The notes under the pieces were generated by a model. It ran no database searches and was not told where the DNA came from. It saw nothing but the letters and a program-made list of their open reading frames with translations. Of a DNA stretch of 49,171 bases, positions 1 to 49,171 are shown piece by piece. The stretch lies in contig CADAKF010000002.1 of assembly GCA_902788415.1 (NCBI GenBank), positions 1 to 49,171 on the forward strand, read 5' to 3'. This stretch comes from an uncultured bacterium (GTDB taxonomy: Bacteria > Verrucomicrobiota > Kiritimatiellia > RFP12 > UBA1067). A program made the position numbers and the translations under genes. Position 1 is the first letter of the stretch; every line of letters starts with the position of its first letter.

Positions 1-488
1 CGGCGTCAGGTGAAAGCGGTCGAGGTCGACCACGCAGAGATCAGCCTTCTTACCGACGGCGATCTCGCCCGTGTCGTCCATCCCGAGCGCCTTCGCGCCG
101 TTCTTCGTCGCCATGTCGATCACATCCCACGCCGAGAGCACCGTCGGATCCTTTGCGAGCCCCTTGTGAATGAGCGAGCAAATGTGCATCTCCTCGAACA
201 TATCAAGGTTGTCGTTCGACGCGCAGCCATCCGTCCCGAGCGCCACATTGACGCCAAGCTCCATCGCCCGCGCAATCCGCGCAAAGCCACTCCCGAGCTT
301 CATGTTGCTCGTCGGATTGTGGATGAGTGACACACCCTTTTCAGCCATGATTCGGAAGTCGTCATCCGTGCACCACACGCAATGCGCTGCATAGCCGCCG
401 TGATCGAGGATGCCTGTCTCGGCGAGGTATGCGATCGGCGTCTTGCCGTGTCGCGCGAGGCATTCGTTGTGCTCCCTCTCCGTCTCCG

Positions 489-570
489 AGACATGGAAAT
501 GAAGCGGACGCTTCAGCTCCTTATTCGCTAGACATGGAAATGAAGCGGACGCTTCAGCTCCTTATTCGCT
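489..570. repeat. Perfect 41-bp tandem duplication inside mtaD
   Basis: Positions 489-529 and 530-570 are identical and adjacent. Because 41 is not a multiple of three, the second copy shifts the reading frame of the minus-strand deaminase and brings a TAG into frame at 528-530. Confidence 0.97.
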
Positions 571-635
571 TCGGCCAATCCGCGACAGAACGCCTCGTCG
601 GTCAGATACTCGGAATGGATGCAGAGATCGGCAAG

Positions 636-667
636 GACATTAGACCTTAGACGAGAGACATTAAACG
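636..667. repeat. Family A repeat inserted in frame in mtaD
   Basis: The stretch has units ending in TAGAC / GAGAC on the plus strand. It resembles elements at 20286-20318, 29389-29417 and 38704-38734. It encodes the SFNVSRLRSNVL stretch of the deaminase, which I do not expect in the family at this place. Confidence 0.55.
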
Positions 668-993
668 ACTTGGTAAATTCAATGCACTCCTCAAGCCGCC
701 CTGGGATGAAATTGAGCCCCACGCGACAAACTCGACCCTTCATTCCGGCCGCGCAAAGCGCCTTCTCCATCTCCCACGGGAAATCGTACATGTCGGCAAC
801 GCAGGTCGTACCGCCTGCGAGCATTTCCATAAGGCCCCAGACATCCCCTGCATACACATCCTCCGGCGTCATTTTTGCTTCGACTGGAAAGATCGCCTCC
901 TCAAGCCACCGCTGAAGCGGCAACCCGCTCCCCAGCCCCCTCACCAGCGTCATCGCGGTATGTCCGTGGCAATTGATGAGCCCGGGCATTACG

Positions 994-1040
994 AGACGGG
1001 GCGAAGCCCCGTCTTGAGGTGAAGGTGAAAGGCGAAGGTC
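994..1040. repeat. Palindrome plus GAAGGTGAAAGG-type repeat inserted in frame in mtaD
   Basis: A perfect inverted repeat GACGGGGC-GAA-GCCCCGTC lies at 995-1013, followed by short GAAGGT/GAAAGG/CGAAGG units. It encodes about 12 extra residues (LSPSPQDGASPR) just before the conserved VMPGLIN motif. Confidence 0.6.
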
Positions 1041-1113
1041 AACAATGGAATCGCCCTCAATCACCAAGTCACCGTACCCGACCTTATGCCCGGGCAGGAC
1101 CATCCAGCAGTTC

Positions 1114-1758
1114 TCAAGTTTCTGGCTCATTTTGTTCAATTATATCAAAGACAGCCTCGTCAATGAGTTCAGGAACCCGGATTGGCAGCACATGCTCGTT
1201 TCCCGGAACCATCGTCACTTTCGCCTGCGGAAAGACCTCTTTCAAAAACTCCGCGTTGCTGGGCCTTACAATCCCGTCCTTCTCGCTCTGAAAGATAAAG
1301 ACAGGGAAATTCCGCCGTTTCACTGATTCACCTGACTCACTGATTGACAAAAGCTGCAAACGCAAGTCGGTGGTCTTTAAGTAATCCAATCCCCGCTCCA
1401 TGTTTCTCTCGTCGTACATCGGCGACGGATCGTCCCCGAACATCATCTGCGTCCCCAACCTCAGCGCCGCCAATCGCCTCTCGCTCATCCCCTTCCAATT
1501 CTCGGCCTCCATCATCCGCGGCGTGGTCGAAACAAGCACCAGTCCCTTCACCTTCTCCGGCCACTTGAGCCACATCCGGAGCGCCGTCGAGCCGCCCATC
1601 GAAAACCCGACGAGCACGACCTCGTCCGATTCCTCCATCACCTTCTCGGGGAGTCCGTCCAATTGCTCGACGTAGTCGAAGACCCAGTCGTGCGGAAACG
1701 CGCAAAGCGCCCACGTCTCCGGCCCCGCCGCCCAGCCATTAAAGACCAGGATTCTCAC
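1114..1758 (-). CDS. Alpha/beta hydrolase, BioH/BioG-like
   Basis: A 214-residue alpha/beta-hydrolase-fold protein. It starts with VRILVFNGWAAGPETW, has the nucleophile elbow GFSMGG, a probable catalytic Asp in SEKDGIV and the His in GNEHVLP, so the triad is complete. Its size and N terminus recall the BioH/BioG carboxylesterases of pimeloyl-ACP formation, but no biotin gene is nearby, so the substrate is uncertain. I chose GTG at 1758, whose GTGA overlaps the stop of the GH2 gene; longer in-frame starts only add low-complexity Arg/Gly sequence antisense to nothing known. About 12 residues (SISESGESVKRR) between the core and the Asp loop are encoded by a family D repeat. The 3' end overlaps the promoter and start of mtaD. 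Confidence 0.75.
   Translation of the reverse strand: MRILVFNGWAAGPETWALCAFPHDWVFDYVEQLDGLPEKVMEESDEVVLVGFSMGGSTALRMWLKWPEKVKGLVLVSTTPRMMEAENWKGMSERRLAALRLGTQMMFGDDPSPMYDERNMERGLDYLKTTDLRLQLLSISESGESVKRRNFPVFIFQSEKDGIVRPSNAEFLKEVFPQAKVTMVPGNEHVLPIRVPELIDEAVFDIIEQNEPET
1139..1144 (-). promoter_or_regulatory. Extended -10 box for mtaD, nearly leaderless
   Basis: The minus strand reads TGATATAAT (TGN plus TATAAT), with 8 nt between the box and the ATG at 1130. The predicted transcript start therefore falls at or within one or two bases of the start codon. No good -35 seen. Confidence 0.6.
1310..1351. repeat. Family D repeat inserted in frame in the alpha/beta hydrolase
   Basis: On the minus strand the element runs TTTGTCAATCA, then GTGA/ATCA units, then GTGAAACGGCGGAA. 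The same head and tail enclose the intergenic copy at 48434-48478, so this is a dispersed repeat with conserved ends rather than chance low complexity. Confidence 0.75.
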
Positions 1759-4382
1759 CTGACCTTCTCGATGTGCGGACCCATCGGATAGCGGCCGAAC
1801 TGCGAACCGTACACGGCAAGCCCATGATCCGCCTCGAGACGCACCGTCACCTTGCCATCCTTCACCGCCTCCGCGGCAACCGGCGCCTCGACGAGCCAGC
1901 CGTAGCTGCCCGCCTCGTGGAGGTGTCCGTTCTGCGGCTGCGAGAGCCACGAGAGAATGCCGCGGTGATCCGCCGGATCGTCGGGAAGCGTCATCTCCTT
2001 CACGAGCTTGCCGCCGACGTAGACCTTCAGGTTTGAGGGGAACTTCACATCCGACGTCTGCGGATAGCTGTTCGGATTCTTCGAACGGTCGAAGCTCCCG
2101 CCGCCGAGCATATAGTCGATTCCGCCGCGCTGCTCCTTCTCCGCAAAGTCCTTGCCGTTCTTGCGCTTCGCCGAAAGCTCGGTCCTGAACACTCCGCCCT
2201 CGGACGGAGCCGCGAGCTCGAATTCGAAGAAGCCCTTACCGAAGCCGTTGAGCTTCAGCCCGCCGAGGACATTGGTCGAGCCGCCACTCCATTCGGCTTT
2301 GCTCGCCACAACGGTCGCCGGCGCCGCGTTCGTGACGCCGAAGGACCAGAAGTTGCGGACGATCTCCTCGCCGTCGGCATTCAGTTTGAACACAACGACA
2401 CCGCAGGACGGATCCTTCGGCGCGACAAACCGATGCGTCCAAAGCGTTTCGCACTGCCAGCTCTTCGCGGTCTTCGTCTCAAAGGATGCACCCGCAACGA
2501 GCAGTTCAAGCTTCTTGCCCTCGTACTTGTCCGTCGTCAGCGACACGCCGACCGGAATCTCGACTTCCTGCCCCGGTGCGAGCATCTCGCCCGTCTCCCA
2601 GCCCGCTTTGCCGGCGAAGAAAATCGCCGCGTCGCGGTGGAGGTCGGCGAGCGTCATCCCGGCGAGCTCGTCCATGCCGTCGTACTTCTTCAAGCGATCG
2701 AAGCGCACGTAGCCGTTCCACTCGTTGCAGACGTCGTGATGCTCGGTGTAGAGCCAGCCGCCGCACTTGAGGTGACGGCGGAAGGCGTTGATCATCAGGT
2801 GGTAGTCCCAGCTGAAGTCGCAGTCGCCCGTCGATCCCGCGTAGCCCCAGACGTTGCCGCACTCGGAGTTCATCATCGGCTCGTCACCCTGGACGCGTCC
2901 GCCGATGTAGTTCTTCCGCGAGCCCGGAAACGTGCCGTCGCACCACGCCCTGACGGTCTCCTCCCACTTGTAGCCGGGACGGTACCCGTGCCATGTGTTG
3001 ACGTCCGTGACGACATGGTCCTCGTTGCACGGCGAGTTATCCTCGACGAGACGCGTCGGATCGAGCGCCTTCGCCTTGCAATAGGCCGCCGCGACCGCAC
3101 GCTGGGCCGACTCGCGGTAGACGCGCTTCTTTCCGCCGCTGCCCGAGGCGAGCCCCATCGCGAGCGAACGGTTGGAGAAGAGCCCCCACGTCTCGTTGAA
3201 GAGCGTCCACTGGTAGATCGAGGGATGGTTGAAGTCGCGCTTGACCATGCCCTCGAAGCACTTCCAGTGCTCCTCGAACATCTTCTCGGAGGCATTGCCC
3301 CACGCGCAGGGGACGTCCGCCTGGATGAGAACGCCCAGCTTGTCCGCCCAGTAGAGCTTCCGCGGCACCTCGACCTTGATGTGCACGCGGTTGCCGTTCA
3401 GGCCCAGCTTCTTCGAGAGGAGGATCTCGTTCTTCATGAACTCGTCCGTCGGAAACGTATACCACCCGTCCGGATGGTAGCTCTGGTCGAGGCAGAGCTG
3501 CAGGTAGACGGGCTTTCCGTTCAGCGTCACGTAGCTGTCACCGTTCGGGGTCTTGCCCGTGCCGATCTCGCGGAAGCCGAAATAGGTCTTCACCGTGTCG
3601 TCCCCGAGCGTCAGCTTCACGTCGTAAAGGTACGGATCGTCCAGCGTCCAGAGACGGGGCTTGTCGAGCTCGAGGAATCCGCCGAGCGTCAGCTGTCCCG
3701 CCCTGACGGGACGCGAATAGCTCTCGCCGGCCACTTCCACCCGCAGCACCATGTTCGACTTCGCCGGAGCGCCGAACGTCGCCGCCAGCTCAACCCGTCC
3801 CGCCTTGATGTTCGGCGTGAAGGTGAACGCGTCGAGGTAGACGTCGCCGCGCGCCTCGAGGTAGACCGTCTGCCAGATGCCGCGGGCGTTGCCGTAGCCC
3901 TGCTTGCCGTAGAGATAGTGTCCGTCCTGCGCCACCTTCGGGGACGGATCCCAGATCCTGAACGAAAGCGTCTGCGCCTCGCCCCACTTCACGAGGTCGG
4001 TGAGTTCGAACTCGAACGGCGTGTAGCCGCCCGAATGGGTGCCGAGGTCCTCTCCGTCAAAGGCGCAGGTCGTCGTATGGTCCGCCGCGCCGACGACCAC
4101 GAAGACGCGTTTGCCCCTCCACGCGGCGGGCACCGTCACATTCCTGCGGTAGTAGCCGATGTCCCCTTCGTCCTCGACGCCGGAGAGCTTGCAGCCCCAG
4201 CCGAACGGCACCATGATCTTACGGTCGTACTGGCCCGGCTTGAAGCCGAAGTCCCATTCGCCGTTCAGGTTCATCCACTCATCGCGCTCCCAGTCGGGAC
4301 GCGGATGCTCCGGAAGCGGAATCTCCGCGGCAAACGCGAACGCCGGGCACAACACGGCAACTGCCAGCAACTCAGTCTTCAT
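1755..4382 (-). CDS. Secreted glycoside hydrolase family 2 protein (beta-galactosidase/glucuronidase-like)
   Basis: An 875-residue GH2 enzyme with a signal peptide (residues 1-19, ending AFAFA). The jelly-roll sugar-binding domain covers about 30-180 (LNGEWDFGF, PFGWG), the immunoglobulin-like domain about 190-275, and the TIM barrel about 285-600. The acid/base Glu is E397 in LFNETWG and the nucleophile is probably E507 in MMNSECGN. A beta-sandwich-like tail of about 270 residues follows. It should cleave beta-linked galactosides, glucuronides or mannosides in the periplasm or outside; the exact sugar cannot be read from the sequence. The gene overlaps coaB by 11 nt and is followed by the hydrolase through a GTGA junction. 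It sits two genes after a GH109-like enzyme, consistent with glycan use. Confidence 0.88.
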   Translation of the reverse strand: MKTELLAVAVLCPAFAFAAEIPLPEHPRPDWERDEWMNLNGEWDFGFKPGQYDRKIMVPFGWGCKLSGVEDEGDIGYYRRNVTVPAAWRGKRVFVVVGAADHTTTCAFDGEDLGTHSGGYTPFEFELTDLVKWGEAQTLSFRIWDPSPKVAQDGHYLYGKQGYGNARGIWQTVYLEARGDVYLDAFTFTPNIKAGRVELAATFGAPAKSNMVLRVEVAGESYSRPVRAGQLTLGGFLELDKPRLWTLDDPYLYDVKLTLGDDTVKTYFGFREIGTGKTPNGDSYVTLNGKPVYLQLCLDQSYHPDGWYTFPTDEFMKNEILLSKKLGLNGNRVHIKVEVPRKLYWADKLGVLIQADVPCAWGNASEKMFEEHWKCFEGMVKRDFNHPSIYQWTLFNETWGLFSNRSLAMGLASGSGGKKRVYRESAQRAVAAAYCKAKALDPTRLVEDNSPCNEDHVVTDVNTWHGYRPGYKWEETVRAWCDGTFPGSRKNYIGGRVQGDEPMMNSECGNVWGYAGSTGDCDFSWDYHLMINAFRRHLKCGGWLYTEHHDVCNEWNGYVRFDRLKKYDGMDELAGMTLADLHRDAAIFFAGKAGWETGEMLAPGQEVEIPVGVSLTTDKYEGKKLELLVAGASFETKTAKSWQCETLWTHRFVAPKDPSCGVVVFKLNADGEEIVRNFWSFGVTNAAPATVVASKAEWSGGSTNVLGGLKLNGFGKGFFEFELAAPSEGGVFRTELSAKRKNGKDFAEKEQRGGIDYMLGGGSFDRSKNPNSYPQTSDVKFPSNLKVYVGGKLVKEMTLPDDPADHRGILSWLSQPQNGHLHEAGSYGWLVEAPVAAEAVKDGKVTVRLEADHGLAVYGSQFGRYPMGPHIEKVR

Positions 4383-5100
4383 TTTCGATCTCCTCCAGAA
4401 TCCGCTTCGCGACCATTCGCTTTGTCATCAGCGGAAAATTCCTCTGCGTTCCGTCCGGGAAGACGAACGTCACCTTGTTCGTATCCGTCCCGAATCCGCA
4501 CCCCTTCCGCGTCACGTCATTCGCGACGATGAACGAGAGTCCCTTCTCGCGGCACTTCCGCGCCGCCTCAGCAAGAACATGATCGGTCTCCGCGGCAAAG
4601 CCGACGAGACGAAGAAGACATCGACCATCCACTGTCCACCTCGACCTCCGGCCTCCGACCTGACGCGCAATCGTCTTCAAAATATCGGGGTTTCTGACGA
4701 GCTTCAGCACCCCGCTCATCTCGCCCTTCTTAAGCTTCTTAGCCGCGCACTTCGCCGGCCGCCAGTCGGCGACCGCCGCCGTGGAAATAAAAATGGTTAA
4801 ATTCCGCCGATGGTCGGATGCTCCGATGCTCCGATGCTCCGATGACAAATCACCGCAACACGAAGTAAGAAGCGATTTCTTCACCGCCTTCATCATCTCC
4901 CGCGCCGACGTGACATCGACTCTCTTGACGCCCTTCGGCGTCTTGAGCGCAACCGGCCCCGCCACCAAGACGACCTCATGTCCCCTCTTCGCCGCCTCCG
5001 CGGCAATTGCAAAGCCCATCTTGCCGGTCGAGGGATTCGACAGGAACCTCACCGGATCCAGATATTCCCTCGTCGGCCCTGCTGTAACGATAATCTGCAT
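4372..5100 (-). CDS. coaB: Phosphopantothenate-cysteine ligase domain protein (stand-alone CoaB)
   Basis: A 242-residue protein equal to the CoaB half of CoaBC: nucleotide and substrate motif TAGPTREYLDPVRFLSNPS at the N terminus, then TAAVADWRP, LVRNPDILKTIA and LVGFAAETD, and a C-terminal VANDV...GFGTDTNKV. It joins 4'-phosphopantothenate to cysteine in coenzyme A synthesis. The flavin-dependent CoaC decarboxylase half is absent here and must be encoded elsewhere. Two loops are longer than usual and match repeat DNA: roughly 25 residues around SLLTSCCGD...NLTIF (4793-4880), and about 12 residues around GGRRSRWTVDGR (4618-4664). The insertions flank the active core and the fold motifs remain. 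It lies between yggU (9-nt gap) and the GH2 gene (11-nt overlap). Confidence 0.85.
   Translation of the reverse strand: MQIIVTAGPTREYLDPVRFLSNPSTGKMGFAIAAEAAKRGHEVVLVAGPVALKTPKGVKRVDVTSAREMMKAVKKSLLTSCCGDLSSEHRSIGASDHRRNLTIFISTAAVADWRPAKCAAKKLKKGEMSGVLKLVRNPDILKTIARQVGGRRSRWTVDGRCLLRLVGFAAETDHVLAEAARKCREKGLSFIVANDVTRKGCGFGTDTNKVTFVFPDGTQRNFPLMTKRMVAKRILEEIENED
4618..4664. repeat. Low-complexity GTCGGAGG-type insertion in coaB
   Basis: On the minus strand this is a run of GGTCGGAGGCCGGAGGTCGAGG-like units encoding GGRRSRW. In CoaB the loop between the NPDIL motif and LVGFAAET is normally short. Confidence 0.5.
4793..4868. repeat. CCGATGCT tandem array inserted in frame in coaB
   Basis: The plus strand has four near-identical 9-nt units of CTCCGATG type (4814-4846). 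On the minus strand the array is followed by ATCGGCGGAATTT, the tail also seen after repeats at 1310, 42836 and 48434. It encodes part of the extra loop before TAAVADWRP. Confidence 0.65.
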
Positions 5101-5108
5101 ATCCGCGC

Positions 5109-5163
5109 ACTAACAACCAACAACCAATTTTACTTTCGCGGTCGTCAGACCGCGAAGTAAAAT
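5109..5163. repeat. TTGGTTG array plus 17-bp inverted repeat forming the 3' end of yggU
   Basis: A near-perfect inverted repeat (5127-5143 versus 5148-5163, loop GTCA; one arm has an extra T) is followed on the minus strand by TTGGTTGTTGGTTGTTAG. The TAG stop of yggU lies inside this array, so the last residues of that protein come from the repeat. Confidence 0.75.
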
Positions 5164-5403
5164 CCGCTTCGTCTTCGATGTCTCGCCGCTCTTGAAGACC
5201 ACGGCGCTCTTCGGCAGGTCGAAGGCATCGGCCAGAGTCTCGATGAGCTCCTTGTTGGCCTTGCCGTCCACGGGCGCACACCGAATCCTCACCTTCACCG
5301 CATCGCCGAGGAGTCCGTCAATGCCAGAATATGAGGAGCGCGGCTGCGCCCTCACATTCAGGATGACGCCCTCCGGCGTCTCGGTGAGACAACTCGCGTC
5401 CAT
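5110..5403 (-). CDS. DUF167 / YggU family protein
   Basis: A 97-residue small alpha/beta protein of the DUF167 (YggU) family, recognised by VRAQPRSSYSGI and the motif APVDGKANKELIETLA, followed by VVFKSGETSKTKRILLRG. Function of the family is not established. ATG at 5403 overlaps the stop of the GH109-like gene by one base (TGATG), so translation is probably coupled. The last 15 or so residues (LTTAKVKLVVGC) are encoded by a palindromic repeat and a TTGGTTG array that also supplies the stop codon; the native family end should be near RGLT. Part of the operon running to the GH2 gene. Confidence 0.8.
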   Translation of the reverse strand: MDASCLTETPEGVILNVRAQPRSSYSGIDGLLGDAVKVRIRCAPVDGKANKELIETLADAFDLPKSAVVFKSGETSKTKRILLRGLTTAKVKLVVGC

Positions 5404-6851
5404 CAGACGTTCAGCGCGGCATTGTCCTTCTCGACAGCACCCTTGTCGAATCCCATCTTCTCGAGGTCGACGTTGACGACACCCCAGGGCTGCACGTTAC
5501 GCCAGTTGCCGCGGGTGAAGTCCGGAATGGACTGCAGTTTCGATCCGCTCCGGACCGACGTCTCGGTGAGCTCGCAGAGGCAGCTCGTCGCGGCGAGATC
5601 GTAGACATCCATGTCAAGCGGCTCCCCGTTCTGCAGGCACCACGCCCAGCGGAGGTCCATGATGAAGTCCATGCCGCCGTGTCCACCAATCTTCTGCGCC
5701 ACGTCGGAGACGTTCTTCCACAGCGGGTGCATGTACTTCGCCCGGATCTCGTTCGCCGCCTTCTCGTCGAACCACTCGTGCGCCTTGCTGTCGAAGCACT
5801 TCTCCTCGAACGCACAGCGGAACGGATAGTCGCCCATCGCCCCCTTCGTGCCGGAGATGAACGCCAGGCGGTTGTAGGGACGCGGCGAGCTCACGTCGTG
5901 CTGGACCATGATCGACTTGCCCTTCGCCGTCTTGATGAGCGTCGTGGTCATATCGCCCATCTCCGCCGGCGGATCATTCTTGCGCGGATCGTCGTCTCCA
6001 AGAAACTCCTTCTTGAACTTTTCGTAGTTCGTGTTGTAGGCGCCGCTGTCGAGTGAGACGAGGTAGTCGAGGCGGTCGCCGCGGTTGATGCCCATCGTCT
6101 GGCAGAGCGGCACGAGCCCGTGCGTCGGGTAGCGGTCGCCCTTGTGCACCATGTTCTCCTGGTAGCGCCACTTGGCCTCGCCGTTGTACTTGCAGCTCGA
6201 GGGGATGATCCCCCGGAGATCGTGAATGTACGCGCCCTCCGCGTGGTTGATCTCGCCGAACATCCCGAGGCGCGCAAGGTGGAGCTCCAGGAGCTCGATC
6301 TCGCCATAGACGCAGTTCTCGAGCTGCATGCAGGGGATCTGGAACTTCTCGCTCGCCTCGACGAGCTCCCAGCACTGGTCGACCGTGAGCGCGCTCGTCA
6401 CCTCGATGAGCGCGACCTTGCCGCCGCAGAGCGCCCGGAGCCCGACCGGCTGATGGAGCGCCCAGGGCGTCGCGCAGTAGATGACATCGCACTCGCCGAA
6501 GTCGCAGAGGTCCTTGTAGGCCTCGTCGCCGACGTAGGTCTTGATGCTGTCAATCTTCGAATACTTCTGCTCGCGGAGCCAGGCGAGGTTCACCTCGACC
6601 CTCGCGGGATCCTTGTCGCAGAGCGCGACGACCTCGCAGCCCGGAATCTGCGCGACCCGGTGGACCGCTCCCGTGCCACGTCCGCCGATGCCGACGAACC
6701 CGACGCGGATCTTCTTTCCCATCAGCTTGCGGTAGCAGTAGTTCTGCATCTGCCCGCCTTCGCCGAAGCCAAACCGATTGAGCTGGCAGCCCGCGGCAAA
6801 CGCCGCCGCGCCCATCCACGCCGTCCCCTTGAGAAATTCCCTTCGATTCAT
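5403..6851 (-). CDS. Tat-exported Gfo/Idh/MocA oxidoreductase, GH109-like
   Basis: A 482-residue NAD-binding protein. The N terminus NRREFLKGTAWMGAAAFAAG is a twin-arginine signal with a possible lipobox (AAGC). The Rossmann motif VGFVGIGGRGTG follows at about 49-60. The segment LENCVYGEIELL, AEGAYIHDLRG and YPTHGLVPLCQ...NRGDRLDYLVS is characteristic of the GH109 branch (alpha-N-acetylgalactosaminidases), which use NAD+ for a redox-elimination mechanism; related Gfo/Idh enzymes act on other sugars. I therefore infer glycan breakdown in the periplasm. A strong ribosome site (AAGGAGAGGAG) lies before ATG 6851. The gene follows purH after 54 nt and overlaps yggU by 1 nt. Confidence 0.85.
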   Translation of the reverse strand: MNRREFLKGTAWMGAAAFAAGCQLNRFGFGEGGQMQNYCYRKLMGKKIRVGFVGIGGRGTGAVHRVAQIPGCEVVALCDKDPARVEVNLAWLREQKYSKIDSIKTYVGDEAYKDLCDFGECDVIYCATPWALHQPVGLRALCGGKVALIEVTSALTVDQCWELVEASEKFQIPCMQLENCVYGEIELLELHLARLGMFGEINHAEGAYIHDLRGIIPSSCKYNGEAKWRYQENMVHKGDRYPTHGLVPLCQTMGINRGDRLDYLVSLDSGAYNTNYEKFKKEFLGDDDPRKNDPPAEMGDMTTTLIKTAKGKSIMVQHDVSSPRPYNRLAFISGTKGAMGDYPFRCAFEEKCFDSKAHEWFDEKAANEIRAKYMHPLWKNVSDVAQKIGGHGGMDFIMDLRWAWCLQNGEPLDMDVYDLAATSCLCELTETSVRSGSKLQSIPDFTRGNWRNVQPWGVVNVDLEKMGFDKGAVEKDNAALNV

Positions 6852-6897
6852 TGTCTTCTCCTCTCCTTATGTCTTAGATTTCAAGTTTTAAACTTTT

Positions 6898-6915
6898 CAG
6901 GCACGTCAGTGCCTG
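6898..6915. repeat. Inverted repeat with the purH stop codon in its loop
   Basis: CAGGCAC-GTCA-GTGCCTG; on the minus strand the TGA of the AICAR transformylase gene is in the loop. No T tract follows, so it does not look like an intrinsic terminator. Confidence 0.8.
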
Positions 6916-8204
6916 AACGAACGCTGCCCCGTGAACACCATCGCCACATTCGCGTCGTTCGCGCAATCGATCACATCCCAGTCGCGGATCGCGCCGCCAG
7001 GCTGCACCACCGAGGTGATGCCCTCGCGGATGCCGACCTCGAGTCCGTCGCGGAACGGGAAGAACGCGTCCGAGACCATCGCGCAGCCCGGAAGCCCGCC
7101 CTTCTCGGCCTTTGTCTGCTCCATGATCTCGGCCTGCTTCTTCGCGCCGTCCTCTTCGCCGAACGCGAGACGGAGGTCGTTGAACGGCTTCTGGTACTTC
7201 TCCCACGCAATCCAGTCCGCATGCTTCGTGTACGCCTTGTCGCGCGCGATCTCGGCGACGCCGACGCGGTCCTGCTCGCCCGTGCCGATGCCGACCGTGG
7301 CGCCGTCCTTCACGTAGAGGACCGAGTTGGACGTCACGCCCGCCTCGACGAGCCAGCCGAAGACGAGGTCCTCGTATTCCTTCGCCGTCGGCAGGCGCTT
7401 GATTTTATATTCCTTGTACGAGATCTCGCCCGTCTCCTTGTTCGTGATCTTGCGGTTGCAGTACGCTGGCATCAGGTCCTCGGGCCTCCGGGCGTTCGCG
7501 CTGAACGAGGTCTGCGCGACAATGCCGCCGTCGATGAGGCTCTTGAAGTCGATGACGTGCTTCGCGACAAAGTCCGTCAGGCGCTGCATGTTGCGGATGC
7601 GGAAGACGCGGAGGTTCTTCTTCGTCGCAAAGAGGTCCATGACACCCGGCTTGAAGTCGGGGGCGACCACCACCTCGGCGTAGTTCTCGATGATGAGCTT
7701 CGCCGTCTCCATATCGCACTCGCGGTTCAGGGCGATCGCGCCGCCGAACGCCGCGAGCCGGTCCGCCTTGTTCGCGCGGAAGTACGCCTCGGCGAGCGTC
7801 GAGCCCGTCGCCACGCCGCACGGATTGTTGTGCTTCACGATGACGGCGCACGGCTTGTCCATCAGATACCGGAGGATGTTGAGCGCGTTGTCGGTGTCCG
7901 TGACGTTCGTCTTGCCCGGATGCTTGCCACTCTGCAGCAACTCGGGGATGGACGCGAGGTACTGCCCCGCCTGAAGCATCTCGACGTCGCCCAGGACGAG
8001 GTTCCCGTTCACCAGCTTGTAGAGCGCGGCCTCCTGCCCCGGGTTCTCGCCGTAGCGGAGCCCCTTCTCCTCGCCGTCGATGTTCCACGTCACCTTCTCG
8101 TACTGGAACGTCTGGCGCTTGTCCCCTTCAATGAACGAAATCTCCATCTTCGGCGCGAAGTGGTCGGCTTCGATGGTCTTGTAGGCTTCCTTTAGGTCTT
8201 TCAT
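6906..8204 (-). CDS. purH: AICAR transformylase (C-terminal half of PurH as a separate gene)
   Basis: A 432-residue protein that begins where the transformylase half of bifunctional PurH begins: LRYGENPGQEAALYK, then the catalytic KHNNPCG motif, FGGAIALNRE, VVVAPDF and SDAFFPFRDGLEV, ending in SFRH, close to the FRH end of known PurH proteins. It transfers the formyl group from 10-formyl-THF to AICAR. The IMP cyclohydrolase half is a separate gene 28 kb away (36002-36685). ATG 8204 has no Shine-Dalgarno site; the preceding bases are a heptad array that also holds the stop of the UDP-xylose synthase gene. Its own TGA lies in a hairpin loop. Confidence 0.92.
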   Translation of the reverse strand: MKDLKEAYKTIEADHFAPKMEISFIEGDKRQTFQYEKVTWNIDGEEKGLRYGENPGQEAALYKLVNGNLVLGDVEMLQAGQYLASIPELLQSGKHPGKTNVTDTDNALNILRYLMDKPCAVIVKHNNPCGVATGSTLAEAYFRANKADRLAAFGGAIALNRECDMETAKLIIENYAEVVVAPDFKPGVMDLFATKKNLRVFRIRNMQRLTDFVAKHVIDFKSLIDGGIVAQTSFSANARRPEDLMPAYCNRKITNKETGEISYKEYKIKRLPTAKEYEDLVFGWLVEAGVTSNSVLYVKDGATVGIGTGEQDRVGVAEIARDKAYTKHADWIAWEKYQKPFNDLRLAFGEEDGAKKQAEIMEQTKAEKGGLPGCAMVSDAFFPFRDGLEVGIREGITSVVQPGGAIRDWDVIDCANDANVAMVFTGQRSFRH

Positions 8205-8208
8205 ACAT

Positions 8209-8241
8209 TAGCTGTTGGCGGTTAGCGATTGGCGGTTAGCC
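8209..8241. repeat. Heptad array (GTTAGCG family) at the uxs-purH junction
   Basis: About four 7-nt units of GTTAGCG / GTTGGCG type. On the minus strand the array encodes the last residues LTANR of UDP-xylose synthase, contains its TAA, and ends 4 nt before the purH ATG. Confidence 0.85.
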
Positions 8242-9307
8242 GTTTAAAATACTCTATGGTCTTGGCAAGGCCTTCGTCGAGGGGGATGCGAGGCTCCCAG
8301 CCGAGCAATGCCTTCGCAAGCGTGATGTCGGGCTTTCGCTTCTTCGGATCGTCGCCCGGGAGCGGCTTGTAGACGATTCGGGAAGTCGAAGTCGGAAGTC
8401 GAAGTCGAACAGCGGAATCGTTCACCATCTTAAGTGTCTTTTCGGCCAGCTGCTTGATGGTGTACTCGCCGGGATTGCCCGTGTTGATTACCGGAGCGCC
8501 GAGCTTGTGCTTCTTGAAGAACGCGCGGATCTTCGCCTTCGGCAGCTTCATGTAGGCCCGGAAGGCGTTGATGAGGTCGTCGCAGTACTGGAACGAACGC
8601 GTCTGCGAACCGTCGCCGAAGATCGTGATGTTCTTGTTCTGCAGCGCCTGCATGATGAAGTTCGAGATGACGCGGCCGTCCTGCGGATGCATCCTGGGGC
8701 CGTATGTGTTGAAGATGCGCACCATGCGCGCGTCGACGTCCGTCTCGCGGATCGCATCTGCGATCAGCGTCTCCGCGACGCGCTTGCCCTCGTCGTAACA
8801 GCTGCGGATTCCGATCGTGTTGACATTGCCCCAGTAGTGTTCCTCCTGCGGATGCACCAGCGGATCGCCGTAGATCTCGCTCGTCGAACAATGCAGCATC
8901 TTCGCCTTGTCCTTCCGCGCAAGCTCCAGGCAGAACAGGACGCCGTTGATCGAGGTCATCGTCGTCAAAAACGGCTTCGCCTGATAGTGCACGGGACTCG
9001 CCGGACACGCCAAGTTGTAGATCTCGTCAAAACGGGTCTTTTTTAACACAGAGGCACAGAGACACAGAGATGTCCGGCGCGCGTTCTTCTCTCTGCGCCT
9101 CAGTGTCTCTGTGTTTAAAATACGACCGTCTGAGATGTCCGCCTTGATAAAAGTAAAGTTCGGATTCTTCGCGAACGACTTCATGTGCGCACGCGTACCT
9201 GTGTACAGGTTGTCGATTGCAACAACCCGATAGCCCTCGTTCAAAAGCCGCTCGCAGAGATGGCTTCCAAGAAAACCCGCTCCGCCCGTAACCAACGCCG
9301 TCTTCAT
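8222..9307 (-). CDS. uxs: UDP-glucuronate decarboxylase (UDP-xylose synthase)
   Basis: A 361-residue short-chain dehydrogenase: GGAGFLGSHLCERLL (NAD binding), IYNLACPASPVHYQ, STSEIYGDP, and the catalytic Tyr/Lys in RSCYDEGKR, with GDGSQTRSFQYCDDLI near the end. It oxidises and decarboxylates UDP-glucuronate to UDP-xylose for cell-surface polysaccharide. Two in-frame insertions interrupt it. Between ADISD and DEIYNLACP there are about 29 extra residues encoded by a long palindrome (9041-9121). Near VNDS...IVYKPLPGDD there are about 9 residues from a GAAGTCG array (8382-8410). The C-terminal LTANR and stop come from a heptad array. ATG 9307 lies 9 nt after a TATAAT box without a ribosome site. 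Confidence 0.9.
   Translation of the reverse strand: MKTALVTGGAGFLGSHLCERLLNEGYRVVAIDNLYTGTRAHMKSFAKNPNFTFIKADISDGRILNTETLRRREKNARRTSLCLCASVLKKTRFDEIYNLACPASPVHYQAKPFLTTMTSINGVLFCLELARKDKAKMLHCSTSEIYGDPLVHPQEEHYWGNVNTIGIRSCYDEGKRVAETLIADAIRETDVDARMVRIFNTYGPRMHPQDGRVISNFIMQALQNKNITIFGDGSQTRSFQYCDDLINAFRAYMKLPKAKIRAFFKKHKLGAPVINTGNPGEYTIKQLAEKTLKMVNDSAVRLRLPTSTSRIVYKPLPGDDPKKRKPDITLAKALLGWEPRIPLDEGLAKTIEYFKRLTANR
8382..8410. repeat. GAAGTCG tandem array inserted in frame in uxs
   Basis: Units of GAAGTCG/GAAGTCGG, four copies, followed by AACAGCGGAATC. They encode RLRLPTSTSR before the conserved YKPLPGDDPKKRKPDI motif. Confidence 0.7.
9041..9121. repeat. 81-bp imperfect palindrome inserted in frame in uxs
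   Basis: The left arm TTTTAACACAGAGGCACAGA... (9041-9070) pairs with the right arm (9088-9120), which reads TTTTAAACACAGAGACACTG... on the other strand. ACACAGAG-type units repeat inside each arm. As RNA it would form a long stem inside the coding sequence. It is open in the uxs frame and encodes about 27 residues rich in Arg, Leu and Cys. Confidence 0.9.
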
Positions 9308-9316
9308 GTTTCTGTA

Positions 9317-9346
9317 ATTATACCAAAACTCGCTCGGCTATGTCAC
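9317..9346 (-). promoter_or_regulatory. Promoter of uxs operon
   Basis: -10 TATAAT at 9317-9322 and -35 GTGACA at 9341-9346, spacer 18 nt. The TAA stop of the HD gene is inside the -10 box. The box is 9 nt from the ATG, implying a very short or absent leader. Confidence 0.7.
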
Positions 9347-10076
9347 AGACCCGGTCGATTGCCGGCGAGTCGGTAAGCTTGTGCAGGAACTTCCGCCGAT
9401 AGGCGAGATGGTTGCGGTCGCGGCACAGGCGACGCGATGTCGCGAAGTGGAGTCCGGAAACCATCCAGCCGACCTGGATGAGCACGAAGTCCGAAAGCGA
9501 CTTGATGTTCTGGTAGTCGACCGGCTCGCCCTTCTCGATGTTTGCGACCACCACCGGATTCGGCGGTGCGGAGACCGCAAGATTCCAGAACGCCCGCGAG
9601 TCGCTCTTCCAGTCCGTGTGCGCGACCTGGTCCTCAAGGACACGGAAGATGTCCAACTTGTCCGCGTCCCGCACCGTATGCGCGGCGATCTCGGTCAGAG
9701 AATCCATGCCGTCCGGCAAATCGCGGCGATTGTGGTACAAAACGGCCTTGAGAACCGCCGGAGTCCGACACCATCCCTTCTCAACAACGATGTCATGGCT
9801 GAACACCGCATGGTCGACGGAATCGGAATCCTTGAAGGTGTTGTAGCGCTTGAGCTGCTCGTAGCGTCCCGTGTCGTGGAGAAGCGCCGCAGCGAGCGCA
9901 ACCTCGCGCTCCTCGGACGAGAAGCCCTCGCCATCCGCGATCAACTCCGCGTTCTTGACGACGAACGCCGTATGCGTCCGCTTGAGTTGCATCATCGCCG
10001 GCAGCCTGCCGTCCGCCTCGCGATACGTGTCGACGTAGGCATCGTAGAGTTCCGTCAATTTGCCGAGAACACTCAT
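9318..10076 (-). CDS. HD-domain protein (probable metal-dependent phosphohydrolase)
   Basis: A 252-residue HD-fold protein with His in KRTHTAF, the HD pair in LLHDTGRYEQ, further His residues in VFSHDIV and LYHNRRD, and the Asp in RDADKLDIFRV: the H...HD...D pattern that binds one or two metals. Such proteins hydrolyse nucleotides or other phosphate esters; the substrate is not evident. It is the last gene of the nfeD operon. Start ATG 10076 directly abuts a heptad array and has no ribosome site. Its TAA stop lies inside the -10 box of the next operon, an extreme packing of gene end and promoter. Confidence 0.75.
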   Translation of the reverse strand: MSVLGKLTELYDAYVDTYREADGRLPAMMQLKRTHTAFVVKNAELIADGEGFSSEEREVALAAALLHDTGRYEQLKRYNTFKDSDSVDHAVFSHDIVVEKGWCRTPAVLKAVLYHNRRDLPDGMDSLTEIAAHTVRDADKLDIFRVLEDQVAHTDWKSDSRAFWNLAVSAPPNPVVVANIEKGEPVDYQNIKSLSDFVLIQVGWMVSGLHFATSRRLCRDRNHLAYRRKFLHKLTDSPAIDRVCDIAERVLV

Positions 10077-10150
10077 AGCGATTAGCGGTTGGCGGTTAGC
10101 GATTAGCAGTTAGCAGTTAGCTAACAGCCAAAAGCTAATCGCTAACAACT
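10077..10150. repeat. Long heptad array with inverted halves between purE and the HD gene
   Basis: Some ten 7-nt units (GTTAGCG, ATTAGCA, GTTAGCA and variants). The last third is the reverse complement of the first (GTTAGCGATTAGC versus GCTAATCGCTAAC), so the RNA can fold. The TAG stop of purE lies in the upstream end and the HD start codon follows the other end directly. Confidence 0.92.
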
Positions 10151-10639
10151 CTGTATCTTCTCGTTTGCCGCCGCGACCTTCTTCTTCAGCTCCTCCTTGT
10201 GGTCGTGGAACTTCTTGCGAAGGTCCGCGTCGGCCGTGCCGAGAATCTGAATCGCCAGGAGCGCCGCGTTCGTCGGACCCGCACTGCCGCAGGCGACCGT
10301 CGCGACCGGCACGCCGCTCGGCATCTGCACCGTCGCGTAGAGGGCGTCAAGTCCGTTGAGGGCTCCGCCCGCGACCGGAATGCCGATGACCGGCAGGACC
10401 GTCGCCGCCGCAAGGACTCCGCCCAAATGCGCCGCGCCGCCGGCGGCCGCAATGATGACCTTCAAGCCCCGCTCCTCGGCCGTCTTCGAATATTCGATCG
10501 CGACTTCGGGCGTGCGGTGCGCGGAGATGACCCGCGTCTCGTAGCCGACCCCGAACTTGTCGAGCGTCTGGCACGCCTTCTGCACCAGCGGCCAGTCGGA
10601 ATCCGAACCCATCACGATGCCAACCTTGATGTCTGCCAT
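10142..10639 (-). CDS. purE: N5-carboxyaminoimidazole ribonucleotide mutase PurE
   Basis: A 165-residue class I PurE: VGIVMGSDSDWPLVQKA at the N terminus, RVISAHRTPE, AAAGGAAHLGGVLAA and LPVIGIPV with the usual active-site Ser, Asp and His. It converts N5-CAIR to CAIR in purine synthesis; no purK is in the window. Ribosome site AGAAAGGAAAC before ATG 10639, 36 nt after cmk. The last residues (KIQSC) run to a TAG inside the GTTAGCG array. A purine gene inside an operon with cmk and nfeD fits the scattering of purine genes in this window (purE, both purH halves, guaA). Confidence 0.95.
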   Translation of the reverse strand: MADIKVGIVMGSDSDWPLVQKACQTLDKFGVGYETRVISAHRTPEVAIEYSKTAEERGLKVIIAAAGGAAHLGGVLAAATVLPVIGIPVAGGALNGLDALYATVQMPSGVPVATVACGSAGPTNAALLAIQILGTADADLRKKFHDHKEELKKKVAAANEKIQSC

Positions 10640-10675
10640 TTGAAGTTTCCTTTCTCTAAGGTGTGTAACTGCCGT

Positions 10676-11365
10676 TCAAGCGGAAAGGATTCCGCTTTTC
10701 CACTCCGCCGGTAACGCGGCGAGGACTGTTTCGACGACCTGCTCGAGCGTGAGGTCCGACGAGTCGATTTCCATCGCACCGTCCGCTTTCCTAAGCGGCG
10801 CGTACTTGCGCGTCGAGTCGATCTTGTCCCGCGCGAGCAGCGAGGCCTTGACTGTCTCTGCCGACTGGTTCGCGATGCCCTTCTCGACCTCTTCCTTCTG
10901 ACGGCGCGCGGCACGCGCCTCGGCGGAAGCGGTCAGATAGAAGCGCGCAGGAGAGTCGGGGAAAACGGCGGTCGTAATGTCGCGCCCTTCGACGACGAGA
11001 TTGCCGTACGCCGTCATGCCGCGCAGGATCGCGGTAATGCGGTCGCGGACCTCCTTCACCGTCGCAACCGGCGAGGCGTGCGCGTTGATCTCGGGTGTGC
11101 GGATTCGGTTGCCGGGCGCCTCGCCCTTCACGTAGTAGGCGATGGCGCCGTTCTCGGGACAGCATTCGATCTCGACGGTCGCGGCAAAATCCGCAACAGC
11201 CCTCGGGTCGGATGTGTCAACCCTATTTTCCAGACACTGCCACGTCATGATGCGGTACAGGGCGCCGGAATCAACGTGCAGGTAACCGAGTCTCTCCCCG
11301 ACGATGCGCGACACGGAGCTCTTGCCCGCGCCGCTCGGCCCGTCAATTGCAATTACGTTAGCCAT
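10676..11365 (-). CDS. cmk: Cytidylate kinase
   Basis: A 229-residue CMP kinase: P-loop GPSGAGKSSVSRIVG at residues 8-22, LHVDSGALYR, the insert-domain motif RTPEINAHASPVA...VRDRI, GRDITTAVFPDS and a C-terminal KIDSTRKYAPLRKADGA. It phosphorylates CMP/dCMP. ATG 11365 overlaps the exchanger stop by 8 nt, with AGGAG upstream. The natural end should be near VETVLAALP; the following EWKSGILSA and stop are derived from a palindromic repeat (10678-10709). Operon position: after the exchanger and before purE. Confidence 0.95.
   Translation of the reverse strand: MANVIAIDGPSGAGKSSVSRIVGERLGYLHVDSGALYRIMTWQCLENRVDTSDPRAVADFAATVEIECCPENGAIAYYVKGEAPGNRIRTPEINAHASPVATVKEVRDRITAILRGMTAYGNLVVEGRDITTAVFPDSPARFYLTASAEARAARRQKEEVEKGIANQSAETVKASLLARDKIDSTRKYAPLRKADGAMEIDSSDLTLEQVVETVLAALPAEWKSGILSA
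10678..10709. repeat. Family E palindromic repeat at the 3' end of cmk
   Basis: AGCGGAA-AGGA-TTCCGCT (10679-10696) plus a flanking TTTCCACT. The same palindrome and flank occur at 43238-43291 inside the ELM1-like gene. Here it encodes the last residues of cytidylate kinase (EWKSGILSA), and its end forms the TGA stop. Confidence 0.8.
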
Positions 11366-12386
11366 GCGTCTCCTGATAGAACATGAGAAGTGTATACGCG
11401 ACGAAGACGAGAATCCAGGACCAAGCCTCCTTGCGCTGGATGGCGCCCGGCCACTTAAGATGCTTCCAGTTGATGCCGAAGAACATGATCGAAAGCGACA
11501 GCGCCGTCATCAACGGCAAGTCGCGCGTCAGGACATAGTGCGAAAACGCCGGCTCGCCGTTCGGCCCGGGGACGAGCGGCGAAATGCACGTTGCGAGCCC
11601 CACCACCGCAAGCGTGTTGAAGAGGTTCGATCCGATGATGTTGCCGAGGACGAACTCGTGCTCGCCGCGGCGCGCGGAAGCAACGGCGCTCGCAAGCTCG
11701 GGAAGTGACGTGCCCGCCGCGACGATCGTAAGCCCGATCATCAGGTCGGAGACGCGGCAGAACTTCGCAAAGTCCACCGCCCCCCAGACGAGGACGTGCG
11801 AGGATCCGATCAGGACGCCAAGACCGACCACGAGCTTCACAATCGAAACCCACAGGCGGGGCGCAGGTCCGTCATCCGCCTTCGGCGGCTCGGAAAGGTT
11901 CCCCGCCTTCTTCGTCTTCTGGTCATACCAGCAGTAGAGCGGAAGAACGACGAAAAACGCACCCAAAAGCACCCAGGCCTCAATACGCGAACAGACGCCG
12001 TCCCTCAGGACCCACATCGAAAACAGCGAGATCGTCGCCAGCCCCGGGCCAGCCACGAACGAAACGGACGGTTTCACGACGAGCGGGAAAATGAGCGTCG
12101 CCACGCCGAGAATCACCGCGATGTTGAAAATGCAGCTGCCGTAGGCGTTGCCGAGCGACAGGTTCGCGTGCCCGGAGAGGCCTGACATCGTCGAGACGCA
12201 GAGCTCCGGCGCACTCGTGCCGAAGCCGATGATCACCATGCCGATGATGAACGGCGAGATGCCGAGCGCCTTCGCAACCTCCGCCGCACCATCCACAAAG
12301 AGATCGCTCGACCACGCCAGCGCCACAAGGCCGCCCGCCATGAACACGAGAGAGAGCCAGAGTGGGATATCGCTATACACGAACAA
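11358..12386 (-). CDS. Na+/Ca2+-type cation exchanger (CaCA family, YrbG-like)
   Basis: A 342-residue polytopic membrane protein with the two inverted alpha repeats of the calcium/cation antiporter superfamily: IGFGTSAPELCVSTMSGLSG...NAYGSCIFNI and IVAAGTSLPELASAVASARR...NIIGSNLFNTLAVVG. These bind Na+ and Ca2+ in the membrane; about ten helices are visible, with a charged loop near residue 160 (DQKTKKAGNLSEPPKADDG). It probably exports calcium across the inner membrane. It overlaps nfeD by 14 nt and cmk by 8 nt, so the three are one transcript. Confidence 0.9.
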   Translation of the reverse strand: MFVYSDIPLWLSLVFMAGGLVALAWSSDLFVDGAAEVAKALGISPFIIGMVIIGFGTSAPELCVSTMSGLSGHANLSLGNAYGSCIFNIAVILGVATLIFPLVVKPSVSFVAGPGLATISLFSMWVLRDGVCSRIEAWVLLGAFFVVLPLYCWYDQKTKKAGNLSEPPKADDGPAPRLWVSIVKLVVGLGVLIGSSHVLVWGAVDFAKFCRVSDLMIGLTIVAAGTSLPELASAVASARRGEHEFVLGNIIGSNLFNTLAVVGLATCISPLVPGPNGEPAFSHYVLTRDLPLMTALSLSIMFFGINWKHLKWPGAIQRKEAWSWILVFVAYTLLMFYQETHG

Positions 12387-12813
12387 CCTTCATCGTCAGG
12401 TTCTGCTGCGCGACAACGCGCACATTCGCGCCGACGCCAAGCGCCTCGTCGCACGCCGCCGTCCACTCGGCGTCTCCAAGCATCACACGCCCCGCGAGCG
12501 GCGGATTGATCGCCGCCGTCACGATGCCGATGCGGCCGACGGACTCATTGTCGAAGTCCGTCCTCGTCTCGACCTTGCCGCCGACGAAGACCTTCTTCAG
12601 GTACTGGCGCAGGAGGACAATGTACAGGATGGAGAAGACCGAGAACGCCGCAAGCTGCCACGTGGGCGAAAACGCCTCGCCGAAGGCGAACCGCAGGACG
12701 CCGACCGTCGCGGACGACAGTCCAAAGAAGCAAAGAATGAACCCGGGCGAGATGAGCTCCAGGAGCATCAGCGCCGCTCCGGCGTAAATCCACAGCCATG
12801 CACAACTTAACAT
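12373..12813 (-). CDS. NfeD-like membrane protein
   Basis: A 146-residue protein with hydrophobic helices at about 3-35 and 50-72 followed by a soluble beta-rich domain (KVETRTDFDNESVGRIGIVTAAINP...GANVRVVAQQN), the OB-fold layout of short NfeD/YbbK proteins. These usually pair with stomatin-like proteins in membrane quality control; no partner gene is seen here. It is first in its operon. ATG 12813 lies only 6 nt after a TATAAT box, so the message would be leaderless; the -10 box is preceded by TGG (extended -10). The mrp gene ends 7 nt upstream of that box. Confidence 0.8.
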   Translation of the reverse strand: MLSCAWLWIYAGAALMLLELISPGFILCFFGLSSATVGVLRFAFGEAFSPTWQLAAFSVFSILYIVLLRQYLKKVFVGGKVETRTDFDNESVGRIGIVTAAINPPLAGRVMLGDAEWTAACDEALGVGANVRVVAQQNLTMKVVRV

Positions 12814-12819
12814 GCTGCG

Positions 12820-12825
12820 ATTATA
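12820..12825 (-). promoter_or_regulatory. Extended -10 box of nfeD operon, leaderless geometry
   Basis: TGGTATAAT on the minus strand, 6 nt before the nfeD ATG. The stop of mrp (12832-12834) is just upstream. No convincing -35. Confidence 0.65.
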
Positions 12826-12831
12826 CCATAT

Positions 12832-13656
12832 TTACCGCAGGATTCGCGCGGCAAAGTCGTCAAAGGCAGGAATCTCGAGCGTCTCGGCAGCGCCGACGTC
12901 GATCGCGGACGCGAAAGACGGATCAATCGGGAGACGCACCGTCTCGGGGATTGAGAACTTCTTCGCGAGGGCCTCGGCCTTCGATTCGCCGAAGACGGCG
13001 ATCTCCTTGCCGCAGTCAGGACACTTGAGGTAGCTCATGTTCTCGACAAGGCCGACGACGGGCTTCTTCATCATCCCGGTCATCTTGACGGACTTTGAGA
13101 CGATAAGCTCGACAAGGTCCTGCGGCGAGGTGACGATGACAACACCTTCAACCGGCAGAGACTGGAAGACCGTGAGCGGCACGTCGCCCGTCCCGGGCGG
13201 CATGTCGACGAACATCACGTCCAGATCGCCCCAGTGGACGTCGGACCAGAACTGCTTGACCATGCCGGCAATGACCGGTCCGCGCCAGACGACGGGATCG
13301 GTCGGATCCTCAACAAGCGTATTGAGGGAGATGACGCGTATCCCCGACGTCGTAACCATCGGCTCGATGCCGTCCTCGCCCTGGATGCAGCCGTTGCCGA
13401 GTCCGAAGGCCTTCGGAATGGAGGGACCCGTGATGTCCGCATCGAGAATGCCGACCCTGAGCCCCTGCTTCATTGCGGCGACGGCGAGCATCGTCGTCAC
13501 GAAGCTCTTGCCGACCCCGCCTTTGCCGCTCGCGACGGCAATCACCTTCTTCACCTTCGACGCCGCGTTGAGCGGCGCGGCGAAACTGAACTCCTCCTTG
13601 CGGTCAGAGCAACTCTTCCCGCAAGTCGAGCAGTCGTGCGTGCACTCTCCGGACAT
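12832..13656 (-). CDS. mrp: Mrp/NBP35-type iron-sulfur cluster carrier ATPase
   Basis: A 274-residue P-loop ATPase: deviant Walker A SGKGGVGKSFVTT at about 43-55, ILDADITGPS and VDMPPGTGDVPLT. Four N-terminal cysteines (CTHDCSTCGKSC) resemble the NBP35 type, and the C-terminal CPDCG pair is the usual bridging site. It loads Fe-S clusters onto apoproteins in the cytoplasm. The bacterial Mrp N-terminal MIP18-like domain is missing, so it is the short form. ATG 13656 is preceded by AAGGAG that overlaps the TAA of pgi (9-nt gap). Last gene of the guaA-argC-pgi run. Confidence 0.92.
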   Translation of the reverse strand: MSGECTHDCSTCGKSCSDRKEEFSFAAPLNAASKVKKVIAVASGKGGVGKSFVTTMLAVAAMKQGLRVGILDADITGPSIPKAFGLGNGCIQGEDGIEPMVTTSGIRVISLNTLVEDPTDPVVWRGPVIAGMVKQFWSDVHWGDLDVMFVDMPPGTGDVPLTVFQSLPVEGVVIVTSPQDLVELIVSKSVKMTGMMKKPVVGLVENMSYLKCPDCGKEIAVFGESKAEALAKKFSIPETVRLPIDPSFASAIDVGAAETLEIPAFDDFAARILR

Positions 13657-13665
13657 GGCGACTCC

Positions 13666-15279
13666 TTACCGTCCGACGGCCTTGCGGTAGCGGGCGATGA
13701 GCTGGTTCGTCGAGGCGTCGTGCTTCAGCGACGGCTTCTTCGCGGTGAGGTCCGAGAGCACGCCCTTCGCAAGCACCTTGCCGAGCTGCACGCCCCACTG
13801 GTCGAAGCTGTAGATGTTGAGGATCACGCCCTGCGTGAAGACCTTGTGCTCATAGAGCGCGATGAGCGCGCCAAGCGTCTCGGGCTTAAGCTGGTCGCAA
13901 AGAAGCGTGTTGGTCGGACGGTTCCCCTCGAACGTCTTGAACGGGACGAGGTTCTCCGGCACGCCCTCCTTGCGGCACTGCTCAGCCGTCTTGCCGAACG
14001 CCAGCGCCTCGGTCTGCGCGAAGAGGTTCGCCATCAGCTTGTCATGGAGGTCGCCGATCTCGTTGTGCGTCTTGCAGCAGCCGATGAAGTCGCACGGGAT
14101 CAAATGCGTGCCCTGGTGGATGAGCTGGTAGAACGAGTGCTGGCCGTTCGTGCCCGGCTCGCCCCACACGATCGGACCCGTCACATACTCGACGGGATTT
14201 CCGTCCTTGTCGACCGACTTGCCGTTCGACTCCATGTCCATCTGCTGGAGATACGCCGGGAAGCGGCTGAGATATTGGTCGTACGGCAGGCAGCAGTAGG
14301 TCTCCGCCCCGTAGCCGTTCGAGTAGAGGATACCCAAAAGCGCCATCACGACCGGCAGGTTCCTCTCGAACTTCGCCGTGCGGAAGTGCTGGTCCATCTT
14401 CCAGTAGCCGCGGAGGAAGCGCGCGTAGTTGTTGCGGCCGATCGCGAGCATCAGCGAAAGCCCGATCGCGGACGGCAGCGAGTAGCGTCCGCCGACCCAG
14501 TCCCAGAACGGGAACATGTTCGCGGGCGAAATGCCGAAATCGGCGACTTCCTTCGCCGCGGTCGAGAGCGCCACGAAGTGCTTCGCGACCGCCTTCTTGT
14601 CGCCGAGCGCCTTCACGAGCCAGTCCTTCGCGGCGTTCGCGTTCGACATCGTCTCCTGCGTGGTAAAGGTCTTGGAGGCGACGATGAAGAGCGTCTGGTC
14701 GGCCTTGATCGCCTTCAGCGTCTCTGCGAGATGCGTCGAGTCGACGTTGGAGACGAAAAAGAACTTGAGGTACCGCTTCGCATACGGCGTCAAGGCGATG
14801 TTCGCCATGACGGGACCGAGGTCCGAGCCGCCGATGCCGATGTTGACGATGTACTTGATGCGCTTCCCGGTAAAGCCCTTCCACTTGCCCTGGCGGACGA
14901 GATCGGAGAAGTCACCCATCTGCGCGAGCACCCTGCGGACCTCGGGCATCACATTCTTGCCGTCGACATTGACACGCGCCTTCGGATCGCAGTTCCTGAG
15001 CGCCGTGTGCAACACCGCCCGATCCTCCGTCGCATTGATCTTCTTGCCGGTGAACATCTTCTCGATCTCGGCCTTGAGGTTCGACGCCTCGGCGAGCTTC
15101 ACGAGCGCCTTCATCGTCTTGCGGTCGACACGGTTCTTCGAGTAGTCGAGGAACCATCCCGCGGCCGTCGCGGAAAACTTCTTCGCCCGGTCCGGATCCT
15201 CCGCAAAGAGCTCCTTAATTGTCTTCTTCGAGGACGCGACCATCGCCTCGTCCAGATACGCCCACTTGTCAGCATTCAT
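13666..15279 (-). CDS. pgi: Glucose-6-phosphate isomerase
   Basis: A 537-residue isomerase with [13 protein letters not shown] (sugar-phosphate binding), [26 protein letters not shown] and the signature [18 protein letters not shown]; the catalytic His and a C-terminal Lys region ([10 protein letters not shown]) are present. It interconverts glucose-6-phosphate and fructose-6-phosphate, feeding the PPi-dependent PFK also in this window. I place the start at ATG 15279, which overlaps the ruvB stop as ATGA and has AGGAG upstream; a longer reading to 15330 adds residues antisense to no motif and is in another frame of ruvB. Confidence 0.95.
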
Positions 15280-16304
15280 ATTGCAAGTTCTCCTTGTTTT
15301 GAAATCGGTTCCAGTCCCAGCGTCTTCCACGCGAGCGGCGTCGCGACGCGCCCCTTGGGCGTGCGGTCGAGGTAACCCTCCATGATGAGGAACGGCTCGT
15401 ACGCCTCCTCGATCGTGTCCGGCTCCTCGCCGACGGAGACCGCGATCGTCGCGAGTCCGACGGGCCCGCCGCCGAACTTCTGGCAGATCGTCTCGAGGAT
15501 CCTGCGGTCCATCTCGTCGAGCCCGTGCGGGTCGATCTCCAGGAGCTCCAGTGATTCCTTCGCGACCTCGCCGGTGATGAAATTCCCCGCCTTGACCTGC
15601 GCGTAGTCGCGCACGCGCTTCAGGAGGTTGTTGGCGATGCGCGGCGTGCCGCGCGCACGGCGGGCGATCTCCAGCGCCCCCGCCTCGTCGATGTCCACCC
15701 CAAGCTTCGCCGCGCTGCGCGTCACGATCTCGGCGAGCTGCGGCGGCTCATAGTAGGAGAGCCGGTTCACGAGCCCGAACCGCTCGCGCAAGGGCGCCGC
15801 GATGAGCCCGATCCGGGTCGTCGCACCGACCAGCGTGAAGCGCGGCAGGTCGAGGCGCACGGAGCGCGCGTTCGGACCCTGGTCGAGGACGATGTCGATC
15901 GCATAGTCCTCCATCGCGCTGTAGAGGTATTCCTCGACGGTCTTCGCAAGCCGGTGGATCTCGTCGATGAAAACGATGTCGCCGGACTCGAGCGAGGTGA
16001 GCAGCCCCGCGAGGTCGCCGGGCTTGGTGATGACGGGGCCGGACGTGGTCTTCACGTTCACGCCCATCGCCTCGCCGAGGATGTAGGAGAGTGTGGTCTT
16101 GCCGAGGCCGGGCGGCCCCGAGAAGAGCACGTGGTCCAGCGATTCGCCGCGGTCCTTCGCCGCCTTCACGGCGAGCATCAGCCGGTCGCGGACCTTCTCC
16201 TGCCCGACGAACCCCTCGAAGTCCGTCGGCCGAAGCCGATTGTCAAACGCGTTGTTGCGCCTGTTCAGCTCTTCGCTCGGACGAACATCCCCCAAACCGC
16301 TCAA
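15276..16304 (-). CDS. ruvB: Holliday junction branch migration helicase RuvB
   Basis: A 342-residue AAA+ ATPase: [18 protein letters not shown], Walker [14 protein letters not shown], Walker [11 protein letters not shown], sensor [32 protein letters not shown] and the winged-helix end [16 protein letters not shown]...YLDRTPKGR. With RuvA it moves Holliday junctions. No in-frame ATG precedes the conserved region; the start is probably TTG at 16304, which lies inside a GGTTAAG repeat, so residues MSGLG are repeat-derived. ruvA and ruvC are not adjacent. Overlaps pgi by 4 nt. Confidence 0.94.
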
Positions 16305-16333
16305 CCCCTTAACCGCTTAACCTCTTAACCTAT
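16295..16333. repeat. GGTTAAGCG array between the beta-lactamase-like gene and ruvB
   Basis: On the minus strand, units of GGTTAAGAGG/GGTTAAGCGG/GGTTAAGGGG/GGTTGAGCGG start at the TAG stop of the upstream gene and contain the probable TTG start of ruvB. The same unit is inserted inside rmlB at 19793-19833. Confidence 0.8.
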
Positions 16334-17556
16334 TTCATCCGTCCCGTGTAGGCGTCGGCGCCGGAGTTGTCGATCGTGGCCTGGAAGAACTTCTTCTCGG
16401 CCTCCTCGCGTGCCTTGTCCCACGGACGCGGACCGCCGCAGAGCTGCACCGCCCAGAGCTTGAGTTGCTTTTTATGCCAGTTGACGGAGCAGTTCGTGCC
16501 CCAGGCGCCGCCGTGGCCGAACCACTGGTCCTCGTCGTCCTTCACCGGAGCGAAGAGCCCCAGCGAGTAGCCGCCGCGATCCGGCGGACGCGTCGAGACC
16601 GCGAGGATGGACTTCACGGTCTCCTCCTTGAGGATCCTGACGCCGTTGTCGCCGACACCGAGGTTCATCAGCATCTTGTAGAACTTGAGCTGGTCGTTCG
16701 CCGTCGTCCAGAGCCCCGCGCCGGCGGACGCGAAGATGCGGCTGCGGTCGTTGTAGGGGCGCTGCTCCCAGCCATGCTCGTAGAGATACTCGGCGGGCGC
16801 ATCCTTCTTGCACGTGTAGCTCTCGACCAGATGCGACAGCTGCTCGTCCGTCGGCCAGAACGTGGTGTCCTTCATGCCGAGCGGATCCAGCACCGCCTGC
16901 TGGAGGTAGTCCTCCCAGCGCATGCCCGTCACAATCTCGACGACCGCCGCGCCGATGTCGATGCCCGTGTTGGAATACGCGTCCTTCGTGCCGGGATCGA
17001 ACATGAGCGGACACGCCGCCGCGATCGCCGCGGTTTGGCGGAGCGGAGCGCCGCCGGACCAGCCGCCGCCGCGGATCCCCTCCGCCTTGGCGCAGATTTC
17101 AAACGGGAAGCCGCCCGTGTGGTTGAGGCACATGCGGACCGTGAGGGCGTTCTTCGCCTTGACGAGCTTGCGAACGCCGTTCGTCTCGGACTCGAGGACC
17201 CAGAGAGTCTTGAACTCCGGCAGGTACTTCGAGACCGGATCGTCCAAGTTGAGCTTGCCCTCCTCGACGAGCTTCGCGACCGTCACGCCGCAGAAGCCCT
17301 TCGTCTGCGAGCACTGCATGTACGGATCGTCCATCCCGATCTCGCGCTTCGCCGCGACGTCGGCATAGCCGACGCAGCAGGTCTCCTGCACGCCGTTGTT
17401 GTAGAAGACGTTAATCGCCCCGGGGAGCTGCCCGTTGTCCACGTAGGGCTGGAGCGCGTCCTTCGCGAACGTCGTCCCGGAATCGACCGGGAAGTTGCAG
17501 GTGCAGCAGCCGGCGAGAATCGCCGCGCCTATGAGACCAATCATCAGTTTTTTCAT
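16330..17556 (-). CDS. Beta-lactamase-related serine hydrolase lipoprotein (class C / EstB-like)
   Basis: A 408-residue exported serine hydrolase. The signal peptide ends in a lipobox (ILAGC, Cys at about 17). The penicillin-binding fold motifs are SQTK (S-x-x-K, in MQCSQTKGF), YSN (in DAYSNTGIDIG) and HGG near the C terminus in place of KTG. That combination is typical of family VIII esterases and D-aminopeptidase-like proteins as well as class C beta-lactamases, so resistance activity cannot be inferred. GxxK-type residues are intact, so it should be active. Start ATG 17556 overlaps the argC stop as ATGA. It ends in a TAG at the edge of a GGTTAAG array. Confidence 0.85.
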   Translation of the reverse strand: MKKLMIGLIGAAILAGCCTCNFPVDSGTTFAKDALQPYVDNGQLPGAINVFYNNGVQETCCVGYADVAAKREIGMDDPYMQCSQTKGFCGVTVAKLVEEGKLNLDDPVSKYLPEFKTLWVLESETNGVRKLVKAKNALTVRMCLNHTGGFPFEICAKAEGIRGGGWSGGAPLRQTAAIAAACPLMFDPGTKDAYSNTGIDIGAAVVEIVTGMRWEDYLQQAVLDPLGMKDTTFWPTDEQLSHLVESYTCKKDAPAEYLYEHGWEQRPYNDRSRIFASAGAGLWTTANDQLKFYKMLMNLGVGDNGVRILKEETVKSILAVSTRPPDRGGYSLGLFAPVKDDEDQWFGHGGAWGTNCSVNWHKKQLKLWAVQLCGGPRPWDKAREEAEKKFFQATIDNSGADAYTGRMK

Positions 17557-18479
17557 AGCTTCAACCCTTCTGTCTCGGCAACACCGAGGACGATATTCAT
17601 GTTCTGGATGGCGGCGCCCGAGGCGCCCTTGCCCAAATTGTCAAACCGCGAGACGAGGACGACGCGGTCGCCGTTGCCGTAGACCGAGACGTCCATTGCG
17701 TCGCTTCCGGAAAGCGCAGCGGAGGAAAGGAACCCGCCCTCGGCCGCCGCCGGATCGTCGGCGAAACGGACGACACCGCCCTCGGCATAATAATCGCGAT
17801 AGCAGGCGCGGATTTGCTCGACGTCCTTGCCGAAGAGCTGAACCGTCACCTCCATGCCGCTCACATGCGGCACGACGACCGGCGAAAAGCACGGCGCGCT
17901 CCCGAGCCCGCAGACCTTGACCATCTCGGGCAGGTGCTTGTGCATCTGCGCAAGCGCATACTGGCGTCCGCCGATGTGAAGCTGCGTCGCGGCCGTCTCG
18001 TAGTCGGCAATCATCTTCTTGCCGCCGCCCGAATAGCCGGTCAGCGAAAAGGCGCAGAGCTTCTCGTCCGCCGCGACGAGTCCGCCGCGGACGAGCGGTT
18101 CGACAAGGGCGATGAATCCGCTCGCATGACAGCCGGGGTTCGCGATGCGCTTCGCCGCGGCGATGCGTTCGCGGCGGCCCTTCAGCTCGGGAAACCCGTA
18201 CTCCCACGCATCGTTGATACGGTGGGCCGTCGACGTGTCGATGACGACTGTGGACGGATTCTCAACGAGGCGGACGGCGTCCAGGGCTGCGGCGTCGGGC
18301 AGGCAGAGAAACGCGACGTCCGACTCGTTGAGCGCCTGACGCCGCGCCTCGACGTCTTTGCGCAGGTCTTCGGAAAGGACGACGAGCTCAAGGTCCCTGC
18401 GCGCCGCCAGGCGCTCGCGGATGCGAAGGCCCGTGGTGCCAGCCGAACCGTCTATGAATACGCGCTTCAGGGAAGACAT
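17553..18479 (-). CDS. argC: N-acetyl-gamma-glutamyl-phosphate reductase, short type
   Basis: A 308-residue dehydrogenase: NADP motif FIDGSAGTTGLRIRERL, FLCLPDAAALDA, the catalytic Cys in NPGCHASGFIALVEPL, and the His in MHKHLPEM. Length and the short N-terminal motif indicate the type 2 ArgC found in some proteobacteria. It reduces N-acetylglutamyl phosphate in arginine synthesis; no other arg gene is here. ATG 18479 follows a TAGTCTAAAGTCTA repeat with no ribosome site, while guaA ends 42 nt upstream. ATGA overlap with the downstream hydrolase. Confidence 0.92.
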   Translation of the reverse strand: MSSLKRVFIDGSAGTTGLRIRERLAARRDLELVVLSEDLRKDVEARRQALNESDVAFLCLPDAAALDAVRLVENPSTVVIDTSTAHRINDAWEYGFPELKGRRERIAAAKRIANPGCHASGFIALVEPLVRGGLVAADEKLCAFSLTGYSGGGKKMIADYETAATQLHIGGRQYALAQMHKHLPEMVKVCGLGSAPCFSPVVVPHVSGMEVTVQLFGKDVEQIRACYRDYYAEGGVVRFADDPAAAEGGFLSSAALSGSDAMDVSVYGNGDRVVLVSRFDNLGKGASGAAIQNMNIVLGVAETEGLKL

Positions 18480-18520
18480 TAGACTTTAGACTAACCGCTA
18501 ACAGCTAATAACTAACAGTT
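18480..18520. repeat. Mixed family A / heptad array between guaA and argC
   Basis: A TAGACTTTAGAC element followed by CTAACCG/CTAACAG/CTAATAA/CTAACAG heptads. It fills the whole guaA-argC gap and directly abuts the argC ATG. Confidence 0.8.
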
Positions 18521-18521
18521 C

Positions 18522-19529
18522 TCATTCCCACTCGATGGTGGCCGGCGGCTTTGGGGTGATGTCCCAGACGACGCGGTTGGCGCCCTTTACCGTAGTCGCG
18601 ATCTTCTCGGCGACCTTCGTCACAAACTTGAACGGCAGCTCGACGACGCCGGCCTTCACGAACTGCGTCGTGGAAATCGCCCGGATTCCGATCACGTAGC
18701 CGTAGGTGCGCGCGCCGTTCTTGACGCCGACCGAACGGACGTTCGTCATAATCGCAAAGAACTGCTGGGCCTTCTTGTCGAGCTTCGCCTTGTGCATCTC
18801 GCTGCGGAAGACGTAGTCGGCCGCGCGCAGGATGTCAAGCTTCTCCTTGGTGAGCTCGCCGATGCAACGGACCGCCAGGCCCGGGCCCGGGAACGGCTGG
18901 CGCATGACCATCGCCTCGGGAATCCCGAGGAGCTTGCCGACCTTGCGGACCTCGTCCTTGTAGAGATACTTCACGGGCTCGACAAGGCCCTTGAAGATGA
19001 TGTCCTTCGGCAGACCGCCGACGTTGTGATGGGCCTTCACGGCCTTGTGCCCGCCGACGCCGGACTCCATGATGTCCGGGAAGATCGTGCCCTGGCCGAG
19101 GAACTCGATGTCGCCGTACTTCTTCTTGAGGTCGCGCGCCGTATCGGCGAAGACCTTGATGAACTCACCGCCGATGATCTTGCGCTTCAGCTCCGGCTCC
19201 GTGACGCCCTTCGCCTTCGCAAGAAAGCGCTTCTCGCAGTCGAGCGCGATCAGGTTGATGCCGAACTTGCCCTTGAAGACCTTCTTCACTTCCTTCGCCT
19301 CGTTGAGGCGCATGCAGCCGTGGTCGACGAAAACGCAGACGAGCTGCTTGCCGATCGCCTTCTGGAGAAGGACCGCGCAGACGCTCGAGTCCACGCCACC
19401 GCTCATCGCAAGAAGCACCTTCTTGTCGCCGACCTGCTTACGGATCGCCGCGATTTCGTTCTTGATGTAGGCCTTGGCATTGAAAGTCTTGCCGACCTTT
19501 GCGAGGCGTTCTTTTTCTGCCTGAGTCAT
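18522..19529 (-). CDS. guaA: GMP synthase ATP-pyrophosphatase subunit (GuaA lacking the glutaminase domain)
   Basis: A 335-residue protein covering only the synthetase and dimerisation parts of GuaA: P-loop LLAMSGGVDSSVCAVLL (about 39-55), VDHGCMRL, GQGTIFPDIMES, RQPFPGPGLAVRC, and the universal end KPPATIEWE. It adenylates XMP and aminates it to GMP. The usual N-terminal class I glutamine amidotransferase domain is missing: only about 30 residues precede the P-loop. As in archaea, a separate GuaAa subunit may supply ammonia, or free ammonia may be used. Ribosome site AAAGGAACC before ATG 19529; preceded by its own extended -10 promoter. First gene of the run to mrp. Confidence 0.9.
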   Translation of the reverse strand: MTQAEKERLAKVGKTFNAKAYIKNEIAAIRKQVGDKKVLLAMSGGVDSSVCAVLLQKAIGKQLVCVFVDHGCMRLNEAKEVKKVFKGKFGINLIALDCEKRFLAKAKGVTEPELKRKIIGGEFIKVFADTARDLKKKYGDIEFLGQGTIFPDIMESGVGGHKAVKAHHNVGGLPKDIIFKGLVEPVKYLYKDEVRKVGKLLGIPEAMVMRQPFPGPGLAVRCIGELTKEKLDILRAADYVFRSEMHKAKLDKKAQQFFAIMTNVRSVGVKNGARTYGYVIGIRAISTTQFVKAGVVELPFKFVTKVAEKIATTVKGANRVVWDITPKPPATIEWE

Positions 19530-19563
19530 ACCCGGTTCCTTTCTTGTTGAAATGATACCAGAT

Positions 19564-19569
19564 ATTATA
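19564..19569 (-). promoter_or_regulatory. Extended -10 box of guaA operon
   Basis: TGATATAAT on the minus strand, about 34 nt before the guaA ATG and 6 nt after the rmlB stop. It gives a short leader that contains the ribosome site. No -35 seen. Confidence 0.65.
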
Positions 19570-19575
19570 TCAAAT

Positions 19576-20661
19576 TTAGGCCTTGCCGAGGCGCTGTCCT
19601 GCGTAGCGGTTGCGATGAATGGGGCCCCACCACCACTCGTTGTCGAGATACCACTTCACCGTCTTGCGGATGCCAGTGTCAAACGTCTCCTCGGGCTTCC
19701 AGCCAAGCTCGTTCATGAGCTTCGACGGGTCAATCGCGTAACGGAGGTCGTGCCCGGGACGGTCGGTCACGTAGGTGATCAGCTCTTCGAAGCGGTTAAG
19801 CGGTTGTGCGGTTAAGCGATTAAGCGGTTTTTTTACGATGAGCTCGTCCAGGATTGAGCAGACGGTCTTCACGACCTCGAGGTTCGTGCGCTCGTTGTGT
19901 CCGCCGACGTTGTACGTCTCGCCGTCCTTGCCCTTCTCGTTCACGAGGCAAAGGGCCTTCACATGATCCTCAACGTAGAGCCAGTCGCGCACGTTCGCCC
20001 CCTTGCCGTAGACCGGAAGTGGTTTGCCGTCCAAGCAGTTAAGGATAATCAGCGGAATCAGCTTCTCGGGGAAGTGGTAGGGGCCGTAGTTGTTGGAGCA
20101 GTTGGTGATTCGAATCGGCAGCCCGTACGTATCGTGCCAAGCGCGGACCATGTGGTCGGACGACGCCTTCGAGGCCGAATACGGGGAATGCGGCGAATAT
20201 GAGGTCTTCTCGTTGAAGAACCCAGTCTCGCCGAGCGTCCCGTACACCTCGTCCGTCGAGATGTGCTGAAAACAAAACCTCTTGCGTCTTTCGTCTCCCG
20301 TCTCAAGTCCTTTCCAGTACTTGAGCGCCGCCTGCAGCAAGGTCGCCGTGCCGACGACATTCGTGCGGACGAATTCACCGGGGCCGTCGATCGAGCGATC
20401 CACGTGCGACTCGGCCGCAAGATGGAAAATCGTGTCCGGCTTGAACTCCTCGAACGCCCGGTCCATCGCCTCCTGGTCGCAAATGTCCTTCACCAAGAGT
20501 TCGTAGCGGCCCTCGACCTCCTTGAGGGATTCCGGAACGCCGGCATAGGTGAGCTTGTCAATGACGAGGACCGCCGCACCCTCGTTCCGAACAAGATGAC
20601 GAACAAGGGCCGAGCCGATGAACCCACAGCCCCCCGTAACGATACACCGCTTATTCTTCAT
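19576..20661 (-). CDS. rmlB: dTDP-glucose 4,6-dehydratase
   Basis: A 361-residue short-chain dehydrogenase: [38 protein letters not shown], catalytic [32 protein letters not shown] and [13 protein letters not shown]. It makes dTDP-4-keto-6-deoxyglucose for rhamnose and related sugars. Start ATG 20661 has GGAG upstream and overlaps the kinase stop by 11 nt; an upstream extension to 20889 is antisense-like Arg-rich sequence and rejected. Two in-frame insertions come from repeats: about 12 residues ([10 protein letters not shown]) before [10 protein letters not shown], and about 17 residues ([15 protein letters not shown]) before [14 protein letters not shown]. rmlA, C and D are not present. Last gene of the polysaccharide operon. 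Confidence 0.93.
19793..19833. repeat. GCGGTTAA array inserted in frame in rmlB
   Basis: Five GCGGTTAA / GCGATTAA-type units ending in a run of T. They encode [12 protein letters not shown] between the ILDEL helix and the [14 protein letters not shown] motif. Same unit as the intergenic array at 16295-16333. Confidence 0.8.
20274..20318. repeat. Family A repeat inserted in frame in rmlB (sense orientation)
   Basis: On the minus strand it reads GGAAAGGACTTGAGACGGGA and continues with GACGAAAGACGC. It shares AAAGGACTTGAGACG with the copy in the ispH-uppS gene, which lies in the opposite orientation relative to its gene. It encodes [11 protein letters not shown]. Confidence 0.75.
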
Positions 20662-23083
20662 CTGCAAACTCCTGCGGCGTCTCCGACGACGCGGCCTGAT
20701 CGTCCAAGTCGTTCCCGTCTGCCGACTCTTCCGTCGCGGGAGTCTCCGGCCCCGTCTCGTCTTCCTCGCCCTTCTTTTTCGGCCGGTAACCGTAGCCATA
20801 CCCGTATCCATACTTGCGATAACCGTGACCCGAGTGCGGCGTGAAGGCGGCGGCGCTGGACATTTCAATGTCGTTGACAACAACGCCAAGAATGTTGGCT
20901 CCGGCCTCCGTCAGACTTCGCGAGCAGAATTGAATCGGGCGGAAATGCGTCCGATCAGGGCAGCACATGATAATGACCGAATCAACCAGCACGGACAGCG
21001 ACACGACGTCGCCGACGACGCCGTACGGCGGCGAATCGACGACGACATGGTCGTAATTCGCCCGCGCCCAGTCGAAGAACTCGGTGACAGCCGTCGAGCC
21101 GAAAATCGTCGCAGGCGACACGCCCTCCGGCGACAGGGACGCGATGATGTCCAGTCCCGCGACGGGAGTCCGATTGACGAGCGAAGCGAAGTCCGGGGCC
21201 TTCTCACTCGCATTCTGAAGGACATGCGAGAAGCTGTGGTCTTGGTCGATGTCGAGTTTCCAGATCTTGGCAAGGCGCGGACGGCGCAAGTCAAAGTCAA
21301 CATGCAAGACCCTGCGCCCCGCCTGGGCATAGGAAATCGCAAGCGACGTCGACGTAATCGTCTTTCCCTCTCCTGGCTGGGTGGAAATCAGCAGCACGCA
21401 ATGGCTCAACGCCTCGTAGCGCGGCGAATCGAGAAGATTGCGAAGCCCCGCAACCGACTCGGAAAATTGCGAATACTTGTCCTCCACGAGATATTTCGCC
21501 ACCTCGTCGCGCTTCTTGCGGCGGACATGCGGCAACACCGCCAGGACCTTCAGCGAAAGCCGACCCTCGATGTCCGAAAGATTCACGACCGTATCCTCGA
21601 GATTGTCGACGATAAGGACGAACAAGACGCCCAAAGCGGCGGAAAGGAACAGACCGACGCCGAAGATAATCGTCGGGTTCGGCAAGACGGGCTTCTCGGG
21701 GACGGAAGCGGGGCGTCCGACACGGACGATCTCATTGTTAGACTCGGCTGCAAGGCGAGCCTCGTTCTCGTTCATCATCAAGCTCTTAAGGAGTTCGTTT
21801 GCGATCGTCAACTCGTCTTCAAGGCTCTTGAGACCGGATTCGGCAAGGACAATCCGCTGGGCAAGCGACGCCTGCTCGCTCCTCAAGTCATCCTGCTTCT
21901 GCCGAAGGTTCGCCAACTGGTTTCGCGTCACCTTCAAGGTCGAACGTCCCGTCAGGAGCGCGCGGGCCGCTGCGTCCAAAAAGCGCTGACGGGACATCTC
22001 AAGCACTTTTTTCGCGGAAACGACCTCCGGATGGTTTTCCGTATAAGCAAGAGTCAGTTTCTGGTATTCGCCCTCGGCATCCTGATAGGCCCGGAATTCC
22101 GTCGCGATTTCCTGCGCCCGCGGAACTCCGGTCGAAAGATTCCCGTAACTTGACGGATCCTTCTGCACTGCCGCCAGCATCTTCTCCCATTCGACAAGCT
22201 GAGCCTCTTCAGACTCTAGGGAAAGAATGTCCGTCGTTGTTTTTGAGAGCGACTGGCCAATCGTCTCGAGCGACGACTTGAGCGCATCCACCTTGTTCGC
22301 CGTGCGGAAGTCAAGAAGCTGCTTCTGGAGCTTGTCCACCTCCCGGCGCTTGCGCTCGACATTTCCGTGAATCTGGGAAACGGCCTTGTCGCAGCGAATC
22401 TTATTTTCCTCTTCCGTGAACGCCTCGATCGACTCCGCATAGGCATTGGCCAAGTCAGCGCAAAGAGCCGGAATTTTCGAACGAAGGGAGATTGTGATGA
22501 TGCGAGAGTTTCGAACAAGCTCAAGCTCGGACTCCGAGAGGACTCCGATGATCTCCTCGTCCGACACGACGGACGTGGGGCGAACCGCCCGGTAGTGCTG
22601 AAGGATTTTCGTAACAATCTTCTCGGAACGCCAGTCGGAAAGACGCGTGTTGAAGATTTCGACATAGGAGGAACCATAGTCTGGCATGGCCTCGGCAATT
22701 GCCCCCTGTCCCCCCATTGAGCTCGAACGACGCATATCCATTGTGAACTCACTCGTCGCCTGGTAGATTGTCGGCGAAATGCGGTAGACCGCAAAGGAAA
22801 CAATCAGGCCAACGAGCAAGAAGACGAAAACGGAAAGCCAGCGCTGGGAGATGACGCGCAGCATGCGCGCGGCGGTAATCGTTCCGACGATCGAACCGCC
22901 CTCCTCTCCGTTTTTCCCTCCGTAGGCCATGTCGCCGTAGTAACCATAGGACCCGTAGGAACCATACGAGCCATAACTCGAAGCCCCGTAATTTCGACCA
23001 GCCCCGTAGTACATCGGCTTCTGGCCGCCGTAATACAGGGGCGACCCACCGCTTCCACCGTAGTAAATCGGTTTATCAGCCAT
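20651..23083 (-). CDS. Polysaccharide co-polymerase / BY-type tyrosine autokinase (Wzc/GumC-like)
   Basis: An 810-residue inner-membrane protein. Residues 1-55 are Tyr/Gly repeats (14 Tyr; YYGG and GSY units), then TM1 at about 84-101, a long periplasmic coiled-coil part (about 180-440), a second TM with the Pro-rich PEKPVLPNP at its start, and a C-terminal kinase: Walker [15 protein letters not shown], Walker A' [13 protein letters not shown] and Walker [10 protein letters not shown] Tyr-rich YGYGYGYGY stretch, where autophosphorylation occurs in this family, is followed by an acidic tail of about 45 residues. It controls chain length and export with the Wza-like lipoprotein encoded upstream. 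Start ATG 23083 chosen because GAAGGAAATGAGGG precedes it; the longer reading lacks this. Confidence 0.92.
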
Positions 23084-23090
23084 GCTTCCC

Positions 23091-24467
23091 TCATTTCCTT
23101 CTCGGGAAAGAACCCGCCGAAACGGCCAATGCCGCACCGGATGCCATCAAGACCTCCGCCCGCATGGGCGAACAGTCCAAAAATGACAAGAATCCCAGAA
23201 CCATCACAAGCAACGGCGCAAGCAGACACGCAGGATTGGGCGTCTCCCAATCTGCAATGCTCCAAAAGAAACGACGCCCGTAGGAAAACAAAAGAAAGCC
23301 GATTGGGAGAACAAAAATCGCAAGTCCGACAATTCCACGTTCCGCCAGCATCTGCCACCAGCCGTTTGGAACAGACAACGCGCCCGACGGCAGCAAGGCC
23401 CAATCTGACGGCGATGCACCGAACCTGAAGTCCAGGGAGAAGGATCCGATACCCGTTCCGATCCAATGATGTGACGTCCAGGCTTTAATCGCCACCTTTG
23501 ACAAAGCCGCACGGGCATCCCAGAACCAAGTGGAAAAAAGAGACCACTCGGAAACGGCCGATAAGCGGCTCTCAAAAAACCGCTCGGGGAGAAACGTCGC
23601 AGGAAGAATTCCCGCAAAGAGAAGCGCCGTCAGAACAAGGAAAAACTGCTTGACCACTTCGGAAGAGCAAATGGTCTTTTGCGCGAAGAAAAACGAATAA
23701 CCCAACAACAAGGCTTCTGCAAAGACAAAACCAACCAAGGCATATCCCGGCGAAAAGGAAAAAAGACCAGCTCCACTTCCACTGATTGCAATAACCGGCA
23801 AAAACATGACGCGCCACCAGCCGCACTCAAGGGCCGCCACAAGAGAAACCGTTCCAATGAGCAGATAAAGGCCAAAGACAACCCCGAAGAAGGAAAAACC
23901 AGAACCCTCAAGGGCGGCAAAGGAAATAACGCGCGAATTCCCCAGCCCAAGGGCAACGTGCGCGGCAATGGAGGCGAGCCCGGCCAAAGATGACGACAGA
24001 AGCAGAAACGCCATCCGAGCCGAGCGGCCAAGCGAATGTCGGCAACCCATCACAAGAACAGTTGCTGAAACCACAGCCGCAAACGGCAAGTAGCCGGCCG
24101 TCCCGGCTGAACCTGGAAGAACGGGAACTCTCGCCGACGACAACCGCCAAATCGAGGCCTCTGCATCATACGATAGAGAAATTCCACCATTGGCCGCACG
24201 CAGACCGGAAAGAAGGACAACGGACAGCATAATCCAAAACAAAGGATCGCGCCCCACCCCGCAAAGCACTCGCCACCTGGAATCCGAAAGGCGCTCGGCA
24301 GCAAGGACAGATGGCCCAAGAAGAATCCACGCCGCCGAAACAAGGGACAGCCACAGCAAGACGCCGGCAATCGCCTCATCAGACGAAAACGGAAAGAGAA
24401 AGAGCGGCGCGACCGCCAATATGGCAAGATGCGCCGCCTGTCCGTATTTGGCAATCAGCTTCTGCAC
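23091..24467 (-). CDS. O-antigen ligase/polymerase-like membrane protein (Wzy_C)
   Basis: A 458-residue polytopic protein with about twelve hydrophobic segments. The large loop and Wzy_C-type motif appear near the C terminus: SHHWIGTGIGSFSLDF...VPNGWWQMLAERGIVGL, as in O-antigen ligases and exopolysaccharide polymerases. It probably polymerises repeat units or transfers the chain at the outer face of the inner membrane. The start appears to be GTG 24467, two bases after the stop of the beta-barrel gene, without an evident ribosome site, so coupling is likely. The kinase gene starts 7 nt after its stop. Sequence identity in this family is low, so ligase versus polymerase is open. Confidence 0.78.
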   Translation of the reverse strand: MQKLIAKYGQAAHLAILAVAPLFLFPFSSDEAIAGVLLWLSLVSAAWILLGPSVLAAERLSDSRWRVLCGVGRDPLFWIMLSVVLLSGLRAANGGISLSYDAEASIWRLSSARVPVLPGSAGTAGYLPFAAVVSATVLVMGCRHSLGRSARMAFLLLSSSLAGLASIAAHVALGLGNSRVISFAALEGSGFSFFGVVFGLYLLIGTVSLVAALECGWWRVMFLPVIAISGSGAGLFSFSPGYALVGFVFAEALLLGYSFFFAQKTICSSEVVKQFFLVLTALLFAGILPATFLPERFFESRLSAVSEWSLFSTWFWDARAALSKVAIKAWTSHHWIGTGIGSFSLDFRFGASPSDWALLPSGALSVPNGWWQMLAERGIVGLAIFVLPIGFLLFSYGRRFFWSIADWETPNPACLLAPLLVMVLGFLSFLDCSPMRAEVLMASGAALAVSAGSFPRRK

Positions 24468-24469
24468 GT

Positions 24470-25720
24470 TCAGTAAGAAAGCTTTACGCCGGCCGTAATC
24501 CTCCAGCGATCATAGTCATACGCACCGTTGCAGTTACGAGATTCATCGTTCATCGACTTCTGGTACTCGGCATAGGTGAAGACAGACAGGAGACGGCAAA
24601 TGGAATAGTCGAGGCCAAGTCGACCCGTCCAGATGTTCAGGATATAATCCGGACTCAAATTCGCACGCGCATAATCGTGCGTCTCGCGGCGATAGCGGAT
24701 GTCAAAGGTGGCGCGCAGTTTGCCGCGGACCATCAGCTTCGCGATACCCCAACTGATGGCGTCGATGCGCGACGAGGATGCATACTGACGCTCGGACGGC
24801 TGATAGTAGCTCGTCGCAAGAAGCATCGTATTCCATGTCTCGCCAATCTTCCAGTTGCCCGAAACCGTATAGACAAAACCGTCGTCGGTCGTCAGATCGT
24901 CAGCATATGAGAACCGGCTCCACCCGGCCAAAACACGATAGGAGATCCGCTCCGTCATATAAGAACCGAGACCGGCCTGGACGGAGAATCCGTCAGAATC
25001 CCCAGAATAGGTGCTGCCGTCCATGTTGTCCTGGCTGTACCCCATATACGCACCACTCAGGATGATATCCGTCCAGCGCGAAGGCGCAAAACCGAGTTCA
25101 GTACCCACATTCCAACGATCCCACCCGTAGAAGGCCCGCTGGGCTGAAGTGTCGTTTTCATAGTCAAGCCAGTAGTAGCTTGCATTGATGTCCGCATGCC
25201 AGTGCTCGTTGAAACGCCTCTGAATCGCACCGGCAACCTGAAGCTGCCTCGCGTCTGCATTGTAGGGGCCAGCGTCGACCAACATATCATCGGCCATCGT
25301 GATCTGGTGGAAACTCTGGCCGAGAATGAGCGACCAGCCCTTCTCCGCACCCGTCGAATTCGCCCAATTCCAGTGGAAGTCCTCGCCGTACTCATGCCGA
25401 TTGTAATTGCGGTGGCAGCGCTTGAAATACTGGCGATAGTTGTAGAAACCGGACAGACTCGCCGACCAGCTCTCGGCGTTGTAATTAAGCCAAAGCGAAG
25501 GACTGATCGTCCACAGGAAATCGTCCTTGTCCGAATCAGTCGATCGACCTGAATTCGCGTCGACATTCGAGTCATAGGTGATGGACGTCGAAACATATGG
25601 ACGCAAAGTCATCCGTTCACCGATCTTAATCCCGGACGGACGATCCAGAACCTCTGCAACAACTACCTGACAGGCACTTGCGCAAATAGCAGAAAACAAA
25701 AAGACCTTACTAAATTTCAC
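24470..25720 (-). CDS. Outer-membrane beta-barrel protein of the polysaccharide locus
   Basis: A 416-residue exported protein. GTG 25720 is chosen because AAGGGAGG lies 6 nt upstream and a clean signal peptide follows (KFSKVFLFSAICASACQVVVA); the longer reading has no such signal. The mature part is built of alternating aromatic strands (WSASLSGFYNYRQYF, ADINASYYWLDYEND, GKLRATFDIRYRRETHDYA) and ends in KLSY, an aromatic C terminus as recognised by the Bam machinery. I infer a 14-18 strand barrel, similar in type to the beta-barrel porin 2 proteins found in polysaccharide loci. It could form the outer-membrane exit or a surface anchor. Confidence 0.78.
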   Translation of the reverse strand: MKFSKVFLFSAICASACQVVVAEVLDRPSGIKIGERMTLRPYVSTSITYDSNVDANSGRSTDSDKDDFLWTISPSLWLNYNAESWSASLSGFYNYRQYFKRCHRNYNRHEYGEDFHWNWANSTGAEKGWSLILGQSFHQITMADDMLVDAGPYNADARQLQVAGAIQRRFNEHWHADINASYYWLDYENDTSAQRAFYGWDRWNVGTELGFAPSRWTDIILSGAYMGYSQDNMDGSTYSGDSDGFSVQAGLGSYMTERISYRVLAGWSRFSYADDLTTDDGFVYTVSGNWKIGETWNTMLLATSYYQPSERQYASSSRIDAISWGIAKLMVRGKLRATFDIRYRRETHDYARANLSPDYILNIWTGRLGLDYSICRLLSVFTYAEYQKSMNDESRNCNGAYDYDRWRITAGVKLSY

Positions 25721-25736
25721 GGCAACCTCCCTTAAA

Positions 25737-26636
25737 TCAATACATTGTCTGACCGTCATAAGGCGGCTGAGGAACAATGATATTACCCCCGAACGCTTCG
25801 CCATCAAGCGTCGGGATATGATGAATAAGCGGATTCTCACTAAACGACATCTGATCCGTATTCTTCCTGACAAGGTCTCCAAGCATGAAATCAAGATACT
25901 GAGGACCGGCAATCACAAGCACAGAGGCAAAGTCAGGTCTGCGCCCGGCATCGGCGGATGCAAGAATCGGCTCGTAGCCCAGTTCCCGGCCGTCCTTTCC
26001 GAGGGCCGAGGGAATCCACTCGGTCCTTGCCAGTTCCTTCGCGTCGTCATGTTTGAGCGTATCAATCAGTTTGTCCGCAAGGTCCGCCGGCGATCCGTTC
26101 GAGGCGCGGACAAACATGAGAATGGCAAACGCACTGCGCGCAGACCCGTTGTCGGTTTCCTCCGTGCGCTCATTGATAATCTTCATGAGTTCAGTGCAGA
26201 CTTTCGTGTACTGCTCGTCCGTATAGGTGATCTTCGGATTAGCCGCACGATTCATCAGATCAGACGCGAAGCGCTCGTTGATGACCGTCAGCGCTTCCGG
26301 CAAAACCGTCGCGAAGACCTCGGCAAGCAGAGCGGCGGCATTTCCGCTTTTTCTTGTCGCCGTCAGAGCCTCACGATTGAGATTAAGGAATTTCGCCGTC
26401 TTTTCCTCCATCGATGCCGGCAACGCGGCGATTGCCTTGTTGACATCGCCGAGAAACGTCTTTTGGTCTTCCGCCGACAGCTGCACAATCGTTTTCCCGA
26501 GCGAAGCGCCCTTCTCCCCGTTGACAATCGCACCAATCTGATTACGTGCGTCGGCAAGCGACATCTTCGCTGTTTCGACAGCCGACAGGGCGAACGCGCC
26601 AAAAACTGTCATCGTCACAAAAAGAATTCGTTTCAT
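25737..26636 (-). CDS. Secreted protein of unknown function in the polysaccharide locus
   Basis: A 299-residue protein that I do not recognise. ATG 26636 has a perfect AGGAGGAG ribosome site, followed by the signal peptide KRILFVTMTVFGAFALSA. The mature part is mainly helical, with repeated Ala/Leu-rich segments (KTFLGDVNKAIAALPASMEEK, AALLAEVFATVLPEALTVINERF) and a less regular C-terminal third ending NIIVPQPPYDGQTMY. No cysteines, catalytic motif or barrel pattern are visible. It is located between the export lipoprotein and the barrel gene with gaps of 20 and 16 nt, so it is likely a periplasmic accessory of export. A HEAT-like or scaffold role is only a guess. Confidence 0.7.
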   Translation of the reverse strand: MKRILFVTMTVFGAFALSAVETAKMSLADARNQIGAIVNGEKGASLGKTIVQLSAEDQKTFLGDVNKAIAALPASMEEKTAKFLNLNREALTATRKSGNAAALLAEVFATVLPEALTVINERFASDLMNRAANPKITYTDEQYTKVCTELMKIINERTEETDNGSARSAFAILMFVRASNGSPADLADKLIDTLKHDDAKELARTEWIPSALGKDGRELGYEPILASADAGRRPDFASVLVIAGPQYLDFMLGDLVRKNTDQMSFSENPLIHHIPTLDGEAFGGNIIVPQPPYDGQTMY

Positions 26637-26656
26637 TGTTAATCTCCTCCTATAAA

Positions 26657-27322
26657 TCAATACCAGGTTTCCGGCACCCACACGACATCACCCGCACGAA
26701 GCGGCATATCCTTGTCAATGCGCCCGTCCTTGCCGATTTCCTTTAGATCGACTGTCGTCCGCGTCATATTGCCGTCCTTATCACACCGCGTGACGCGAAT
26801 CGAACCTTTGTCCGCAAACGGCTTGCACCCGCCGGCCTCCTGCAACACCTTCGTCACCGTCAAGTCCATCGTCGGCGGCATATTCACCGGCCCCGGCCTC
26901 ATAACTTCGCCCAAAACCGTCACCGTCCCGTACGGCGAGACGCCACGGCCGTCATATGGTGCGAACTCAACCGTCACCATCGGCTGGCGATAATACTTCG
27001 AATAAGCCTTGACAAGCTTTTGCTTAAACGCCTCACGCGTCAATCCATCACACGCAACAGGTTCCTGTAAGAGCAGGGGAAGCGTCACGTCGCCATTCTG
27101 GTCGACGAGAACATTCATCACCGTCGGAGGGGCCGCAACCGTCCCGACCTGAATGATTAAAGCCACGCCAGGACGAATCCGCGGACCGTCCCACCACGTA
27201 GCGACGACAGCTGAATCGACTTGCTCATCTCCGTCCCCGAAAACGCCTTGAAGCGTTTTACATCCACAAATAAGGACAAACGCGAGAATCAGGTTCGCTG
27301 CAACTAGACACCTTTTACCCAT
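26657..27322 (-). CDS. Polysaccharide export lipoprotein (Wza/Poly_export family)
   Basis: A 221-residue lipoprotein: signal peptide with lipobox LICGC (Cys 21), then the export-domain motif RIRPGVALIIQV...VDQNGDVTLPLL, followed by a beta-grasp SLBB-like domain (GTVTVLGEVMRPGPVNMPP...KVLQEAGGCKPFADKGSIRVTR) and the end RAGDVVWVPETWY. It is shorter than E. coli Wza and lacks the C-terminal amphipathic helix, so the outer-membrane pore may be provided by the barrel protein of the same operon. First gene of the locus. ATG 27322 lies 8 nt after a strong promoter, so the mRNA is probably leaderless. Confidence 0.9.
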   Translation of the reverse strand: MGKRCLVAANLILAFVLICGCKTLQGVFGDGDEQVDSAVVATWWDGPRIRPGVALIIQVGTVAAPPTVMNVLVDQNGDVTLPLLLQEPVACDGLTREAFKQKLVKAYSKYYRQPMVTVEFAPYDGRGVSPYGTVTVLGEVMRPGPVNMPPTMDLTVTKVLQEAGGCKPFADKGSIRVTRCDKDGNMTRTTVDLKEIGKDGRIDKDMPLRAGDVVWVPETWY

Positions 27323-27330
27323 TCACCAGC

Positions 27331-27360
27331 ATTATATCACAAAACCCGAAGGATGGTCAA
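27331..27360 (-). promoter_or_regulatory. Strong promoter of the polysaccharide operon, leaderless geometry
   Basis: -10 TATAAT at 27331-27336 (preceded by TGA) and -35 TTGACC at 27355-27360 with an 18-nt spacer. Only 8 nt separate the -10 box from the ATG at 27322, so transcription should begin at about the start codon. Confidence 0.8.
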
Positions 27361-27389
27361 TGGCAAAAATGGCAAAAATGGATTCCCCC

Positions 27390-27420
27390 AAAAACCCCAA
27401 GGCCAAAACTTCCAGCCTTG
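27390..27420 (-). terminator. Probable intrinsic terminator of the ferredoxin-exporter operon
   Basis: Minus-strand CAAGGC, 11-nt loop, GCCTTG, then GGGTTTTT, 12 nt beyond the stop of the exporter gene. The stem is short. Between it and the promoter at 27331-27360 lie three AATGGCAA-type units and no gene. Confidence 0.55.
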
Positions 27421-27432
27421 CGGAAAATCATT

Positions 27433-28269
27433 TCAGATAACGAATCCGGAAATCCAGCCAAGGAGAACGCCAAGGACGTAGATCGTCCCGAGAATCGCAA
27501 GATTCTCCTTCAGATTGCGATTCGTTCGGAATAGGACAAGGAGCCCGAGCCCCGAGCCCGTGAAGGAAGAGGCCATCAGCGCACCGGGCGACATCGCTCC
27601 CGACAGATACAGTTTTGCACCGGCGACGGACACGGCACAATTTGGAATCAGCCCGAGCACGCCCGCGAGAAGCTCTCCGAGAAACGGACGGTTCAGCCGA
27701 AGCGAATTGAGACAATCCTCGCCGAAACAGTGCATACACAGCTCGATGGCGCCGGAAATGAGAACGATAAAGACGAAGATCTCGGCCGTATGGATGAGCG
27801 CAGGGATGAAAATGCCCTTGTGCTCGTGGCACCCGCAATGGCTGTGTTTGCAAAGCTCATGAACGGACACTTTCCGGCGCATGTGCCGCGTCGCAGCGAG
27901 GATGCCGTCGATCAGAAAGCCAATTCCGAGGGCGCAAACCACCTTGATGCCGACGATCTTCACCATCAGCGCCGCCGGCACGCGCGCGGAAAGAAGGACG
28001 GGGATCAGCTCGTCCGAAGTCGAAAGAAAGACCGCAAGAAGCGTCCCGACCGTGATGACGCCGCCCGCGTAGAAGGACGCTGCAGCAGCCGACACGCCAC
28101 ATTGCGGAATCGCCCCCGCGGCGGAACCCGCCGCAGGGCCGATAGAACGAGCACGCTCGAGAAATTTCTCGAGCGCACCACCCGCTTTCGCCTCCACAGC
28201 CTCTAGGACCAGATAGGTCACGAAGAGGAACGGCAGGAGAAGCAGGGTTTCTTGAATGAACTCAATCAC
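27433..28269 (-). CDS. 10-TM putative metal/arsenic exporter (ArsP_2-like permease)
   Basis: A 278-residue membrane protein with two homologous halves. Each carries a helix-break motif containing Pro-x-Cys: GAIPQCGVSAAAASFYAGG and GLIPNCAVSVAGAKLYLSG, the hallmark of the putative 10-TM heavy-metal exporter family. The central loop is rich in His and Cys (CKHSHCGCHEHKG), a likely metal-binding site. I infer efflux of a soft or transition metal; the substrate is unproved. Start GTG 28269 overlaps the ferredoxin stop (GTGA), so the two proteins are made in a coupled way. A probable terminator follows. Confidence 0.8.
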   Translation of the reverse strand: MIEFIQETLLLLPFLFVTYLVLEAVEAKAGGALEKFLERARSIGPAAGSAAGAIPQCGVSAAAASFYAGGVITVGTLLAVFLSTSDELIPVLLSARVPAALMVKIVGIKVVCALGIGFLIDGILAATRHMRRKVSVHELCKHSHCGCHEHKGIFIPALIHTAEIFVFIVLISGAIELCMHCFGEDCLNSLRLNRPFLGELLAGVLGLIPNCAVSVAGAKLYLSGAMSPGALMASSFTGSGLGLLVLFRTNRNLKENLAILGTIYVLGVLLGWISGFVI

Positions 28270-28436
28270 GCAGCGGTGATCGCTTCAGCCGGACAGGCAC
28301 CCTCGCACGCACCGCAATCGACGCACTTCGCCGCATCGATCTTGGCAACACCGTCAACGGCAATCGCCTCCGCCGGGCAAACGCCCGCACACGCGCCGCA
28401 ACCGACGCACTTCGCCTCATCAACCTTACGAGCCAT
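28266..28436 (-). CDS. 2x[4Fe-4S] ferredoxin, 56 residues
   Basis: A small gene reading ARKVDEAKCVGCGACAGVCP and KIDAAKCVDCGACEGACP: two complete CxxCxxCxxxCP motifs, one per half, as in clostridial-type ferredoxins. It carries low-potential electrons in anaerobic metabolism. ATG 28436 is preceded by AAAGGAG and a promoter about 50 nt upstream. The stop overlaps the GTG of the metal exporter gene (GTGA); such a tight link between a ferredoxin and a transporter is unusual. Confidence 0.95.
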   Translation of the reverse strand: MARKVDEAKCVGCGACAGVCPAEAIAVDGVAKIDAAKCVDCGACEGACPAEAITAA

Positions 28437-28485
28437 GGTTCTTTTCTCCTTTATTTACTTTGTTGTGTCTTGAAAGACGCCGCGT

Positions 28486-28491
28486 ATTATA
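28486..28491 (-). promoter_or_regulatory. Extended -10 box upstream of the ferredoxin gene
   Basis: TGATATAAT on the minus strand. It lies between the ispH-uppS stop (28509) and the ferredoxin ATG, giving a leader of about 43 nt with an AAAGGAG site. No -35 seen. Confidence 0.65.
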
Positions 28492-28508
28492 TCAAATTTT
28501 TCCGCTTC

Positions 28509-29990
28509 TCACACCCCGCCCTTCCGACGATGACGCTGCGCATAGGCAGCCAGCGCCTTGTCGAGCTCGGCTTCGGAGAAATCGGGCCAGAGGACGTCTG
28601 TGAAGTAGTACTCCGAATAAGCCGTCTCCCAGAGAAGGAAGTTCGAGGTCCGCAGCTCCCCGCTCGTCCGGATCACAAGGTCGGGATCGGGCACATCCGG
28701 CGCATAGAGGTAGTTGCGGAACGTCTCCTCCGTGATCGGCTCGCCCTTCCTGATCGCCGCATTCATCGCATCGACGATCTCGGCGCGCCCGCCATAGGAG
28801 ATCGCGACAATGAACTGGCGCTCGAAATGCGCGGTCTTCCCCTCCAGCGCCTCGATTGTCTTGAGGAGGGAGGACGAGAGGTCGCCGCGGCGGCCGATCA
28901 TGCGGAACCGCACCCGGTTCTTCATGAAGTCCTTCTCCTTCGCCTTTAGCATCCGCGCGAAAAGCGCCATGAGTCCCTCGACTTCGTCCTTGGGCCGCTT
29001 CCAGTTCTCCGTCGAAAAAGCATAGACCGTCAGGTATCTGATGCCTCGCTCGCCGCACCAGTTGAGGACGTCCCCGAGCGTCTTCGCACCAGCCTTGTGC
29101 CCCTCGCTGCGCCTCTTGCCGCGCTGCGTTGCCCAGCGTCCGTTGCCGTCCATAATCATCGCAACGTGCTCCGGCACGTTGCGCAGAAACTTCACCGCCT
29201 CCATTAGGAACCTTTCCGGAGTGGACGCCCCGCTCGTCACGCCAAGCCGCTCCACGCCACTGAAATCAATCTCCTTGAGCTCCTCCATCGAACCTGCCAT
29301 AAACGCCTTCGCTCCGCCCTGCTCCGCGACTTCCTTCAGCCGCTTCGAATTCGACGACGTCTGGCTGCCCAGAACAAGGAGGCCGAAAGGACTTGAGACG
29401 GAAGACGAGAGACACGCAGAGCAAAATTTCTTTACAGCGTCCTGTCTCTCTTTCGTCGCATGGCAAACCTCGGCCATAGTCTCGACATCGTAGGTCTTTC
29501 TCAGCTCCGCAACCTGCTTCGCAACTTCGTCGGCGTTCATCGTCGTCTGGCTCACGACTCCGACTTTTCCGCCCTCTCTGCACCTACACCTATTTTCTAC
29601 ACCTAATTCTCCCGCAATTCCCTGCACCTCCACGTGCTTCGGGTCGCCCAAAATGACAACCGGAAGCCCCTTCTCCGCAAACGCCTTCGCCGCCTCGTGC
29701 ACCTTCGCGACGAACGGACACGTCGTGTCAACGACCTTGAGATTCCGCGCCTTCGCAATCTCCCTCACGGCCGGGCTCACCCCGTGCGCGGAGAAGACGA
29801 CGGTCTTGCCCTCGGGAACGTCCTCGATTCGCTCAACGAACTTGAACCCAAGGTCCTTCAGCTCGTCAATGACAATCTCGTTGTGCACGAGCTCGTGCAG
29901 ACACCAGACGTCCTTGAGCTTAAGCGCCTTGGCGATTGCCGCATTGACGCCCGCGCACATCCCGTGCGGTTCTAGGACCTCGATCTTCAA
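28509..29990 (-). CDS. ispH-uppS: IspH-UppS fusion: HMBPP reductase joined to undecaprenyl diphosphate synthase
   Basis: One uninterrupted frame of 493 residues. Residues 1-270 are IspH (LytB): cluster cysteines C12 (GMCAGVNAAI), C91 (DTTCPFV) and C176 (EVCHATKERQ), with SQTTMNADE and LGSQTSSNSKRL. Residues 272-493 are the cis-prenyltransferase UppS: HVAMIMDGNGRWATQRG (catalytic D281), YAFSTENWKRP, SYGGRAEIVDA and SNFLLWETAYSEYYFTDVLW. The N half makes IPP/DMAPP from HMBPP and the C half uses IPP to build the C55 carrier lipid, so both ends of a pathway are on one chain. No linker is visible between GASTPERFLMEAVKFL and NVPEHVAM. Two loops in IspH (about 133-140 and 189-204) are repeat-derived. 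ATGA overlap with mazG. Confidence 0.92.
   Translation of the reverse strand: MKIEVLEPHGMCAGVNAAIAKALKLKDVWCLHELVHNEIVIDELKDLGFKFVERIEDVPEGKTVVFSAHGVSPAVREIAKARNLKVVDTTCPFVAKVHEAAKAFAEKGLPVVILGDPKHVEVQGIAGELGVENRCRCREGGKVGVVSQTTMNADEVAKQVAELRKTYDVETMAEVCHATKERQDAVKKFCSACLSSSVSSPFGLLVLGSQTSSNSKRLKEVAEQGGAKAFMAGSMEELKEIDFSGVERLGVTSGASTPERFLMEAVKFLRNVPEHVAMIMDGNGRWATQRGKRRSEGHKAGAKTLGDVLNWCGERGIRYLTVYAFSTENWKRPKDEVEGLMALFARMLKAKEKDFMKNRVRFRMIGRRGDLSSSLLKTIEALEGKTAHFERQFIVAISYGGRAEIVDAMNAAIRKGEPITEETFRNYLYAPDVPDPDLVIRTSGELRTSNFLLWETAYSEYYFTDVLWPDFSEAELDKALAAYAQRHRRKGGV
29389..29417. repeat. Family A repeat inserted in frame in ispH (antisense orientation)
   Basis: The plus strand starts GGACTTGAGACGGAAGACGA and continues GAGACACGC. 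The gene is on the minus strand, so the element is antisense to it and encodes CLSSSVSSP. The rmlB copy is in sense orientation. Confidence 0.75.
29579..29610. repeat. CACCTA repeat in ispH
   Basis: Units CTGCACCTACACCTATTTTCT and CTACACCTAATTCTC lie in the loop between IAGELGV and VGVVSQTT, encoding ENRCRCREGG. Possibly another in-frame insertion, but short and less certain. Confidence 0.4.
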
Positions 29991-30634
29991 ACTCGGGCTT
30001 TCTTCTCCGTCTCAAACTTGCGGAACCGCGTCGCGAATGCCGCAGTCGCCGTTTCAAGAGCCGCCTCCGAATCAACGCCCTGCGCGGCAATCGACTTGAC
30101 GACGCGCAGGAGGAATTCGCCAGGATCACCCTCGACGGCGACCGGCTCCATCTCCTCCTCGTAGCCGATGCGCTTCGCCTTTTCCATCGTACGGCGGGCC
30201 TTGAGGAGAGCCGGCAGGGTCGGCGGCACGCCGTCGAGCGCCGAATGACGCGCCTCCTTCCGATGCTCCATCTGCTTGATCTGCTCCCAATTCTTCAGGA
30301 CCGTCGCCGCATCGTCGGCCTTGACGTCTCCGAAGACATGCGGGTGCCGGTGGATGAGCTTGTCGGCGATTGCATTCGCCACGTCGTCAAAGGTGAAGCG
30401 CTTCTCCTGCTCGGCCATGACGGACTGGAACATCACCTGCAGGAGGACGTCCCCGAGCTCTTCGACGTAATTCGCCTTGTCCTCCGGCCGGTCCATCGCC
30501 GCAAGGAGTTCGTATGTCTCCTCCAGGACGCACGGTTTCAGCGTCTCCAGAGTCTGGACCCGATCCCAAGGACAACCCGTCTGCGGATCGCGCAGACGGG
30601 TTATGATTTCGTGCAAACGCTCGATGCCGGTCAT
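29987..30634 (-). CDS. mazG: Nucleoside triphosphate pyrophosphohydrolase MazG
   Basis: A 215-residue all-alpha NTP pyrophosphatase: RLRDPQTGCPWDRVQTLETL, the metal-binding EExxE in LEETYELL and the second E/D pair in EELGDVLLQVMFQS, then HRHPHVFGDV and a C-terminal repeat of the fold (LLKARRTMEKAKRIGY...GEFLLRVV). It hydrolyses non-canonical or excess NTPs to NMP and PPi; PPi could be used by the PPi-dependent PFK encoded directly upstream (1-nt gap). ATG 30634 follows the PFK TAA by one base. ATGA overlap with the ispH-uppS fusion. Confidence 0.95.
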   Translation of the reverse strand: MTGIERLHEIITRLRDPQTGCPWDRVQTLETLKPCVLEETYELLAAMDRPEDKANYVEELGDVLLQVMFQSVMAEQEKRFTFDDVANAIADKLIHRHPHVFGDVKADDAATVLKNWEQIKQMEHRKEARHSALDGVPPTLPALLKARRTMEKAKRIGYEEEMEPVAVEGDPGEFLLRVVKSIAAQGVDSEAALETATAAFATRFRKFETEKKARV

Positions 30635-30635
30635 C

Positions 30636-31871
30636 TTACTTGACCGTACGTTTCTTGCGCGGCTTGGGCTGGCCGATCTCCTCGAGCATCTTGCGGAAGG
30701 AGCCCTTGCGGACGTTGAACGGCTTGCCGCCCTTGATGCGCGGGAACTCGCACGCGCGGATCTTCGCCGCGGCGTTCTCGTCCGGACCGACGACGCCCGA
30801 CTCGCCGTTGAGGGCGCACTCGACCGCCTTGCGGGCGCACTTCTCGATGAGCTTCAGGTCCTTCTTGTTCGGCGCCGCCGCACGGGCAAAGTAGCCGCTC
30901 TTGAACACCTGGACCTTCTCGGCCTTGAGGAGCTCGCCGAAGCGCTTGCCGACGTACTGGCCGACGTTGACCTTATCGAGCCGCGGATGGCCGAATGCGT
31001 CCACCGGGACGTCCTCGCCACGACGCTTCATCTCGGCGATGATGTCCTTGACGCCCGCGCCCTCGCTGACGAAGATGTTGACCGAATCCCACTTGTCCAT
31101 GATCGCCAGAAGACGCTTGGCCTCGGCCTTGAAGTCGATCTTGGACTCCGGCACATAGACCGCATGGACGTCCTGACGCTCAAGCGTGAGGTTGAACTCA
31201 GGCAGGAATTTGAGACGCTGCTTGAGCATCTTGCGGTAGTACTGGGCCGTCTTGTAGGTGAGCCAGCCGCAGTTGCGGCCCATGACCTCGTGAATTGTGA
31301 GGGCACGCGGATTCGCGCTGTTTTCCTTGACGACATTGAGGAAGAACTTCGCGCCCTCCTCGGCGGCCGTCCACGCGCCGAGCGACTGCTTGATCGGATA
31401 GACGTCGTTGTCGATCGTTTTCGGCAGGCCGACGACGATCAGCGGATAGTTGTTCTTCGCGAGATACGCCGCGAGATCGGCCGCCGTCGTGTTCGTGTCA
31501 TCGCCGCCGATCGTGTGGAGCACGTCCACACCGTCCTTGACGAGCTGGTCGGCCGCAACCTTCAGCGGATCCTCGCCTTCCTTCACCAGGCCGCGCTTCA
31601 CGCAGTCCTTCACATTCGTCAGCTTCACGCGGCTGTTGCCGATCGGCGAACCGCCGTGCTTCGTCAGGATGAGCGCCTGCTTGCGGACCACGTCCGTCAC
31701 CGGAATCGAATCGCCCTTCAGAAGGCCCATGTAGCCGTTCACGTAGCCGATCATCTCCGTCTTCGGGGACTTCTTGGTGTACTCGTCAATCAGGAATCCG
31801 ATCGAGGAGCTCAAGCACGGAGCCAAACCGCCCGCCGTCAGAAACGCGACCTTCTTCACTTCTTTAGCCAT
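30636..31871 (-). CDS. pfp: Pyrophosphate-dependent 6-phosphofructokinase
   Basis: A 411-residue phosphofructokinase with GGLAPCLSSSIGFLID at the N terminus, GGDDTNTTA at 122-130 and PKTIDNDVY at 150-158. The Asp of GGDD in place of GGDG blocks ATP and marks the PPi-dependent class; MGRNCGWLTYKTA is the sugar-phosphate loop. It catalyses reversible phosphorylation of fructose-6-phosphate with PPi. Together with pgi it gives upper glycolysis with energy saving, common in anaerobes. The upstream gap of 51 nt holds a TTGTAG array and a weak purine-rich ribosome site. C terminus ends in a basic PKPRKKRTVK tail. Confidence 0.94.
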   Translation of the reverse strand: MAKEVKKVAFLTAGGLAPCLSSSIGFLIDEYTKKSPKTEMIGYVNGYMGLLKGDSIPVTDVVRKQALILTKHGGSPIGNSRVKLTNVKDCVKRGLVKEGEDPLKVAADQLVKDGVDVLHTIGGDDTNTTAADLAAYLAKNNYPLIVVGLPKTIDNDVYPIKQSLGAWTAAEEGAKFFLNVVKENSANPRALTIHEVMGRNCGWLTYKTAQYYRKMLKQRLKFLPEFNLTLERQDVHAVYVPESKIDFKAEAKRLLAIMDKWDSVNIFVSEGAGVKDIIAEMKRRGEDVPVDAFGHPRLDKVNVGQYVGKRFGELLKAEKVQVFKSGYFARAAAPNKKDLKLIEKCARKAVECALNGESGVVGPDENAAAKIRACEFPRIKGGKPFNVRKGSFRKMLEEIGQPKPRKKRTVK

Positions 31872-31897
31872 TTTCTTCTCTCTTTCTTCTTTCGAAT

Positions 31898-31926
31898 CTA
31901 CAACTACAACTTCAAACTACAACTAC
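31898..31926. repeat. TTGTAG array at the ribH-pfp junction
   Basis: On the minus strand TAGTTGTAGTTTGAAGTTGT and then AGTTGTAG begin at the TAG stop of ribH. The units overlap family B (GTTTGAAG). Confidence 0.75.
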
Positions 31927-32381
31927 ATCTGCTTCAGCAGGTTGGCCATCTCAATCGCCGACTGCATCGCCGCAAATCCCTTGTTGCCCTGCTTCGTACC
32001 GCAGCGCTCGATCGCCTGCTCAAGGTTCTCGGCCGAGACGACGCCGTCGAGGACCGGAACGCCCGCTTCCAGCGAAATCTGGTTGAACGCACGCGCGGTC
32101 GTTTCGTTGATGAGGTCCGCATGCGCCGTCGCGCCCTGCACAACCGCACCCAGTGCGACAATGGCGTCAACACCCTTCTTCGCCAACTTCTGCGCCGCCA
32201 GCGGAATTTCATAAGCGCCGGGAACGCGCACCAAAACAAGATTCTTCTCATCTCCGCCAAGACGGACAAAGGCATCCGCCGCGCCCTTCACCAACTGTTC
32301 GGTCAGGAAGCTGTTGAAACGACTGACGACAATGCCAACCTTCAGCCCCTTCGCCTCCAGTGTTCCAATGATCTCTTTCAT
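31923..32381 (-). CDS. ribH: 6,7-dimethyl-8-ribityllumazine synthase
   Basis: A 152-residue lumazine synthase: GIVVSRFNSFLTEQLVKGA, VRVPGAYEIPLAAQKLAKKG, AIVALGAVVQGATAHADLI (catalytic His) and a C-terminal AIERCGTKQGNKGFAAMQSAIEMANLL, all characteristic. It forms the penultimate intermediate of riboflavin synthesis and assembles into pentamers or 60-mers. Start at ATG 32381 with AGAAGGA upstream; a TTG two codons earlier is possible. The stop TAG begins a TTGTAG array. Other riboflavin genes are absent, but folE in the neighbourhood shares the GTP-derived pteridine theme. Confidence 0.95.
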   Translation of the reverse strand: MKEIIGTLEAKGLKVGIVVSRFNSFLTEQLVKGAADAFVRLGGDEKNLVLVRVPGAYEIPLAAQKLAKKGVDAIVALGAVVQGATAHADLINETTARAFNQISLEAGVPVLDGVVSAENLEQAIERCGTKQGNKGFAAMQSAIEMANLLKQM

Positions 32382-32416
32382 TCGCAATCCTTCTTATTTT
32401 GAAAAGACAAGGCGAA

Positions 32417-32445
32417 ATTATATCAATTATTTGAAAAATTGTCTA
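32417..32445 (-). promoter_or_regulatory. Promoter of the ribH-pfp-mazG-ispH/uppS operon
   Basis: -10 TATAAT at 32417-32422 (preceded by TGA) and -35 TAGACA at 32440-32445, spacer 17 nt. The TAG of the -35 box is the stop codon of the pyridoxal kinase gene. Confidence 0.8.
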
Positions 32446-33264
32446 CTGCAAGGCAGAGGCCAACGAGAAAATCGCCTTTTCAAAGCTCACGCCGTACCAA
32501 TGATCTCGATCGGTTGCAGTAATGGCCTCGCAAACAATGTCGGCCGCCAGCGCCGCCGCTTCAAGCGCGGATTTGCCGCGGAGAATCGCGCCTGCGAAGA
32601 CCGAAGCGAAGACATCGCCAGTGCCGTGGAACATGCACGGAATACGCTGGTTGAAGTCATATTCAACCGTCTTTCCGTCCGAAACCGCCGAGCCAAGCTC
32701 GTTCTCATTGAAGGAGACGCCTGTCAAAACCACGGTTTTCGCGCCGATTGCGTGAAGCTTGGCAATCAGCGACTCAATTTCGGTCTGCGTGTATCTGGAG
32801 AGCTTCGGTTCCTGTCCAACGAGAAGCGCCGCCTCCGTGAGGTTCGGCAGGAGATAATCCGCCCCGTTGCAAAGCCGCGCCATCTTTGTCGGGAAGTCCG
32901 CGGCAAAGCCCCTGTAGAGGACACCGTTGTCGGCCATCGCCGGATCGACAATGCGCACGGCGTCCGGCTTCGCACAGCTCTTGAAGATCGAAAGAATCGG
33001 ATCGATGTGCGATTCGCACACGTATCCGGTGTAGAAGGCATCAAACTTGATGTCCTGTTCGACCCACTTCGCCTCAACCTTGGGAAGTTCTGCCGTGAGA
33101 TCGCAGAAGCTCCAGTCCTTGAAACCCGCAGCCGTATGATTGGAAAGCAGCGCCGGCGGAAGAATTGCGCATTCCACTCCGCAGGCGCTAATAAGCGGCA
33201 GCGCGACCGTCGTCGAACACTGCCCGACACACGAGATGTCCTGAATCGTCAGCAACCGTTTCAT
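32443..33264 (-). CDS. pdxY: Pyridoxal/pyridoxamine kinase
   Basis: A 273-residue ribokinase-fold protein: KRLLTIQDISCVGQCSTTVALPLIS (substrate-binding N terminus as in PdxK/PdxY), GYVCESHIDPILSIF, VDPAMADNGVLY, LLPNLTEAALLVG, and the anion-hole and catalytic Asp motif HGTGDVFASVFAG. It phosphorylates pyridoxal to PLP. A single-gene unit: an own -10 box 10 nt before ATG 33264, and its TAG stop is part of the -35 box of the ribH promoter. Assignment between PdxK and PdxY is not certain. Confidence 0.88.
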   Translation of the reverse strand: MKRLLTIQDISCVGQCSTTVALPLISACGVECAILPPALLSNHTAAGFKDWSFCDLTAELPKVEAKWVEQDIKFDAFYTGYVCESHIDPILSIFKSCAKPDAVRIVDPAMADNGVLYRGFAADFPTKMARLCNGADYLLPNLTEAALLVGQEPKLSRYTQTEIESLIAKLHAIGAKTVVLTGVSFNENELGSAVSDGKTVEYDFNQRIPCMFHGTGDVFASVFAGAILRGKSALEAAALAADIVCEAITATDRDHWYGVSFEKAIFSLASALQ

Positions 33265-33274
33265 AAGGTTGCAT

Positions 33275-33280
33275 ATTATA
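33275..33280 (-). promoter_or_regulatory. -10 box of pdxY
   Basis: TATAAT on the minus strand, 10 nt before the ATG, giving a leader of about 3 nt. The stop of the upstream phosphoribosyltransferase gene is at 33288. No convincing -35. Confidence 0.55.
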
Positions 33281-33287
33281 CACTTTT

Positions 33288-33824
33288 TCAGCCGAGGAGG
33301 TCTGCCAAAAGCGGGTCTTTCGTCCGAATTTCGTCCCTTGTAAGTCCCTCGATCTCGTGCGGGAAGACGATCCAGTCAAGGCCGACGTCCTTCACGTAGT
33401 AATCGGGCTTCAGGGACGTGATGTTCTTCTGAGGCTTCCAGTACACGCAAGCCATCCGCATTTCGGCGCCTGTCGCCTCGACACGCTGCTTGACTGCGGC
33501 CGCAGTCTTGCCCGTGTCGAACACGTCGTCGACCACCAGGACCTTGTCGCCTTTGCGGAGCATGCCGAAGATGATGTCCCCGTGCGTGAACTCCACAACG
33601 CCGTGGTTCTCCCCGATGCCGGCGTAACTCGCACATTTGAGCGGAATGTGCTTCACCGGCCAGCCCGAGACCTTGAAGTACTCGTGTAGCGCGATGCCGA
33701 CCGGCGCGCCGCCACGCCAGAGGGCGATCAGGATGTCCGGCTGCCAGCCGGACGCCTTCACCGCAGCGGCGAGCCGCCAGGAATCGCGCAGATAGTCATC
33801 CGCCGAAAGGTAGTGTTTTTCCAT
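33288..33824 (-). CDS. Purine-type phosphoribosyltransferase
   Basis: A 178-residue type I PRTase: the PRPP-binding loop VLVVDDVFDTGKTAAAVKQ at about 95-113, an IALWRGGAPVGIALHEYF loop near 33-50 and the C-terminal YYVKDVGLDWIVFPHEI hood segment typical of hypoxanthine/xanthine enzymes. It salvages a purine base (hypoxanthine, guanine or xanthine) to the nucleotide. It is the last gene of a run that starts with IMP cyclohydrolase, so salvage and the last step of de novo IMP synthesis share a transcript. The gap to folE is 32 nt; no clear ribosome site. Confidence 0.85.
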   Translation of the reverse strand: MEKHYLSADDYLRDSWRLAAAVKASGWQPDILIALWRGGAPVGIALHEYFKVSGWPVKHIPLKCASYAGIGENHGVVEFTHGDIIFGMLRKGDKVLVVDDVFDTGKTAAAVKQRVEATGAEMRMACVYWKPQKNITSLKPDYYVKDVGLDWIVFPHEIEGLTRDEIRTKDPLLADLLG

Positions 33825-33856
33825 CGTCCGTCGGCATTCTCTTCATCTGGTTTCGC

Positions 33857-34420
33857 CTACTTGATGAGCGAAAGGAACTCCTGACGTACCCGCTCGTCAG
33901 CCCTGAACGACCCGAGCACGGCCGAAGTGACCATCTCGCTGTTCTGCTTCGCGACCCCGCGCATCATCATGCAGAGGTGCTTCGCCCGGATGACGACGCC
34001 GACGCCCTCCGCCTTCGTCTCGGCCATGATCGCGTTCGCGATCTCCTCGGTCATCCGCTCCTGGATCTGTAGCCGCCGCGCAAACATGTCCACGATGCGC
34101 GCCAGCTTCGAGACGCCCATCACCTTGCCCTTCGAAATGTAGCCGATCGCGCACTTGCCGAAAAACGGCAGCATGTGGTGCTCGCACAGCGAATAAAGTT
34201 CGATGTCCTTCAGGATCACCATGTGGTTCGTGCCGGACTTGAAATACGCGCCGTTCACCACCGCCTTCATCTTCTGCCGATAACCCCGCGTCAGATAGGC
34301 GAGCGACTTCGCCACCCGCACGGGGGTCTTCTTCAGGCCCTCGCGCTCGGGATCCTCCCCGAGCTCGATCAGCAATTCCCTCACCAGCCCCGCAATCTTC
34401 TTCTCGTTCGGCTCTTTCAT
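33857..34420 (-). CDS. folE: GTP cyclohydrolase I
   Basis: A 187-residue Fol[20 protein letters not shown], the zinc and substrate motif [44 protein letters not shown] and HLCMMMRGV with the second Cys ligand. It converts GTP to dihydroneopterin triphosphate for folate. All zinc ligands are intact, so this is the type IA enzyme. ATG 34420 lies just after a palindrome that spans the stop of the acyl-CoA synthetase gene; no ribosome site is visible. Confidence 0.96.
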
Positions 34421-34426
34421 ACTCGA

Positions 34427-34459
34427 TTTAACCTAAACTCGGCCACGTTTAGGTTTAAA
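34427..34459. repeat. Palindrome at the acyl-CoA synthetase - folE junction
   Basis: AACCTAAAC / GTTTAGGTT arms with an 8-nt loop, extended by TTTA/TAAA. The TAA stop of the upstream gene is in one arm and folE starts 7 nt after the other. Confidence 0.8.
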
Positions 34460-35942
34460 CTTTAATCTTCCCTGAAGTTGTTCTTGGGAACGGCTCCTTG
34501 CGAATAACGACCGTCTTGATGCGCTTGTAAACCGGCAAGGTTAGGTTGAGCTCGCCGATCGCCTTGCGGACGAATTCCTCGGACATCGACGGATACACCT
34601 CGGCCTTGATGTCGCGCGTCTCGCCCTCGCCGCTCACGACGGCCTCGCGGACTCCCGGGAGCATCAGAAGCTTCTCCTCCAGTTCCTCCGGCGCGATCTT
34701 CTTGCCGGACGAGAGAATGATCGTCCGGGACCTCCGACCCGTGATCCAGACATAGCCGTCCGCGTCAATCGAGCCGATGTCGCCGGTATGATACCAGCCG
34801 TCCACGTCGATGACCTGCGCCGTCTTCTCCGGCTGCTTGTAGTAGCCCTTCATGACGCACGGCCCCTTGATGAGCAGTTCGCCTTCCGGCGAAACCTTGG
34901 TCTCAACGTCCCTCGCCTCGGAGACATGCCCCTGTGCGCCGACGTGCGGATCGCGGTCAATCGGCGTGATCGAATAGGCCGCACAGGTCTCGGTGAGACC
35001 GTACCCCGTCACCGTCTTGACCCCAAGCGCCGTCAGATGCTCGTACGTGCGCCGCGGCAACGCCGCGCCGCCGACGAGAATCCAGTCGATCGGCTGCCCG
35101 AGCGCCGCCTCGGCCGACTTGCCCTTCTGCTGGATCTTCTGACCGAGAATCTCCGCCAAGGCCGGAACCAAGAACGCGTAATTGACGCGGAAGCGCTCGA
35201 ACGCGTCGTAGATACGCCTGAAATCGGGGCACACACCCAGCGCAACGCCCTTCGACAGCATGAGATACGTGACGCACACGCCGAAGATGTGGTGCAACGG
35301 CAAAAGCATCAGCGAACGATCGCCGGGCTTCATCGGCAGGCAGGCGCCCGTCCATTCGCAGAAGGTCTCCAGCGCCTTGACCGTCAGCTCCGCGCCGCGC
35401 GGCTTCGAAGTCGTCCCCGACGTAAAGACGATCATCGAAGTCTGAGGCTCGCCCGTCGAGTCCTCGTCCAGCTCGAGATGATCCTGCTGCCAAACGCTGT
35501 CCTTGAGGCCGAAGGCTCCGCGCAGCTTGTCCAGGAACCGTTCCGTCTTGATGGTGCCGAAACCGGCGACGACGAGCCCCGGGACCATCTTTCCCGCCTC
35601 GTGCGCCTTGTCCTCGTGGAGCGAGGAATGAATCAGCGCCACCGCACCCGTAAAGCGCATCCGCTCGGCGATCTCCACCGCCGTCATGTTCATGTCGATC
35701 GGAATCGCCACCGCGCCCGAAAAGAGGCACGCCGCGTGCGCGACCATCCACTCGTAAGAATTTTCGCCTAGGATGCCGAACTTGGCCCCGGGCGCGTAGG
35801 TGCGGATGAGATGGATGACGATGTCGATGTCGTCCGTAAACTGCTTCCAGGTGATCGGGAGCGCCAAGTCTCCGCTCGTCACCAGGAAGGCGGCCGAGAA
35901 CGGCCGCTCCGCCCGCATCTTCTTGAATGCCTCGAAAATCAT
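34455..35942 (-). CDS. AMP-forming acyl-CoA synthetase
   Basis: A 495-residue ANL-superfamily ligase: P-loop IVFTSGTTSKPRGAELTVKA, LPLHHIFGVCVTYLML, GYGLTETCAAYSITP, DGWYHTGDIGSIDADGYV, the hinge TGRRSRTIILSSGKKIAPEELE and the C-terminal Lys in PRTTSGKIKV. All adenylation and thiolation motifs are present. It probably activates a fatty or aromatic acid with CoA, or an acyl-ACP related substrate; the pocket does not reveal which. ATG 35942 follows a heptad array without ribosome site, and the TAA stop is in a palindrome. It lies between IMP cyclohydrolase and folE. Confidence 0.88.
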   Translation of the reverse strand: MIFEAFKKMRAERPFSAAFLVTSGDLALPITWKQFTDDIDIVIHLIRTYAPGAKFGILGENSYEWMVAHAACLFSGAVAIPIDMNMTAVEIAERMRFTGAVALIHSSLHEDKAHEAGKMVPGLVVAGFGTIKTERFLDKLRGAFGLKDSVWQQDHLELDEDSTGEPQTSMIVFTSGTTSKPRGAELTVKALETFCEWTGACLPMKPGDRSLMLLPLHHIFGVCVTYLMLSKGVALGVCPDFRRIYDAFERFRVNYAFLVPALAEILGQKIQQKGKSAEAALGQPIDWILVGGAALPRRTYEHLTALGVKTVTGYGLTETCAAYSITPIDRDPHVGAQGHVSEARDVETKVSPEGELLIKGPCVMKGYYKQPEKTAQVIDVDGWYHTGDIGSIDADGYVWITGRRSRTIILSSGKKIAPEELEEKLLMLPGVREAVVSGEGETRDIKAEVYPSMSEEFVRKAIGELNLTLPVYKRIKTVVIRKEPFPRTTSGKIKV

Positions 35943-36006
35943 TTGGCTTTTAGCTGTTGGCTGTTAGCTTTTAGCCGTTAGCAGTCATCAAATGCTAATC
36001 GCTAAT
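35943..36006. repeat. Heptad array between IMP cyclohydrolase and acyl-CoA synthetase genes
   Basis: About eight units of TTAGCTG/TTGGCTG/TTAGCCG type. One end is inverted (GCTAATCGCTAATC), as in the array at 10077-10150. The stop of the upstream gene (TAG in GATTAGCGATTAGC) is inside, and the downstream ATG abuts it. Confidence 0.9.
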
Positions 36007-36685
36007 CCTTCTTATGATAAGTTTCGTCCACTTCCTGCCAAGTTCTCGTCGTGAAGAACTTCGAGATCGCCGTGTCGTACTCGGCCGTGTGGGTGAAAGC
36101 CTTCTTCATCAGCTTGAAGCGCGTGTCGAGGCCGAGCGTGCCGTTGTGATCCGCAAGCTCGTTCGCGATGTTGCCATAGTCAAGAGGATCGGTGACCGAG
36201 GCGACGCGCAGGTAGTTCTTCGCCGAGGCGCGGACCATGCACGGGCCGCCGATGTCGATGTTCGTGCGCGCCATCTCCGGCGTCACGCCCTCCTTCGCGA
36301 CCGTCTGCTGGAACGGATAGAGGTTGACGACCACCATGTCGATCGGCTGCGCGCTGAGGCGCTTCAAGTCGGCCTGATGCGCGTCATTGTACGTCTCCGA
36401 GAGGAGCCCGAGGTAGATCTTGAAGTCAAGCGTCTTGACGAGCCCGCCCTGCATCTCCGGCTGCCCCGTATAGTCCGAAACCGCGATCAGCGTCTTGTCG
36501 GCCTCGGCCCCGAGAATCTCCTTCACCTTCGTGTAGGTACCGCCCGTCGAATAGATCTTCACACCCGGACAGGCCTTGACGAGCGCGGGGACGAAGGTCT
36601 CAAGCCCGGTCTTGTCGCTCACGCTCATAAGCACGTTCTTGACGGCGATGCGGTTGTCGATTTCAGTAACGATATTCAGGGACAT
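36002..36685 (-). CDS. purH1: IMP cyclohydrolase (N-terminal half of PurH as a separate gene)
   Basis: A 227-residue protein equal to the MGS-like IMP cyclohydrolase domain of PurH: NVLMSVSDKTGLETFVPALV at the N terminus, YSTGGTYTKVKEIL, VKTLDFKIYLGLLSE (catalytic Lys), MVVVNLYPFQQTVA and NIDIGGPCMVRASAKN. It closes FAICAR to IMP, the final step. The transformylase half is a distinct gene at 6906-8204 with its own operon. Ribosome site AAAGGAG before ATG 36685. It heads the run acyl-CoA synthetase - folE - PRTase and has a promoter whose -35 lies inside the end of the macB permease gene. Confidence 0.92.
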   Translation of the reverse strand: MSLNIVTEIDNRIAVKNVLMSVSDKTGLETFVPALVKACPGVKIYSTGGTYTKVKEILGAEADKTLIAVSDYTGQPEMQGGLVKTLDFKIYLGLLSETYNDAHQADLKRLSAQPIDMVVVNLYPFQQTVAKEGVTPEMARTNIDIGGPCMVRASAKNYLRVASVTDPLDYGNIANELADHNGTLGLDTRFKLMKKAFTHTAEYDTAISKFFTTRTWQEVDETYHKKD

Positions 36686-36713
36686 TTGAGAAAACTCCTT
36701 TCAGATCCCGAAT

Positions 36714-36743
36714 ATTATACCACACCGCCTACTCGTACCTCAA
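36714..36743 (-). promoter_or_regulatory. Promoter of the IMP cyclohydrolase operon
   Basis: -10 TATAAT at 36714-36719 preceded by TGG, and -35 TTGAGG at 36738-36743, spacer 18 nt. The -35 box is within the last codons of the permease gene (stop at 36729-36731). Confidence 0.7.
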
Positions 36744-37958
36744 GCAGTCAATCGGATTCAGCTTCGAGGCCCGATAAGCCGGATAAAAGCCAAAAAACAT
36801 GCCGACAAACGCCGAGAACAAGAAGGAATAGACTGCCGAGGAGACCTCGATCACAATCGGCCAGTTGTTGACTTCTCCGATTGCATTCGCCGCGACGATC
36901 CCGAGGATGACGCCAATCGCCCCGCCCACGGTCGAAAGGACCACCGCCTCAATAATGAACTGCGAGAGAATCATGAACGGCGTCGCCCCCAGTGCCATGC
37001 GAAGTCCGATCTCCTTAATGCGCTCCGTGACGCTGACAAGCATGATGTTCATGATGCCGATGCCGCCGACCAGCAGCGAAATCGCAGCAACGGCCGTCAG
37101 GAGAATCGTCATCAACGAGGAGACGGACCCCATCGTGGCCATGATCTCCTTCGTGTCGCGCATCTCGAAGTCGTCATCCTGGTAGTCGGGCAGCTTGTGA
37201 CGCTGACGGAGAAGCGCACTGATCTCGCGCGTCGCCTCCTCGAGGTCGTCCATGCTGACCAGCGAGATGTTCATCATGTTGATGGAGCGGAATTTCGACC
37301 GCTGAAGGACGCGCCCGACGGTCGTGTAGGGCGCCATCACCGTATCGTCCTGGTCCTGGCCCCAGCCATTCGCCCCCTTCGACGCGAGAACGCCCACGAC
37401 CTTAAACGGCATCGCGCCGATGCGGATCGTCTGCCCGATCGGATTCTCGTCGTCCTCGAAGAGGTTCTTCTGCACGGTCGTCCCGATGACGCAGACGCGC
37501 ACGTAACCCCGCTCCTCCTCCTCCGAGAAGAACCGCCCTTCGCCGATCTGCCAGTTCCGCACCTCCGGCATGTCGCTCGACACGCCCGAGACGCGGCAGC
37601 TCCAGTTCTTGTTCTGGCGGATGAGCTGGCTATTGACGTTCACCGCCGGCGAAACGTACTTGACGAGATAGCCGAGCTCCTCCTTGATGGCCTCCGCGTC
37701 ATCCGCCGTCATCGTCTGCCCCGCGCCCATGCCGGAGCGGACCTGCCCGCGGCGGTTCCAGTCCGGAAAGACCATCATCAGGTTGTTGCCCATCGACGAG
37801 ATCTCGTTGAGCATCATCGTCGAGGCGCCCTTCCCGATGGCGAGGACCGAGATCACCGCGGCAATGCCGACGATGATGCCGAGGCACGTGAGAAGCGCCC
37901 GCGTCTTGTTGCGCAGGATCGCGAGGACCGCCACCTTGAAGATCATGCCGAAGCTCAC
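36729..37958 (-). CDS. macB: MacB-type ABC transporter permease
   Basis: A 409-residue FtsX/MacB permease: TM1 about 10-30 (ALLTCLGIIVGIAAVISVLAIGKGA), a periplasmic domain of about 240 residues (SSMGNNLMMVFPDW...), and three C-terminal helices (LLTAVAAISLLVGGIGIMNIMLVSVTERIKEIGLRMALGA, then VVLSTVGGAIGVILGIVAANA and a last one ending YPAYRASKLNPIDCLRYE, a family signature). It acts as mechanotransmitter for efflux or lipoprotein release with MacA and TolC. Start GTG 37958 overlaps the ATPase stop (GTGA). In E. coli MacB, permease and ATPase are fused; here they are separate. Confidence 0.93.
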   Translation of the reverse strand: MSFGMIFKVAVLAILRNKTRALLTCLGIIVGIAAVISVLAIGKGASTMMLNEISSMGNNLMMVFPDWNRRGQVRSGMGAGQTMTADDAEAIKEELGYLVKYVSPAVNVNSQLIRQNKNWSCRVSGVSSDMPEVRNWQIGEGRFFSEEEERGYVRVCVIGTTVQKNLFEDDENPIGQTIRIGAMPFKVVGVLASKGANGWGQDQDDTVMAPYTTVGRVLQRSKFRSINMMNISLVSMDDLEEATREISALLRQRHKLPDYQDDDFEMRDTKEIMATMGSVSSLMTILLTAVAAISLLVGGIGIMNIMLVSVTERIKEIGLRMALGATPFMILSQFIIEAVVLSTVGGAIGVILGIVAANAIGEVNNWPIVIEVSSAVYSFLFSAFVGMFFGFYPAYRASKLNPIDCLRYE

Positions 37959-38701
37959 GCGAGGGCCTCCTTCACGAGATGCGAGACCTGCTCGGTCGTC
38001 TTACGGACCCCGCCGTCCGCCTTGTCGTCCACCATCACCCGACCGTCCCGCATCACGATGTGCCGCTTCGCGTAGGCCGCGATGTCGTCCTCGTGCGTCA
38101 CCATCACGATCGTGATGCCCTCGTTCGAGAGCTCGGTAAAGAGATTCATGATCTCAATGGAGCTCTTCGTGTCGAGATTGCCCGTCGGCTCGTCCGCAAA
38201 GAGGACCGGCGGCTCGTTCATGAGCGCCCGCGCGATGGCGACGCGCTGCTGCTGTCCGCCGGAAAGCTCGGACGGCTTGTGCGTGCCGCGCCCCTCGAGT
38301 CCCACGCGCTTGAGGAGCATCAGCGCCCGCTTCCGCCGCTCGCGCCACGTTAGACGCCCCATGTAGAGATCGGGCAACTCCACCTGCTCGATTGCGCTCG
38401 TCCGCGGCAGGAGGTTGAAGTTCTGGAAGACGAAGCCGAGCTTCCGGTTGCGGATGATCGCCAGCTCCTTGCGCGACCGCGCGGCGACCTCCAGCCCGTC
38501 CAACCTGTAGCTGCCGCTCGACGGCGTGTCGAGACAACCGAGGATGTTCAGCATCGTCGACTTGCCGGACCCCGATGCGCCCATGATTGCGACAAACTCC
38601 CCTTCGTCGATGTCGATCGACACGCCGTCCAGCGCCCGGACAGGCTCCTCGCCCTGCGCATAGATCTTCTTGAGATCGCGAATTTCTATCAGATGCGACA
38701 T
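37955..38701 (-). CDS. MacB/LolD-type ABC transporter ATPase
   Basis: A 248-residue ATPase: Walker [22 protein letters not shown]-loop VFQNFNLLP, signature [15 protein letters not shown], Walker [14 protein letters not shown] and H-loop VMVTHEDD, all intact. It drives the permease encoded next. ATG 38701 is preceded by family A and B repeats (GTCTAAAGTCCTAATAAG) with no ribosome site. The C-terminal extension ([24 protein letters not shown]) is slightly longer than usual. Confidence 0.95.
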
Positions 38702-38768
38702 CTTATTAGGACTTTAGACGGGAGACGGAAGACACGATTTCAAACCTCAAACTTCAAACCTCAAACTC
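38702..38768. repeat. Composite family A + family B repeat between macA and the ATPase gene
   Basis: GGACTTTAGACGGGAGACGG followed by AAGACACG, then four units of the TTTCAAACCTCAAAC type, fill the complete 65-nt gap. The TGA stop of macA is at the first unit and the ATPase ATG abuts the other end. Confidence 0.85.
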
Positions 38769-39981
38769 ACTTCTTCGGCTCCGGCGCGGTCCCCTTGTTC
38801 TTTCCGCGCTGCGGCATCTTCTGCTTGAACGGATTCGTCGTGTCGTCCTTCTTCGCCGCCAGCGTCGCCGGGGTCTCGTAGCCGATCACGACCTCCTTAC
38901 CCTCCAGCTCGTCATGCTCGAGAATCTGCATGAGCGTCGTGTCCGACACGCCCTCCTTGACCACAATCGGCCTCACCTTCCCGTTCTCGCCGACGACCCA
39001 GATTTTGCGCCCGCGCGGCACGTCGCCCTCCTCGCGGTCCTCGTCCTTCGGACGGAACCGAAGCGCCGCGGCCGGCACAGCAACCGCGCTTTCGGCGCGC
39101 GCCGTCTCAATCGACAGCGTCGCCGTCATGTCCGGGAAGAGCATCTCGTCCGGATTCTCCGCCTCGATGATGATCGGATAGGTGACGACGTTGTTCGTCG
39201 TCGTCGCGGCCTTGCGGACCTGCTTCACCTTGCCCTTGAAGCGCTTGCGGTAGGCGTCGGCCGTGAACGTCACCTCCTGCCCGATCTTGATGTTCCCGAC
39301 GTCCGCCTCCGGCACCGTCGCCTCCACCCAGATGACGTTCAGGTCCTCCGCGATCGTGAGAACCGGGACGGCGTTGTAGGACGAGACGACCGTCTCGCCT
39401 TCCTCGACCTTGCGCGCGATCACAACGCCGTTCACCGGCGAGCGGATCGTGCAGTAGTCGAGATCGGCCTTCGCCTTGCTCACGGACGCCTCACTCTGCT
39501 CCACCGCCGCCTTCGTGGTGTCGCGCGTCTCGATCGCCGCGTCAAGATCGGCCTCGCTGCACATCTGCTTGGCGAAGAGGTTGCGCTTGCGGACCAGCGT
39601 CTTCTCCGCGAGGACGAGCTTCGCCTGGTTGGAATGAAGCTGCGCGACCGCGCTCTTGTACGTCGCCTCGTAGACGAGCGGATCGATGAGCGCCACGACC
39701 TGCCCGTTCGTCACAGTCGAGTTATAGTCGACGAACAGCTTGATGACCTTGCCGTTCACCTGCGCGCCGACGGGGATGCCGTTCGAGGTGTTGCGCGGCG
39801 TCACGCGCCCCGTCGCCTCCACCGTCCGCACCACATCCGCCCGCGTAATCGTCGCAAACCGGAACTTCGGCCCGTTCGCCTTCGCCATCGGACCCTTCGA
39901 GCACCCGATCAGGCACAAGGCGACGGCAAACGCCATCCAGATTCGATTATTCGACAATTCGATTATTCGATTATTTCTCAT
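38767..39981 (-). CDS. macA: MacA-like periplasmic adaptor lipoprotein
   Basis: A 404-residue membrane-fusion protein: lipoprotein signal AFAVALCLIGCSKG, lipoyl half GIPVGAQVNGKVIKLFVDYNSTV, alpha-hairpin about 100-170, second lipoyl half IRSPVNGVVIARKVEEGETV, then beta-barrel and membrane-proximal domain. It links MacB to TolC. ATG 39981 has GAGGAG upstream and overlaps the tolC end by 11 nt. Its first 15 residues (MRNNRIIELSNNRIW) are encoded by an AATAATCG array; the ATG at 39936 directly before AFAVAL would be a conventional signal start. So the n-region of the signal peptide seems to have been extended by a repeat. Confidence 0.92.
   Translation of the reverse strand: MRNNRIIELSNNRIWMAFAVALCLIGCSKGPMAKANGPKFRFATITRADVVRTVEATGRVTPRNTSNGIPVGAQVNGKVIKLFVDYNSTVTNGQVVALIDPLVYEATYKSAVAQLHSNQAKLVLAEKTLVRKRNLFAKQMCSEADLDAAIETRDTTKAAVEQSEASVSKAKADLDYCTIRSPVNGVVIARKVEEGETVVSSYNAVPVLTIAEDLNVIWVEATVPEADVGNIKIGQEVTFTADAYRKRFKGKVKQVRKAATTTNNVVTYPIIIEAENPDEMLFPDMTATLSIETARAESAVAVPAAALRFRPKDEDREEGDVPRGRKIWVVGENGKVRPIVVKEGVSDTTLMQILEHDELEGKEVVIGYETPATLAAKKDDTTNPFKQKMPQRGKNKGTAPEPKK
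39941..39980. repeat. AATAATCG array at the 5' end of macA
   Basis: Four to five 8-nt units (CGAATAAT / CGAATTGT) lie directly after the macA ATG. They encode the extra N-terminal residues and lie before a second possible start codon. Confidence 0.8.
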
Positions 39982-41386
39982 GGAGCTCCTCTTCTCTGTA
40001 CTCCGGCACGCGGCCGATGATCGCGAACAGCGCCGCTTCCGCACGCTGCCCCGTGTAAAACGCGGACACGCGGTTGCCGAGGGCCCGCGTATACGACGAC
40101 ACGGCTTCCGTGAAGTCCACGCGGCTCACCTCGCCCTCCTGATACTGCTGCTTGACGAGCCCGAGGTCCTCCCGCGCCTGCACCACCGTCATCCGCGCCG
40201 TCTCCAACTTCTTCTGCGCGTTGTCCCGCACCGCGATCGCCGTCTCCAGGTCAAGCGAGAGTTTCTGCTCCGCCTCGTCCACGTCCGCCGCCGCGCCCTG
40301 CAGCGCGACGACCGCCCGGTCCACCGCCGTCGTCTTGCGATAGCCGGTGAAGAGCGACTGCACCGCGTCAATGCCCCAGTGCCACACCCAGAGCGGATCG
40401 GCCCAGTTGACGCCGACCTGGGCCGAGACGGACGGCATGAGGTCCGCAATCGCATAATCGACCTGTCGGCTCGCCGCCCTGAGCTGCGCCCGTGCGATTG
40501 CCATCGCCGGCGCATTCGTCCGCGCCAGATTGAACGCTGGCTCGACACCGTACTCCGTGCGGGCAAACCCGCGCATCACCGAGGCGAGCGCGGCACCGGA
40601 CGCCGGATAGACCTCGTCGCGCGTTCCGCGCGACACGTCCACGCCCAGCGCCTTCATGAGCTCCGCGCCGGCCGTGACGACGGAATTGGATGCGACGATC
40701 ACCTCTTCACGCGCCTGATACAGGTTCGACTTCGCCCGCGTGACGTCGAGCTTCATCGCCTCGCCCGCCGCCAGGCGGTCCTCGGCTTCCTTGAGGTGGA
40801 TCGCGAACTCCGTCTGGTTTGTGATCGCCACCGCCAGAAGCGCGTCGCACTCCATCAGGTCGAAGTACGCCGCCGAGACCTCGTTGAAGACCTGGTAGCC
40901 TGTCTGGATGAAATCATGCTCCGCGGCGATCACCCGCTCGACCTGGGCGCTCGCACGTGACGCATTCCGCCCGAAATCGTAGATGAGAATGTCCAGCGAA
41001 AGCCCCGCGCTCGCAGCGCCCTCCGTGCGCCACTTGATCTTGTTGTCCGGCGTCGACGACTCGGAATAGCCGCTCGAAAGCGCCAGGTGCGGAGACGTCC
41101 ACGGCGAGTAGCTGACGAGCGGCGCGTCCGCGGCGATTTCCCTGAGCGCGAGCCGCGCATCGACGACCGCCAGCGCCGCAGACACCATCGCCGGACGGTT
41201 CGTCATCGCGAACTGCACCAGCTCCTTGAGCGAACGGTCCGAAAGGTCAAGCTTGGCCACCTCCTCGCGGACTCCGTTCGCCTTGTCCTCGACGGACCTC
41301 TGCGCTTCCTGCGCATTGAAAATGGTCATGCAGCCGGAGACGACCAAAAGCCCCAGCAAACATCCGACAATCCTACCAGATTTCAT
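39971..41386 (-). CDS. tolC: TolC-type outer-membrane efflux lipoprotein
   Basis: A 471-residue outer-membrane factor: lipobox VVSGC (Cys about 19), two structural repeats each with long alpha-helical coiled coils (SRASAQVERVIAAEHDFIQTG..., AVDRAVVALQGAAADVDEAE...), Asn-Arg-Pro motif TNRPAM and TNAPAM at repeat starts, and SRVDFTEAVSSYTRALGNRVSAF at the end. It forms the exit duct for the MacAB pump. ATG 41386 is 7 nt after a consensus promoter (TTGACA-18-TATAAT), so the mRNA is probably leaderless. First gene of the four-gene efflux operon. Confidence 0.93.
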   Translation of the reverse strand: MKSGRIVGCLLGLLVVSGCMTIFNAQEAQRSVEDKANGVREEVAKLDLSDRSLKELVQFAMTNRPAMVSAALAVVDARLALREIAADAPLVSYSPWTSPHLALSSGYSESSTPDNKIKWRTEGAASAGLSLDILIYDFGRNASRASAQVERVIAAEHDFIQTGYQVFNEVSAAYFDLMECDALLAVAITNQTEFAIHLKEAEDRLAAGEAMKLDVTRAKSNLYQAREEVIVASNSVVTAGAELMKALGVDVSRGTRDEVYPASGAALASVMRGFARTEYGVEPAFNLARTNAPAMAIARAQLRAASRQVDYAIADLMPSVSAQVGVNWADPLWVWHWGIDAVQSLFTGYRKTTAVDRAVVALQGAAADVDEAEQKLSLDLETAIAVRDNAQKKLETARMTVVQAREDLGLVKQQYQEGEVSRVDFTEAVSSYTRALGNRVSAFYTGQRAEAALFAIIGRVPEYREEELHEK

Positions 41387-41393
41387 ACCACAT

Positions 41394-41423
41394 ATTATAC
41401 ATACTCTCAGGTATGTATGTCAA
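41394..41423 (-). promoter_or_regulatory. Consensus promoter of the tolC-macAB operon, leaderless geometry
   Basis: -35 TTGACA at 41418-41423 and -10 TATAAT at 41394-41399, spacer 18 nt. The TGA of the -35 box is the stop codon of the upstream kinase gene. Seven nucleotides separate the -10 box from the ATG. Confidence 0.88.
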
Positions 41424-42493
41424 GAGGAGCGAGGAAGCAAAAGCGTAAAGACGCAACCCTTCGGCTCATTCGCCCGAACGGTCAGGTCGCCGCCCATCTG
41501 ACGCGCAAACTCGCGCGCCGTGCAAAGCCCGATGCCGAAGCCGCCCTTGCCGCTCTCAAGCACCGTTCGCGCCCGATAATAGCGGTCGAACGCCTTCTTC
41601 ATCTGCCGCGGCGTCATGCCCTGCCCCTCGTCGGCGAACTCGACCTTGACGAACGCGCCCTCGCGCACAAACCTCACCGACACCTTCCCGTACGGCGCCG
41701 CGTACTTGAGGTCGTTGCCGAAGAGGTTCCAGAGGATCTGCAGCGTCATCGCCTCGTCGGCCATGGCGAAAGTTTGAAGGTTTGAAGGTTTGAAGGTTTG
41801 AAAGTCGACCGCTCCGCCTTCGCTGTCCCCGTAGTCGGCGGCGAAGAGCTGATAGGCCTCTTTCGTCAGGGCCACGATGTCAATCGGCTTCAGTTCCGGT
41901 TTCTTCCGCTTGCCGCCGAGCTTCAGGAAATCCTTGATGTTATTGACGATGAGGAGCATCCGCTCGTTGAGCTTCTTCGCCTCGTCGTCGCATTTCCCGA
42001 TCATCATCCTCATCCCCACGAGCGGCGTCGTCAGATCATGCGCCGTCGCCGCGAGGAAGTCGTCGCGCGACTTCACGAACTTCCAGAAATAGCGAACACC
42101 AAAAACAGTCATCGCCACGAACAGCAGCGCAATCAAGGCCCCCGCAGGGTAGAATATCGTCCTGAAGTCGAGCCCTTGCACTGGTTCGACGACGAGCCGA
42201 TAGGCCTTATCGCCCTTGAAATACCAGACCAGCCCGCGTTCATACCCCCATGGTTCCTTCGTGATTTTGAGTTCCCCGCGTTTCAAGCCAGATGCGGCAA
42301 AATCAAACACTTCGCCTCTGCCCGCCTCTTTTGCCTCGACAGTCAGGGCCCGATACTCCTGCTGAACTCGTCGCTGTTCGTTGCGCTCGAACTGCGGCAC
42401 CTTGTCAATCAGAAAATAGACAACCGCCCCAACCAGCATGAGCGCTGGCAGCGAGATGAGAACGCTGTTCCAAATGAGCCAGCGGTCTTTCAT
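41420..42493 (-). CDS. Membrane sensor histidine kinase
   Basis: A 357-residue kinase: TM1 about 8-29 and TM2 about 112-135 with a periplasmic domain of 80 residues between them. The dimerisation box is DDFLAATAHDLTTPLVGMRM with phospho-acceptor H152, the N-box LWNLFGNDLKYA, and G boxes FADEGQGM and GKGGFGIGLCTAREFARQMGG. No HAMP domain and no response regulator gene adjacent, so the partner is unknown. Regulation of the adjoining efflux operon is plausible from position only. About 15 residues (DFQTFKPSNLQTFAM) in front of the N-box are from a GAAGGTTT array. ATGA overlap with the ELM1-like gene. Confidence 0.92.
   Translation of the reverse strand: MKDRWLIWNSVLISLPALMLVGAVVYFLIDKVPQFERNEQRRVQQEYRALTVEAKEAGRGEVFDFAASGLKRGELKITKEPWGYERGLVWYFKGDKAYRLVVEPVQGLDFRTIFYPAGALIALLFVAMTVFGVRYFWKFVKSRDDFLAATAHDLTTPLVGMRMMIGKCDDEAKKLNERMLLIVNNIKDFLKLGGKRKKPELKPIDIVALTKEAYQLFAADYGDSEGGAVDFQTFKPSNLQTFAMADEAMTLQILWNLFGNDLKYAAPYGKVSVRFVREGAFVKVEFADEGQGMTPRQMKKAFDRYYRARTVLESGKGGFGIGLCTAREFARQMGGDLTVRANEPKGCVFTLLLPRSS
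41768..41806. repeat. Family B (GAAGGTTT) array inserted in frame in the kinase gene
   Basis: Four AGGTTTGA units, the same as in the macA-ATPase gap (38735-38768). They encode FQTFKPSNLQTF between strand and N-box of the ATPase domain. Confidence 0.85.
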
Positions 42494-43467
42494 AGCCCCA
42501 TCAGCGCCTTCGCCCGCGCGAACTGCGCGGAGAGATCGACCTTGCGGTTGCCGTCCACGTATCCGCCGGTGCGGAGGTCCTCGACGAAGCGACGGAACTT
42601 GTGCGGACCGGGCTTCAGGTTGTCGAGCGCGACGACCTCGGCCGTCCCGAACGTGCAGGACTCCGAGAGCATCCCCGTCGACTCGGCCGTCACGTACAGC
42701 TTCTTCGCAAGCTTCACAAACGCCGGAATCGGATTGAAATGGTCCTTCGAATAAAGAAGCTTGTAGTCCCACGGATAGCCGTCGACAACCGACTCCACCT
42801 CCGGCGGCGTGCGACGCGAGGTCGTGACCCAAAATTCAGGTTGAAGGCTGGAGGTTGAAGGTTGAACGGCGGAATGGAAAATGGCGTCAAGCTGGGTCTT
42901 CATCCACTCGGGCGTCATCGTCGAGCACTTGTTCGGCCCCCCGACGATCACCGCCACGGCTCCTCGCTTGCTGTCGTACGCGTGCTGTCCCCGCCTCTCC
43001 CGAAACGCCGCCACGCCCTTCTCGTAGAACGCCTCGTCGTTCGCCACCAGGTTCGCCGGGATCTCAATTACATTCGCCGCGGCTTTCGGACGGTCGAACG
43101 CCGGCGCCAGCACGCAGTCAAAACTCTTGATGTCATATCCCCTCGGATACAACACCACCCCGCACTTCACACCCATTTTCTTCGCCACAGCCTTCGCCGC
43201 ATAGAAGGTTCCAGATCCCGTCCCAATCACCGCGGAAAGTGGAGAAGCGGAATCCTTGTTCTGAAGCGGAAAGGATTCCGCTCCTCCGCTCAGCAGCGCC
43301 GTCGTTCTAACCCCCACACGATCCAACAAATAACTCAGCGCCTTCGCAAGTTTCGACTTGAAATGAACCTCAACCAGCTCGAATTCGCACCCAAGCGCCC
43401 GCGCAAAGGCCTTCGACTGATTCTCGTGCCCCGCTTTTCCGTCCGTCAATATCAGCACCTTGCCCAT
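42490..43467 (-). CDS. ELM1-family protein (mitochondrial-fission ELM1-like)
   Basis: A 325-residue protein of the ELM1 family found in plants and many Gram-negative bacteria: N-terminal GKVLILTDGKAGHENQSKA, IGTGSGTFYAAKAVAK, VVLYPRG, VIVGGPNKCSTM, WVTTSRRTPPEVE and a C-terminal YVTAESTGMLSESCTFG. The fold resembles GT-B glycosyltransferases; a role in envelope glycolipid synthesis is an inference. Start ATG 43467 with GGAGGG upstream; a longer reading to 43884 is antisense to the DHH gene. Two in-frame repeat insertions: NKDSASPLS around 43238-43291 (family E) and AVQPSTSSLQPE around 42836-42872 (family B). ATGA to the kinase. Confidence 0.85.
   Translation of the reverse strand: MGKVLILTDGKAGHENQSKAFARALGCEFELVEVHFKSKLAKALSYLLDRVGVRTTALLSGGAESFPLQNKDSASPLSAVIGTGSGTFYAAKAVAKKMGVKCGVVLYPRGYDIKSFDCVLAPAFDRPKAAANVIEIPANLVANDEAFYEKGVAAFRERRGQHAYDSKRGAVAVIVGGPNKCSTMTPEWMKTQLDAIFHSAVQPSTSSLQPEFWVTTSRRTPPEVESVVDGYPWDYKLLYSKDHFNPIPAFVKLAKKLYVTAESTGMLSESCTFGTAEVVALDNLKPGPHKFRRFVEDLRTGGYVDGNRKVDLSAQFARAKALMGL
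42836..42872. repeat. Family B-like AGGTTGA array inserted in frame in the ELM1-like gene
   Basis: AGGTTGAAGGCTGGAGGTTG, then AAGGTTG, then AACGGCGGAA. It is followed by the same tail as the unrelated arrays at 1310, 4793 and 48434. It encodes QPSTSSLQPE. Confidence 0.75.
43238..43291. repeat. Family E nested palindrome inserted in frame in the ELM1-like gene
   Basis: AGTGGAGAAGCGGAATCCTT, six bases, then AAGCGGAAAGGATTCCGCT and CCTCCGCT. The core 18-mer is identical to the one forming the end of cmk (10679-10696). Confidence 0.85.
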
Positions 43468-43477
43468 TCCAGCACCC

Positions 43478-43522
43478 TCCGCCGCTTGCCAACCGCTAAA
43501 AGCTAATCGCCAACAGCTATCT
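43478..43522. repeat. Heptad array between the DHH phosphoesterase and ELM1-like genes
   Basis: Five or six CTAAAAG/CTAATCG/CCAACAG/CTAT units. The TAG stop of the upstream gene is inside (GATTAGC). In this case the downstream gene keeps a GGAGGG site beyond the array. Confidence 0.85.
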
Positions 43523-44525
43523 TCGCCGTCTTCCGATTGGCGCTTTTCAGCATCTCGCGGACCGCCGCGCGCATCTGGCGCTTGGCAGACCCCATCGACG
43601 CCTTGATCGTGCAACCGGCCGCCTTGACGTGTCCGCCACCGCCGAACTTCGTGGCAAGGACCGTCGCATCCCAATTGCCGCGCGTGCGGATCGAACAACG
43701 TGTCTCCTTGGTGCGGTCGGGAATCTGGTAGAAGAAGAGCGCAATCTCGTTCTTCACCACGGACCGCGGAATCTCGATGATATCCTCGGCGTCTGCCTTC
43801 GTGCCGCGCACCTCGCGGAAGTCGTCTCGCGTCAGTGTCACCTCGGCGACCTTGCGGTTCTTCCAGACATGCAGCGACCGCCACGCGATGCGCTTCAGCT
43901 CGATCGCCTTGCGCGGAAAGGTTCCGTAGAGGATGTCGTTGATGAGCGCCGTGCGAACGCCGTATTTAAGTAAGTCGCCCGCCGCGCGCATCGTTCCCGG
44001 CTTTGTCGAGTCGTAGGCAAACCGGCCCGAGTCGGTGACAATCGCCACCCACAGCGCCTCGGCGATCGCCGCGTCAAGCTTCCACTCGTTCCACTTCGCA
44101 ATCTGCCAGACGATCTCGCCCGTAGAAGACGCCTCGGGATCGACAATGGAGACGTCGGCAAAAGAGCCGTCGTTTGTGACGTGATGGTCGATACAGAGCT
44201 TCGGCAGCTTTTCTGCGACGGGCCGCACTTCAGGCGGCATCCGCGCGAAAGACGCACAGTCAACGGCAATGAAAAGGTCAAACTTCTTCTGCCGCTTCAG
44301 CTTGCGGACGGGAATCAAGTCCGCAACCCCCTCCAGAAAACCCGGCTTCCCGAGCGCATTCACATCCGCTGTGGCGAACGCCTCGTGTCCGGCCCTTCGG
44401 AGAAGTCGCGCAAGCGCAATCATAGAACCAAGAGAATCCCCGTCTGGGCTCAGATGGCCCGAGACGAGGATTCGCTTGGAGGCGGCGATCAGCTTCATCG
44501 CCGCCGCGTAGTTTTCACGCTTCAC
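43503..44525 (-). CDS. nrnA: DHH/DHHA1 phosphoesterase, NrnA-like
   Basis: A 340-residue bifunctional oligoribonuclease / pAp phosphatase type protein: SGHLSPDGDSLGSMIALARLL, FIAVDCASFARM, the DHH motif CIDHHVTND, AIVTDSGRFAYDSTK, and the C-terminal DHHA1 substrate motif FGGGGHVKAAG. It degrades nanoRNA or 3'-phosphoadenosine 5'-phosphate with manganese. Start GTG 44525 follows the secDF TAA with no gap, so translation is probably coupled. The last residues (AKIAVGD) and TAG come from a heptad array. Confidence 0.92.
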   Translation of the reverse strand: MKRENYAAAMKLIAASKRILVSGHLSPDGDSLGSMIALARLLRRAGHEAFATADVNALGKPGFLEGVADLIPVRKLKRQKKFDLFIAVDCASFARMPPEVRPVAEKLPKLCIDHHVTNDGSFADVSIVDPEASSTGEIVWQIAKWNEWKLDAAIAEALWVAIVTDSGRFAYDSTKPGTMRAAGDLLKYGVRTALINDILYGTFPRKAIELKRIAWRSLHVWKNRKVAEVTLTRDDFREVRGTKADAEDIIEIPRSVVKNEIALFFYQIPDRTKETRCSIRTRGNWDATVLATKFGGGGHVKAAGCTIKASMGSAKRQMRAAVREMLKSANRKTAKIAVGD

Positions 44526-47081
44526 TTACGCCTTCTCTTCGGCTTCGAACGCGGGACGCTTGCCCTTGTACCACCAGAACATGATCGGGGTGGCGATGAA
44601 GACCGAGGAGAACGTGCCCGCGATGACGCCAATCAGCATGATGAGCGCGAAGTCGAAGATCGAGCCGTCGCCGAACGCGAAGAGCGCGAGAACCGCGAAG
44701 AATGTCGTCACCGAAGTGATGACCGTACGCGAGAGGCACGCATTGATCGACTTGTTGCAGACATCGTAGAACGAAAGCTTCTTGTCGTGACGGAGCGTTT
44801 CGCGGATGCGGTCGAACACGACGACCGTGTCGTTCACGGAGTAGCCGATGATCGTCAGCACCGCGGTGATCACGATCAGCGAGATCTGACGCCCGCAAAG
44901 CGAGAAGAGTCCGATCGAGATGAGCGCATCGTGCGCCAGCGCGACGAGCGCGCCAAGGCCGAAGCCGAACTTGAAGCGGAAACCGACATAGACGAGAATC
45001 GCCAGGAGCGAGAACAGGACGGCGTTGCGGCCGGAGTTCTTGAGGTCCTTGCCGACCATCGATCCGACTTCGTCCACCGACGCGGCCGCAATCTCCGCCT
45101 GCGGGAACTTCTCCTGCAGAAGCTTCGTCACGTACGCGCCGACGTCCTTGTTTTCAAGCGCCTGGCCCTTCGCCGTCTCGGCCGTCTCGCCCGTCTTGAC
45201 GAGCAGCGTCGCATCGCCGACGCCCTGCTGGTACTGGATGACCGCCGCGTTATCGAACTCGTTCAGGGCCGCGCGGATGTCCGCGACCGCCGGCTTCGCC
45301 TCGTTCTTGAGGTTGTACACGATCGACGTGCCGCCGGTGAGGTCGACGGACAGGACGTCCGCCTTGTTGTTCACGAAGCGCATCACGAAAATCGCGAGCG
45401 AAATCGCGATAATCAGGAAGGATCCGCAGACCGTGAACTTCGTCACCTTCATGAAGTCATACTTCGGATTCTTGAAGAAGTGCATCATCTTGAACGGCGT
45501 CATCCGGTCCGGATTGACGCAGTGATCGAAGACGAGACGCGTGACGACGACCGCCGTGAACAGCGAGATGACGACGCCCGCCGTGAGGGTGATCGCAAAG
45601 CCGCGCACCGGGCCCGTGCCGACCACGAAGAGAATGACGCCCGTGATGATCGTCGTCAGGTTCGAGTCGAAGATCGCGGTGAACGCACGGCTGTAGCCGA
45701 GCTTAATCGCCTCGCCCGCCGCCTTCTTCGACAGAAACTCCTCGCGGATGCGCTCGAAGATGAGGACGTTCGCGTCAACCGCCATGCCGAGCGAGAGGAC
45801 AAGGCCCGCGATGCCCGGCATCGTCAGGACCGGCAACTGCATCGAGCCGCCGCCGCCCATCGCCGGGTCATGCGCGAAGACGCCAAGGATGTTTGCGACG
45901 AACACGAGCGCCGTCGGGAGGAGCGCGATGTCGAGGAAGAGCGCGATGTCGGCGACAAGACCGGACATCCAGTAGTAGATGAACATGAACACGGCGACGA
46001 GACAGAAGCCGAGCGCCGCGGCGATGAGACCCGCGTGAATCGCGTCCTCACCGACCGTCGGGGCGACCGTCGTCTCCGCGAGGATCTTCATCGGCGCCGG
46101 CAACGCGCCCGCGTTCAGCTCATCGGAGAGCTTCTTCGCGCTCTTCGCATCGAAACGGCCCGTGATCTGACCCTGCGAGCCGATCTCGCTCTGGATGACC
46201 GGCGCGGAAATGAGCTGGTCGTCGAGGATGATCGCGAGCTGGCGGCCGCGGTCCGTCGGGTTCTTCGGACCATGCGCCTTGTAGTTGCGCGTGAGGGTCG
46301 AGAACTTGCGGCCACCCTCGGCGGACAGGCGGAAGCCGATCGCAAGCGAACCGGTCGTCGGGTCGCGCTCGACCATGGAGGAGACGAGGTCCTCGCCCGT
46401 CACACGCGGATCCGTGCTGCGCGCAACGAAGTTCGGCGAGTAGGTGCCGTCGCCGTTCTCCTCGAGCATGAAGCTGTAGCGCGCATCCGGCGTCTCGAAG
46501 CGGGAGAGCTGCGCCGCATAGCCAGGCTGCTTGGAAATCTCGGCCCAGTTCTCAACGCGGGCATAGCCGCTGCCACTCTTCTTGTAGCCGGGCGGGCAGA
46601 CGTCCTTGGAGAGGAGCTTCGCGACGAGCTGGTCGTTCTTCGGATGCGTCAGGCGGAACTCGAGGAACGCCGCGTTCTGCAGCGAGGCCTTCGCCTCCTT
46701 GCGGGTCTTCTCGTCGGCACCCGGAAGCTGGACGAGCAGACGGTGATTCTTCAGACCCTGGATGACCGGCTCGTTCGTGCCCATCGCGTCGACACGACGG
46801 CGGATGACCTGAATGATGCGGTCGTCGCAGCCCTCAAGCGTCTTCGCAATCTGGGCCTCGACGGCACCCTCCTGGTTCGTAATCGCCGGATTCGCCGCGA
46901 TGATCGACTGCGCGAGCTTCTCCGTGTCGACGCCCAGCGTGAACGACGTGCCACCATTCAGGTCAAGGCCGAGACGGACCTTCTCCTTCGGCGGATTGCA
47001 GACATAGAAGCTAACGACGGCAATCAACGCCAGAATCAGCCATTTCCAGATGTTATTACGACCAACGGATTCCTTAGCCAT
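44526..47081 (-). CDS. secDF: Fused protein translocase SecDF
   Basis: An 851-residue fusion of SecD and SecF. TM1 is at about 12-28, then LGLDLNGGTSFTLGV, the large P1 periplasmic domain (RVDAMGTNEPVIQ, DDQLISAPVIQSEIGSQGQI), and the five-helix cluster with MPGIAGLVLSLGMAVDANVLIFERIREE. Then comes the SecF half: TM at about 575-595, SVDLTGGTSIVYNL, GSMVGKDLKNSGRNAVLFSLL and VNDTVVVFDRIRE. It uses the proton/sodium gradient to pull proteins out of SecYEG. I chose ATG 47081, behind GAGGATAG and 31 nt from the start of transcription; the 26 extra residues of the longer reading cover the promoter. It heads the operon secDF-nrnA-ELM1-kinase. Confidence 0.96.
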   Translation of the reverse strand: MAKESVGRNNIWKWLILALIAVVSFYVCNPPKEKVRLGLDLNGGTSFTLGVDTEKLAQSIIAANPAITNQEGAVEAQIAKTLEGCDDRIIQVIRRRVDAMGTNEPVIQGLKNHRLLVQLPGADEKTRKEAKASLQNAAFLEFRLTHPKNDQLVAKLLSKDVCPPGYKKSGSGYARVENWAEISKQPGYAAQLSRFETPDARYSFMLEENGDGTYSPNFVARSTDPRVTGEDLVSSMVERDPTTGSLAIGFRLSAEGGRKFSTLTRNYKAHGPKNPTDRGRQLAIILDDQLISAPVIQSEIGSQGQITGRFDAKSAKKLSDELNAGALPAPMKILAETTVAPTVGEDAIHAGLIAAALGFCLVAVFMFIYYWMSGLVADIALFLDIALLPTALVFVANILGVFAHDPAMGGGGSMQLPVLTMPGIAGLVLSLGMAVDANVLIFERIREEFLSKKAAGEAIKLGYSRAFTAIFDSNLTTIITGVILFVVGTGPVRGFAITLTAGVVISLFTAVVVTRLVFDHCVNPDRMTPFKMMHFFKNPKYDFMKVTKFTVCGSFLIIAISLAIFVMRFVNNKADVLSVDLTGGTSIVYNLKNEAKPAVADIRAALNEFDNAAVIQYQQGVGDATLLVKTGETAETAKGQALENKDVGAYVTKLLQEKFPQAEIAAASVDEVGSMVGKDLKNSGRNAVLFSLLAILVYVGFRFKFGFGLGALVALAHDALISIGLFSLCGRQISLIVITAVLTIIGYSVNDTVVVFDRIRETLRHDKKLSFYDVCNKSINACLSRTVITSVTTFFAVLALFAFGDGSIFDFALIMLIGVIAGTFSSVFIATPIMFWWYKGKRPAFEAEEKA

Positions 47082-47118
47082 TTTGAATCTATCCTCTTTT
47101 TTGAGACTTTGAGGTAAA

Positions 47119-47148
47119 ATTATACCATATTGCCGCGGCAAAAGGCAA
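47119..47148 (-). promoter_or_regulatory. Promoter of the secDF operon
   Basis: -10 TATAAT at 47119-47124 preceded by TGG, and -35 TTGCCT at 47143-47148, spacer 18 nt. The -35 box lies in the loop of the hairpin at 47129-47160. Confidence 0.7.
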
Positions 47149-47160
47149 GGCCGCGGCAAT
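47129..47160 (-). terminator. GC-rich hairpin between fucO and secDF, possible terminator
   Basis: Perfect 11-bp arms ATTGCCGCGGC / GCCGCGGCAAT with a 10-nt loop, 24 nt past the fucO stop. Only a mixed A/T stretch (ATGGTATAATTTT) follows, so termination is likely but imperfect. Confidence 0.6.
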
Positions 47161-47184
47161 AGGAGATCAACTTGCGAAAAACGC

Positions 47185-48333
47185 TTACATCAAGCCCTTA
47201 TAGAGCTTTTCGATGTCTTTGACCGTCAAATCGCGCGGATTCCCGGGACGACACGCGTCCGCATAGGCCGATTTCGCGAGAAAAGCGACGTCTTCCTTTC
47301 TCAGGACGCCCTTCAGGTTCGCCGGGATGCCGACGTCCTTCGAGAGCTTCTCGACCGCGGCGATCGCCGCCTTGCGGACCTTCGCAAGCGGCATCTTGTC
47401 CGCGTCCTTCACGCCCATTGCGATCGCAATCTTGCGGTACTTGTCGCCCGTCTTCGGCGCGTTGAACTTCATCGCCGTCGGCAGGAGAATCGCGCACGCC
47501 TTGCCGTGCGGCATGTCGTAGAGCGCCGAAAGCCCGTGCGCCATCGAGTGATCGATGCCAAGGCCGACGTTCGAAAAGCCCATGCCGGCGATGTACTGGC
47601 CGAGCGCCATGCCCGCACGGCCGGACGGCTTGTTCGCGACGGCGTCGCGCAGGGAGAGGGAAATGAGGCGGATCGCCTCGAGATGCATCATGTCCGTCAT
47701 CGGGCACGCCGCCTTGGTGATGAGACCCTCGATCGCGTGCGTCAGCGCGTCCATGCCCGTGAACGCGGTGAGTCCGCGCGGCATCGAGCTCATCATGTCC
47801 GGATCGACGAACGCAACGACCGGGATGTCGTGCGGATCGACGCAGACGAACTTGCGTTTCTTCTCGACATCCGTGATGACGTAGTTGATCGTCACTTCCG
47901 CCGCCGTGCCGGCGGTCGTCGGAACGGCGAGAATCGGCAAGCACTTGTTCTTCGTCGGCGCGATGCCCTCGAGCGAACGGACGTCCGCGAACTTCGGATT
48001 CGTCATGATGATGCCGACGCCCTTTGCCGTGTCCATCGAGCTGCCACCGCCAATGGCGATGATGCAGTCGGCCTTCGCCGCCTTCGCCGCCTTCACGCCG
48101 TTCTTCACATTCGCAATCGTCGGATTCGGCTTGATCTCGGAGTAGACCGCGAACTTCACTTTCGCCTTCTCGAGGAGATCCGTCACCTTCTTCGTGACAC
48201 CGAACTTGATGAGGTCGGGATCGGAAAAGACGATCGGCTTCTTCAGTCCGCGCGCCGCGAGCTCCGCGACAATCGACTCGATCGCGCCAGCGCCATGATA
48301 CGAGGTTTCGTTGAGAATAATGCGGTTTACCAT
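47185..48333 (-). CDS. fucO: Iron-dependent alcohol dehydrogenase, FucO-like lactaldehyde reductase
   Basis: A 382-residue group III alcohol dehydrogenase. The start VNRIILNETSYHGAGA, the NAD motif IGGGSSMDTAKG (94-105), TAGTAAEVTINYVITD, metal ligands D195 and H199 in GMDALTHAIEG, the His pair in GFSNVGLGIDHSMAH and MPHGKACAILLP, and the end GNPRDLTVKDIEKLY all match the FucO pattern (lactaldehyde:1,2-propanediol oxidoreductase). It would reduce L-lactaldehyde from fucose or rhamnose breakdown, regenerating NAD+ in fermentation. ATG 48333 has AAAGGAGTGACTG upstream; the longer reading to 48489 covers promoter, terminator and a repeat. Monocistronic. Confidence 0.9.
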   Translation of the reverse strand: MVNRIILNETSYHGAGAIESIVAELAARGLKKPIVFSDPDLIKFGVTKKVTDLLEKAKVKFAVYSEIKPNPTIANVKNGVKAAKAAKADCIIAIGGGSSMDTAKGVGIIMTNPKFADVRSLEGIAPTKNKCLPILAVPTTAGTAAEVTINYVITDVEKKRKFVCVDPHDIPVVAFVDPDMMSSMPRGLTAFTGMDALTHAIEGLITKAACPMTDMMHLEAIRLISLSLRDAVANKPSGRAGMALGQYIAGMGFSNVGLGIDHSMAHGLSALYDMPHGKACAILLPTAMKFNAPKTGDKYRKIAIAMGVKDADKMPLAKVRKAAIAAVEKLSKDVGIPANLKGVLRKEDVAFLAKSAYADACRPGNPRDLTVKDIEKLYKGLM

Positions 48334-48366
48334 TTCAGTCACTCCTTTGGATTTGAAAACTGCTCT

Positions 48367-48372
48367 ATTATA
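48367..48372 (-). promoter_or_regulatory. Extended -10 box of fucO
   Basis: TGCTATAAT on the minus strand. The bases just upstream are the T tract of the preceding terminator, so the two signals are fused. Leader about 27 nt with AAAGGAG. Confidence 0.65.
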
Positions 48373-48374
48373 GC

Positions 48375-48400
48375 AAAAACGCCGCGGAATGGCCGCGGCG
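48375..48400 (-). terminator. Intrinsic terminator of the gene entering from the right
   Basis: CGCCGCGG-5 nt-CCGCGGCG stem followed on the minus strand by TTTTT. It ends transcription of the gene at 48539 and directly precedes the fucO -10 box. Confidence 0.85.
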
Positions 48401-48433
48401 AAAGCATCACAAAACGAAGCTGCGTTTGAACGT

Positions 48434-48478
48434 GGTTTGTCAATCAGGTGAATCAGGTGAGTCAGGTGAAACGGCGGA
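48434..48478. repeat. Family D repeat, intergenic copy
   Basis: TTTGTCAATCA, then GGTGAATCA / GGTGAGTCA / GGTGA units, then AACGGCGGAA. It has the same head and tail as the copy inside the alpha/beta hydrolase gene 47 kb away (1310-1351). The 205-nt region 48334-48538 otherwise holds only the promoter and terminator. Confidence 0.8.
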
Positions 48479-48538
48479 AAGCAAAACACATACGGGGCGC
48501 CTGATTAAATGGCAGCACTGACAATGATGCAAAGTGGA

Positions 48539-49171
48539 TTAGCGTAGATAAATGCAGATTCCTTTCGATGGCACCCGTTCGGAAAAGACGAGGTTGACCG
48601 TGTCGACAAAAGTGAGCGCAGGCCCTGTGCCTGTTGTCTGCCCGGCCATCAAAGTAAACTGGTGCTCGCCAGCGGAAAGTTTCAGCCGAACCGTCGGCTC
48701 GGTCGTCCACGCAGTATTGACCGAAACCGTACCATCCTCGGCCGTCAACAACTGGCGCTCAAATACCGCCACTTTTTTGCCGTCAATATAAATGGGGCAA
48801 CGCTGGCCATTACAGTAGTCATTGTAATTCAGCGAGCGCATTTCGAGCGTCAAGTCGTAATATCCCTTGACCGGCGCATAAAAAGTCTGCTCCAAACCGT
48901 TGCCGACTTGGGCGCCGACTGGCGCGACCAACGCCAAGTTGAGAGAGCCACGCGTATAATCGGAGCCGACTGGGTTGCCGCCGGGAATAGCATAGCATAC
49001 CGAGCCATAACCGTCACCCGGCCCTACGCAGCTCCAACCTACGATGGTGTGGTAAGGATACGCGGCCCCCGCGAGCGTTTTGACGCGATTTAATGGTCCG
49101 CCCCCTTCTTTACCACCGTAGGCAAGCTCGAAATTGGCATTGGCAAGCAAATTGGCATTGGTGGCGACGCA
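48539..49171 (-). CDS. C-terminal part of a secreted carbohydrate-binding-like protein (5' end outside window)
   Basis: The frame is open to the window edge, so at least 210 residues belong to a longer protein. It reads ATNANLLANANFELAYGG, then WSCVGPGDGYGSVCYAIPGG, TFYAPVKGYYDLTLEMRSLNY, IYIDGKKVAVFE and VRLKLSAGEHQFTLMAG. Alternating strands with aromatic residues and the LxNxNFE start suggest a beta-sandwich (jelly-roll) domain of the carbohydrate-binding or DUF642 kind, often repeated in large surface proteins. Ends GICIYLR. Two cysteine pairs may form disulfides. Function unknown. Terminator at 48375-48400. Confidence 0.7.
   Translation of the reverse strand, partial: CVATNANLLANANFELAYGGKEGGGPLNRVKTLAGAAYPYHTIVGWSCVGPGDGYGSVCYAIPGGNPVGSDYTRGSLNLALVAPVGAQVGNGLEQTFYAPVKGYYDLTLEMRSLNYNDYCNGQRCPIYIDGKKVAVFERQLLTAEDGTVSVNTAWTTEPTVRLKLSAGEHQFTLMAGQTTGTGPALTFVDTVNLVFSERVPSKGICIYLR

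Follow-up and report, generated by a model that had tools for sequence, protein, structure and literature searches.

Some frameshift pseudogenes of bacteria are the result of short tandem duplications, and the locus described here shares with them a repeat that is perfect, tens of base pairs long, not a multiple of three and confined to one genome, differing in nothing beyond its position and the absence of microhomology at its ends. Another class of comparable systems is the VNTR contingency loci, in which the copy number of a tandem repeat likewise sets the reading frame; the present array has only two copies, relatives do not carry the repeat, and there is no evidence of both states. Copy-number variation of tandem repeats has been treated as phase variation in a study on M. 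tuberculosis promoters (PMC12817950). With regard to the encoded enzyme, the closest described systems are the MtaD/TM0936-type MTA/SAH deaminases (PDB 4f0r and 1p1m), whose family is characterized by one continuous reading frame and by an N-terminal HxH, a second HxH plus glutamate, a histidine and an aspartate, residues which we take to have metal- or substrate-binding roles.

The window, that is, the whole stretch of 49,171 nucleotides analysed, is contig C2 read from base 1 (CADAKF010000002.1, uncultured Kiritimatiellia bacterium, UBA1067). The draft genome to which it belongs comprises 147 contigs with a total of 1.90 Mb, and is 83% complete. Metagenome-assembled genomes with the labels Kiritimatiellae, Verrucomicrobia or Lentisphaerae are the closest named relatives, several of which come from ruminant guts, and the host appears to be a rumen-type Kiritimatiellae bacterium. 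The nearest genome compared represents another species, and is about 70% identical to the upstream half of the deaminase gene.

The interrupted MtaD-like gene and its neighbours

The minus-strand frame that begins at 1139 ends after 203 codons at the TAG of 530-528, and is followed by 177 codons that are open in another frame up to the window start (Table 1). As 41 is not a multiple of three, the second copy of the 41-bp unit ends translation after 203 residues, and the frameshift and TAG that an earlier note on this DNA had ascribed to an extra copy are found in both the minus-strand frames and the codon listing. The ligand motifs, which that note had described as kept on both sides, are indeed all present: HGHTAM precedes the lesion, HFHV occurs in both copies, and SET, AAHC and GTDG follow it, which gives the complete family set (HGHTAM, HFHVSE, AAHC and GTDG) distributed over two halves.

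Table 1. Coordinates of the features at the deaminase locus, on the adjoining contig and elsewhere in the window
Feature	Position	Strand	Basis or remark
MtaD-like amidohydrolase gene, upstream part, 203 codons; start TTG 1139 or ATG 1130	531..1139	-	PF01979 E 5e-11
Same amidohydrolase gene, downstream part, other frame; leaves the contig start and resumes on C35	1..531	-	PF01979 E 1.5e-41
TAG stop across the junction of the 41-bp copies	528..530	-	codon listing
41-bp unit, copy 1 in + order; the gene's downstream copy	489..529		identical to 530..570
41-bp unit, copy 2 in + order; the gene's upstream copy	530..570		identical to 489..529
Alpha/beta hydrolase gene, start codon tentative	1114..1755	-	directly upstream of the deaminase gene
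Exact 99-bp contig overlap, C2 start and C35 start	window 1..99 = L114 1-99		sequence identity
MTA/SAH-nucleosidase-like gene, 195 aa	L114 312-899 (contig C35)		PF01048 82.3 bits
Arrays of 7- or 8-base units	4807-4844, 10076-10121, 16295-16330, 19790-19829, 35943-35982, 38739-38767, 39941-39975, 41768-41802		tandem repeat finder

Both halves exceed the cut-off (25 bits) of the PF01979 profile, with scores of 42.8 bits upstream and 143.3 bits downstream, and each matches the PDB sequences 4f0r and 1p1m, in order. Residues 45-202 of the upstream half align with residues 42-200 of TM0936, by which the second HFHV histidine falls near TM0936 position 200, presumably a zinc ligand. In NCBIfam, the best models for each half are those of ethylammeline chlorohydrolase, 5'-deoxyadenosine deaminase and MTA/SAH deaminase, all below cut-off, as expected of pieces. 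The locus thus resembles the MtaD/TM0936-type deaminases in its matches and motifs and differs from them in its broken frame. Moreover, even an intact relative (L003) reaches no equivalog cut-off, scoring 227.9 bits with the MTA/SAH deaminase equivalog NF012037 (cut-off 779 bits, which is not reached at the present locus either) and 356.6 bits with its best model, NF004701 (cut-off 609 bits); the designation MtaD-like therefore stands at family level and does not extend to the substrate. The enzyme had earlier been called an MtaD-like purine salvage enzyme, of which the first part agrees with the PF01979 matches and motifs, while purine salvage is a guess at the level of the family. A search of the literature on the deaminase returned nothing useful.

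The first 99 bases of the window recur exactly at the start of contig C35, which carries the deaminase C-terminus, and judging from this overlap, C2 and C35 are very probably neighbours between which the gene is divided. On C35, the TGA of the gene shares one base with the ATG of the next, a putative MTA/SAH nucleosidase gene, which matched MTA/SAH nucleosidase models in NCBIfam, all below cut-off. A relative of this gene was seen on 12 of 29 short same-genus loci; as these include only about 1.5 kb of flank, its absence from the others says little. An anaerobic ribonucleotide-reductase-like ORF was recognised by eye beyond it on C35. The alpha/beta hydrolase gene shares a few bases with the start of the deaminase gene. 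As to related metabolism, a purine-nucleoside phosphorylase gene lies on contig C14, and neither a second deaminase gene nor an AdoHcyase as a bypass was found in the 83% complete host genome.

Properties of the 41-bp duplication

The tandem duplication claimed in the earlier note is real as sequence: the two copies agree letter for letter and form an array of 82 bp, exactly 2.0 copies, with 0 bases of identity beyond either end. Within the window, the unit with up to three mismatches occurs at two sites, both in the array (two matches were obtained in 0 of 100 dinucleotide shuffles), and the array is the sole exact tandem duplication with a period of at least 15. The tandem repeat finder also reported several short arrays built of units of 7 or 8 bases, such as AACCGCTT, AAGCGGTT, GAAGGTTT, ATTCGATT and TAGCGGT, which recur through the window.

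Inspection of the array ends revealed no short direct repeat flanking the duplicated unit, as would be looked for in microhomology-mediated duplication, and slippage between pre-existing short repeats was rejected, since identity stops at the ends of the two copies. The single-copy state thus holds nothing that favours renewed duplication. Within the unit there is a stem of 6 bp (TGAAGC-GGAC-GCTTCA). A single unit together with its flank, however, does not fold better than shuffled sequence (z of -0.87 and -0.35), for which reason a hairpin-driven duplication was also rejected; the doubled unit reaches a z of -3.45, as any duplicated hairpin unit would likewise fold well. In a consensus scan the hairpin is terminator-like on the plus strand, antisense to the deaminase gene, and was given no weight. 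The pattern of the duplication junction had 0 matches in viral_contigs, as expected of a chromosomal gene.

Single-copy relatives and the age of the lesion

A comparison of the upstream half with 57 same-genus genomes, many of which are incomplete, gave strong matches in 39, each of them within an open frame of at least 358 aa; a further genome (G014) yielded a scrap at a contig edge, and the other 17 yielded no match. For four of the 39, the matched stretch includes a listed stop, which is read as preceding the start codon because the matches begin at query residues 2-5 and the locus frames reach 409-421 aa. In all loci fetched from 29 of the 39 genomes, the frame is unbroken at the site and the unit is present once, as indicated by both halves matching one frame with overlapping positions on the subject. 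All 23 of the 23 named genome_contigs loci compared (L032-L054) gave this result as well; many of them are the same contigs as the 29, and they are the best 23 of 80 loci, the more distant L055-L111 being left out of the copy test.

Apart from the lesion, the available gene sequence shows neither a further stop or frame change nor signs of relaxed constraint. At the 136 near-invariant columns (identical in at least 28 of the 29 relatives), the window gene has one mismatch. Against five relatives, the unsaturated Ka/Ks ratios of its upstream half range from 0.11 to 0.20 and those of its downstream half from 0.06 to 0.15 (L011, with Ks saturated for both halves, is excluded), while three pairs of intact relatives gave unsaturated values of 0.168 and 0.085-0.103, respectively. 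With no sign of decay, the lesion should be recent, or absent from most cells, in accordance with the earlier suggestion of a recent event or an artefact, which the well-kept frames, motifs and conserved columns support.

Origin and meaning of the second copy

The array at 489-570 is probably a one-off, recent, frameshifting tandem duplication in the sampled strain. Its main competitor, which is considered possible but clearly the less probable, is that the second copy is a library or assembly artefact, or a minor variant caught in the consensus, most cells having one copy and a working enzyme. This would fit an otherwise fully constrained gene that is the only copy in the genome, the single copy at 29 of 29 relatives' loci, the zero microhomology at the duplication ends, and the nearby contig break, 489 bp away and marked by the 99-bp overlap. 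The exactness of this overlap hints at a de Bruijn assembler whose k was close to 99, a guess from the one such overlap among the contig ends compared; a program of this kind would not be expected to create a junction that its input lacked, and its k-mers, at a length of about 99, could reach across the 82-bp array. Furthermore, the commoner assembly error is collapse rather than expansion, at least as argued for M. tuberculosis repeats in PMC12817950, where errors are held to collapse copies more often than to add them. Exact tandem duplications with a period of at least 15 number three in 421 kb of the host genome (the 41-bp array and two others of 16 bp and 29 bp, the latter next to the tmRNA gene) against eight in 311 kb of 20 relatives, and the assembly thus makes no excess of them. 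End extension is 0 bases in two of the three host duplications versus one of 12 in relatives (the eight in 311 kb plus four in mtaD loci), numbers too few to read. The 29-bp duplication (2.0 copies, L123 1533-1590, contig C9 of G000) lies outside the listed ORFs, adjoins the tmRNA gene and, by eye, sits among GGCTCGCCAAGCC-like inverted repeats.

The earlier note had also raised on/off phase variation of the enzyme. Gain and loss of the 41-bp unit would indeed switch the gene, two copies being off and one copy being the relatives' state, and misalignment can remove one copy of a perfect tandem repeat. However, with an evolved switch one would expect relatives to retain a repeat or microhomology, whereas a second copy, let alone a variable one, is present in 0 of 29 same-genus loci, the ends offer no microhomology to regenerate the duplication, and the gene affected, which lies in an operon, encodes a metabolic enzyme of purine/SAH type rather than a surface or restriction function. 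An evolved switch is thus not supported and is considered very improbable; equally improbable is its consequence, a frequent, reversible 41-bp change by which SAH/MTA deamination would be off, and the next nucleosidase lowered by coupling, in a fraction of cells. The related suggestion of reversibility by slippage would be true of every perfect tandem repeat and carries no specific weight here, and no literature on duplication plus reversion was found. Most improbable of all is that the two halves, both open and conserved, still function as two peptides or as one product joined by programmed frameshifting: relatives lack a split-frame arrangement, a frameshifted product would hold the HFHV strand twice, and frameshifting was rejected because no XXXYYYZ slippery heptamer was found on the minus strand from about 480 to 575.

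Under the favoured reading of a one-off duplication, a replication or repair error most likely copied 41 bp inside the MtaD-like amidohydrolase coding sequence, the duplicated segment probably coding for the strand with a metal-binding histidine. The predicted product of 203 residues would keep the N-terminal HxH and lack the glutamate, histidine and aspartate motifs of the active site, and should therefore be inactive, as far as can be inferred from the motifs; translation of the coupled downstream nucleosidase gene may also be lowered. Perfect tandem repeats can collapse to one copy by misalignment, and the lesion may thus be unstable.

Real as sequence, the duplication appears ordinary as biology, as nothing points to a selected switch. 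The locus serves as a warning on two counts: an annotation pipeline would report two truncated proteins at this place, and a single draft genome cannot tell whether a gene is really lost or merely broken in a minor variant. Should both states recur in reads, a housekeeping-type enzyme would have a switch, which would be unusual; if the duplication is a private mutation, it matters little.
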